Source: Coriobacteriia bacterium
GTDB taxonomy: Bacteria; Actinomycetota; Coriobacteriia; Anaerosomatales; Anaerosomataceae
Length of the DNA stretch: 40,819 nt
Reading direction: 5' to 3'
NCBI GenBank assembly: GCA_016938135.1
Contig: JAFGVD010000032.1
Span: forward strand, 1-40,819
The position numbers and the translations under genes were made by a program. The notes below the pieces were generated by a model, which was given only the letters and a program-made list of their open reading frames with translations, was not told the origin of the DNA and did no database searches. Every line of letters starts with the position of its first letter. Within the stretch, counting starts at the first letter, position 1. Shown here in pieces: positions 1 to 40,819 of the stretch.

Positions 1-1119
1 GTGGTCGAGTCCCTCTCGGCATGGGTCGAGAGCGGCGAGATGCCTGCAGAGTTTGTGACCGTTGAGAGCGAGCACTCAGCGCTGACGGTGTGCATAACGG
101 CATCGACGGTGGGCGCGCGCGTGTTCACGGCCACCAGCGCCAACGGGCTCGCGTACATGAACGAGCAGGTGTGGTGGGCGGCCGGTGCCCGGCTCCCCAT
201 CGTCATGTGCATCGCCAACCGGGCCATGGCTGCCCCGTGGAACGTGCTCAACGATCAGCAGGATTCCATGTCCGAGCGTGACGCCGGCTGGATCCAGCTC
301 TACTGTCGCAACAACCAGGAGATCTTGGACACAACCGTGCAGGCGTATCGCATCGCCGAGCGTGTCAACGTCCCGGTGATGGTCTGTTACGACGGCTTCT
401 TGCTCTCGCACACGCTCATGCCCGTAGACATCCCATCTGCCGAGCAGATCGATGCGTTCCTTCCGCCAAGGACCGATCCGCTGCAGGTCGTTGACGTGAA
501 CGACCCCCGCAACATCGGACCGGTCACTATCGCTGACCCGCGTGCAGATGCGGATGGCGTGGTGCGCCCGGGCTATATGGAGTTCCGCGCCATGCATCAG
601 GAAGCTCTGCTTGAGGCGCTTGAGGTCATCCCCGAAGTCGACGCTGAGTACGCCTCGGCGATCGGCCGTGCGTGGGGCGGCCTCACCTGGGAGTACATGC
701 TGGAAGATGCTGATGTCGCGGTCGTGGCGGCCGGCAGCCTCACCACCCAGCTCACGCTGGCCGTGGAGGCCCTGCGTGCCGAAGGCGTGCGCGTAGGCGT
801 GCTGGGCATCCGCGCGTACCGCCCGTTCCCGGCTGCGGAGCTGCGTGCGCGACTTACGGGCAAAAAGCTCGCCGTCGTCTTCGACAAGGCCCTCAGCTAC
901 GGCTACGAAGGTCCCATCGCCGCCGATCTCAAGGCCGCTCTCTACACCGCCGAGAACCGTCCGGCCGTCTTCGGCTGTGTTTGCGGCCTGGGTGGTCGTG
1001 ACGTGTCGCCTGAAGACCTCGCCGGGGCCACGCGTCGCGCTGTCACCGACTTTGAGGCAGGGGTCGTCGAGCGTACGCCTGACTGGATCAACCTGCGGCC
1101 TGAAGGGAGCGCGTCATGA
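1..1119 (+). CDS. porA: Pyruvate:ferredoxin oxidoreductase alpha subunit (5' end cut by window)
   Basis: This is the alpha subunit of a 2-oxoacid:ferredoxin oxidoreductase. The complex oxidatively decarboxylates pyruvate to acetyl-CoA and reduces ferredoxin in the cytoplasm. The visible 372 residues cover most of the pyrimidine-binding TPP domain (VESEHSA near the start, then YMNEQVWWAAGARLPIV) and the following transketolase-C-like domain. Family members carry roughly 30 more N-terminal residues with a YPITPQTP-type motif, so the GTG at base 1 is an internal codon and the true start lies upstream of the window. The stop overlaps the porB start in ATGA, so the two are translationally coupled. 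Gamma and delta subunit genes, if present, would lie upstream. Pyruvate is the likely substrate, but another 2-oxoacid cannot be excluded. Confidence 0.9.
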   Translation: MVESLSAWVESGEMPAEFVTVESEHSALTVCITASTVGARVFTATSANGLAYMNEQVWWAAGARLPIVMCIANRAMAAPWNVLNDQQDSMSERDAGWIQLYCRNNQEILDTTVQAYRIAERVNVPVMVCYDGFLLSHTLMPVDIPSAEQIDAFLPPRTDPLQVVDVNDPRNIGPVTIADPRADADGVVRPGYMEFRAMHQEALLEALEVIPEVDAEYASAIGRAWGGLTWEYMLEDADVAVVAAGSLTTQLTLAVEALRAEGVRVGVLGIRAYRPFPAAELRARLTGKKLAVVFDKALSYGYEGPIAADLKAALYTAENRPAVFGCVCGLGGRDVSPEDLAGATRRAVTDFEAGVVERTPDWINLRPEGSAS

Positions 1120-2018
1120 CGCGTATCGCCGAGCTTCCCTCCAACGAGTACGTGCTGCCCGGGAACCGCGCATGCGCGGGCTGCGGTATCGGTATCGGCC
1201 TGCGAGCCATCACCAAGGCCCTCGAAGGCAAGATGGTCATGACCGTGCCGGCCAGCTGCCTGACCGTGCTTGGCGGCATGTATCCCACCACGTCGGTGGA
1301 CGTCCCATGGATCAACGTCGCGTTTCCCAGCAGCGCTGCAGCCGCCGCCGGCGCCGCAGCGGGCTTGCGCGCAATGGGCAAGGCGGGGGAGTCGACCGTT
1401 CTTGCGATGGCCGGTGACGGCGGTACTGGAGACATCGGCATCCAGGCGCTCTCAGGTGCGGCCGAGCGCAACGATGATTTCATCTACCTGTGCTATGACA
1501 ACGAGGCGTACATGAACACCGGTACGCAGCGTTCGGGCCTCACGCCGCATGGCGCGCGCACGACCACTACCTGGACAGGTAAGCGAGAGAACCCCAAGGA
1601 CATGCCGCGCATCATGGAGGCGCACAACGTCCCTTACGTCGCATCAACCAGCGCTGCATATCCCACCGACGTCTACGACAAGGTCGTCAAGGCGCGGGGC
1701 ATCCACGGCCTGCGCTACATCCACATGAACACGCCGTGCCCCAGCGGCTGGAGTTTCGACCCCAAAGACACGGTCCGCCTGGGCAAGCTCGCAGTGGACT
1801 GCGGCATCGTGGTGTTGTACGAGATCGAGGGCGGCGTCTTCCGCCTCACCAGCAGGAGCGCGCAGCTGGCGAAGTCCGGAAAGCCGCTCACTCCGGTGGC
1901 CGAGTACATCGCCACGCAGGGACGCTTCAAGTCTATGGATGCCACGGCTATCGCCGAGGTCCAGGCATGGGCCGACGCTCGCTGGGCGGGCTATGTGGAG
2001 CGCAACTCGGTCGGCTAG
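1116..2018 (+). CDS. porB: Pyruvate:ferredoxin oxidoreductase beta subunit
   Basis: This 300-residue TPP-binding subunit completes the catalytic core with PorA. The TPP/Mg motif is GDGGTGDIG around residue 100, followed about 25 residues later by the conserved DNEAYMNTG. Four cysteines at C20, C23, C48 and C208 match the spacing of the [4Fe-4S] ligands of family beta subunits. The length is normal for the family. The start ATG lies inside the porA stop (ATGA), indicating one transcript. The stop codon interlocks with that of the convergent hemerythrin gene in CTAG, leaving no room for a separate terminator between them. Pyruvate as substrate is inferred from overall resemblance to PorB. Confidence 0.93.
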   Translation: MTRIAELPSNEYVLPGNRACAGCGIGIGLRAITKALEGKMVMTVPASCLTVLGGMYPTTSVDVPWINVAFPSSAAAAAGAAAGLRAMGKAGESTVLAMAGDGGTGDIGIQALSGAAERNDDFIYLCYDNEAYMNTGTQRSGLTPHGARTTTTWTGKRENPKDMPRIMEAHNVPYVASTSAAYPTDVYDKVVKARGIHGLRYIHMNTPCPSGWSFDPKDTVRLGKLAVDCGIVVLYEIEGGVFRLTSRSAQLAKSGKPLTPVAEYIATQGRFKSMDATAIAEVQAWADARWAGYVERNSVG

Positions 2019-2422
2019 GTAAGGCCCGTTCGCTTGAGGAACTGCGCTACGTGCACGTCCTCTCCTCGGATGTGCTCTTGCAGCCAACCGGCAACGAACG
2101 GTGCGATCTTGCTTGCCGCCACGCGTTCGCCGTTGAAGTAGCGGGCGGCAAGCGCCATCGTCTCGCGGGTGAGATGCTCATGAAGAGAGCGGTGCGCGGC
2201 CATGCCGGGATAGTGCGTTTCGGCCATCAGGGCTTCCTCGTCGGTGAAATGCTCGACGACGTAGTCCGTTAGGCCGTAGATCGCGTTCTCCACGGTATCG
2301 ACGTCGTAGTCGTCTCCGTCCAGGGCGTCCTCAAGCTCGTTCGCAAGTGCGAACAGGCTGCGGTGCTGCGCGTCGATGTCGTCATGGCCGGTCTCAAGGC
2401 TTGTCTCCCAGTCAAAGTGCAT
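2015..2422 (-). CDS. Bacteriohemerythrin
   Basis: This 135-residue single-domain hemerythrin is an O2-binding non-haem di-iron protein used in oxygen sensing, storage or scavenging. The full ligand set is visible: H20 in DAQH, H58 and E62 in HFTDE, H77 and H81 in HRSLH, and H117 plus D122 in HIRGED. The N-terminal W5 and the G12/D17 region also fit the family. A GGAAGGA ribosome-binding site precedes the ATG. The gene lies 42 bases downstream of a lipoprotein gene on the same strand and may be cotranscribed with it. In an organism using PFOR, an O2-buffering role is plausible but inferred. Confidence 0.93.
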   Translation of the reverse strand: MHFDWETSLETGHDDIDAQHRSLFALANELEDALDGDDYDVDTVENAIYGLTDYVVEHFTDEEALMAETHYPGMAAHRSLHEHLTRETMALAARYFNGERVAASKIAPFVAGWLQEHIRGEDVHVAQFLKRTGLT

Positions 2423-2464
2423 CGCTTGTCCTTCCCTGAGGGGAACGGCTCTCTGCTCTGTCGA

Positions 2465-3193
2465 TCAGTTCGCTTCCTGGATAGGATACGGCAGGTCGAA
2501 TGTCCCCTCGGGGACTTCGCCGCCCACTTCCACCGAGGTGAGGATGCGCCGCGATACCTGAAGGTCGCCGATCGAGCCGTCATCTTCCGGTACGCAACCG
2601 CGTGTCACGATGCCGGTGACCTGGCCATCAGTGAGCAGGTACGTGGTGTCTTCGGTGTACCAGCCGTTGGATGAACCCGCAACGGCGTACGTCTCCTGGA
2701 CGACATACTTCATCCGGATAGCGCCGGTCTCTTCATCGATCCCATCCTCGACGGCGGCCTTTGACGGCACCGAGAAGTTCCTGAGGTAGTAGGAGGCGTC
2801 AGCGACCGATGGCTCGCAAATCTGGTCCGCATGCTGGACGAAGTATGCGTTGACTCCATCGGGCGTCTGGATCGACCGTATGAGCTCCCCGTCCTCGTAG
2901 AGGTCATAGCGGATCAAGTCTCCGGCCAGCCAGAACTCGCCGGTCTGCACGAGGACCCTGCCGTCCGCGAAGGTGGTTGTCAGCTCGAAGGTGCCAGTCC
3001 TCGTATCGGCGCGAGCCCATTCATCCAGCGTCGGGTCCACGGTGGTCTCTGCGACCTGTTCCTCGACGGGCTCCGCGGGCATCTGTGTGCTGACACTCTC
3101 CAGTAGAGGGCAGCATCCTGTTGTGGTCGAGAGCACCAGCGTGAGGACGGCGGCAATCATCGTAATAGTCTTTGCTGACGCGTGGACGCGCAT
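2465..3193 (-). CDS. Putative exported lipoprotein
   Basis: This 242-residue protein has an N-terminal lipoprotein signal: a charged start, a hydrophobic run (MIAAVLTLVLS) and a TTGC lipobox-like site whose -3 residue is Thr rather than Leu. The mature part is hydrophilic with repeated short beta-like stretches (GTFELTTTFADGRVLVQTGEF, and a strand ending DLPYPI). This resembles the general LolA/LppX-like outer-layer lipoprotein fold, but I do not recognise a specific family. The start was set at ATG 3193 because AAGGGGGA sits just upstream; an in-frame start at 3232 would add 13 residues and has no good site. It is followed by the hemerythrin gene on the same strand. Function unknown. Confidence 0.8.
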   Translation of the reverse strand: MRVHASAKTITMIAAVLTLVLSTTTGCCPLLESVSTQMPAEPVEEQVAETTVDPTLDEWARADTRTGTFELTTTFADGRVLVQTGEFWLAGDLIRYDLYEDGELIRSIQTPDGVNAYFVQHADQICEPSVADASYYLRNFSVPSKAAVEDGIDEETGAIRMKYVVQETYAVAGSSNGWYTEDTTYLLTDGQVTGIVTRGCVPEDDGSIGDLQVSRRILTSVEVGGEVPEGTFDLPYPIQEAN

Positions 3194-3256
3194 GACGTTC
3201 CCCCTTGGTTCGTCGGAATGTTCCAGCACCATTCTACCGTGTCGCTCAATGACCGC

Positions 3257-3285
3257 TTGTAATCAAACGCGTGTTTGAGTATTCT
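3257..3285 (+). promoter_or_regulatory. acr3 promoter with embedded ArsR-like operator
   Basis: A -35 element TTGTAA (3257-3262) and a -10 element TATTCT (3280-3285) are separated by exactly 17 bases. The spacer is occupied by an imperfect inverted repeat, ATCAAA-N6-TTTGAG (3262-3279), which resembles the ATCAA-N6-TTGAT half-site pattern of ArsR/SmtB repressor operators. This arrangement would let a metalloid-released repressor block the exporter gene 36 bases downstream. No arsR gene is visible in the window, so the regulator is inferred. Confidence 0.65.
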
Positions 3286-3320
3286 CGGCGCAACTGCAGC
3301 GTTTGCCATGGGAGGCCGGG

Positions 3321-4391
3321 ATGTCGGACAACGGAGTCTCTGACAAGAAGCGCATGGGCGTGTTCGAACGCTATCTCACCTTGTGGGTGGCGCTCTGCAT
3401 CGTAGCGGGGACCACGATAGGCAACGCCTGGCCGGGCGTGGCTGACTGGCTCTCCAGGTTCACGTACGCGCAGATCTCGATCCCTGTGGCGGTCCTGATC
3501 TGGCTGATGATCTATCCCATGATGCTGCAGATCGACTTCGCTTCCCTCAAGCGAGTGGGGGAGCGCAAGCAAGGGCTCGTGGTCACCACGGTCACGAACT
3601 GGCTCATAAAGCCGTTCACGATGTATGCCATCGCCTGGTTCTTCTTCAACGTGGTGTTCAAGCAGTGGATCCCGGTCGAGCTTGGCCGAGAGTACCTGGC
3701 CGGTGCGGTCCTTCTCGGCGCGGCACCGTGTACGGCGATGGTGTTCGTGTGGTCGTATCTGGCCGACGGCGATCCCGCGTACACGCTCGTGCAGGTGGCC
3801 GTGAACGACCTTATCTTGCTGGTGGCGTTCGCACCTATCGTGATGTTCCTCCTGGGCTTGAGCGATGTCGTGGTGCCGTATGACACCGTCATCCTCTCAG
3901 TGGTGCTGTTCGTGGTGGTGCCTCTGGCGGCGGGCTGGTTCTCGCGCGTGAACCTCATCCGGCGCAAGGGCGAAGAGTGGTTCAACGACGAGTTCTTGCC
4001 GAAGTTCGGCCCCACAACGATCGTCGCCCTGCTGGCAACGCTTGTTATCATCTTCATCTTCCAGGGAGAGACGATCGTCTCGAACCCTGCGCACATCCTT
4101 CTCATCGCTATCCCGCTGACGATCCAGACCTATCTGATTTTCGCCCTCAGCTACGGCTGGGGGTGCGCGTGGCGGCTGCCGCATCAGGTGGCGGCGCCGG
4201 CGGGCTTCATTGGAGCCAGCAACTTCTTCGAGCTTGCCGTGGCGGTGGCGATCGCGCTCTTCGGGCTTTCTTCGGGCGCCACGCTTGCCACCGTGGTGGG
4301 CGTGCTCGTCGAAGTCCCGGTCATGCTTTCGCTGGTGTGGATAGCGAAGCGCACGACCGGGTTCTTCGGCTCATCAAAGAGTCAGCCCTAG
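3321..4391 (+). CDS. acr3: ACR3-family arsenite efflux permease
   Basis: This 356-residue integral membrane protein of the BART superfamily exports arsenite, and sometimes antimonite, using the proton-motive force. About ten hydrophobic helices are visible. The ACR3 hallmarks are GAAPCTAMVF, with the conserved cysteine at C137, and GASNFFELAVA, with the conserved acidic residue at E304; both residues are essential in characterised ACR3 proteins. The start is ATG 3321, with GGAGG five bases upstream; an in-frame TTG at 3305 is less likely. No arsenate reductase or arsR gene is adjacent. The stop interlocks in CTAG with that of the convergent heliorhodopsin. Confidence 0.92.
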   Translation: MSDNGVSDKKRMGVFERYLTLWVALCIVAGTTIGNAWPGVADWLSRFTYAQISIPVAVLIWLMIYPMMLQIDFASLKRVGERKQGLVVTTVTNWLIKPFTMYAIAWFFFNVVFKQWIPVELGREYLAGAVLLGAAPCTAMVFVWSYLADGDPAYTLVQVAVNDLILLVAFAPIVMFLLGLSDVVVPYDTVILSVVLFVVVPLAAGWFSRVNLIRRKGEEWFNDEFLPKFGPTTIVALLATLVIIFIFQGETIVSNPAHILLIAIPLTIQTYLIFALSYGWGCAWRLPHQVAAPAGFIGASNFFELAVAVAIALFGLSSGATLATVVGVLVEVPVMLSLVWIAKRTTGFFGSSKSQP

Positions 4392-5149
4392 ACGGGGACG
4401 AGCGTGTTGGCGAACACGAGCCATGCGAGCAGCGATTTCGCTACCAGGCTCAGCATGATGTAGGTCGCCTCGCCAAACAGGTAGTCGCGCCACGGTCCGA
4501 TCTTCTTGTACTGGAGCACCATGTTCAAAGCGAAGCTGTTGAAGAAGATGAACATCGTCACGAAGATCCAGTAGACGAACGCCGGCGGACTGGCGGAAGT
4601 CGTGGGCGACCATACGTAGATGCCTATGACGATCCATGGCACCGCACCCGCGATGCACCCGAAGATGAACGACAGCCAGTTCGGGTTGCCGGGCTGTTCG
4701 TACTTCTCGGTCAGCAGTCCGAACAAGATCATCATCGAGTTGACCGCGAAGATGGCGATAAGCGCCGCGATATCAAAGATGCCGGGGAGCAGCGCGATGA
4801 GGACCACCATGAGCGAGGAGCTGAGCGAGTACTCGATCCAGCGCCCGTAGTTGCGGTTCTTCTGCAGGTTGGCCTTGTACCACTCAAAGACCCCGGGCGA
4901 CGCGATGATGAAATGCGCGATCGCCGAGAGGAACACGAACGTGGCAACGGCCAGGCCGAGCGGGATCTCGAACAGCACCTCCGGGGCGGTCAGGGGGCTG
5001 CCGGGAGGGCCCTGCATGAATGTGGCCGTCACAGGCAGCTTGAAGTCGTTGCTGAGCGCAACGATCGCGATACCTTGGCCAGCATGGAACAGGCCCATGA
5101 TGACGTTGTAGAGCCGAAGCCGCTTGAACCGTCGATCTGTGTCAGCCAT
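4388..5149 (-). CDS. Heliorhodopsin
   Basis: This 253-residue seven-helix protein matches the heliorhodopsin family of retinal photoreceptors, which sit in the membrane inverted relative to type-1 rhodopsins and do not detectably pump ions. Signature residues are in the expected places: RWIEYSLSSSLM in helix 3 with counterion E106, helix 7 SLVAKSLLAW with the Schiff-base lysine K238, and histidines H22 and H79 of the internal hydrogen-bond network. In reference heliorhodopsin 48C12 these are E107, K241, H23 and H80. The start is ATG 5149, preceded by AAAGGA; an upstream TTG at 5167 is less likely. No retinal or carotenoid biosynthesis gene is in the window. Its signalling partner is unknown. 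Confidence 0.93.
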   Translation of the reverse strand: MADTDRRFKRLRLYNVIMGLFHAGQGIAIVALSNDFKLPVTATFMQGPPGSPLTAPEVLFEIPLGLAVATFVFLSAIAHFIIASPGVFEWYKANLQKNRNYGRWIEYSLSSSLMVVLIALLPGIFDIAALIAIFAVNSMMILFGLLTEKYEQPGNPNWLSFIFGCIAGAVPWIVIGIYVWSPTTSASPPAFVYWIFVTMFIFFNSFALNMVLQYKKIGPWRDYLFGEATYIMLSLVAKSLLAWLVFANTLVPV

Positions 5150-5314
5150 CGCGTGTCCTTTCAGCAAGACTCACCGGGTAACGTATTCCCAGCGTATGTA
5201 CCCGTTGTGCTCACAGGCGCGCCGAGCGGTTTCCACCCCGGTGCTGCGGGTATGCACACTTGTGCCGGTTCACACCCTTCTCGCGGGCCAGGAAGGACCG
5301 GAGAGGCGATCGCT

Positions 5315-7090
5315 ATGAACAGATCCGAACGTGTCTTTGTGCGGCGTGTGGTGGCGGCGCTGGTCGTGCCCCTGTTGCTGCTGTCGACTATGCCGGTCCT
5401 TGCGGCAGATGTCGGCCTTGCTGCCGAACCCGCGAACGATGATGTTCCGGGTGATTCCCTCGTTGCACGTTCCGCTACGTTCACCGGCACACTCAGTGCG
5501 CTGGATTCAGACGATGTCTACTATGTGGATCTGGTCCAGGGTGAGGTGCTCGCTGTCAGTATCAGCGGGCCTTCCAGCTGGTACTTCGACCTCTTCCTCT
5601 TCGGCCCGTCGACCACCTCCATCTATGCGCAGGACGCTGAGTTCCTCGTCAGTAGCGATGCAACAGGCGAAGGTCCCCCGTATGACCCGTATCCCTATGA
5701 GCTGCAGTGGTTGGCCGAGACGACCGGACGCCACTATCTTGACGTCTATGCCTTCGACGGCTCCGGTACCTACACCATCACCTGGCGCATAGTCCCACCG
5801 GACAACAACGAGGACATCCCTGGCAGGTCGCTCACGTCATCGCCGGTAACGGGCTGGGTGGGGAGTCTGAGCGATGTCTCCGACGTGTACGCGGTGACAC
5901 TGTCAGAAGGGCAGGTCTTCCGGGCGTCTGTCAACACCGGTGCCCCGGGGCTGTGGGTCGAGCTCTTCCTCTATCGCCCCACGGCGACCAGTGTCAACGG
6001 TGACTTTCCTGTCGCGTACGGGGACTTCGGTGCGCGCACCGTGCCGGACGGCTTCACGTTCCTGGTCCCACCCGGCGGTACAGGTACGTACTACCTCGAG
6101 GTCTTCGCGGTGTCGTCTTCCGGAGACTACACCCTGACTCACAGCGTCGATCCCAGTGCCAGACAGCTGCGGCTCTACGGCGCCGATCGCTTCGACACCG
6201 CCCAGGCGATCACCCGCTCTATGGCTGTGACCTCCGATGTGGCCATCGTCGCGACGGCCCGCAACTTCCCGGACGCACTTTCCGCCGCCGGTCTTGCGGG
6301 AGCTTATGACGCGCCGCTCGTGCTCGTCGATACCAACACCGTGCCCTTCTCGGCGTATGACATGTTGAGGCTGCTGGAGCCCGATCGGATCATCATCGTG
6401 GGTGGGACTGCGGCGGTGGGCTCTTCGGTTGAGACCGAGCTGAGGACTCTTGCGCCCAGTGTCCGGCGCCTTTCCGGAGGCACGCGATACAGCACCGCCC
6501 TCGCGGTTGCCAGGGAGATACGTTCCGTGGTGGGTCATGCCGATGAGGTCTTCCTGGCCCGGGGCGACGAGTTCCCCGATGCGCTTGCAGCCGCACCGCA
6601 GGCGTTTGCGCGCAAGATGCCTGTGCTGATCACGCCACCGGGCACTCTGGAGAGCGGTGTGGCGGCGTTCATCAATGAGAGCGATGTCTCCCTCGTGACG
6701 ATACTAGGTAGCACGCAGGCGATATCTTCAGGCGTCCAGTCTGCCGTGGACGCGCTGAACGGTGGGGCCACAGATGTCGTGAGACTCCAGGGTGCCGACA
6801 GGTACGCCACCGCCGCCAATATCGCGGTCAACGGTGTCCGCCGTGGATGGGTCGATTTTGAATGGGTGGGGGTAGCCACTGGCACCAACTTCCCGGATGC
6901 GTTGGCGGGTGGCGTGTGCATGGGCTCATACGGTGGCGTTCTGTTGCTCACACTGCCAACCAGGCTCTCGTCTCCCACCGCTGACGTGCTTGCCCGGTAT
7001 GGTCCTGCAAGTCATATCGCGGTTCTTGGCGGGGCTCAGGCGGTGGGCAACAGCGTGTATTCTGCGCTGGGCGGCTATGTGCTCCCGTAG
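5315..7090 (+). CDS. Exported cell-wall protein with three CWB2 repeats
   Basis: This 591-residue exported protein has a signal peptide over roughly residues 1-30 (RRVVAALVVPLLLLS, cleavage near VLA-A). Two tandem PPC-like beta-sandwich modules follow at about 36-150 and 155-275, each with a D-V-Y-x-V core and a final Y-T-(I/L)-T strand. From about residue 286 to the end come three cell-wall-binding repeat 2 (CWB2) units, marked by RLYGADRFDT, RLSGGTRYST and RLQGADRYAT, each followed by NFPDAL or EFPDAL and a VGG-, LGS- or LGG-type element. CWB2 repeats anchor S-layer-like proteins to anionic wall polymers. The start at 5315 is set by the signal peptide and a GGAGAGG site; the open frame upstream is antisense to heliorhodopsin. 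It has no catalytic domain that I can see, so it is likely a surface adhesin or layer protein. Confidence 0.88.
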   Translation: MNRSERVFVRRVVAALVVPLLLLSTMPVLAADVGLAAEPANDDVPGDSLVARSATFTGTLSALDSDDVYYVDLVQGEVLAVSISGPSSWYFDLFLFGPSTTSIYAQDAEFLVSSDATGEGPPYDPYPYELQWLAETTGRHYLDVYAFDGSGTYTITWRIVPPDNNEDIPGRSLTSSPVTGWVGSLSDVSDVYAVTLSEGQVFRASVNTGAPGLWVELFLYRPTATSVNGDFPVAYGDFGARTVPDGFTFLVPPGGTGTYYLEVFAVSSSGDYTLTHSVDPSARQLRLYGADRFDTAQAITRSMAVTSDVAIVATARNFPDALSAAGLAGAYDAPLVLVDTNTVPFSAYDMLRLLEPDRIIIVGGTAAVGSSVETELRTLAPSVRRLSGGTRYSTALAVAREIRSVVGHADEVFLARGDEFPDALAAAPQAFARKMPVLITPPGTLESGVAAFINESDVSLVTILGSTQAISSGVQSAVDALNGGATDVVRLQGADRYATAANIAVNGVRRGWVDFEWVGVATGTNFPDALAGGVCMGSYGGVLLLTLPTRLSSPTADVLARYGPASHIAVLGGAQAVGNSVYSALGGYVLP

Positions 7091-7098
7091 ATGAACGC

Positions 7099-7127
7099 TT
7101 GACCGCGCTCCGCCCCGTCGGTACCAT
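7099..7127 (+). promoter_or_regulatory. Promoter of tRNA-Phe
   Basis: TTGACC (7099-7104) and TACCAT (7122-7127) are separated by 17 bases. Transcription would start about 10 bases upstream of the mature tRNA 5' end. Confidence 0.65.
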
Positions 7128-7143
7128 GTTCCAGCACCACAAT

Positions 7144-7219
7144 GGCCAGGTAGCTCAGTTGGTAGAGCAGCGGATTGAAAATCCGCGTGTCGGCGGTTCA
7201 AGTCCGTCTCTGGCCACCA
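7144..7219 (+). tRNA. tRNA-Phe (GAA)
   Basis: This is a 76-base cloverleaf. The acceptor stem GGCCAGG pairs with the 3' end of the gene and the 3' CCA is encoded. The D-loop segment is AGCTCAGTTGG and the T-loop is GGTTCAAGTCC. The anticodon stem GCGGA/TCCGC encloses a seven-base loop with anticodon GAA at 7177-7179. Confidence 0.97.
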
Positions 7220-7233
7220 TACGAAACTCTTCG

Positions 7234-7257
7234 GAAGCCGCCCAATGAGGCGGCTTC
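7234..7257 (+). terminator. Stem-loop terminator after tRNA-Phe
   Basis: A nine-base-pair perfect stem (GAAGCCGCC / GGCGGCTTC) with a six-base loop lies 14 bases after the tRNA CCA end. The following T content is weak, so termination may be partial. Confidence 0.65.
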
Positions 7258-7372
7258 TGTGCCTTCTCGCTTGATTCGCCAGCCTTGTCTGCAGCAGGAC
7301 TGTGTTCCTCGGCCATACTAAAGGGCACAATGGAGTCAGAGTTGTCCCTCTCATGGAAGAGAGCCTCGATCG

Positions 7373-9610
7373 ATGCCCGCACTCGATATCAGGACTCTGT
7401 TCTTCAGCTCCATGGTGCTCATGGCGCTGAATGTGGCGGTGATGTTCCCCATCTGGTGGCAGAACCGCGATCGTTCAACCGGGACGATATTCTGGCTCGT
7501 GAATGCCGTCTTCCAACTGGTCGCGGTCGGTCTTCTTGGACTTCGCGGCGTGATCCCTGACATCATCTCGGTGATAGTGGCAAACGCGATGGTGATCGGC
7601 GGAATGATTCTTCTCATCATCGGGCTGCAGTATTACCTGAACCGTCGCACCTCTCAGGTGCACAACCACGTGTTACTTGTCGCGTATCTGAGCATCCATG
7701 CCTACTTCACATTCGTGCAACCCGATCTGACGGTGCGCAACATCAACTCTGCGCTGGCGATGGCGCTCGTTGCCGTCCAGGGAGCGTGGCTGCTGTTGCA
7801 CGGGGTCGAGCCTGAACTCCAGAGGGCGACCCGTGCCCCCGGAGTCGTCATGTCGGGTTTTGTGCTTGTGAGCCTGGTGCGAGTCCCGTTCGAGTTTGTG
7901 GGACCTCAGAGCAACGACTTCTTGAGCGCGGGGCTGGTGAGCGGGCTTGCGCTCGTCGGCTGGCATATCTTGTCCGTTGCATTCACATTGAGCGTGCTGC
8001 TCATGGTCAACCAGCGTCTGGTGCTGGCACTCGAACGAGACATCGCAGAGCGGGAGCGAGCCCAGGCTGCCCTGGAGTTGAGCGAGGAGCGGTTCTCCTC
8101 GGCGTTCCATACATCACCGGACGCGGTCAACATCAATCGCCTTTCGGACGGCCTGTTCGTGGAGGTGAACAGGGGCTTCACGGAGCTCACGGGGTACACG
8201 GTCCAAGACATCGAGGGTAGGACCTCCGCCGACATCCAGATATGGAACGATCCGGCGGACCGTGAGCGCCTTGTAGCGGGTCTTTCGGCAGATGGCCGAG
8301 TCAACAACCTGGAAGCGGTCTTCCGGCGCAAGGACGGCACTACCACCACGGCGCTCATGTCCGCGCGTCTTATCGACATCAACGGCGAGCGATGCATTCT
8401 GTCTGTCACCCGCGACATCTCGGAGCGTAAGTCGGCCCAGGAGGCTGTGCGTCGCAGCGAGCAGTGGCACAGGACGATCTTGCAGACCGCTATGGACGGA
8501 TTCTGGCTTGCAGACACAGAAGGACGCTTGCTTGAGGTGAACGAGACCTATTGCCGCATGACCGGCTACAGCGAGTCCGAACTGCTGTCGATGCGCATAG
8601 CGGATTTGGATGCTTCTATGGACGCTGTCGCGGTGAACGCGATGATCGAGATGACCAGGGAGTGTGGCGAGAACCGCTTCGAGTCACAGCATCACCGCAA
8701 GGATGGCAGCGTCTTCGACGTTGAGATAAACGTCCAATACCGTCCTGACAGTGGAGGAAGACTCGTCGCGTTCATTCAAGACGTGACCGCACGAAAGCGA
8801 TACCAGGATGAGATCATGAGTCTCAACCAGAGTCTTGAGATGCGCGTGCAGGAGCGGACGCAGGCACTCATGGCGGCAAATACGGAACTGGTGGAGACCA
8901 ACATCCGCCTCGACGAAGCAACACGTGCCAAGAGCGCTTTCCTGGCGGCGATGAGCCATGAGTTGCGCACGCCGCTCAACTCTGTCATAGGTTTCTCGGA
9001 CATCTTAGTCAAGGGCATGACGGGGGAGCTCGAGCCTGAGCAAGAGAAGCAGGTGCGTATGATCAACGCATCGGGCAAATATCTCCTGGAACTCGTCAAT
9101 CAGGTGCTCGACCTTTCCGCTATAGAGATAGGGCGTCTGAAAGTGGAGCGCCGGTCCGTGGATGTCGAGGCGCTTGTGCGCTCAGCCACCGGGTCCGTCG
9201 CCCCGCTGGTGTCCGAGAAGGACGTCGATCTCTCATGGAAGGTCTCACCGGAGGTCGGTGCGGTGATTTCCGACCGCACCCGGCTTGAGCAGGTCTTGCT
9301 CAACTTGTTGGGCAACGCCATCAAGTTCACCGACTCGGGGTCTATCCGCCTTGAGGTCGAGCAAGACGGCCACGACATCGTATTCACGCTTACTGACACT
9401 GGATGCGGGATTGAGGAAGAAGACCTCGGGAAGATATTCGATGAGTTCTACCAGGCGCGGCGATCTGACGTTGCGAAGTCGGAGGGCACAGGGTTGGGAC
9501 TCACGGTTTCCAGGAGGCTTCTCGGTATGCTTGGCGGCACCATCACTGTGGATAGCGTACCCGGTGAAGGCGCGACGTTCGCGGTGCGTCTACCGATGGA
9601 TGTGGGCTGA
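7373..9610 (+). CDS. Seven-helix membrane PAS-PAS histidine kinase
   Basis: This 745-residue sensor kinase begins with about seven hydrophobic helices over residues 8-218, resembling the membrane sensory modules found on many bacterial kinases and cyclases. Two PAS domains follow (about 237-355 and 361-478), then a short coiled coil, a HisKA domain with SHELRTPLN and phospho-acceptor H529, and a C-terminal HATPase with LLNLLGNAIKF, DTGCGI and GTGLGL. All catalytic motifs look intact. The ATG is preceded by a modest GGAAGAG site. The stop overlaps the next start in TGATG. The input signal is unknown. The nearest response regulator, at 10069, belongs to another kinase gene, so the true partner is uncertain. 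Confidence 0.92.
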   Translation: MPALDIRTLFFSSMVLMALNVAVMFPIWWQNRDRSTGTIFWLVNAVFQLVAVGLLGLRGVIPDIISVIVANAMVIGGMILLIIGLQYYLNRRTSQVHNHVLLVAYLSIHAYFTFVQPDLTVRNINSALAMALVAVQGAWLLLHGVEPELQRATRAPGVVMSGFVLVSLVRVPFEFVGPQSNDFLSAGLVSGLALVGWHILSVAFTLSVLLMVNQRLVLALERDIAERERAQAALELSEERFSSAFHTSPDAVNINRLSDGLFVEVNRGFTELTGYTVQDIEGRTSADIQIWNDPADRERLVAGLSADGRVNNLEAVFRRKDGTTTTALMSARLIDINGERCILSVTRDISERKSAQEAVRRSEQWHRTILQTAMDGFWLADTEGRLLEVNETYCRMTGYSESELLSMRIADLDASMDAVAVNAMIEMTRECGENRFESQHHRKDGSVFDVEINVQYRPDSGGRLVAFIQDVTARKRYQDEIMSLNQSLEMRVQERTQALMAANTELVETNIRLDEATRAKSAFLAAMSHELRTPLNSVIGFSDILVKGMTGELEPEQEKQVRMINASGKYLLELVNQVLDLSAIEIGRLKVERRSVDVEALVRSATGSVAPLVSEKDVDLSWKVSPEVGAVISDRTRLEQVLLNLLGNAIKFTDSGSIRLEVEQDGHDIVFTLTDTGCGIEEEDLGKIFDEFYQARRSDVAKSEGTGLGLTVSRRLLGMLGGTITVDSVPGEGATFAVRLPMDVG

Positions 9611-9993
9611 TGATGGTCAAGAACCCAGAGTTGCTCCCGCTTTTTGGGGAGCTGAAGTCCCTACTGAAACCCTACGCCCGGCACTTCACCGTCCGCAAGG
9701 ATGAACCCGGATACTACGATCTATGGTCGGAGCGAGACCTGGTCATCGCCGACCGAAAGCGCAAAGAGGTCTTCTTCGCCGGACTGATCATCCAGAAGAG
9801 CTACGTGGGTTTCTACTACATGCCCATCTATGCGGACGTCTCCGCCGAGAAGTTCTTCGGACCCGAGCTACTTTCGCTGCTCAAAGGGAAGTCGTGCTTC
9901 TACATCCGGGAACTCACGCCGGTGCTGCGCACGCAGATCGAAGATGCGCTGGCAGGCGGTCTGGCCATGTACAAAGAACGCGGCTGGGTTTGA
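9610..9993 (+). CDS. Small DUF1801/YdhG-like protein
   Basis: This is a 127-residue soluble protein without signal peptide or membrane segment. A central strand-rich part (KSYVGFYYMPIYAD) and a GKSCFYIRELTP motif near the C terminus resemble the DUF1801 (YdhG-like) group, whose function is not established; the assignment is tentative. Translation starts at ATG 9610 within the stop of the sensor kinase (TGATG), with another ATG immediately after, so it is translationally coupled to the kinase. That coupling suggests a role linked to the kinase, but nothing in the sequence proves it. Confidence 0.72.
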   Translation: MMVKNPELLPLFGELKSLLKPYARHFTVRKDEPGYYDLWSERDLVIADRKRKEVFFAGLIIQKSYVGFYYMPIYADVSAEKFFGPELLSLLKGKSCFYIRELTPVLRTQIEDALAGGLAMYKERGWV

Positions 9994-10023
9994 TTCTCCC
10001 TCGCATCTGCGGCGGTAGCAGAT

Positions 10024-10041
10024 AGTGTCCACGTGTACACT
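10024..10041. promoter_or_regulatory. Palindromic site upstream of the response regulator gene
   Basis: Arms AGTGT and ACACT flank an eight-base centre that contains CACGTG, and the right half includes the perfect palindrome GTGTACAC (10033-10040). It ends 27 bases before the response regulator start and could be an operator or autoregulatory site. No consensus for it is known to me. Confidence 0.35.
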
Positions 10042-10068
10042 GGTGGCGTACGCGTCGAAGGGGAGAAG

Positions 10069-10755
10069 ATGCCCAGAGCGCTGGTAGTCGACGATGAGGC
10101 GAAGATTCGAGACCTGGTAGCGGTGTATCTGTCAGCAGCCGGTTTTGAGGTAGAGCAGGCTGCAGATGGCGTCGCCGCGATCGAGGCGGCTTTGTCTGAC
10201 GCGTTCGACGTGGTGATCCTCGACATCATGCTTCCCGGAGCTGATGGCGTCGAGGTATGCCGAAAGATACGCGAACGCTCAACGATCCCCATCATCATGC
10301 TGACGGCTCGAGCTGATGAGCTGGAGAAGATCTCGCTCCTTGAGGGCGGCGCGGACGACTACGTCACCAAGCCCTTCAGCCCGCCCGAACTGGTCGCGCG
10401 CGTGAGGGCGGTCATGCGGCGTACGGCGAGCGGCCAGAGCGAGGATGAGGTTCTCGCGTTGGGAGCGCTTCGCCTGGACGCGTCGCGGCGAGAAGTCAAG
10501 GTCGATGGATGTGGCGTCGTCCTCACCGCCAAGGAGTTCGACTTACTTGCAACGATGCTTCGTGACCCCGGCGTCGTCTTCTCAAGAGACCAGCTTCTTG
10601 AGGCGGTATGGGGTTTCTCGGACTATGTCGATCCCCGCGGCATGGATGTGCATATCAGACACCTGCGAGAGAAGCTCGGCGATGACGCTGCTTCTCCTCG
10701 CTTCATCGAGACGGTGCGAGGCGTTGGATATCGCGTGCGCAAGGATGGCGGCTGA
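10069..10755 (+). CDS. OmpR-family response regulator
   Basis: This 228-residue regulator has a receiver domain (residues 1-120) and a winged-helix DNA-binding domain (about 130-226). Receiver landmarks are the acidic pair D8/D9, phospho-acceptor D52 in ILDIMLPG, T79 and K101 in TKPF. The output domain ends with the typical VRGVGYRV wing. The start is ATG 10069, with GGGGAGAAG just upstream; a GTG at 10033 lies in the palindromic region and is less likely. The gene overlaps the following kinase gene in TGATG, so the two form a cognate pair. Target genes are not evident, although the exported-protein genes directly downstream are candidates. Confidence 0.93.
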   Translation: MPRALVVDDEAKIRDLVAVYLSAAGFEVEQAADGVAAIEAALSDAFDVVILDIMLPGADGVEVCRKIRERSTIPIIMLTARADELEKISLLEGGADDYVTKPFSPPELVARVRAVMRRTASGQSEDEVLALGALRLDASRREVKVDGCGVVLTAKEFDLLATMLRDPGVVFSRDQLLEAVWGFSDYVDPRGMDVHIRHLREKLGDDAASPRFIETVRGVGYRVRKDGG

Positions 10756-12179
10756 TGCCAAAGCGCTCGTCATCTCTGGTTGCACGGATGCGTTTGGGAA
10801 TGCTCGCAGTAGCGAGCATCTCCGTCGTCGTCGTGTTCGTCGTGTTCTACGCCGCGTGGCTTCGCTACACCGTCAGCTACCGCACGACCGAGCTGGGTCG
10901 TCAGGTCTCTGCGCTTGCGCAGGGTCTCTCGGCGGGTGGTCCACTCTCCGGGGAGAGCGCCAGTGCCGCCGGCGGCGTGCGCGTGCAGCTGTTCCGGGTG
11001 CAGGCCGGCCTGATAGGCGCCCGGTTGGTCGTCACTGACGAGCAGGGGAGCACCCTTCTGTCGTCTGATGACGCCGCCGCTGAGAGTTACGACCTATCCG
11101 TCCTCGGCGAGGCAGACGAGGGCGGTGTGCGCACGGCGGTCGCTGCTGTGGGTGCCAGCCGTGCTGTGGTGGTGGCGGCACCTGTCGAAGGCGTGCAGCC
11201 CGGCTATCTCATCGCGTTGCAGCCCGTTGGCGAGATCAGCGGTGCTCAGCAAGGCGTGTTGCTGCTCCTTGGTCTCTCGGCGCTGTTCGCAACAGGTGTT
11301 GCGTGGCTGAGCGGCAGCCTTGTGGTGCGGCGGCTCACGGGGCGTATTCTGCGACTCGAACGTGCAGCGGACGACATATCGCAAGGGGAGTGGGGTCTCC
11401 AGGTCGAAGTAGAAGGCGACGATGAAGTCGCGGCGCTGGCGCGCACCTTCAACCACATGTCGACCCGGGTCGCCGGTGCGTACCGCGCACAGAAGGACTT
11501 CGTGGGCGATGTCTCTCACGAGTTGCGTACGCCCATCACGACGATAAGCGGGTTCGCGGGTGCCATGCTGGACGGCACGGCCTCCGAGCCTGAGGTGCGG
11601 GAGCGGTTCCTGACCGGTATCCGCGATGAGGCGAACCGTCTGGCGGAGCTCACGCAGACGTTGCTCGCGCTCGCGGACATAGATGCCGGCAGAGTGGAGC
11701 TCGATGAGGTGGTGATCGATACTGTCGCGCTTGCCGAGGCGTTGCGGAGCAGGCATCAGGCGATCGCGGAGTCTCGCGACATCCGCCTGGAGATCCACGA
11801 TCTCCGCTGCGATAGCGGCTCTCCTCTTGGCGATGAGTCCCGGTTGCTGCAAATCGCCAGCGCGCTGGTCACCAACGCCCTGACCTACACGCCTGGCGGC
11901 GGCCATGTCGCGGTATCTGCGGTCTGTGGTGATGGCCGCTGGTCTTTGCGTGTGGACGACACCGGGCCGGGAGTCCCTGCGGAGCAACGCGAGCGGGTAT
12001 TCCAGCGATTCGTGCGGCTTGATGCGTCACGTTCTGCCGAGACGGGCGGCTCGGGGCTCGGTCTTTCGATCTGCGCCCGGTTGGCCAGCTTGATGGCGGG
12101 AACCATCGGCGTGGAGGATTCTCCTTTGGGTGGCGCGCGGTTCGTCGTGTCACTTCCAAGCATGATTCCCGAGCAGTGA
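10755..12179 (+). CDS. HAMP-type sensor histidine kinase
   Basis: This 474-residue kinase has two transmembrane helices (about 17-38 and 168-190) flanking an extracytoplasmic sensor of roughly 130 residues. A HAMP linker (about 191-243), a HisKA domain with SHELRTP and H255, and a HATPase domain with NALTYTP, DTGPGVP and GSGLGLSI follow. The topology is that of the classic OmpR-partner kinases. It is translationally coupled to the upstream response regulator through TGATG and is almost certainly its partner. The signal is unknown, but the sensor faces the cell surface. About 115 bases with no obvious terminator separate it from the next gene. Confidence 0.93.
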   Translation: MPKRSSSLVARMRLGMLAVASISVVVVFVVFYAAWLRYTVSYRTTELGRQVSALAQGLSAGGPLSGESASAAGGVRVQLFRVQAGLIGARLVVTDEQGSTLLSSDDAAAESYDLSVLGEADEGGVRTAVAAVGASRAVVVAAPVEGVQPGYLIALQPVGEISGAQQGVLLLLGLSALFATGVAWLSGSLVVRRLTGRILRLERAADDISQGEWGLQVEVEGDDEVAALARTFNHMSTRVAGAYRAQKDFVGDVSHELRTPITTISGFAGAMLDGTASEPEVRERFLTGIRDEANRLAELTQTLLALADIDAGRVELDEVVIDTVALAEALRSRHQAIAESRDIRLEIHDLRCDSGSPLGDESRLLQIASALVTNALTYTPGGGHVAVSAVCGDGRWSLRVDDTGPGVPAEQRERVFQRFVRLDASRSAETGGSGLGLSICARLASLMAGTIGVEDSPLGGARFVVSLPSMIPEQ

Positions 12180-12295
12180 ACTCAACGTCAACTCAACCTG
12201 CGATGAACACGCAGCCAACCTTCTTGGCCGATGATATAGCCATGTGATGATCGACGGCGTGCAAATCGCGCTATCATGAGGACGAGGTGGTACGG

Positions 12296-12835
12296 ATGAG
12301 GATCATGTCCAGGAAGCTGACGCTCGGGTTTGCTGTTTGTTTCTTGATCGCAGCGCTCGTGGTGCCTGCAGCCGCTCTTGCGGCGCAAGGACAGTCTGCT
12401 GCAGCCGCAGGTGAGAAGTCCGCGGTAGTGGCGTCGGCCAGTAGCCAGCGTCTTGAGCAGCGAGTGATGACCGCGCTCCAGAACCGTGCAAAGCGATTCG
12501 AGAACTATGCGGCCATGTTGGAGCGCACGCAGACACGCCTCCTTGCGTTCTGTGAGACTGCTGAGAAGGCCGGCGCGGACTGCGATGCGGTACGTGAGCA
12601 GCTACAGCTCGCAACCCAGACCATGGAGCAGGCCCGTGTCCAGGAGCAGCTCGCAACCCAGATGTTCAAAGGCGTCCCGGATGCGGAGAACATGCGCGGT
12701 ACTTTCCAGCAGGCCCGGGTTCAGGCCCGTGTCTCGGTTCAGACGATGAAGCAGTCGCGCGATCAGATGAGGACCGCTGCTGGTCTGCTCAAGACCATCG
12801 TGGAAGACCTTGTTGATGATGTTGACGGAGTCTGA
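12296..12835 (+). CDS. Exported helical, glutamine-rich protein
   Basis: This 179-residue exported protein has a signal peptide (KLTLGFAVCFLIAALVVPAA, cleaved near ALAAQ). The mature part is almost entirely helical and Gln/Arg/Met-rich, with an imperfect repeat, QLATQTMEQAR then QLATQMFKG, and two cysteines about 12 residues apart (AFCETAEKAGADC). I do not recognise a family; in general shape it resembles periplasmic helical stress proteins such as CpxP, but the LTxxQ motif is not evident. The start was set at ATG 12296 from the AGGTGG site; GTG 12287 and ATG 12305 are alternatives. It directly abuts a small lipoprotein gene and follows a two-component system. Confidence 0.75.
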   Translation: MRIMSRKLTLGFAVCFLIAALVVPAAALAAQGQSAAAAGEKSAVVASASSQRLEQRVMTALQNRAKRFENYAAMLERTQTRLLAFCETAEKAGADCDAVREQLQLATQTMEQARVQEQLATQMFKGVPDAENMRGTFQQARVQARVSVQTMKQSRDQMRTAAGLLKTIVEDLVDDVDGV

Positions 12836-13150
12836 GTGAGAAGATCTGTAGTCGCCGTACTGCTCTTGATGTTACTAGTCGCAGGTCTGAGCGGATGCGG
12901 CACGGACGACAAGAGCACAGTCGATGATGGAGTGACTGCCCCCGGGGCCGTCGCTCCGTCGACTGATGTCACGGGGACCACCGACTCGAGTGCGACGGCG
13001 GATGACCCGGCTGATGGCAGTTCAGCTGGAGACAGCGAACCTACCGAGACGGACGCCATCTTGAAAGAGCTTGAGGCCATTCAGCGTGAGCTGGATGAGA
13101 CCGCCCTGCCTGATGATAGCGACTTCACGGACATAGAGAACGGTCTGTAG
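12836..13150 (+). CDS. Small acidic lipoprotein
   Basis: This 104-residue lipoprotein starts at a GTG immediately after the stop of the upstream gene. The signal peptide (RRSVVAVLLLMLLVAG) ends in a good LSGC lipobox with C21. The mature protein is low-complexity, rich in Asp, Ser, Thr and Ala for about 50 residues, and likely disordered. A short predicted helix (ILKELEAIQRELDE) comes near the C terminus. No family is recognised. Its tight linkage to the helical exported protein suggests that the two act together at the cell surface. A strong terminator follows 18 bases after the stop. Confidence 0.75.
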   Translation: MRRSVVAVLLLMLLVAGLSGCGTDDKSTVDDGVTAPGAVAPSTDVTGTTDSSATADDPADGSSAGDSEPTETDAILKELEAIQRELDETALPDDSDFTDIENGL

Positions 13151-13168
13151 CGGGGTTTGGCAGAGATG

Positions 13169-13199
13169 AAGAAGGCGGACCCACCGGGTCCGCCTTCTT
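13169..13199. terminator. Bidirectional intrinsic terminator
   Basis: A perfect 14-base-pair stem (AAGAAGGCGGACCC paired with GGGTCCGCCTTCTT) with a three-base loop is followed by a T-rich tail (TTGTTTCTTG). A-rich sequence on the other flank means it can also end the convergent minus-strand HD-GYP transcript. Confidence 0.9.
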
Positions 13200-13223
13200 G
13201 TTTCTTGTGAGGGGCCGCGTGGG

Positions 13224-14708
13224 CTACAGGTACTGCCACACGTCTTCGATGCCGTATTCCGCCGCAGGCACGCACTCATCTATCGAGATGGCGAAATCGC
13301 CGGACTCCGGATCGATAAGTCGCAGGTCGATGACCTCTTCCTCGGCGAGCCAGCGACCCTTGGGGTCGATGATCGTCTTCACGCGCGGGCGGAGCAGGTC
13401 GTCCCGGTTGACCCGGAAGACCACGCTGATCGACCCGTCGCTCAACTTCACCACGGCACCCATCGGATAGATGCCAAGCATGGCGACCAGCGCCTTGGTG
13501 ACCGAGGGATCGTATGCCTTGCTGCGTCCCTGCATCAGCACAGCGAGCGCCTTGTCGGGGCGGATCTCGCGTCTGAACGGCCGGCGCGTGGTCATCGCAT
13601 CGTATGCGTCACAGAGCGCGACCACCTTGCTGAACAGGTGCTGCTCGTGCGGCTCTCTGAGTTCCGGGTAGCCCTTCAGATCGTGACGCTGGTGGTGTTC
13701 GTAGGCCACGATCATCGGCATCTGATCCACCAGCTGGATGCGTTTGAGCAGGTCCGCGCCTTCCGTCGCATGGCTCTTCACGACATGCCATTCGTCGGCG
13801 GTCAGTGGGCCCTCCTTGTTGAGGATGCCCTCAGGTATGCGCACCTTGCCCAGGTCGTAGAGCAACGCCGAGAGGCCCAGCGACTTGAGCGACTCCGCAT
13901 CCAGGCCAAGCGCCGCGCCTAAAGACAGCGCGAGTATGCATACGTTGATCGAGTGGTTCAGTGTGTAATCGTCGTGACTCTTGATGGCGGTCAAGCCAAG
14001 GACCGCAGCGGGGTCCTTGAAAAGCGTGTCGAGCAGATTGCTCACCAGATTCTGGAGCGGTTCTACCTCGAACACCTTGCCCAGCTTGACCTGCGTCTCC
14101 ACGTCACGCATGAGCGTCACGCCGTTATCGTAGGACTCCTTGCCGCGCGCCTTGTTCTCTCGCGCCTCGGCCTCTCGAGCGGCATCCAGCTCGGTCGTCT
14201 CGGCGATGAGGACTCCGTGGACACCTTGCTGCTCAAGGTACTCGCGAGCGGCGTCGATGTCCCTGATCTCGCTGTTGTTGAGCAAGTTGGCCAGGGTAGA
14301 GGCATCTTGTGGCGAGAACGCCTCGCTCATCGTGAGTGCGGAGACTCCCCGGGCCAGCAGGTCCTCGATGAGTTTGCGGTACGTCACGCTCTCCTCGGGA
14401 AGCACGTGGTTCTCAATGAACAGGGTGCCCTTGTAGACGTTCAGGGTGACCTCTTCAAAACCCAGCTCCATGATGGAGGTCACCGCATTGGCGAACTCGC
14501 GCATGGACTCGACGACAAGCGGATGGCTGGCCGGGTACAGCGATGCGTTGTTCTGGGCAACCGCCAGGGCTCTTGCAAGTTCGCGCGCAGCTTCAAGTCG
14601 TTTCGCCGTCGAGAATGGGTCGCGCGCTGCAGGCTGTGCCATCGCTGCAATCTCCCGTGGAGACTCCAGGCGTGTTTCTTCGTTGCTGTTCTCGGACACG
14701 ATATCCAC
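13224..14708 (-). CDS. Variant HD-GYP domain protein
   Basis: This 494-residue soluble protein has an N-terminal all-helical/beta module (about 35-150, containing ASLYPASHPLV) and a C-terminal HD-GYP-like domain (about 245-420). Canonical HD-GYP proteins hydrolyse cyclic di-GMP. Here the hallmark HD is YD (Y284-D285 in LLYDLGK), the HHE motif reads HHQ, and GYP is kept (LKGYPEL), so two metal-site positions are altered. Other family features remain, such as the HSxxV helix, LTADEW and a DAYDAMTTRRPFR segment. It may be a receptor or an altered-specificity phosphodiesterase. It follows the HEAT-repeat gene by three bases and shares its N-terminal module. Confidence 0.85.
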   Translation of the reverse strand: MDIVSENSNEETRLESPREIAAMAQPAARDPFSTAKRLEAARELARALAVAQNNASLYPASHPLVVESMREFANAVTSIMELGFEEVTLNVYKGTLFIENHVLPEESVTYRKLIEDLLARGVSALTMSEAFSPQDASTLANLLNNSEIRDIDAAREYLEQQGVHGVLIAETTELDAAREAEARENKARGKESYDNGVTLMRDVETQVKLGKVFEVEPLQNLVSNLLDTLFKDPAAVLGLTAIKSHDDYTLNHSINVCILALSLGAALGLDAESLKSLGLSALLYDLGKVRIPEGILNKEGPLTADEWHVVKSHATEGADLLKRIQLVDQMPMIVAYEHHQRHDLKGYPELREPHEQHLFSKVVALCDAYDAMTTRRPFRREIRPDKALAVLMQGRSKAYDPSVTKALVAMLGIYPMGAVVKLSDGSISVVFRVNRDDLLRPRVKTIIDPKGRWLAEEEVIDLRLIDPESGDFAISIDECVPAAEYGIEDVWQYL

Positions 14709-14711
14709 CTC

Positions 14712-16634
14712 TCAGGTGATGCTTTGATCCTTACGTACGCTCGCCAGAACCCGGCGAGCGAGATAGCGAATCTCCCGGTTCTGCTTCCCGACCACGAATC
14801 GACGCTGCGCGATACGGCTTAGTGCGGGGATGGCCTCGGCCGGTCGCAAGACATCCAGACTCCTTAAGACTTCTTTCTTGAGCTCATGATTCCTGCCAGC
14901 GAGTCCTGCATCATCGAGGACTTCGATGAGGGCGGGTATTGCATCTCTGACGTTCAGACGTCCGATCTCTTTGGCTGCCATCCGCCGGGTCTCAACGTCC
15001 CAGTGTCCCAGAGCGCCGCTGAGGATCCTCGTGCTCTCGGGTCCGGGTACTTCGGCGATGGATGTGACTGCGGTGCACCGGACGCCGGCATCGAGGTGCT
15101 CGAGGGCCTGTGCCATCGTGGGCACGACACGCTTGTCATTCAGAGAGCCGAGAAGCGCGAGAACCGATGTCGCGGCCTCGGGATCCCCCGTTCGGACGAT
15201 GCGACCTGCAACGGGTCCGATGCTCTCGGTCAGCCGTACAGCCGCGGGCCGGAGAGCGTTCCTGCCAGTCTCGGTAGCGTCTACGTATGAGCCGAGAAGC
15301 GCTTCCGCGCCCACCGGACCGGCGGCGACCATTACCGCCACAGCGCCCTGCTCGGCAGGCCCTTCTATCAGGGAGGCGCACACGTCCCTCAGGAGCCCGG
15401 GGTCGGCGATCGTGGTCCTTGCCTGCGTCACGGCCGGACCCAGCACGGCGTCGGCCGAAAGCTCCTGCAAAAGGGTCAGCGCGGCCTCCGTTGCCGGGAA
15501 CGCCCTTGCTTGCACGGCCGGCGGCAGCGCCTCGCCCAGTGCCTTGATGGACTCCTCGCAGGGTCTCATCCGTGCTATGTCCACTGTGGTCTCCAGAGCT
15601 CGACCGGCAGGGGAGGTCCGTTTGACGTCCGAGACGAGCTGCTCGATGCGGGCGGAGTCCTGTTCTTGGGCATCGGACATGTCCGATGCCATCTCCTCGA
15701 TGCCGGGGTCAGCAGGAACGCCGCGCTGTTCGTCGGTCTGGGGCGCCGGGGTCAGCAGGGCCTGAAGCTCTGCGGCGACCTCCGGGGGTAGTTCGACCAT
15801 GCCCAGCAGGCTGTCGGTGTCCTGTCCGGTGCGCGAGGCCACGAGCCTGAGGAGTCGGGCGAGCGCAGACGGGTTCATCTTGGCGATGACCCGGAGCATC
15901 CCGTCCATACGCTTACCGGATGGATCAGCCTGCATCGCAGCGGTGATCACGTTGGTGCGCATTCCTTCATCCAGCCGAAGCAGCGCTTCCGTCACTCGCT
16001 TGGCCGCCAGGTCGCGAGCCGCCGATTCCAGCGTGTCGATGGCGGTTGCCATGTCGTCGCGTCCTGCCCCCTCGCGAGATGTCGCGAGCCACTGGTGTGC
16101 TAGCCCCGGCAGTTCGCTTGCTATCTCCTCGGCAGGAGCCGTCGTGAGATCCAGCCCCATGATGCCATCTTCAGTGGAGGCTCTGAGGCTCACCTCGACC
16201 ACAGCAAGGTTGCTCACAGAGGCTCTGACGAGTGCGTCGCGCATGCCGCCCGAAGATCGGACGTTGCGCGCTTCCATCCCCAGGATGGCGAGGAAGGCTT
16301 TCACTTCGTGCGGAGTGATCCCCGGAGCGATGATCAGTTGTCCCACCTGCAGCGCATGCAGCGCCTCAGCGAGTGCGGCGACCTGGGGGTATGCGTGACC
16401 AACGGGCGTGCCGTCGATGATGAAGCGCTTTCTGTCGACCGCGAACTGGAGCGGCCCTTGTGCGGCCAGGGCCGAGCTTGCCTGCGTGAATCGCGCGATG
16501 GCCGCTTCGCGAAGCGGGCTGGATTCAGGGTACAGCCGTACGGCGTTTGCCGCGCCCGCCAAAAGACGCAGCGTCTCTTCTGCGCGTCCCTGGGCGCCTT
16601 GTGTACGGCGACTCTCCACGACCCTGCCCCTCAT
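14712..16634 (-). CDS. HEAT-repeat protein with HD-GYP-associated N-terminal domain
   Basis: This 640-residue soluble protein has an N-terminal module (about 15-130, with VRLYPESSPL) clearly related to that of the downstream HD-GYP protein. A long helical middle follows, and HEAT-type alpha repeats occupy roughly residues 440-630 (units such as DKRVVPTMAQALEHLDAGVR and VETRRMAAKEIGRL). HEAT solenoids are protein-binding scaffolds. No catalytic motif is visible. The ATG at 16634 has only a weak ribosome site; a GTG five codons later, behind AGGGGCAGGG, is an alternative start. It is cotranscribed with the HD-GYP gene, so a joint signalling role is inferred. Confidence 0.82.
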   Translation of the reverse strand: MRGRVVESRRTQGAQGRAEETLRLLAGAANAVRLYPESSPLREAAIARFTQASSALAAQGPLQFAVDRKRFIIDGTPVGHAYPQVAALAEALHALQVGQLIIAPGITPHEVKAFLAILGMEARNVRSSGGMRDALVRASVSNLAVVEVSLRASTEDGIMGLDLTTAPAEEIASELPGLAHQWLATSREGAGRDDMATAIDTLESAARDLAAKRVTEALLRLDEGMRTNVITAAMQADPSGKRMDGMLRVIAKMNPSALARLLRLVASRTGQDTDSLLGMVELPPEVAAELQALLTPAPQTDEQRGVPADPGIEEMASDMSDAQEQDSARIEQLVSDVKRTSPAGRALETTVDIARMRPCEESIKALGEALPPAVQARAFPATEAALTLLQELSADAVLGPAVTQARTTIADPGLLRDVCASLIEGPAEQGAVAVMVAAGPVGAEALLGSYVDATETGRNALRPAAVRLTESIGPVAGRIVRTGDPEAATSVLALLGSLNDKRVVPTMAQALEHLDAGVRCTAVTSIAEVPGPESTRILSGALGHWDVETRRMAAKEIGRLNVRDAIPALIEVLDDAGLAGRNHELKKEVLRSLDVLRPAEAIPALSRIAQRRFVVGKQNREIRYLARRVLASVRKDQSIT

Positions 16635-16739
16635 GTTCCAGATGCGCCATTATGAGGAAGATATCGGCACAGAGCGAACTCCGCTCAACTTGACCCACAC
16701 TACAAGCCGATACATACATGGTACCGCTATCGTGCCCAT

Positions 16740-17258
16740 GTGAGTGTTGAACTGCGGAGGGATATGCCACTCCACTCGGACGCATACTATCGGTCACTCG
16801 CCGAAGAAGTGATCAAGAACGCGGGTGTCGATGAACCTCCGGTCCCGATCGATGAGATCGCCGCGTTCCTCGGCGTCCCTGTCACGCGCCTTGAGCTGCC
16901 GTTATGGTCGACTGCAGCGCTGATCTACGAGGACGGTATGCCGGCGGTCCTGCTCAACACGACAAAGGACATCGAGACGCAGAAGGCGGGCCTCGGGCAT
17001 GTCCTGGGTCATCTGCTCATACTCCTTGCGGATACGGCCGAGAGGTTCCCCAAGGGCCAGAGCTACACGCACCACGAGGCCGATATCATTGCCGACGAGC
17101 TCGAGATCCCGGAATTCATGGTTCGTGACCAGGCGCAGAAGTGGTTCAACGACTATCGGTACCTGGCGCGCCTTTTCGGTGTAACCGAGAAGAGGATGCT
17201 CGGTCGGATGCAACAAATGGGCATCATCAAGAATCGGGGCGTCATCTGGGACTACTGA
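16740..17258 (+). CDS. ImmA/IrrE-like protein with degenerate metallopeptidase motif
   Basis: This protein of about 172 residues has the layout of ImmA/IrrE-family zinc peptidases: an N-terminal helical part (VPIDEIAAFLGVPV), a short sheet (AALIYEDGMPAVLLN), the metal-site helix and a following HHEADIIADELEIP segment equivalent to the E-A-x-x-F-A-x-E-L-L-x-P element. The hallmark HExGH reads HVLGH (H87-H91), so the catalytic glutamate is replaced by valine while both histidines remain. It is probably not a normal protease and may be a metal-binding or regulatory derivative. The start is uncertain: GTG 16740 has no clear ribosome site, while ATG 16764 follows GGAGGG at an unusually short distance. 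Confidence 0.75.
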   Translation: MSVELRRDMPLHSDAYYRSLAEEVIKNAGVDEPPVPIDEIAAFLGVPVTRLELPLWSTAALIYEDGMPAVLLNTTKDIETQKAGLGHVLGHLLILLADTAERFPKGQSYTHHEADIIADELEIPEFMVRDQAQKWFNDYRYLARLFGVTEKRMLGRMQQMGIIKNRGVIWDY

Positions 17259-17307
17259 TATCATCGGTGGTGCCCGCTCTGTTCAATTCAACGACCGGGG
17301 AGGTTTC

Positions 17308-18282
17308 ATGCGCACGACGTACGCCATCGGTGTGGACGTCGGGGGGACCCGTATCGCGGCCGGCCTCATCGAACGCAAAGGTCGCATGCTGCGCGAGGCC
17401 CGCACGCTCACGCCCAAGACGGGACCGTTCGGCGTCATAGACGCGATCGTCGACCTCATCAACGAGGTCGTGGGTGGTACTCATCCCGCGGAGCTTGCCG
17501 GTGTCGGCATCGGTCTTCCTGCACAGATAGATTTTTTAAAGCAGTCCGTGGAGTTCTGCACGAACCTGCCGCTGGCGGGTATCGATGTCCGGTCGCTTAT
17601 CATGTCGCGCATTCGTCATGACGTGACCATCGACAATGACGGCAACTGCGCCGGTATCGGCGAGAGCCGTTTCGGCGCCGGCAAAGGCGTCCGCGACTTC
17701 GTCATGATCACGCTCGGCACTGGCGTCGGCGGCCTGCTGTTCCTCGATGGTGAGCCGTACCGGGGTTCCCGAGGCCTTGGCGGCGAGATCGGCCATATGG
17801 TCATCCGCCTGGATGGCGAGCCTTGTCCGTGCGGTGGCAGGGGGCACGTCGAGTCGTATCTGGGCCGTCCACCCATTGCGGCGCGTGGCCGTGAGGCGGC
17901 CCGGGAATACAAAGGGCAGGCCATACGCGATATGGCTGGCGGGAATGCGGAAGCAGTGAGCGCCGAGGATGTGATCCAGGCGGCTCTGGCAGGCGATGAG
18001 ATAGCGCGTCAGATACTGCTGGACGCCGGAGTGATCCTGGGCGAGGCGTTGGTCGGTGTGGTGAATCTTTTGAACCCGAAACTCATCGTTGTGGGTGGCG
18101 GTATCGGCGAGTCGTGCGGATTTTTGGTCGACAGGGCTGCCGAGGTCATCACGGCTGAAGCGCTGGCCGGTCGCAAGGATGTCCGCGTCGTGCAGGCCCA
18201 GCTCGGAAACGATGCGGGCGTGCTGGGCGCCGCCGCACTCGCTTTCGATGAGCATGATGCAAGGGAGGGACTTCACAGATGA
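17308..18282 (+). CDS. ROK-family sugar kinase (glucokinase-like)
   Basis: This 324-residue ROK protein is most likely a cytoplasmic ATP-dependent hexose kinase such as glucokinase. It has the N-terminal phosphate-binding motif GVDVGGTRIAAG, the IDNDGNCAGIGE catalytic region with the proton-acceptor Asp, LGTGVGGL, and the ROK signature GEIGHMVI followed by the zinc motif CPCGGRGHVE, in which the third cysteine is replaced by His. No helix-turn-helix domain precedes it, so it is an enzyme rather than a ROK repressor. A GGGGAGG site precedes the ATG. The stop overlaps the start of a DUF362 protein in ATGA. N-acetylhexosamine or another sugar as substrate cannot be excluded. Confidence 0.88.
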   Translation: MRTTYAIGVDVGGTRIAAGLIERKGRMLREARTLTPKTGPFGVIDAIVDLINEVVGGTHPAELAGVGIGLPAQIDFLKQSVEFCTNLPLAGIDVRSLIMSRIRHDVTIDNDGNCAGIGESRFGAGKGVRDFVMITLGTGVGGLLFLDGEPYRGSRGLGGEIGHMVIRLDGEPCPCGGRGHVESYLGRPPIAARGREAAREYKGQAIRDMAGGNAEAVSAEDVIQAALAGDEIARQILLDAGVILGEALVGVVNLLNPKLIVVGGGIGESCGFLVDRAAEVITAEALAGRKDVRVVQAQLGNDAGVLGAAALAFDEHDAREGLHR

Positions 18283-19397
18283 CCGAACAAACCAAGCCGG
18301 TGGTGTTCTTCGCACCGATGCGCTCCAAGATGAAGAGGAGCCTGGTCAAGCGCGCGGGTGATCTGTTGGATCGCGCCGGTCTGAAGGATGCGATAGCCGC
18401 CGACGACCTGGTGGCCATAAAGCTCCACTTCGGCGAGGAGGGCAACACGGGCTTCGTGCAGCCCATCCACCTGCGCGAGACCGTCAAGCGCATCAAAGCG
18501 GCCGGAGGCAAGCCCTTCTTGACGGACTCGAACACGCTCTACCGTGGTCAGCGCTTCAACGCGGTCGACCATCTTGAGTGTGCTCTGCACAACGGTTTCG
18601 CATACGCCACTGTGGAGGCGCCGCTTGTGATAGCCGACGGGTTGGACGGTCGCGAGGCCGTGGACGTCCCCATCGCGGGGACGCACTTCGACAGCGTCCG
18701 GATCGGTGCCGCTGCAGTCCATGCGGACGCCATGGTCGTGGTCACTCACGTCAAGGGCCATGAGGCCGCGGGCTTTGGCGGGGCGCTCAAAAACGTCGGG
18801 ATGGGCCTGGGCTGTCGTTCCGCCAAGCAGCGCATGCATGCCGACTTCCGTCCCGAGGTGGATGCCGAGAAGTGCACCGCATGCAAGCGATGCGTCCAGT
18901 GGTGTCCCGTGAACGCCATCGCCATAGGCCCCGATCGCGTCGCCGTGGTCGATTACGAAGTCTGCTACGGCTGTGGCGAATGTGTTGCTGCCTGCCCGTA
19001 CGCTGCGATCGCAACCCAGTGGAAGACTGAGGCTAACGCGCTGCAAGAGAAGATCGCGGAACATGCCGCCGGAGCGCTGGTCGGCAAGTCGGGGAAGGTG
19101 GTCTACCTGTCCTTCCTCACCGCCATCTCGCCGGATTGTGACTGCTGGAACTTCTCGGATGCGCCCATCGTCGCTGATATCGGCGTCCTGGCGTCCACAG
19201 ACATCGTCGCGATAGACCAGGCCGCCTACGACCTGGTCAATGCATCGGTAGGCTTGCCCGGCTCGCGCGGTGAGGGCATGGCGCAAGGCGAAGACAAGTT
19301 CACCAAAGTGAGCGGCGTCGACGGCACCCGGGTCATGGCGCATGCCGAGGTCCTTGGCATCGGCTTGCGCGAGTACGTTCTGAAGATAGTCGAGTAG
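18279..19397 (+). CDS. DUF362 protein with two 4Fe-4S clusters
   Basis: This 372-residue protein has an N-terminal DUF362 domain (KLHFGEEGNTGFV, KPFLTDSNTLY, VVTHVKGHEAAGFGGALKN) and a ferredoxin-like insert with two [4Fe-4S] motifs, CTACKRCVQWCP and CYGCGECVAACP, near residues 200-250. A C-terminal part containing CDCWNFSD follows. The family is widespread in anaerobes, and its reaction is not established to my knowledge; an electron-transfer role is likely from the clusters. It overlaps the ROK kinase stop (ATGA), so the two are translationally coupled. No signal peptide is visible, which suggests it is cytoplasmic. Confidence 0.88.
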   Translation: MTEQTKPVVFFAPMRSKMKRSLVKRAGDLLDRAGLKDAIAADDLVAIKLHFGEEGNTGFVQPIHLRETVKRIKAAGGKPFLTDSNTLYRGQRFNAVDHLECALHNGFAYATVEAPLVIADGLDGREAVDVPIAGTHFDSVRIGAAAVHADAMVVVTHVKGHEAAGFGGALKNVGMGLGCRSAKQRMHADFRPEVDAEKCTACKRCVQWCPVNAIAIGPDRVAVVDYEVCYGCGECVAACPYAAIATQWKTEANALQEKIAEHAAGALVGKSGKVVYLSFLTAISPDCDCWNFSDAPIVADIGVLASTDIVAIDQAAYDLVNASVGLPGSRGEGMAQGEDKFTKVSGVDGTRVMAHAEVLGIGLREYVLKIVE

Positions 19398-19425
19398 GGA
19401 CAAACAGACCCCAAAAGGAGCACGC

Positions 19426-20439
19426 GTGGATTACTTCGGGATACTGAAGAAGGCGTGGAACGTCACCTGGCACAACAAGGCCCTGTGGATACTCGGGTTC
19501 TTCGCGGTGTCATCTTCAGGCGGCAGCAATTACGGCAGCAGTGGCACCAGCTGGCAGGAGTCTGCCAGCACCGGCGAGCTCGATCAGGTGGCTGGCTGGG
19601 TCGAGGCCAATGTGGGGCTCATCATCGTCCTGGTCGTCGCCCTCGTGTTCATCGGGCTTGTCATGGCGGTACTGGGTATCGCCGCGCGCGGTGGACTCGT
19701 CCACATGGTCAATGAGGCCGAGGAGGGCCGACCCGTCACGGCGGGTAGCGGTTGGCAAGTGGGCTTCCGCTACTGGGGTCGCACATTCATGATCGGCCTG
19801 GTGCTGGCGTTGCCGATCCTGCTCATAGTATTGGTCATGACTGTCATGCTTTTCGGCGCGGGACTCGGATTGTCCAACCTCGGAGCCGAATCGGCCTCGG
19901 CCGGTTTGGGCTTTGGCGGCGCCATGTGCTGCATGCTGCCGGTGTTCATCATCCTGATCTTCGGCGCGGCGTTCCTCGTGAGCGTGATCGGCGAGTTGGC
20001 GGTCCGCTACGGCGTCTTGCACGATGTCTCCTTCGGTCAGGCGATCAAGCGCGGCTGGGACGACGTATGGGCGAAGCGCGGTGCCGCGGTCATGTGGCTG
20101 GTCATGCTCCTGCCCGGCTTCGCGTACGGGATGGTCATGTTCATCGCGATGCTGGTGATATTGGTTCCTGCGGTCTTGCTCTTCATCTCCGGAGCGGTTG
20201 TGGCCGGCGTTGTCCTGATAGTCTTCCTGATGCTGCTCATGTTGCTGCCGGGAGCCATATACAACACGTTCTACTCGGCGAGCTGGACGATCTTCTTCCG
20301 TCGGATGACGGGCGTCGACACGACGATCGCGCCTTCCGGTGCCGGTGTTACCCAAAGCTACATGCCTCCACCCCCTGTGCCACCCACGGCTGCGCCACCG
20401 GTGGCGCCTCCCGCGGGCGCCAACGCGTTAGAGGACTAG
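19426..20439 (+). CDS. Multi-helix membrane protein with Pro-rich tail
   Basis: This 337-residue integral membrane protein starts at GTG behind a strong AAAAGGAG site. After a short soluble start (MDYFGILKKAWNVTWHNKALW) there are about five or six hydrophobic segments, some very Gly/Met-rich, and a C-terminal cytoplasmic tail rich in proline (PPPPVPPTAAPP). It resembles the loosely defined membrane-domain proteins of actinobacteria that resemble glycerophosphodiester phosphodiesterase membrane regions. I cannot assign a function. A second membrane protein with a similar opening follows after three bases, so the two probably form a complex or are distant paralogues. Confidence 0.78.
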   Translation: MDYFGILKKAWNVTWHNKALWILGFFAVSSSGGSNYGSSGTSWQESASTGELDQVAGWVEANVGLIIVLVVALVFIGLVMAVLGIAARGGLVHMVNEAEEGRPVTAGSGWQVGFRYWGRTFMIGLVLALPILLIVLVMTVMLFGAGLGLSNLGAESASAGLGFGGAMCCMLPVFIILIFGAAFLVSVIGELAVRYGVLHDVSFGQAIKRGWDDVWAKRGAAVMWLVMLLPGFAYGMVMFIAMLVILVPAVLLFISGAVVAGVVLIVFLMLLMLLPGAIYNTFYSASWTIFFRRMTGVDTTIAPSGAGVTQSYMPPPPVPPTAAPPVAPPAGANALED

Positions 20440-20442
20440 CGG

Positions 20443-21324
20443 GTGGGCCTGTGGATCACGATCGTATCGGCGTTCCGCTTCACGAGACATTCGAAGAAGC
20501 TGTGGCCCGTTGGCATGATCGCGATGCTGGGTTCGGCGCAGCTGGTCGTCGCGCGTCTCGAGGATGGTGACCCGCTGTTCTCATCCAACGCCGCGCTGCG
20601 TGCCTGGCTCGCTTCTGAGCCGGGCCTCGCGGCAGGCCTGGCGGTTGTCGCCCTTGTGGGCATCTTCGGATTCTGGTTGCTTTCCGAGGTGGCCACAGGC
20701 GCGCTGGTGCTCGCGGCCGACGCAGCGCTTCATCGTCGGGAGCTCTCGGCGGCCCAGGCCTGGCGTGGAGGGATGCGAGTGTGGCGCCATATCGTGGCAG
20801 TGGATCTCCTCACCTTGCTGCCGGCGCTGCTGCCCGTGATCAGTCTGGTAGCACTGGCTGCGGCGGCGTTGGATATGAGCGCCGCTGCCGATGTCACGCA
20901 GCGAGTGCTGGACTTCCTTACTTCCGGTATCTACTCCGGTTTCGCAGTGGTGTTCGCTATCGCCGTGTGGGCATGGCGCGACCTTGCGGTGCGCCATGCG
21001 GTGATCGGTGGCGAGCGGCCCATGGAGGCCATCCATGCGGCCGTCTCGGATATGACCGCAACCTTTATCCGGACGATCGCAGTGGGCGCATCGCTGTTCG
21101 TGGCCTCATGGCTGTTCACGCTTGTCCTGGTTCCCGTGCTCTATGCGCTGGATGCGGTCGGTCTCACCGGCGTTTGGTCTCTGACGCCGTCTTTGGCGTG
21201 GCAGTGGATCTTGCTACCGGGAGCCGTGCTGCTTGGCCCGTACGCCGTCTTTGATGCGTCAGCGTGGACGTACTGGTACCGCCTGCTGCATCCCGCTGTT
21301 GGGGAGGACGCTCATGTCGGATAA
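20443..21324 (+). CDS. Multi-helix membrane protein
   Basis: This 293-residue membrane protein starts at GTG three bases after the upstream stop. It shows a short amphipathic start (MGLWITIVSAFRFTRHSKKLW) comparable to that of the upstream protein, then about five or six hydrophobic helices with charged loops (RRELSAAQAWRGGMRVWRH). No catalytic motif or family is recognised. The gene overlaps rsmI by 11 bases, so translation of rsmI is coupled to it. It is most likely a partner of the preceding membrane protein. Confidence 0.75.
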   Translation: MGLWITIVSAFRFTRHSKKLWPVGMIAMLGSAQLVVARLEDGDPLFSSNAALRAWLASEPGLAAGLAVVALVGIFGFWLLSEVATGALVLAADAALHRRELSAAQAWRGGMRVWRHIVAVDLLTLLPALLPVISLVALAAAALDMSAAADVTQRVLDFLTSGIYSGFAVVFAIAVWAWRDLAVRHAVIGGERPMEAIHAAVSDMTATFIRTIAVGASLFVASWLFTLVLVPVLYALDAVGLTGVWSLTPSLAWQWILLPGAVLLGPYAVFDASAWTYWYRLLHPAVGEDAHVG

Positions 21325-22147
21325 CGGGTCTTTGATCGTGTGTGCCACCCCCATCGGCAACCTGGGTGATGTGACAGCGCGCGTTTTGGATGCCTTGCGC
21401 GAGGCGGATGTGATAGAGGCCGAGGACACACGCGTCACCCGCAAGCTGCTCGCACGTTACGACATACACACGCCCCTGGAGGCGTACCACGCCAAGAATC
21501 TCGAGGCCCGTACGTCCGCAGTGGTCGAGCGGGTGGCACGTGGCGAGAAAGTCGCGCTTGTCTCCGACGCGGGGACTCCGGGGGTCTCCGATCCGGGAGC
21601 TCACCTTGTGGACGCATGCATCGAAGCCGGCTTGAAGGTGGAGGTGCTACCGGGTGCCTCGGCGATCATCACCGCGCTCGTTGCCAGTGGACTGCCCACC
21701 TACGCGTTCTACTTCGGCGGATTCCTGCCCAGAAAAGCGGGGGAGCGCACTCGTGCGCTGGAGAAGCTGGCTGCGCTGGACGCGACGCTCGTCTTCTACG
21801 AGTCGCCTCGTCGCAGTGCAGTGACGCTTGCCGATATCGCACGCGTCCTCCCGGGGAGGCAGGCCGCCATGGCTCGCGAACTCACCAAGATCTACGAGGA
21901 GGTCGTGCGCGACGAGACCGCCGCACTTGCCGCCGCGCTTGCAAACAGAGAGCTCAAAGGAGAGGTGGTCTTGCTGGTGGGGCCGCCGCCAACGGGAGGG
22001 CCCATCCCGATCGACGAGGCCGACGTGAAGTCCAGGGTGGACGCCGCGCTCGCGTCCGGGATGTCACGCAAGGACGCGGTCAAGCATGTCGCTGCTCAGA
22101 CCGGCGTTGCACGCAACGAGGTGTATCGGATCGCGCTGGAGGGCTAG
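21314..22147 (+). CDS. rsmI: 16S rRNA (cytidine1402-2'-O)-methyltransferase
   Basis: This 277-residue tetrapyrrole-methylase-fold enzyme uses S-adenosylmethionine to 2'-O-methylate C1402 in the decoding centre of 16S rRNA. Recognisable motifs are CATPIGNLGDVTARVL at the N terminus, EAEDTRVTRKLL, SDAGTPGVSDPG and the ARELTKIYEE segment. The length is normal. The start is ATG 21314, preceded by GGGGAGG, inside the end of the upstream membrane-protein gene. The stop interlocks in CTAG with that of the convergent AbrB-like gene. The rsmI-abrB-metG arrangement matches the Bacillus yabC-abrB-metS order. Confidence 0.95.
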   Translation: MSDNGSLIVCATPIGNLGDVTARVLDALREADVIEAEDTRVTRKLLARYDIHTPLEAYHAKNLEARTSAVVERVARGEKVALVSDAGTPGVSDPGAHLVDACIEAGLKVEVLPGASAIITALVASGLPTYAFYFGGFLPRKAGERTRALEKLAALDATLVFYESPRRSAVTLADIARVLPGRQAAMARELTKIYEEVVRDETAALAAALANRELKGEVVLLVGPPPTGGPIPIDEADVKSRVDAALASGMSRKDAVKHVAAQTGVARNEVYRIALEG

Positions 22148-22386
22148 CCCTTCTTGATCTCCATGATGCAGGAGTCACACACCGAGCGTCCTTTTACCTC
22201 GGAGATCTCCTCCTGGCTGCCGCATATGACGCACGTGTCATGATGCTTCTGCAAGATGATCTTCTCGCCCTCTGTGGAGATCGAGAGCGGGTCTTTTACG
22301 TTTATGCCTAGGGTGCGACGGAGTTCCATCGGAATGACGATGCGCCCTAGGTCGTCTACTCGACGCACGATCCCTGTATCGCTCAT
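22144..22386 (-). CDS. AbrB-type transcriptional regulator with C-terminal zinc-finger motif
   Basis: This 80-residue protein has an N-terminal swapped-hairpin DNA-binding domain very like Bacillus AbrB (STGIVRKVDELGR-type, here DTGIVRRVDDLGRIVIP followed by ELRRTLGI). Its C-terminal part differs from Bacillus AbrB in carrying a small four-cysteine motif, C52-x2-C55 and C70-x2-C73, likely binding zinc. AbrB proteins are global regulators of transition-phase genes. The start was set at ATG 22386 behind an AGGGCGAG site; an in-frame start at 22419 would add 11 residues. It sits divergent from metG and convergent with rsmI, exactly as abrB does in Bacillus. An inverted repeat lies in the shared upstream region. 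Confidence 0.9.
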   Translation of the reverse strand: MSDTGIVRRVDDLGRIVIPMELRRTLGINVKDPLSISTEGEKIILQKHHDTCVICGSQEEISEVKGRSVCDSCIMEIKKG

Positions 22387-22413
22387 CTCGCCCTGCCTTT
22401 CTCGGTGACGCTC

Positions 22414-22433
22414 GCGCACGTGGTATCGTGCGC
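22414..22433. promoter_or_regulatory. Inverted repeat between abrB-like gene and metG
   Basis: Perfect seven-base arms GCGCACG and CGTGCGC flank a six-base centre in the divergent intergenic region. Position and symmetry fit an operator, possibly for autoregulation of the AbrB-like gene. A TATCAT hexamer follows at 22434-22439 on the plus strand. Confidence 0.4.
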
Positions 22434-22500
22434 TATCATGAGTAGTCCGAAATGTTATCGGCTAATTCCATAAATGCCCACGTTTGGAGTCGTGTAACCG

Positions 22501-24063
22501 ATGAGTGACCGCACCTTCTATGTCACCACGCCAATCTACTACGTGAACGCTGAGCCGCATCTTGGCACGGCCTACACGACGATAGCTGCTGATGCCCTGG
22601 CGCGCTACAGGCGGATGACCGGAAATGACGTGATGTTCCTCACCGGCCTTGATGAGCACGGTCAGAAGATCGCGCAGGCCGCCGAGGAGAACGGTATGGA
22701 CCCGCAAGCATGGGTCGACGCCATCGCTCCCAAGTTCAAGGCCGCCTGGGAGATGCTGGGCGTCTCCTACGACGACTTCGTTCGCACCACAGAGTCCAGG
22801 CACAAGCGCGGAGTCCAGGCGTTTTGGACGTCGCTGCACGACCGTGGCTATCTGTACAAGGGACACTACGACGGCTGGTACTGTGTGCCCGATGAGACCT
22901 TCTGGACCGAGGACCAGCTCGAGGACGGCAAGTGCCCGCAGTGTGCCCGCGAGGTCGAGTTCATCCGTGAGGACAACTGGTTCTTCAAGCTGTCGGAGTT
23001 CCAGCAGCCGCTGTTGGACTTCTACGAGGCGCATCCTGACTTCATCCAGCCGGAGACCCGTCGCAACGAGGTTCTCTCCTTTGTGAAGCAGGGGCTCAAA
23101 GACCTTTCGATCTCCCGTACCAACTTCACCTGGGGCGTTCCCCTTCCGTTCGCCGAGAACCACGTCACCTACGTGTGGATCGACGCGCTGCTCAACTACA
23201 TCACCGCGCTGGGCTACGGCAGCGACGATCCCGCCGAGCAGGCGCGGTTCGAGCGCTACTGGCCGGCGCAGTATCACTTCGTGGGGAAAGACATCATCCG
23301 GTTCCACTGTGTCATCTGGCCCGCCATGCTCCTGGCCGCGGGCGTCGAGCCTCCCAAGAGCGTCTTCGCTCACGGCTTCCTGCTCACAAAGGGCGAGAAG
23401 ATGAGCAAGTCCAAGGGCAATGCCCAGACACCCGCGTCGCTGGTCGAGCGGTTCGGCGTGGATGCATATCGCTATTACTTCCTGCGCGACGTCGCTTTCG
23501 GCCAGGACGGATCGATATCGATGGAGTCCATGGTCCAGCGTTACAACGGCGATCTTGCCAACGACTGGGGAAACCTGTGCTCCCGTCTGTTCAACATGGT
23601 TGGCAAGTACTTCGATGGCCTCGTTCCCGAAGTGCCCGGCAACGAGGCTGACACCGACGAGGATATGACGCTCAAGGCTATCGCAGGCACGTTGCCCGAG
23701 AAGTACGAAGACTCGATGTCGCGGCTGGAGTACATGACGGCGCTTGAGACGACATGGGACCTCATAAAGGAAGTCAATCGCTACATCGAGAACCAGGCGC
23801 CCTGGAACCTTGCCAAGACCGAAGAGACAGCCGGCAGGCTTGCGGCCGTCATCTATAACGCGCTTGAGGCAGTCAGGATCGCTGCGCTGTTCACGGCGCC
23901 TGCGATGCCTGGCACCTCTGCGGAGGTATGGACGCGTCTTGGATTGGGCGATATCACCGGAGTCACAGACATCGCGGCCGCTGCCGTTTGGGGCCAGCTG
24001 CCCACGGGTTCTGCGGTGACCAAGGGCGATCCGCTCTATCCGCGTATCTACGAGGACAAATAG
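22501..24063 (+). CDS. metG: Methionyl-tRNA synthetase
   Basis: This 520-residue class I aminoacyl-tRNA synthetase charges tRNA-Met. The HIGH-type motif is HLGT (20-23) and KMSKS is at 300-304. The connective peptide has a reduced metal knuckle: C128-x2-D131 and C145-x2-C148, so one cysteine of the usual four is aspartate. The C terminus stops after the anticodon-binding helical domain, so the extra EMAP-like tRNA-binding domain found in Bacillus MetS is absent. A GGAG sequence lies about ten bases upstream of ATG 22501. It is followed closely by tatD, as in Bacillus. Confidence 0.96.
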   Translation: MSDRTFYVTTPIYYVNAEPHLGTAYTTIAADALARYRRMTGNDVMFLTGLDEHGQKIAQAAEENGMDPQAWVDAIAPKFKAAWEMLGVSYDDFVRTTESRHKRGVQAFWTSLHDRGYLYKGHYDGWYCVPDETFWTEDQLEDGKCPQCAREVEFIREDNWFFKLSEFQQPLLDFYEAHPDFIQPETRRNEVLSFVKQGLKDLSISRTNFTWGVPLPFAENHVTYVWIDALLNYITALGYGSDDPAEQARFERYWPAQYHFVGKDIIRFHCVIWPAMLLAAGVEPPKSVFAHGFLLTKGEKMSKSKGNAQTPASLVERFGVDAYRYYFLRDVAFGQDGSISMESMVQRYNGDLANDWGNLCSRLFNMVGKYFDGLVPEVPGNEADTDEDMTLKAIAGTLPEKYEDSMSRLEYMTALETTWDLIKEVNRYIENQAPWNLAKTEETAGRLAAVIYNALEAVRIAALFTAPAMPGTSAEVWTRLGLGDITGVTDIAAAAVWGQLPTGSAVTKGDPLYPRIYEDK

Positions 24064-24076
24064 GCCGGAGCGACTC

Positions 24077-24928
24077 ATGGCCCAGCAGCAGCCCGCGCTT
24101 GTAGATCTAGGCGCACCGTGCGTCGATGCCCACGCGCACCTGGACATGCTCGATGACCCCGTTGACGCGCTGGTCCAGGCGGCACTTGTGGGCATCGAGC
24201 TCATCGTCACCATCGCTGATGTGACCGAAGACGCGTCGCGCACATTCGATTCCCACAAGGAGTGGAGCGCACGGGCGGCAGAGGAACTGGCAGCGAGGGG
24301 TAGCGAGCGTCCGGTGCCGCTGATCCGGATTACGGTGGGCGTGCATCCGCACAACGCCAAGGACTTCGAGGACACAGCGATGGGTCGCCTTCGTGTCCTT
24401 TCGGCCTGTCCTCATGTGGGCGCCATAGGTGAGATGGGCCTTGACTACCACTACGACAACTCGCCTCGAGAAGACCAGCGTCGCGTGTTCAGGCGGTCTC
24501 TCGAGCTGGCCCGCACCACCGGGCTGGCCGCGGTCGTGCACCTGCGAGAAGCGCACGAAGAGGGTCTCCAGATCTTGCAGGAGGTCGGCCTGCCGGACAA
24601 AGGGTGTGTGATCCACTGCTTCACGGAGGGCCCGGAGTTCGCTCGGCGCTTCCTGGATCTGGGCTGTTACATCTCGTTTGCGGGGCCGGCCACGTTCAAG
24701 AAGGCCGAGAACATCCGTGAGGCCATCAGGGTCGTCCCTCTGGAACGTCTGCTTGTTGAGACGGACAGTCCCTTTCTGGCGCCCGAGCCATATCGGGGCC
24801 GCAAGAACCAGCCCGCGTTCACCGTCGTCACTGCTGCGCGCGTCGCGGAAGTGAAGGGCGTCGGTCCGGCGGATGTGGCCGCAGCCGCCTTGAGAAACGC
24901 CCGCAGGGTGTTTGGGGGCACGGAATGA
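24077..24928 (+). CDS. tatD: TatD-family metal-dependent deoxyribonuclease
   Basis: This is a 283-residue TIM-barrel metal hydrolase of the TatD family (Bacillus YabD type), linked to DNA 3' end processing and repair. The first metal ligands are H19 and H21 in DAHAHLD; other landmarks are GVHPHNAKD, GEMGLDYHYD, VVHLREAHEE, IHCFTEG and ETDSPFLAPEPYRGRKN. The catalytic set appears complete. It lies 13 bases after metG and overlaps the next gene in ATGA. The length is slightly above the usual 255-260 residues because of an N-terminal extension and an insert near residues 60-75. Confidence 0.94.
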   Translation: MAQQQPALVDLGAPCVDAHAHLDMLDDPVDALVQAALVGIELIVTIADVTEDASRTFDSHKEWSARAAEELAARGSERPVPLIRITVGVHPHNAKDFEDTAMGRLRVLSACPHVGAIGEMGLDYHYDNSPREDQRRVFRRSLELARTTGLAAVVHLREAHEEGLQILQEVGLPDKGCVIHCFTEGPEFARRFLDLGCYISFAGPATFKKAENIREAIRVVPLERLLVETDSPFLAPEPYRGRKNQPAFTVVTAARVAEVKGVGPADVAAAALRNARRVFGGTE

Positions 24929-25551
24929 CAGATGCGCCGTTCGTCCTGGGAATAGTGGGAAGCCCGCGCCGTCATGGCAACAGCGAGCAGATGCTGGACG
25001 CTGCTCTTGAGGGCGCTCGTGACGCAGGCGCAGTGATCGAGAAGCTCCTTGTGGCCGAGGCGGACATCGAGGCATGCCGGGGGTGCAACGCGTGCTCGCT
25101 TACCGGTGAGTGTGTGATTCGAGATGACATGCTCAAGATCTACCCGCTCATCGATCGCGCGGACGCCGTGATCGTGGGTAGTCCGGTCTTCTTCGCTACC
25201 GTCCCGGGCGTCTTGAAGGCATTCTATGACCGGATGCAGCCGTACTGGGCACGAGTGCACGTGCTCAAGATGCCGCTGCCCAGCCGACGTCCCGGTGGCT
25301 ATGTGGTCGTTCGTGGTGGCGGCGATCCTTATGGCTTCGTTGCCGCTCAGTACACCACCAAGAGCGTCTTTGCGGTGCTCGGCCTGGACTATGTTGGCGA
25401 GGTCAAGGTCGAGGCTGTGGACTCTCCCAGTGATGTGGGGCGTCACCCCGACGCGTTGGATGAGGCGCGGGTTTTGGGCAGGCTTATCGCTCGTGAAGCC
25501 GTGGGCCGCATGCGGGACGATTCCGACCGTCCGTCAGATGAGGCTTCCTGA
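24925..25551 (+). CDS. Iron-sulfur flavoprotein (NADPH-dependent FMN reductase family)
   Basis: This 208-residue flavodoxin-fold protein has the FMN phosphate motif GSPRRHGNSEQML near the N terminus and GSPVFFATVPGVLKAFYDRM further on. A compact cluster motif CRGCNACSLTGEC (C-x2-C-x2-C-x5-C) matches archaeal-type iron-sulfur flavoproteins that bind a 4Fe-4S cluster and pass electrons from ferredoxin. This points to a role in ferredoxin-linked redox chemistry in an anaerobe. It overlaps tatD in ATGA and precedes the yabE-like gene, a place occupied by different genes in Bacillus. Confidence 0.88.
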   Translation: MTDAPFVLGIVGSPRRHGNSEQMLDAALEGARDAGAVIEKLLVAEADIEACRGCNACSLTGECVIRDDMLKIYPLIDRADAVIVGSPVFFATVPGVLKAFYDRMQPYWARVHVLKMPLPSRRPGGYVVVRGGGDPYGFVAAQYTTKSVFAVLGLDYVGEVKVEAVDSPSDVGRHPDALDEARVLGRLIAREAVGRMRDDSDRPSDEAS

Positions 25552-25564
25552 GTGCCACGCGGCG

Positions 25565-25594
25565 TTGTTGTGGTTGTCGTAGGTCAGGTATACT
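25565..25594 (+). promoter_or_regulatory. Likely promoter of the yabE-like gene
   Basis: TATACT (25589-25594) is a good -10 hexamer. TTGTTG (25565-25570) lies 18 bases upstream as a possible -35. The predicted start leaves a leader of about 35-40 bases before ATG 25638. Confidence 0.55.
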
Positions 25595-25637
25595 TTGTCG
25601 GTGCGTTACCGAACTGTTGTCTACACAAAGGCGCTTT

Positions 25638-26699
25638 ATGAGTAAGCCGGCTTTCCCGGCTCGTCTCCTGAAGACCCACTACATCATTCCAGCACTCGTC
25701 GCAGCACTCGTCGTACCACTCGTTGTCTCTGGATTCGTCTGGGCTCATAAGGGGGTCACCGTCGTCGTAGACGGCCAGACCGCCTACTATAAGACGCAGG
25801 CAGACACTGTTGCTTCCCTGCTCGATGAGGTCGATATCGATCTTGCCGAAGGGGACATCGTCAGCCCTTCGCTTGACCAGCGCCTTGTCGACGCTTCGAC
25901 CGTCGTGGTCCGTCACGCTATCCCCGTCAATATCGACTGCGGTGGCGACGTTATGGAGCTGCGCGTTGTCGGATCCACGGTCGCGGACGCACTCGTGGCC
26001 GCAGGTCTGGACCCCTCGCTCGGCCTCACGGTCTCCCCCACAGTGGACACCGTTCTTTCGCCCAACATGACCATCGTCGCCACTGACGTCTTCCTACGCA
26101 TCGTGCAAGAAGACGTGGAGCTTGATTTCGAGACCCTGGTCGAAAACGACCCGGAGCTCGCAGTCGGCTCCCGTCGGGTCATCACAGAAGGCAAGCCGGG
26201 CAAGGCGATCCGTGTTTACGAAGTGATCGTCACAGGTGGCGAAGAAGGAGCCCGCAAGCTCAAAGAAGAGATCGTCGTCTCAGAGCCTGTCGACGAGGTC
26301 ATCGCCTCAGGCACAAAGCGGGTCGTGAGCAACATCCCGGTCTCGCGTGGCGCGACCACCTCAAAGCCCGCGCCCGAAGGCGGCGACCGTCTCACAGTCA
26401 CTTCTACCGCCTACACTCCCTGGGACGAGGGTTGCGGTGGTATCTCGGTGATCAACTCCAGGATCACGCGTTACAAGATCCCCGAGGGATGGGGCGTCGT
26501 TGCAGTGGATCCATCAGTCATTCCGCTTGGGACGAAGATGTACGTTCCGGGATACGGGTACGCGGTCGCTGCGGACACCGGGGGCGCGATCAAGGGAAAC
26601 CGTATCGACGTCTGCTTCTGGTCGGGTGGCGAGTCGGCTGCGCACAGCAAGGCCATCAACTGGGGCCGACGTACCGTGAGCATCACCATCGTCGACTAG
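25638..26699 (+). CDS. yabE: YabE-like cell-wall protein: DUF348 x2, G5 and 3D domains
   Basis: This 353-residue protein is anchored or secreted by an N-terminal hydrophobic segment (YIIPALVAALVVPLVVSGFVW). It then has two DUF348 ubiquitin-like modules (about 34-165), a G5 domain (about 170-235) and a C-terminal 3D domain (about 250-353). The three aspartates of the 3D active site are D291 in VDPS, D313 in ADTGG and D324 in NRIDV. The family comprises putative peptidoglycan lytic enzymes, similar to YabE and resuscitation-promoting-like factors. The start was set at ATG 25638 behind AAAGG. It precedes rsmA as in Bacillus, and it has two rather than three DUF348 modules. Confidence 0.9.
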   Translation: MSKPAFPARLLKTHYIIPALVAALVVPLVVSGFVWAHKGVTVVVDGQTAYYKTQADTVASLLDEVDIDLAEGDIVSPSLDQRLVDASTVVVRHAIPVNIDCGGDVMELRVVGSTVADALVAAGLDPSLGLTVSPTVDTVLSPNMTIVATDVFLRIVQEDVELDFETLVENDPELAVGSRRVITEGKPGKAIRVYEVIVTGGEEGARKLKEEIVVSEPVDEVIASGTKRVVSNIPVSRGATTSKPAPEGGDRLTVTSTAYTPWDEGCGGISVINSRITRYKIPEGWGVVAVDPSVIPLGTKMYVPGYGYAVAADTGGAIKGNRIDVCFWSGGESAAHSKAINWGRRTVSITIVD

Positions 26700-26709
26700 A
26701 AGGAGCCCC

Positions 26710-27567
26710 ATGAGCGGATCGCCGCTGGCCAGCCCCTCGGCCACGTTGGCTGTTCTCAAGCGCCATAACCTCTACACCCGCAAGTCCTACGGCCAGCACT
26801 TCCTGGTCGACGACAACGTCGTGCGCCGGATCATCGATCTTGCGCGGATCGATCCGGCGGCACGGATCGTCGAGATCGGGCCGGGTATCGGCACCCTCAC
26901 GCTGGCGTTGTGCGACGAGGCCAACAGCGTGGTGGCGGTGGAATGGGATCGCGACCTTCTCGCTGTGCTTGCTGAGACGACCTCCGAGAAGGGCAACCTC
27001 GAAGTGGTCCATGCCGACGCAGTGTCGGTGGCTCTGGGCACGCTGCAGGGCGCCGACGGGATGCCCACTGCGATGGTCGCTAATCTGCCGTACGGCGTGG
27101 CGGCCACAGTGGTGCTGCGGTACTTCGAACAGATGGAATCCATGAGTTCAGCCACGGTGATGGTCCAGGCCGAGGTCGCCGATCGCATGGCCGCCGTTCC
27201 CGGCACGAAGGCGTACGGGGCCTATACCGTGAAGTTAGGCTTATACGCCAGGACCGTTGAGAGGTTCGCCGTCGGCAGGATGTGCTTCTTCCCGCCACCG
27301 CGCGTGGACTCGGCGGTCATCCGCATCGAGCGGGTACATCGGCCGGAATCCAGGGAGGTGCTGGACGCTACAGCCCGTGTCTGTGAAGCTGCGTTCGCAC
27401 AGAGACGAAAGACGCTCCGCAACTCGCTGCGCTCCACTTTGGGAGCGGTCGTGGATGTTGACGCGTTGCTGGACTCGGCGGGGATCAACGGCGGTGTTCG
27501 AGCTGAGACTCTGAGCGTGGATGAGTTCGTGCGACTAGGTGCGGAGCTGTATGCACAACGGCTCTGA
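26710..27567 (+). CDS. rsmA: 16S rRNA (adenine1518/1519-N6)-dimethyltransferase
   Basis: This 285-residue KsgA/RsmA enzyme dimethylates two adjacent adenosines in the 3' terminal hairpin of 16S rRNA, a late step of small-subunit maturation. It shows QHFLVDDNVVRRI at the N terminus, the SAM-binding motif VEIGPGIGTLTLAL, the catalytic NLPYG, and FFPPPRVDSAVI. The C-terminal helical domain is complete. GAAGGAG lies seven bases before the ATG and the gene follows the yabE-like gene by 10 bases, suggesting one transcript. A separate strong promoter for veg begins just after its stop. Confidence 0.96.
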   Translation: MSGSPLASPSATLAVLKRHNLYTRKSYGQHFLVDDNVVRRIIDLARIDPAARIVEIGPGIGTLTLALCDEANSVVAVEWDRDLLAVLAETTSEKGNLEVVHADAVSVALGTLQGADGMPTAMVANLPYGVAATVVLRYFEQMESMSSATVMVQAEVADRMAAVPGTKAYGAYTVKLGLYARTVERFAVGRMCFFPPPRVDSAVIRIERVHRPESREVLDATARVCEAAFAQRRKTLRNSLRSTLGAVVDVDALLDSAGINGGVRAETLSVDEFVRLGAELYAQRL

Positions 27568-27569
27568 CC

Positions 27570-27598
27570 TTGTGTTTTGCAGTTACATACTGTATACT
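27570..27598 (+). promoter_or_regulatory. Promoter of veg
   Basis: TTGTGT (27570-27575) and TATACT (27593-27598) are separated by exactly 17 bases, with AGGAGG following at 27610-27615. The combination predicts strong expression, as known for the veg promoter of Bacillus. Confidence 0.7.
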
Positions 27599-27621
27599 CG
27601 CGAGGTTCTAGGAGGCGTTGC

Positions 27622-27903
27622 ATGGAAACGATAAAGCAGGTTGAAGTGGTCGGTCGCATCCGAAGTGATCTTGAAAGCCTCATGGGCAGCCGGATGCGTT
27701 TGAAGGCAAACATGGGCCGTTCGAAGATTCTGGAGCGAGAGGGCGTTTTGGAGCAGACTCATCCGAGCCTGTTCGTCCTCAAGATTGATGAGAAGCGCGG
27801 GCGCACCGCTCGTGTCTCCTACAGCTATGTGGATATCCTCACCGGAACCGTCGAGCTTACACACACGGACACTGGCGAGGCGCTTTTCCCCTGGCTGAAC
27901 TAG
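27622..27903 (+). CDS. veg: Veg protein
   Basis: This 93-residue protein matches Veg of Bacillus subtilis, a small highly expressed protein reported to influence biofilm-gene regulation. Shared features are the central RLKANMGRSK, EREGVLEQTHPSLFV and VSYSYVDILTGTVELT. It starts at ATG 27622, preceded by a perfect AGGAGG. It has its own promoter upstream and a GC-rich hairpin terminator downstream, so it is likely monocistronic. Its position between rsmA and ispE matches Bacillus, although yabG and sspF are absent. No nucleic-acid-binding motif is obvious in the sequence. Confidence 0.92.
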   Translation: METIKQVEVVGRIRSDLESLMGSRMRLKANMGRSKILEREGVLEQTHPSLFVLKIDEKRGRTARVSYSYVDILTGTVELTHTDTGEALFPWLN

Positions 27904-27937
27904 GACATCGATCCATCGATCGGTAACGCGCGATACT

Positions 27938-27959
27938 CGCGGGGCGAACATGCCCCGCG
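27938..27959 (+). terminator. Terminator of veg
   Basis: Eight-base arms CGCGGGGC and GCCCCGCG enclose a six-base loop and are followed by TTTCG. The hairpin starts 35 bases after the veg stop and ends 23 bases before ispE. Confidence 0.75.
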
Positions 27960-27981
27960 TTTCGTGCATCTTGGGGGACAG

Positions 27982-28857
27982 ATGGGTTCTATCACGCTTG
28001 CCGCTCCAGCAAAAGTGAATCTGTATCTGGCGGTTGGACCGAGGCGTCCTGACGGCCATCACGACCTTGTCTCGGTCTTTCAGGCGCTTGAACTCGCCGA
28101 TGTGGTCGTATGCGACCCGGATGCCCCGTTCTCAGTGACCTACGAACCCGACCTGGGCCTGGTGGAGGGTCAAGACCTGGTCTCGATGGCCTCAAGTGCC
28201 CTTGCCATGCGATTGGGGCGTGAGCCCCGTGGTGCGTTCAAGGTCCGCAAGTACATCCCCGCCGCCGGAGGACTCGGCGGAGGCAGTTCCGATGCCGCCG
28301 CAGCTATTGTCGCGCTTTGCCATGCATGGGATGTGCCGATCGACGACCCATCAGTGGTGGATGTCGCCAGGTCGGTTGGTGCGGATGTCGCGTTCTTTCT
28401 CGTGGGAGGGACGGCGCTGTATGTCGGTCGGGGCGACACGCTCGCCCGGCGGCTCCCGGATCCCGGCGTCGATGTCGTCTTGGTCAACCCGGGAGAGCCT
28501 GTGCCCACCTCGGCGGCATTCGCCGCGTTCGATCGTATGCTGCCGGCGCCGACCCCACCGGTGGAGCCACTGGTAGAGGCGCTCGTTGCCGACGATGTCG
28601 ACTTCGGGACCATGCTGTTCGATGGCATGACGGAGGTTTCCGTGGGGCTGGTCCCGTCTGTGGGCGATGCGCTTGCCTTCCTGCGCGCTCAACCCGGCGT
28701 TCTTGGTGCAGAAATGGCGGGCAGCGGATCCACGGTCTTTGCGGTATGCTCCTCTGCTCAGGCGGCCGAGCAGGTCGCCGAGAAGGCCCGTGCAGTCGGG
28801 TGGTGGTCTGAAGCGACCAGGACGAGCGGTTTGGGCGCACATATCATCTCCGTCTGA
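27982..28857 (+). CDS. ispE: 4-diphosphocytidyl-2-C-methyl-D-erythritol kinase
   Basis: This 291-residue GHMP kinase phosphorylates CDP-methylerythritol in the MEP isoprenoid pathway. It has the N-terminal PAKVNLYL motif with the catalytic Lys, DGHHDLVSVFQAL, and the ATP-binding loop PAAGGLGGGSSDAAAA, plus a C-terminal GSGSTVFAV. The start at ATG 27982 follows GGGGGA; an in-frame GTG at 27964 is less likely. This is the isoprenoid route that would supply quinones, undecaprenyl carriers and any carotenoid or retinal precursor for the heliorhodopsin in this genome. Confidence 0.95.
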   Translation: MGSITLAAPAKVNLYLAVGPRRPDGHHDLVSVFQALELADVVVCDPDAPFSVTYEPDLGLVEGQDLVSMASSALAMRLGREPRGAFKVRKYIPAAGGLGGGSSDAAAAIVALCHAWDVPIDDPSVVDVARSVGADVAFFLVGGTALYVGRGDTLARRLPDPGVDVVLVNPGEPVPTSAAFAAFDRMLPAPTPPVEPLVEALVADDVDFGTMLFDGMTEVSVGLVPSVGDALAFLRAQPGVLGAEMAGSGSTVFAVCSSAQAAEQVAEKARAVGWWSEATRTSGLGAHIISV

Positions 28858-28958
28858 GGGTCAGTGCGAAGTTCATTGCAGTCGAAAGTGCATCGCGAGC
28901 AGGGAATGTCGTGATTCCGGCGAAAATGATAACGACGACAATACCCGTGGGGGGGACT

Positions 28959-29249
28959 ATGGATATCACGAAAGTCACACTGCGCCCCGTGGCGATGAAT
29001 AAGGTGTGCGCAATCGCAAGCATCGTTATCGACGACGTGTTCGTCGTTCATGACCTGCGCGTGGTGAACGGTGACAAGGGGCTGTTTGTTGCAATGCCGT
29101 CTCGCAAGCTTCCCAACGGGGAGTTCAGAGACATCTGCCATCCCATCAATACCGATGCGCGTACGGCCATCCAGGCCGCTGTACTCGCGGAGTTTGATGC
29201 CGAGGGTGGCCTTGAAGCGTTCTCCGAGGGCGCTGAGGCAGAGGCCTAA
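28959..29249 (+). CDS. spoVG: SpoVG family regulator
   Basis: This 96-residue protein is a SpoVG homologue, a small protein that binds DNA or RNA and regulates cell division, envelope and sporulation genes in Firmicutes. The match covers the whole domain: DITKVTLRP, VCAIASIVIDDVFVVHDLRV, GLFVAMPSRK and FRDICHPINTDAR. The start was set at ATG 28959, preceded by a run of seven G residues and GGA; an upstream in-frame start would add 16 residues. It lies 101 bases after ispE. It is found here in an organism with no other sporulation-specific gene in the window, so its role is probably general regulation. Confidence 0.93.
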   Translation: MDITKVTLRPVAMNKVCAIASIVIDDVFVVHDLRVVNGDKGLFVAMPSRKLPNGEFRDICHPINTDARTAIQAAVLAEFDAEGGLEAFSEGAEAEA

Positions 29250-29303
29250 GCTCGTAGTCTTCGATTCCTTGCCCCACATCTCACGCGTTCATCCCGTGGA
29301 CTG

Positions 29304-29312
29304 TGGTACAAT
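29304..29312 (+). promoter_or_regulatory. Extended -10 promoter of tRNA-Gln
   Basis: TGGTACAAT is an extended -10 (TGn followed by TACAAT at 29307-29312) located 57 bases upstream of the tRNA. No convincing -35 hexamer is visible at the expected distance. Confidence 0.5.
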
Positions 29313-29368
29313 TCGCCCGCTCACCAACAGATGTGTGGGCGTTTTCGGCGTGCCTCAAATGTGGGCAC

Positions 29369-29443
29369 TGGGGCGTAGCCAAGCGGCAAGGCAGGGGACT
29401 TTGGCTCCTCGATTCGTAGGTTCGAATCCTACCGCCCCAGCCA
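29369..29443 (+). tRNA. tRNA-Gln (TTG)
   Basis: This is a 75-base cloverleaf with acceptor stem TGGGGCG paired to CGCCCCA, an encoded CCA, and T-loop GGTTCGAATCC. The anticodon stem GGGGA/TCCTC encloses a loop with anticodon TTG at 29401-29403. It lies between spoVG and glmU. Confidence 0.96.
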
Positions 29444-29452
29444 TGACTCGAC

Positions 29453-29470
29453 CGGGACCTCAGGGTCCCG
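29453..29470 (+). terminator. Short hairpin after tRNA-Gln
   Basis: Seven-base arms CGGGACC and GGTCCCG with a four-base loop begin nine bases after the tRNA CCA. The T tract is weak (TCATTAA). It may end the tRNA transcript in part or act in the glmU leader. Confidence 0.5.
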
Positions 29471-29490
29471 TCATTAACTGAAAGGGACTG

Positions 29491-30885
29491 ATGGGCGCGG
29501 CAGCTTTGATCCTCGCGGCAGGCGAGGGAACCCGCATGAAGTCCGGGCTTCCCAAGGTCGCTCATCGCATCCTCGGGGTGCCGATGGTCGCGCATGTTAT
29601 CGACGCTGCCCATCGTGCCGGTTGCGAGCAGATCGTCGCGGTCACCGGGCACGGCGCGGAAGTCGTCGAGTCCCTGATCGGTACGGTTGCGTCAGTCCGT
29701 CAGGAGCAGCAGTTGGGGACGGGTCACGCTGTGATGTGCGCCAAGGAGGCTCTCGGCGGCATCGATGGCTCTCTGGTCGTGCTCTCCGGCGACTCGCCGC
29801 TGTTGCGCTCCGAGACGATCGCCCGTCTCGTGGAGACCCGCGAGAAGATCGGCGCTGCGGCCGTGGTCCTCACCGCTACGTTGCCGGATCCTTCAGGCTA
29901 CGGTCGCATCATCCGCGAGGGTGATGGGACGTTAGCCGGTATCGTGGAAGACAAGGACCTCGCACCCGCACAGCGCTCGATCGACGAGGTGAATACAGGC
30001 ACTTACTGTTTCGACGCCCGCCGTCTCTTCCACCACCTCGAGTCTCTTGGGAACCAGAACTCCCAGGGCGAGTACTACCTTACCGACATGATCACGGTGT
30101 TCCGTGACGAAGGGCTCAAGGTTGAGGGAATCGCGACCGATCAGCCCGAGGAGACGTTGGGCGTGAACAGTCGCGTACAGCTTTCCGAGGCGGCCAAGGT
30201 GCTCCAGAGACGAATCAATCGCGGCCACATGCTGGCCGGAGTCACGATGACAGATCCCGAGCTGGTGTGGATCGGGCCTGCGGTGACCATCGGCAGAGAC
30301 ACGGTCCTGGAGCCGATGACGTTTCTGATGGGCGAGACCCACATCGGCGAGGCATGTCTCATCGGGCCCGACAGCCGTGTCACGGATTCGCGCGTGGAAT
30401 CCGCTTCGGTGGTGGACTCCTCGATACTGGTGCAGGCGACGTTGGGTGAAGGTGCCGTAGTGGGGCCGCGAGCGTATCTGCGACCCGGGACCGTTCTTGC
30501 GCCCAGGGCCAAGGTGGGCACCAGCGTGGAGATCAAGAACTCGACGATCGGCGAGGGTTCCAAGGTTCCGCATCTTTCTTACATAGGTGATGCGACCATA
30601 GGTTCAGACGTCAATGTGGGAGCGGGTACGATAACCTGTAACTACGACGGTATCCATAAGCACCCCACGGTGATAGGAGACGGTGCTTTCATCGGCTCCG
30701 ACACGATGCTCGTGGCACCGGTCACGGTAGGCGAGGGGGCCGTTACGGCCGCCGGGAGCGCGATCACGCGCGACGTGCCAGCCGATGCACTCGGAGTCGA
30801 GCGTAGCGAGCAGCGTGCGATAGACGGTTGGGCCCGCAAGAGGCGGGCCGGACGCGAACGAACCGGCGACTCGAAGGAGCGATGA
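29491..30885 (+). CDS. glmU: Bifunctional UDP-N-acetylglucosamine pyrophosphorylase / glucosamine-1-phosphate acetyltransferase
   Basis: This 464-residue enzyme makes UDP-GlcNAc for peptidoglycan. The N-terminal uridylyltransferase domain (1-230) has LAAGEGTRMKSGLPK with the nucleotide-binding loop, GTGHAV, and the NTGTYCF segment. The C-terminal domain (about 250-445) is a left-handed beta helix of hexapeptide repeats with VGAGTITCNYDG and IGSDTMLVAPVTVG. The ATG follows AAAGGG. It overlaps prs in ATGA. The glmU-prs-ctc-pth order equals that of Bacillus gcaD-prs-ctc-spoVC. Confidence 0.96.
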   Translation: MGAAALILAAGEGTRMKSGLPKVAHRILGVPMVAHVIDAAHRAGCEQIVAVTGHGAEVVESLIGTVASVRQEQQLGTGHAVMCAKEALGGIDGSLVVLSGDSPLLRSETIARLVETREKIGAAAVVLTATLPDPSGYGRIIREGDGTLAGIVEDKDLAPAQRSIDEVNTGTYCFDARRLFHHLESLGNQNSQGEYYLTDMITVFRDEGLKVEGIATDQPEETLGVNSRVQLSEAAKVLQRRINRGHMLAGVTMTDPELVWIGPAVTIGRDTVLEPMTFLMGETHIGEACLIGPDSRVTDSRVESASVVDSSILVQATLGEGAVVGPRAYLRPGTVLAPRAKVGTSVEIKNSTIGEGSKVPHLSYIGDATIGSDVNVGAGTITCNYDGIHKHPTVIGDGAFIGSDTMLVAPVTVGEGAVTAAGSAITRDVPADALGVERSEQRAIDGWARKRRAGRERTGDSKER

Positions 30886-31850
30886 CGGGCATGGCGGGCG
30901 ACAGGCGAATGATGGTGTTCGCGGGTTCTTACAACCACGAGCTCTCCGAGGGGATCGCCAAGCATCTTGGCATCGAACTCGGTAATATCAAGATCAGCAA
31001 GTTCGCCAATGGCGAGATATACGTCCGCTATCTTGAGAGCGTTCGCGGAGCGGACGTGTTCTTGGTGCAGTCCATGTGCGCACCAATCAACGCTTCTATC
31101 ATGGAGCTTCTCATCATGATCGATGCAGCGAAGCGCGCGAGCGCCCGCAGCATCACTGCGGTCATCACGCACTATGCGTACGCTCGCCAGGACAAGAAGT
31201 CGGCGGCGCGCGAGCCGATCACGGCGAAACTCGTAGCAGACCTGCTCACGGTTTCCGGCGTGGATCGCGTGATCGCGATGGACCTGCATCAGGGCCAGAT
31301 ACAGGGCTTCTTCAATCAGCCTGTCAACCACCTGACTGCGCTGCCCATCCTGGCTGACTACTTCGAGAGCCTCAAGATCGATAATCTCACTGTGGTCTCT
31401 CCGGACGTGGGTCGCGTGAAGGCCGCCAAGAAGCTCGCCGACATGCTGGGTGCATCGCTCGCGATCATGCACAAGGGTCGCCCCGAGCACAATGTGGCCG
31501 AGATAACCCACGTCATCGGCGATGTGGCCGGACGTACATGCATCGTCGCCGACGACATGATAGACACTGCGGGCTCTGTGGCAGAGGGGGCGAAGGCCCT
31601 CGTGAACTCAGGAGCGGCCAAGGTCTATGTCGCAGCGACACACGGTATCTTCTCAGGTCCTGCGTATGAGCGTCTCGACGCTGCACCTATCGCAGAAGTT
31701 ATCGTCACCAATACGCTGCCAGTACCGGACGAGCGTCGAACGGGGAAGATTCACGTCCTCAGCGTGGCTCCTTTGTTCGCGCATGCGATCCAGAACGTGT
31801 ATAACGATGAATCTGTCTCTGAGTTGTTTGACCCGGACTTCCAGCTGTAG
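30882..31850 (+). CDS. prs: Ribose-phosphate pyrophosphokinase
   Basis: This 322-residue PRPP synthetase converts ribose-5-phosphate and ATP to PRPP for nucleotide, histidine and tryptophan synthesis. Class I signatures are present: FANGEIYVR, the catalytic flexible loop YARQDKKSAAREPI, DLHQGQIQGFF, and the PRPP-binding loop VADDMIDTAGS. The start ATG 30882 overlaps the glmU stop; the AAGGAG site is only two bases away, so ATG 30891 could be used instead. A hairpin-forming palindrome lies 20 bases after the stop. Confidence 0.95.
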   Translation: MTGMAGDRRMMVFAGSYNHELSEGIAKHLGIELGNIKISKFANGEIYVRYLESVRGADVFLVQSMCAPINASIMELLIMIDAAKRASARSITAVITHYAYARQDKKSAAREPITAKLVADLLTVSGVDRVIAMDLHQGQIQGFFNQPVNHLTALPILADYFESLKIDNLTVVSPDVGRVKAAKKLADMLGASLAIMHKGRPEHNVAEITHVIGDVAGRTCIVADDMIDTAGSVAEGAKALVNSGAAKVYVAATHGIFSGPAYERLDAAPIAEVIVTNTLPVPDERRTGKIHVLSVAPLFAHAIQNVYNDESVSELFDPDFQL

Positions 31851-31870
31851 AGCTGCAAATAGGCATGTGG

Positions 31871-31889
31871 ACCTTGCGTGACGCAAGGT
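31871..31889. promoter_or_regulatory. Nineteen-base palindrome upstream of rplY/ctc
   Basis: Nine-base perfect arms ACCTTGCGT and ACGCAAGGT meet around a single G. It lies 12 bases before the AGGAAGGA ribosome site of the L25 gene and after prs. It could be an operator, or in RNA a seven-base-pair hairpin with a five-base loop that influences prs/ctc expression. Confidence 0.5.
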
Positions 31890-31916
31890 GGCGCAATATC
31901 AGGAAGGAACGACGAC

Positions 31917-32564
31917 ATGAATGCTAAGGCAGTCAATCTGAACGCGAAGACCCGCGAGGTCATCGGCAAGGCAAGCAAGTCCCTGAGCGGCGAGGGCAAG
32001 CTCCCCGCTGTAGTCTACGGCGCCGAGGTCGATGCGCTTCCCGTTGAGGTGGATCGTCGCGACTTCGAGCGCTTGATGACTCACGCCGCGGTAGGCTCGA
32101 CCCTCGTCAAGCTGACCGTAGACGGTGGCGACAAAGCTCTGAACGTCATCATCAAAGAGCTCCAGACCGATCCGTTGAAGGGCACTGCCCGTCACATCGA
32201 CTTCTGGGCCGTCCGCATGGGCAAGGCCATCAGCACTGTCGTGGCCCTTTCCTTCACGGGCTCCTCTGAAGGCGAGCGCACAGGCGGCGTCTTGCTCCAC
32301 GAGCTCCGTGAGCTTCACATCGAAGCTCTGCCCAAGGATCTTCCCGAGCAGGTTGAGATCGATGTCACCAGTCTGCTGGTGGGCGACTCGATCCACGTGG
32401 GCGACATCACTCCTCCAGAGGGTGTCACCATCCTGAGCGACCCCGAACTCCTCGTTTGTTCCGTGACTGCTCCGTCCGCCGAGGAAGAGGAAGAAGGCGG
32501 CCTTGAGGGCGAAGGCGTCGAGGTGCCTGAGGTCGGCGAAGAAGAGACTGACGAAGAGGCGTAG
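31917..32564 (+). CDS. rplY: 50S ribosomal protein L25/CTC (TL5 type)
   Basis: This 215-residue long-form L25 binds 5S rRNA through an N-terminal domain (KTREVIGKASKSL, GKLPAVVYG) and has the additional C-terminal TL5 domain (RHIDFWAV, PEQVEIDVTSLLVGDSIHV). The protein ends in a very acidic low-complexity tail from about residue 190. It corresponds to the general stress protein Ctc of Bacillus. The start is ATG 31917, with AGGAAGGA upstream; an in-frame alternative at 31878 lies within the palindrome. Confidence 0.94.
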   Translation: MNAKAVNLNAKTREVIGKASKSLSGEGKLPAVVYGAEVDALPVEVDRRDFERLMTHAAVGSTLVKLTVDGGDKALNVIIKELQTDPLKGTARHIDFWAVRMGKAISTVVALSFTGSSEGERTGGVLLHELRELHIEALPKDLPEQVEIDVTSLLVGDSIHVGDITPPEGVTILSDPELLVCSVTAPSAEEEEEGGLEGEGVEVPEVGEEETDEEA

Positions 32565-32573
32565 TAGAGCGAT

Positions 32574-33137
32574 ATGTCACGACTGGTTGTGGGGCTCGGC
32601 AATCCCGGGTCCGAGTACGCTGAGACAAGACATAACGCGGGGTTCATGGTCATCGATATGCTGGCCGAGAACCTGCGCGTGAGCTACTGGAAGGACGAGG
32701 CCGGCGCGCAAGTCGGCCTCGTCCGTTTCGGTGATGAAGATCTCATCCTGGCCAAGCCCCAGACGTTCATGAATCTCTCGGGCAAGGCCGTCAAAAAGCT
32801 TGCCGAGACCTACGGGGTCCCGGTTCCGGAGGTCGTGATCGTCCACGATGATCTAGACCTGCCCGAGGAGACCGTACGGGTCAAACGCGGCGGCGGCCAC
32901 GGCGGCCACAACGGCCTGCGTTCGCTTACGGACCAGGTGGGACCGGACTACATCCGTGTCAGGATGGGCATCGGGCGACCGCCGGGTCGGCAAGATCCAG
33001 CCGCCTACGTCCTGGAGCCTCTTCGCAAAGACGCCAGGGAGCGGTTGGAGTCGGTCATTCCCGTGGGAGCTCAGGCGGTGCTGCACGTATTGGAGAACGG
33101 CGTCGAACGCGCCATGCAGGAGTACAACGGCAGCTAG
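32574..33137 (+). CDS. pth: Peptidyl-tRNA hydrolase
   Basis: This 187-residue enzyme releases tRNA from stalled peptidyl-tRNA. The N-terminal VVGLGNPGSEYAETRHNAGF carries the catalytic H20; PQTFMNLSGKAV, VHDDLDLP and GGGHGGHNGLRS complete the active site. The length is typical. It begins nine bases after the L25 stop with a weak ribosome site, so coupled translation is likely. It ends two bases from the stop of the convergent M23 peptidase. In Bacillus the equivalent gene is spoVC, in the same position after ctc. Confidence 0.96.
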   Translation: MSRLVVGLGNPGSEYAETRHNAGFMVIDMLAENLRVSYWKDEAGAQVGLVRFGDEDLILAKPQTFMNLSGKAVKKLAETYGVPVPEVVIVHDDLDLPEETVRVKRGGGHGGHNGLRSLTDQVGPDYIRVRMGIGRPPGRQDPAAYVLEPLRKDARERLESVIPVGAQAVLHVLENGVERAMQEYNGS

Positions 33138-33139
33138 TG

Positions 33140-34366
33140 CTAGTCGAGGTACTTCATGGGGTCGACGCACGTGCCGTTGACGCGCACTTCGAAGTGCAGA
33201 TGGGGACCGGTGGACAGTCCGGTGGAACCGACCGTGCCTACGCGCTGCCCTTTTGTGACCGTCTGGCCTACGCTGACTTTGACACCACCGTTCTGCTGAT
33301 GGGCATACAGGGTCACAACACCGTTACCGTGATCGATCATGACGGTGTTCCCGTAGCCGCTGCGGTAGCTCGCGTAGATGACTTTGCCATCCGCGGCAGC
33401 CACGATGGCGGCGCCATCGATCGACTTGGCCGGGCTCAGATTACGACCTATGTCTATGCCGGTGTGTAGCTTCTTCGTGCCAAGGATCGGGTGTATCCGG
33501 TACCCGAAAGGTGACGTTATGCGGTAGAAGCCCGGGGTGGGCCACGCCATGACGCCCGAGTAGTAGCCGGATCCTGTGCCATACAGCTCTTTGGCGATCT
33601 TATCGGACTCTGCCTCTTCTACCTCGGCCAGCTGTCGCAGTCGCTCCGCGTTCTCCTTGCTCTCCTCCATGAGAGATGACTTGCTGTCTTGCGCGTTCTT
33701 CTGTTCGGAGAGCTTGCTCGCTTGCTGAGCGTGGAGCGTGGTGAGGCGCTTCTCCTCGGCGGCCGCTTCTTGCCGCTTGGTGTTCACGGTCTCAAAGATG
33801 CGGTCGAGTTCGGCTTTCGCCTTCTCAAGGGATAGCTGTGCGGTCTTCAGCTCATCGGAGATCTCCTCATCTTGCTGCATGACCCTCTGAACAAGAGTGG
33901 TGCGTGCGATGAGATCCTCAATGCTCTTGGCGCTGAAGAGCATCTCAAGGAAGAATGTGTCGCCGTGCTTGTACGTCTCTTGTATGCGACCGGCGAGGAG
34001 TTCTTGTTGATGGTCGTAGTCCGCTTGGGTCTGCGCGATATCGGCTTCTTTGGCGGAGATCTCCGCGCGAAGCTGGTCGACCTCGGCGTTGAGTCTGTCC
34101 GTGCGCTCCGTTGCAGTAGCGATGTCGTCTTTCAGGTCAGCGATGTCTGACTCGATAGACTCGATACGGGCGTCAAGCCCTTTGATCTCCTCGGCTAGTT
34201 GATCGGCCTTGGCCTCTTCGGCCGCTGCGGCCTTACGTGCCTCCTCGGCAGCCTTTTCGTGTTCACGAAGATCCGCCTCTGTGACCGCGAATGCGGCAGG
34301 CGTGAACATGAGGGGGGCAAGGAGCGAGAGGGAGATTGCAACTATCAGAGCGCGTCTACGTATCAC
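33140..34366 (-). CDS. Secreted M23 (LytM) peptidase with coiled coil
   Basis: This 408-residue exported protein has a signal peptide (RRRALIVAISLSLLAPLMF, cleaved near AAFA), a long coiled-coil region (about 30-250, rich in EAAEEARKAAAAEEAKADQ-type heptads) and a C-terminal LytM domain. The zinc ligands are H301 and D305 (HTGID) and H391 (HLH, with H389), with H356 also conserved, so it is probably an active peptidoglycan endopeptidase rather than an EnvC-like activator. The start is a GTG preceded by GGGGGA. Its job is likely cell-wall remodelling at division. Confidence 0.92.
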   Translation of the reverse strand: MIRRRALIVAISLSLLAPLMFTPAAFAVTEADLREHEKAAEEARKAAAAEEAKADQLAEEIKGLDARIESIESDIADLKDDIATATERTDRLNAEVDQLRAEISAKEADIAQTQADYDHQQELLAGRIQETYKHGDTFFLEMLFSAKSIEDLIARTTLVQRVMQQDEEISDELKTAQLSLEKAKAELDRIFETVNTKRQEAAAEEKRLTTLHAQQASKLSEQKNAQDSKSSLMEESKENAERLRQLAEVEEAESDKIAKELYGTGSGYYSGVMAWPTPGFYRITSPFGYRIHPILGTKKLHTGIDIGRNLSPAKSIDGAAIVAAADGKVIYASYRSGYGNTVMIDHGNGVVTLYAHQQNGGVKVSVGQTVTKGQRVGTVGSTGLSTGPHLHFEVRVNGTCVDPMKYLD

Positions 34367-34440
34367 TGGTGTGTTTCCCCCGAAGCGGCAAAGACTCCGC
34401 CGGAAGGCGCTAATAGGGTCATGTTACCAGGGGCTACGGG

Positions 34441-34446
34441 TATACT
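34441..34446 (+). promoter_or_regulatory. -10 element upstream of DUF4870-like gene
   Basis: TATACT lies 61 bases upstream of ATG 34508 in the divergent region after the M23 gene start. No good -35 hexamer is visible, so the assignment rests on the -10 alone. Confidence 0.4.
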
Positions 34447-34507
34447 GCAATCAAGGGACGCGAACGATCCCGGTTGTCGCGCCACGAGCCACGAGAGGAT
34501 GATCTGT

Positions 34508-34879
34508 ATGTCTGACGATCTGACTGGTACACCTCCTGCTCCGCCTACGCCGCCCGTTGCGCCAACAGGCACAGGTGACACAGGCAAGATCCTGGCCGCG
34601 CTGAGCTTCCCGTTCTGGTTTCCGGTGGGCATCATCGCTGTGCTGCTGGATCCCTATAAGGACGATCCGTATGTCCGAAGCAACGCGATCCAGGGCATGG
34701 GCCTTGGAATCGCCATCTACGCTCTCTCAGCAGTTGGCATGCCAGTCCTGGGCCTCGGCGGACTGATCGCCTTGGCAGGAACCATCTATCAGATCATTCT
34801 TGCGGTGAAGGTCTGGAACGGCGAAACCGTCCAGGTACCGGTCGTCTACGGCATCGTGAAGAACTGGATCGAGAAGTGA
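34508..34879 (+). CDS. DUF4870-like small membrane protein
   Basis: This 123-residue protein has a Pro/Thr-rich hydrophilic start (TPPAPPTPPVAPTGTG), then a compact hydrophobic domain of about three helices (FPFWFPVGIIAVLL, AIYALSAVGM, GGLIALAGTIYQIILAVKVW) and the motif DPYVRSNAIQGMGL. This resembles the DUF4870/Tic20-like group of small membrane proteins, whose function is unknown. The start was set at ATG 34508 after GAGAGG; another ATG lies three codons upstream. It is divergent from the M23 gene and convergent with apbE. Confidence 0.78.
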   Translation: MSDDLTGTPPAPPTPPVAPTGTGDTGKILAALSFPFWFPVGIIAVLLDPYKDDPYVRSNAIQGMGLGIAIYALSAVGMPVLGLGGLIALAGTIYQIILAVKVWNGETVQVPVVYGIVKNWIEK

Positions 34880-34885
34880 TCTAGT

Positions 34886-35902
34886 CTAGCGCTCTACGAG
34901 ATCCACTCCGCAGTCTTCAGGGGCGGGCACTACAAGTGCCCGCCCTTCGTCGTCCACCATGTAGAGTCCAAGGCTGTGCGCAAGTGCGTAGGACTCGGCC
35001 TTCTCGGCGCCCATCACGAACAGCGCGGTGGACAAGATGTCGGCATCCAGTCCGCTGAGCGCGTCTAGTGGCCCGAACACCGTCAATGAGCGCAGGCCCC
35101 TTGCGGGCGCGCCGGTGGAAGGGTCGAGTATGTGGTGGTAACGGACGCCGCCGCTCTCGAAGTAGCGCTGGTAGTCGCCCGAGGTGGAGACTGCGCACGC
35201 GGTGACTGACTCCACGACGGCCACTACCTTCTGTTCGTCGCGCGGATCCTCTATCCCTATACGCCAGGGCTCCTCATCCGGCTTCTCGCCGATGGCGACA
35301 GTGGTGCTTCCCGCCGAGACGATCGCACCCTCCATACCCGCTAGCTGCAGCTGTGCGGCTGCTTCGTCCAGTCCCAGGCCCTTTGCGGCTCCGCCGAAGT
35401 CGAGACCCGGCAGCGGCTCGCCGGCCTCGGCCTTGGCCGTGAACACCGCACTGTCGTTGTTCGCGACCAGGGAGTGCGCGACGCGGACTCCTGCGGCCAG
35501 CGCCGCATCTGACGGGACGGTCTCGCTCGACTCGAATCCGTAGAGCGATGAGACGCCCAGCAGGGCGGGGGAGAAGCTCTCTTTGACACCCAGCCTGGAA
35601 ATGGCGGCCAGTACGCTCACAGCGCGTTCAGAGAGCTCCTGGGCTGTGTACGGATCGCGGTTGAAGACGGCCACAGCCGTCCCCGACGAGTAGGCGTCCA
35701 GCTCGCCCGAAACAGAGTCCATGGCCAGGAAGGCGGCATCGATCGCGTCGCGTGCGTCACCGGTGTCTGTGTAGGCCGATATCGTCACCGCGGTGCCCAG
35801 CGTCGCCCGGCTCGACACGGTCGGCTCGGTCGTTGAAGAACATCCCCAGAGGGAAGCGAGTACCGCGAGGAGTGCGCACACCCCGGCAACACTTCTGCGC
35901 AT
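34886..35902 (-). CDS. apbE: FAD:protein FMN transferase lipoprotein
   Basis: This 338-residue exported lipoprotein of the ApbE family transfers FMN from FAD onto threonine of target proteins outside the cytoplasm, for example in Rnf-type or FMN-bind redox proteins. It has a signal peptide with lipobox LWGC, then the ApbE domain: GTAVTISAY, the FGGAAKGLGLDEAA loop, GDYQRYFE, HHILDPSTGAPA, and the C-terminal DADILSTALFVMG with the metal-binding Asp. GAGGAG precedes the ATG. No flavinylation substrate gene is present in the window, so the target lies elsewhere. Confidence 0.94.
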   Translation of the reverse strand: MRRSVAGVCALLAVLASLWGCSSTTEPTVSSRATLGTAVTISAYTDTGDARDAIDAAFLAMDSVSGELDAYSSGTAVAVFNRDPYTAQELSERAVSVLAAISRLGVKESFSPALLGVSSLYGFESSETVPSDAALAAGVRVAHSLVANNDSAVFTAKAEAGEPLPGLDFGGAAKGLGLDEAAAQLQLAGMEGAIVSAGSTTVAIGEKPDEEPWRIGIEDPRDEQKVVAVVESVTACAVSTSGDYQRYFESGGVRYHHILDPSTGAPARGLRSLTVFGPLDALSGLDADILSTALFVMGAEKAESYALAHSLGLYMVDDEGRALVVPAPEDCGVDLVER

Positions 35903-35915
35903 GCGTCTCCTCTCG

Positions 35916-35943
35916 TTGCCTCGGTAAGAGCGGCTAGTATACT
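35916..35943 (+). promoter_or_regulatory. Promoter of nfnA-nfnB
   Basis: TTGCCT (35916-35921) and TATACT (35938-35943) are separated by 16 bases and lie in the divergent region between apbE and nfnA. The nfnA start is 59 bases downstream of the -10. Confidence 0.6.
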
Positions 35944-36002
35944 GGTCGGATACAGCGGACGTTTGCCCGCATCAAGTGTAGTCCAGGAGCGGAAGGTCGC
36001 CC

Positions 36003-36842
36003 ATGTTCCCAGTAGTGTACAAGCGCCAGCTCTCGGAGTCTGTCTTCGAGATGGGCGTAGAAGCGCCTGCCATCGCCCACAAAGCGAAGGCCGGCCAGTT
36101 CCTCATGCTCCGGGTGGACGAGAACGGCGAGCGTATCCCGCTCACGTTCTCTGACTGGTCTGCCGAGGAAGGATGGATCCGTTTCATATTCATGCGTGTG
36201 GGCAAGACGACGCATAAGCTTTCGCATCTTGAGGTGGGCGACTCCCTCGCCGACGTCGTAGGTCCTCTCGGCGTGCCTACGCACGTGGAGGATCTGGGGC
36301 GCGTTGCGGTTGTCGGTGGCGGTGTGGGCGCTGCCGTAGCGTATCCGGTCGCGCGGGCCATGGCGGCCGCGGGCAACGAGGTCACCGTCATTCTCGGTGC
36401 GCGCAATGAAGAGCTGCTGATACTCGAGGATGAGTTCAAGGCGCTCTCGCTCAAAGAGCTGATCGTGTGCACGGACGACGGCTCGGCCGGTCGCAAGGAC
36501 CTGGTGACCGCGCCGCTCAAGGAGTTGTGCGCGGCAGGAGCACTCGATCACGCGATGGCCATCGGCCCCGTGATCATGATGAAGTTCTGCTCGGCCACCA
36601 CCAAGGAGTACAGCGTCCCAACGACGGTCTCTCTCAATCCCATCATGGTGGACGGCACGGGGATGTGCGGTGCGTGCCGGGTGAGCATCGATGGTGAGAC
36701 GAAGTTCGGTTGCGTGGATGGTCCCGACTTCGATGGCCATGCAGTGGACTTCGAGGAGCTTATGAGTCGCCAGAGAGTCTATGTGGATGATGAGCGTCTT
36801 GCAGATGCAGAGTACTCGAGGGAGTGTAGATGTCACACATAG
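36003..36842 (+). CDS. nfnA: NfnA/SudB-type FAD- and 2Fe-2S-containing subunit
   Basis: This 279-residue FAD/NAD-binding subunit of the ferredoxin-NADP reductase fold pairs with the following gene. The FAD-binding domain (1-95) has RIPLTFSD. The NAD-binding domain has VVGGGVGAAVAYPVARAM. The C-terminal [2Fe-2S] motif is DGTGMCGACR with C222, C225 and C237 plus D217, fitting the Asp plus three Cys ligation known for NfnA. In NfnAB the subunit exchanges electrons with NADH while the partner uses NADPH and ferredoxin. The ATG is preceded by GGAAGG; the end overlaps nfnB by 13 bases. Sulfide dehydrogenase SudB is the alternative name. Confidence 0.9.
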   Translation: MFPVVYKRQLSESVFEMGVEAPAIAHKAKAGQFLMLRVDENGERIPLTFSDWSAEEGWIRFIFMRVGKTTHKLSHLEVGDSLADVVGPLGVPTHVEDLGRVAVVGGGVGAAVAYPVARAMAAAGNEVTVILGARNEELLILEDEFKALSLKELIVCTDDGSAGRKDLVTAPLKELCAAGALDHAMAIGPVIMMKFCSATTKEYSVPTTVSLNPIMVDGTGMCGACRVSIDGETKFGCVDGPDFDGHAVDFEELMSRQRVYVDDERLADAEYSRECRCHT

Positions 36843-38269
36843 AGGCGCCTGACCCGAAGCCCCGGCACAGGCCTTCGCGGGGCCCTCGTACCGAGATGCC
36901 CGCCAGACCGGCCGAGGAGCGCGCGCGCGACTTCGATGAGGTCAATCTGGGATACAGCGAAGAGCAGGCGATCGCAGAAGCCGAACGCTGTCTTCAGTGT
37001 AAGAACGCGACGTGCATCGAGGGCTGCCCGGTCAACATCGATATCAAATCCTTCATCGGCCATATCATCAACCGCGAGTATGCCGAGGGTGTGGCTGTCC
37101 TCAAGGAGCGCAACGCCCTTCCGGCGGTGTGCGGTCGCGTGTGCCCGCAGGAGGAGCAGTGCGAGGCGTCATGCGTGCTGGGCAAGAAGGGCGAGCCTGT
37201 GGCTATCGGGCGCCTTGAGCGTTGGTTGGGTGACTTCGACCTGGCGTGCGATCTTGAGGGCCGTTGCAAGCCCGAGGTGGGCGAAGACACCGGCTTCAAG
37301 GTGGCGGTCGTGGGCTCGGGTCCCGCAGGGCTGGCATGCGCAGGCGAGCTGCGGCGCTTCGGTCACGCGGTCACGGTCTTCGAGTCGCTCCACGCGCTTG
37401 GCGGTGTGCTCACCTACGGCATCCCCGAGTTCCGCCTTCCCAAGTCCATCGTGCAGGCGGAGATCGAGATGCTGGCGATCATGGGCGTGGAGTTCGTAAA
37501 AGACATTGTCGTGGGTGCCACCTACACCGTCGACGAGCTGATGACCGAACAGGGATATGACGCAGTGTTCGTGGGCAACGGCGCGGGTCTGCCGGTCTTT
37601 TTGGGCATACCCGGCGAGAACCTCAACGGTGTCTACTCGGCAAACGAGTTCCTCACGCGCGTCAACCTCATGAAGGGCTACGAGTTCCCCAAGGCTGACA
37701 CGCCAGTGTGGCGTGGACGCAAGGTCGCGGTCATCGGCGGCGGCAACGTGGCGATGGACGCCGCGCGCACGGCCAAGAGACTGGGCGCCGAGGAGGTCTT
37801 CCTCGTCTACCGCCGCAGCGAAGAGGAGATGCCAGCACGCCGGGAAGAAGTGCATCATGCGCGCGAGGAGGGCATCGAGTTCAAGATGCTGTGCTCGCCG
37901 TCTGAGGTCGTGGGCAAAGACGGCTGGGCGACCGGTCTTGTGACTACCCGCATGGAACTTGGTGAGCCCGATGACAGCGGTCGGCGTGCGCCGGTGTGCG
38001 TCATGGACTCCGAGTTCACCATCGACTGCGATACCGTGATCGTGGCGGTAGGCACCCGGGCGAACCCGCTGCTTCCCAAGACCACACCGGACCTTGAGTT
38101 GACCTCACGCGGCTATATCGTTGCCAACGACCACGGGGCAACCTCAAAGCCCGGCGTTTTTGCGGGTGGAGACATCGTGACCGGCTCGGCAACGGTGATT
38201 CTGGCCATGGGCGCAGGCAAGCGTTCGGCGCAGGCGATCGACCGCTGGCTTGCGGGCACCTCTCGGTAG
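36830..38269 (+). CDS. nfnB: NfnB/SudA-type NADPH-binding iron-sulfur flavoprotein (GltD-like)
   Basis: This 479-residue partner of nfnA has an N-terminal dicluster iron-sulfur region (CLQCKNATCIEGCP and CGRVCPQEEQCEASC), then an FAD-binding motif VVGSGPAGLACAGEL, an NADPH-binding motif IGGGNVAMDAARTA, and the terminal AGGDIVTGSATVILAMGAG. The family covers glutamate synthase small subunit, sulfide dehydrogenase and NfnB; pairing with an NfnA-like subunit, and no large glutamate synthase gene nearby, favours NfnAB, the electron-bifurcating NADH-dependent ferredoxin:NADP oxidoreductase. This fits PFOR at the other end of the window, but an electron acceptor other than NADP cannot be excluded. 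Confidence 0.9.
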   Translation: MSHIEAPDPKPRHRPSRGPRTEMPARPAEERARDFDEVNLGYSEEQAIAEAERCLQCKNATCIEGCPVNIDIKSFIGHIINREYAEGVAVLKERNALPAVCGRVCPQEEQCEASCVLGKKGEPVAIGRLERWLGDFDLACDLEGRCKPEVGEDTGFKVAVVGSGPAGLACAGELRRFGHAVTVFESLHALGGVLTYGIPEFRLPKSIVQAEIEMLAIMGVEFVKDIVVGATYTVDELMTEQGYDAVFVGNGAGLPVFLGIPGENLNGVYSANEFLTRVNLMKGYEFPKADTPVWRGRKVAVIGGGNVAMDAARTAKRLGAEEVFLVYRRSEEEMPARREEVHHAREEGIEFKMLCSPSEVVGKDGWATGLVTTRMELGEPDDSGRRAPVCVMDSEFTIDCDTVIVAVGTRANPLLPKTTPDLELTSRGYIVANDHGATSKPGVFAGGDIVTGSATVILAMGAGKRSAQAIDRWLAGTSR

Positions 38270-38290
38270 TGCGATTCGGGCGACGTGCGG

Positions 38291-38296
38291 TATACT
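38291..38296 (+). promoter_or_regulatory. -10 element of the LytTR regulator operon
   Basis: TATACT lies 90 bases upstream of the regulator start, just after nfnB. No clear -35 is present. The leader of roughly 80 bases could carry further control but shows no obvious hairpin. Confidence 0.4.
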
Positions 38297-38386
38297 CACG
38301 TCGCGAAACAGCCTGACGTTCGGTGATTCCGGGCGACGAATGGTAGTGGGTCTGTGATGTGCAGATCCATATGTCGAGGAGGGCCT

Positions 38387-39130
38387 ATGTCGGACCCCAT
38401 CAACGTACTGGTCGTCGATGACGACGTGTCCATTCAAGAGATGATCCGCATGGGTCTCGAGGCGGACGGGATGCATATTCTCAGCGCCGGTGACGGAGCG
38501 GAGGCTCTTGAGGTCCTGGACCGCGAACCGGTGGATGTCATCTTGCTGGACATCATGATGCCGCGGGTCGACGGGTGGATGGCGCTGATGGAGATCCGCA
38601 ACAACCCTGCCACGGCCGATATCCCTGTGATCATGCTCACCGCCAAGACGCAGGACTTGGCCAAGATCCTGGCGTTCAAGCAGGGCGTCCAGCAGTACGT
38701 CACCAAGCCGTTCAATCTGATGGAGCTCTCGGCGCGCGTTCGGAGTCTGGTCCGCGTACGCCCCGCCAGCACGTTGGCAGGTGCGGCAGCGGATGGAGAC
38801 TTCCGTAAGCTGGCTGTGCGCAAGGGCGGCCGTACCGTGCTGCTCAACATCGAGGACATCATCTATATCTCGGCCAAGAACAAGTCTACTTACGTTCACA
38901 CCTACGAGAACCAGTATCTCGTCGATCTCACCTTGAGCGACCTGGAAGAGAAGCTTTCCAAAGACGTCTTCCAGCGTGTTCACCGCAGCTACATGATCAA
39001 CTTGAATCGTGTGAAGGAGATCTTGCGGGTGGACGGCTCCTACGTGGTAGTTGTGACCGACAGGGACGAGACGCAGATCCCCGTTGCGCGGCGCCAGGTC
39101 AAAGAGTTCAGAGGATCGGTGGGTATCTGA
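38387..39130 (+). CDS. LytTR-family response regulator
   Basis: This 247-residue regulator has a receiver domain with the acidic pocket D11-D13, phospho-acceptor D55 (LLDIMMP), T85 and K107 (TKPF), and a C-terminal LytTR DNA-binding domain (about 143-245: IEDIIYISAKNKSTYVHT, FQRVHRSYMINLNRVKEI). LytTR regulators control envelope, autolysin, fimbrial or quorum-linked genes. The start was set at ATG 38387, with GAGGAGGG upstream. The stop overlaps the start of a DUF916-like surface-protein gene in TGATG. No histidine kinase is adjacent, so the partner kinase is elsewhere. Confidence 0.92.
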   Translation: MSDPINVLVVDDDVSIQEMIRMGLEADGMHILSAGDGAEALEVLDREPVDVILLDIMMPRVDGWMALMEIRNNPATADIPVIMLTAKTQDLAKILAFKQGVQQYVTKPFNLMELSARVRSLVRVRPASTLAGAAADGDFRKLAVRKGGRTVLLNIEDIIYISAKNKSTYVHTYENQYLVDLTLSDLEEKLSKDVFQRVHRSYMINLNRVKEILRVDGSYVVVVTDRDETQIPVARRQVKEFRGSVGI

Positions 39131-40188
39131 TGCGGAGCGTCAGGCTCCGCACCCGACTGACAGCCGTCGCACTGGCGTCCGTGCTTCTGATAGCGATGCT
39201 TCCCGGCACAGCAGTGGCCGAGAAGACACTGGGGCTTTCTACGGGTTCGTTCGATTTCTCGGTTGCTCCGGGCGGCACGGGTCAGGGCGAGCTTGTTGTG
39301 ATGAATGATGGCGACGAGACGCTGGACATTCTTGTCTACTCGGCGAACCAGGTCGTAGATGCCACCGGTACGGTGACATACGAGATCCCCAACAGGGACA
39401 CGGGGAACTTTGACTCTAATCCGGCATCATGGATAAGCGTCAAGATCCCCAGTTCTACTCAGACCCTAGGGAATACGCCGTTGATCACGCTGGAGCCCGG
39501 CGAGCGTGCGCCGGTGCAGTTCTTCTTCACTGTGCCAACGGCCGCAGCCCCTGGAGACCATCAGCTTCTGCTCTTCTTTGAGATGCTTGCGCCTGAAGGG
39601 CCCGAGGAGGGGGCAAGCGCCAATGTCATGGGTCGCCTAGGCGCTCGAATACGCATCAGGGTACAGGGTGATCTTGTCGAGCGCATAGACGTTCTGCCTT
39701 TCAGCGTCCGCAGCCCGATCCTTGGTGATGAGATGTCATGGGTCTACCTGATCCGCAACGAGGGCAACATAGACAAGAGCGTCACCGCGAAGCTGGCGTT
39801 GTTGGATGGCGATGAGAACGAGGTTTGGAGTAGTGAGGTAGCCTCGGAGACCGTCGTCTATGCCGAGACCAATCTGGAGCGTTCCGGAGTGGCAGAGGGA
39901 GTCCCCGCCTTCGGGCGCTTCACCGCACGGCTTACGGTTGAGTACCCTCGAGAGGGCGCTTCAGCCGGGACCACCATCCTTGATCAGGTGGTCAAAGACC
40001 GTACCGTGTGGATCGCCCCGTTGTGGCTGGCTATTGGTGTTGTGGTGCTCATCGCGCTGGTGCTGATGTATATCTCGTGGAGGCACGCGGTGAAGGTGGC
40101 CGAGCGCAAAGCCCACGCTACCATCGCCGCTGCCGGTCGGTCGGCGGCACCTGAAGGTGCGCCGGAATCTGAAGAACCTGCCGAGTGA
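39130..40188 (+). CDS. DUF916-like membrane-anchored surface protein
   Basis: This 352-residue exported protein has a signal peptide (ALASVLLIAMLPGTAVA, cleavage near A30), a large extracellular beta-rich region and one transmembrane helix (APLWLAIGVVVLIALVLMYI) near residues 294-316, followed by a short charged cytoplasmic tail. The exterior begins with a DUF916-type beta-sandwich (FDFSVAPGGTGQGELVVMND, then PASWISVKIPSS), a module found beside WxL surface proteins in Gram-positive bacteria. The start overlaps the upstream LytTR regulator in TGATG, so both are made together. The likely role is holding or presenting other surface proteins; the family match is by pattern only. Confidence 0.78.
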   Translation: MRSVRLRTRLTAVALASVLLIAMLPGTAVAEKTLGLSTGSFDFSVAPGGTGQGELVVMNDGDETLDILVYSANQVVDATGTVTYEIPNRDTGNFDSNPASWISVKIPSSTQTLGNTPLITLEPGERAPVQFFFTVPTAAAPGDHQLLLFFEMLAPEGPEEGASANVMGRLGARIRIRVQGDLVERIDVLPFSVRSPILGDEMSWVYLIRNEGNIDKSVTAKLALLDGDENEVWSSEVASETVVYAETNLERSGVAEGVPAFGRFTARLTVEYPREGASAGTTILDQVVKDRTVWIAPLWLAIGVVVLIALVLMYISWRHAVKVAERKAHATIAAAGRSAAPEGAPESEEPAE

Positions 40189-40203
40189 CCCGACAGGTTC
40201 TTC
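40171..40203 (+). terminator. Terminator at end of DUF916-like gene
   Basis: Ten-base perfect arms GAAGAACCTG and CAGGTTCTTC enclose a 13-base loop and overlap the stop codon of the gene at 40186-40188. The sequence after the stem (GTTCTAC) is only weakly T-rich. Confidence 0.6.
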
Positions 40204-40235
40204 GTTCTACCGCGCCGACGGTGAGAGATTGATTT

Positions 40236-40517
40236 CTAGTCCGCAACCACCCAGTAAGTGACTGCCGTGTCCGGCATCTGAATGTAGGTGCCGCTTGTGG
40301 CCTTGCCGCTGACGGTGTGGGTGCCATCTGCCGTGTCCACAACGAGCTGCCATGGAACGTTAGCCTGTACTGTGACTCCACCATCTACAGGGGTGACTAC
40401 GAGGCGCTCGTTGATCTGCGCGCTGACGGTAGCGGTTCCGCTGGTCGCGGCTGCCACTGCGGGGAGGCTGGTGAGCAACAGTGCTGCTGCCAGAACCGCT
40501 ACGATCGTTCGCTTCAC
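40236..40517 (-). CDS. Small exported protein
   Basis: This protein of about 93 residues has a signal peptide (KRTIVAVLAAALLLTS, cleavage near AVAAA) and a mature region of about 70 residues that looks all-beta, with Val/Thr-rich strands (TATVSAQINERLVVTP, GGVTVQANVPWQLVVD). It has no cysteine, lipobox or transmembrane anchor. I do not recognise a family, though its style is that of a small secreted beta-sandwich surface protein. The start was set at GTG 40517 behind AAGGGGG; an in-frame GTG at 40535 is possible. It faces the DUF916-like gene from the opposite strand, and a long inverted repeat lies just upstream. Confidence 0.7.
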   Translation of the reverse strand: MKRTIVAVLAAALLLTSLPAVAAATSGTATVSAQINERLVVTPVDGGVTVQANVPWQLVVDTADGTHTVSGKATSGTYIQMPDTAVTYWVVAD

Positions 40518-40549
40518 CGTTGACACCCCCTTCACGTCCGCTTCTTCGT

Positions 40550-40587
40550 CTTACATACCGTTTATCGGGAGATGAACGGTATGTAAG
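40550..40587. promoter_or_regulatory. Thirteen-base inverted repeat upstream of small exported protein
   Basis: Perfect arms CTTACATACCGTT (40550-40562) and AACGGTATGTAAG (40575-40587) flank a 12-base centre. It lies 32 bases upstream of the GTG start of the minus-strand gene. It could be an operator for a dimeric or tandem-binding regulator, or a hairpin in a 5' leader. The rest of 40588-40720 shows no gene or clear element. Confidence 0.6.
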
Positions 40588-40722
40588 TGTGACGAATGAG
40601 CATATGGAGAGTATTAACGGATGAACGGCTGGGGATTCGGGTTTTTGCGGTGAGAGGCAGCCGGTTCAGCTCGATGACGTTCGGTCTGTTGCTAAGGGCC
40701 GTCGTAGAACTTGGCGCGATGA

Positions 40723-40755
40723 AAAGGACCCGCCTGGGATCCAGGCGGGTCCTTT
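40723..40755 (-). terminator. Intrinsic terminator of the minus-strand gene at the window edge
   Basis: A perfect 15-base-pair stem with arms AAAGGACCCGCCTGG and CCAGGCGGGTCCTTT around a GAT loop is followed, read on the minus strand, by a TTTTC tail. It lies about 40 bases beyond the stop codon of the partial gene ending at 40797. Confidence 0.88.
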
Positions 40756-40796
40756 GAGACCCATGATGAGTTAGGCACTCACCGGCCGGCGCGGCT

Positions 40797-40819
40797 TTAC
40801 TGGGTCACGGTGTAGGTGA
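40797..40819 (-). CDS. 3' end of a gene continuing beyond the window
   Basis: Read on the minus strand, the last bases give the residues T-Y-T-V-T-Q followed by TAA at 40799-40797. The strong terminator 40 bases further on supports this as a real gene end. The Thr/Tyr/Val pattern suits a final beta strand of an exported surface protein, but only six codons are visible and no function can be given. Confidence 0.5.

Follow-up and report, generated by a model that had tools for sequence, protein, structure and literature searches.

The closest described systems to the locus analyzed here are HD-GYP proteins and their variants. In PmGH of Persephonella marina, replacement of residue H221 by Ala essentially abolishes hydrolysis, and the Y/F HD-GYP subfamily is probably binuclear (PMC4159591). 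The variant YN-GYP protein PA2572 shows no detectable phosphodiesterase activity, yet it has a regulatory role and a partner protein to which it binds (PMC3411652). The order Anaerosomatales (OPB41), from which the analyzed DNA originates, has been described, and its cultured relatives are piliated and non-motile (PMC9686372). A literature search on HEAT repeats combined with HD-GYP or cyclic di-GMP, most subscription journals being outside its scope, revealed nothing on a pair of the kind reported below.

Organization of the gene pair

The window (the whole stretch of DNA that was analyzed, 40,819 nucleotides) contains on its minus strand two adjacent open reading frames. The upstream gene (positions 14712..16634) encodes a HEAT-repeat protein of 640 aa (Pfam HEAT_2, E 2e-10), and the downstream gene (13224..14708) an HD-GYP protein of 494 aa (Pfam HD_5, E 4.1e-23), for which an alignment of 41 orthologous sequences was also available. 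They are separated by three bases (14709..14711, minus strand) and are tightly linked in the same order in orthologous loci, and a gap of this size is consistent with their co-transcription. The HD-GYP gene has a second in-frame GTG at position 14699, preceded by the sequence GAGGTGG; with this good ribosome-binding sequence it may be the true start codon, in which case the gap would be 12 bases. The preliminary description, which had placed the genes three bases apart, holds for the annotated starts.

Pfam assigns only HEAT_2 to the first protein and only HD_5/HD to the second. The HEAT_2 match (41.2 bits vs a cut-off of 27.7, in two stretches) places the former among HEAT-repeat proteins, as had been claimed; the repeats are C-terminal (residues 481-640; 14715..15194, minus strand), with the best HEAT_2 stretch at residues 481-542 and a HEAT_PBS match at residues 550-575. 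The HD_5 match of the second protein also exceeds its cut-off, which assigns it to PF13487 and the HD superfamily, and its HD-GYP domain (residues 242-403; 13500..13985, minus strand) aligns with that of PmGH (PDB 4mcw) at E 2.2e-25.

Outside the order the flanking genes are not conserved (several are shadow ORFs), so that the pair alone is the stable unit. Within the order, the neighboring two-component system, M78 peptidase, ROK and DUF362 genes are conserved as part of a general synteny and were rejected as a functional clue. Two small secreted- or lipoprotein-like proteins without a Pfam match are encoded between the two-component system and the pair (12287-12835 and 12836-13150, plus strand), and relatives of the first occur in most orthologous loci. 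Another protein without a Pfam match (127 residues; 9610-9993, plus strand) is encoded between two histidine kinase/response regulator genes.

A common N-terminal domain

The preliminary description had reported, from comparison by eye, a related N-terminal module of about 115 residues in both proteins. Pairwise BLASTP of the two sequences gave E 0.24; such a similarity is not significant from two sequences alone, and profiles were needed. When domain profiles were built from 41 and 40 orthologues, taken from related genomes, hhalign matched them over 131 columns with a probability of 98.3% (E 1.6e-13). The controls, a reversed profile and off-register windows from the HEAT protein that lack the domain, reached a probability of 0.3% or less. 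The module is therefore real, but slightly longer than had been proposed: it comprises approx. 135 residues, approx. 38-172 of the HD-GYP protein (14169..14600, minus strand) and approx. 15-150 of the HEAT protein (16167..16595, minus strand).

Separate AlphaFold2 models of the two copies, computed from separate alignments (72 rows for the HD-type and 74 rows for the HEAT-type), have the same topology; structure prediction of the two domains was part of the second check suggested at the outset. Mean pLDDT was 92.7 (pTM 0.85) for the HD-type and 96.2 (pTM 0.90) for the HEAT-type copy, and in both models the order of elements is two long helices, a beta hairpin, a helix, a strand, helices and a strand. 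The domain is thus modelled as two long helices connected by a YPxxHP-containing loop and followed by an alpha/beta part. Tyr-Pro, usually within YPxxHP, is near-invariant in this loop (invariant in a 30-row alignment and in that of the HEAT-type copies, at least 90% in that of the HD-type copies); His-Pro follows it in at least 90% of the HD-type copies, and the loop is conserved above the rest of the domain. By profile comparison the two N-terminal domains are homologous and represent one common domain.

Database searches did not link this domain to any known family, sensory and dimerisation domains included. No Pfam model covers it (the best E was 0.049 among 30 members, and each family was matched by one member only), no NCBIfam match across the domain reached its cut-off, and fold searches of the PDB gave no convincing structural match. 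VIA-align produced a best Z of 7.2 across a helical hairpin of 48 residues only, and the best Foldseek values were weak (E 0.16-0.21, TM 0.20); its top rows were PelD/GAF and phytochromes at a TM of about 0.2, and we did not use them as evidence. The only match in a PDB sequence search with the domain profile was Octarellin V.1, a designed protein (E 5.6e-5, with no stretch that passes by itself), and it was judged an artefact. A plasmid search with the domain gave no match. The domain is undescribed and has no curated family.

Distribution of the pair

The genome contains three HEAT and HD-GYP pairs, of which that of the window will be referred to as A-type and the others as B and C. The two further pairs lie in divergent orientation on contig 32, at a distance of 6 kb from each other (L014:8266-10248 with 6947-8269 on the minus strand, and L014:16145-18319 with 18316-19800 on the plus strand). 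They flank a CorC/PspC-like/Maf-like block, an arrangement shared by many members of the order. A PAS-GGDEF-EAL protein is encoded at L014:3112-5196 (plus strand), about 1.8 kb from the HD-GYP gene of the second pair.

All three pairs have orthologues throughout the order Anaerosomatales of the Coriobacteriia. The A-type HEAT protein has orthologues in nearly all of 61 relatives, and the A-type HD-GYP protein retains 69-79% identity across the order. The domain was found in 67 of the 68 sampled genomes of Anaerosomatales and, at E 0.001, in none of 81 other Coriobacteriia; strong matches were present in 45 of 296 sampled Actinomycetota (the order included), and the domain was also present in 96 of 247 genomes of a sample assigned to Desulfobacterota by its centre genome, a Desulfotignum. 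Similar pairs, with HEAT preceding HD-GYP, occur in other Actinomycetota and in Desulfobacterota. The duplication is not peculiar to the window pair; the proposal of an uncharacterised pair in the preliminary description was borne out, since this is a conserved two-gene unit on which we found no publication.

A domain-bearing HEAT gene was present directly upstream on the same strand in 98 of 100 domain-bearing HD-GYP genes examined, the Desulfobacterota part of this sample being partly chosen for adjacent hits. In one exception (L052) a stop codon interrupts the HEAT gene, and the other (L116) is a true single HD-GYP gene with no HEAT neighbor. In a sample found from the HD-GYP protein alone, free of adjacency bias, 13/13 orthologous loci were paired. 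The gene pair is widespread and had not been described before; judged from sequence, it probably senses or turns over cyclic di-GMP.

History and other architectures of the domain

In a tree of the domain (144 columns, with weak deep forks) the HD-type and HEAT-type copies of both phyla separate, with 3 label changes vs 27 in shuffles; a strict single clade of HD-type copies was neither shown nor rejected (AU p 0.38). In each domain type, the A, B and C copies of the order cluster separately. This pattern suggests one or a few ancient duplications of the domain, the HEAT-type and HD-type copies apparently splitting before the three pairs of this genome arose, with each pair subsequently inherited or transferred as a unit.

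The search for other architectures, likewise proposed in advance, revealed several. In two proteins of about 1300-1400 residues a GGDEF domain, an AAA ATPase, the shared domain and HEAT repeats are fused in one chain (L102:2021-6193, minus strand; L117:6591-10454, plus strand). Large proteins of Desulfobacterota have two tandem copies of the domain before the HEAT repeats (L140:1039-5334, minus strand; L141:1-3774, plus strand). Long proteins composed of the domain and HEAT repeats also occur, and some domain-HEAT proteins have no HD-GYP neighbor.

The fusion to a GGDEF-ATPase ties the domain to cyclic di-GMP and is, besides the HD-GYP domain itself, the strongest link to this nucleotide that can be read from the sequences. 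The co-occurrence of GGDEF proteins, which are encoded by 45/45 domain-positive genomes of the Actinomycetota sample (296 genomes), is weak evidence, because they are common in the phylum (271/296). A PilT-family ATPase (E below 1e-80) is also encoded by all 45 domain-positive Actinomycetota, and about 88 of the 296 genomes lack one. Together with the piliated, non-motile habit of the cultured relatives, this is suggestive of a pilus link, but kinship confounds the co-occurrence, and we left this link out of the main claim.

Predicted catalytic state of the HD-GYP protein

The HD dyad of the window protein is Tyr-Asp. Tyr284 (codon 13857..13859, minus strand) occupies the position of H221 of PmGH, the His of the dyad, and Tyr is found here in all A-type orthologues (42/42), while His is present in the other domain-bearing HD-GYP proteins (58/58), whose dyad is His-Asp. 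The signature HHQRHDLKGYP differs from the canonical HHExxDGxGYP, present in other, ordinary HD-GYP proteins of the same genome, in that HH, D and GYP are kept and the E and the G of DG are not. Glu does not follow HH in any of the listed motifs of the family, and DG is often DL or DM, without the G; for this reason the whole family may prefer a substrate other than cyclic di-GMP. When 100 members were aligned to PmGH, most had Tyr at the E185 position, which varies between known subfamilies; apart from this position, the dyad His of the A-type and a few changes at the D305 equivalent, the metal ligands were kept.

Most members retain the full set of metal ligands that a binuclear HD-GYP enzyme should have and probably hydrolyse cyclic di-GMP. 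The window protein is probably a receptor or regulator of cyclic di-GMP and not an ordinary phosphodiesterase, because Tyr replaces the very His whose exchange for Ala abolishes hydrolysis in PmGH; family knowledge predicts that its hydrolysis is impaired. The HD-GYP-like output of the preliminary description was thus correct as to the domain, with HD_5 and PmGH matches, but the dyad His is absent in this copy, and "output" may here mean a receptor and not an enzyme.

Discussion

We interpret the window pair as one representative of a conserved cyclic di-GMP module of two genes, in which the HD-GYP protein is controlled or localised by its scaffold and the A-type version serves as a receptor, a reading that we believe and doubt in about equal measure. 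According to this model, the HEAT-repeat protein of the first gene would act as a scaffold for the HD-GYP protein of the second, and the same N-terminal domain is present in both; the two would be co-produced and, as their pairing suggests, associate via the shared domain and/or the HEAT solenoid, with the scaffold controlling or localising its partner. The window HD-GYP protein would probably bind cyclic di-GMP without efficient hydrolysis and pass its state to the HEAT protein. Family knowledge points to cyclic di-GMP as the ligand and to HEAT repeats as a protein-binding scaffold; we infer the direction of control and the target process, and likewise mutual binding, the part of the domain therein and the ligand sensed.

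Tyr can ligate iron, and the His-to-Tyr exchange might therefore alter rather than abolish catalysis. In an alternative reading, the A-type protein would be a phosphodiesterase that is still active, its metal site being altered, and the HEAT partner its regulatory subunit. The A-type does not look like a product of decay, since Tyr284 is invariant at 69-79% identity across the order, and the remaining metal ligands are kept with the few exceptions given above. We nevertheless consider activity unlikely, as every paralogue keeps the His, Ala at the equivalent position inactivates PmGH (PMC4159591) and PA2572 has no detectable activity (PMC3411652). It is comparably doubtful that the domain serves each protein separately, mainly for homodimerisation or ligand sensing, and that adjacency reflects one pathway without a stable complex. 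Long domain-HEAT proteins without an HD-GYP neighbor, the single HD-GYP gene of L116 and a YPxxHP loop more conserved than the remainder, as a ligand site might be, would fit such separate use; however, domain-domain association agrees better with a pairing and a gene order that are almost fixed in two phyla, and with the tandem arrangement of copies within single chains (L140, L141). Least probable of all, and in our view very unlikely, is a pair unrelated to cyclic di-GMP, its HD-GYP-like domain having taken on a different phosphohydrolase or scaffold function: the signature deviates from the canonical form in every member, with a residue other than Glu after HH and frequently DL/DM for DG, but the family retains GYP and almost the full set of metal ligands, and the same shared domain with HEAT repeats is fused to GGDEF.

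Returning to the two-gene module, we tentatively propose, with less confidence than the interpretation above, that the shared domain marks a new family of cyclic di-GMP complexes found in at least two phyla, in which a HEAT scaffold and an HD-GYP protein would be joined by heterotypic homologous domains, and that the window pair may be a receptor subclass through its fixed His-to-Tyr exchange. The domain has no curated family, solved relative or publication that we found, yet gene pairs marked by it are present in most of the Anaerosomatales sampled. A complex of the two proteins, if formed, would represent a new way of controlling cyclic di-GMP proteins in anaerobes of subsurface metal/sulfur cycling, and thanks to the fixed exchange, enzyme and receptor versions can be compared cleanly as natural variants inside one genome. 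The finding is real and broader than the initial reading suggested, and the variant in the window resembles a receptor more than it does an enzyme.

Compared with known systems, the second protein resembles PmGH in being an HD-GYP protein by sequence, with the GYP motif and metal ligands, and its family resembles the Y/F subfamily (PMC4159591) in having Tyr at the E185 position. It differs from HD-GYP phosphodiesterases such as PmGH in its undescribed N-terminal domain, its HEAT partner, the residue other than Glu after HH and the Tyr of the dyad. Likened by description and not by alignment, PA2572 of Pseudomonas aeruginosa also has Tyr first in the HD motif and keeps GYP; it acts through protein interaction with no detectable cyclic di-GMP hydrolysis (PMC3411652), and differs in its N-terminal REC domain and chemoreceptor partner. 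The first protein shares with the solenoid proteins of PF13646 a significant HEAT_2 match, here at the C-terminus, to which it adds the shared N-terminal domain and fixed pairing with an HD-GYP protein.
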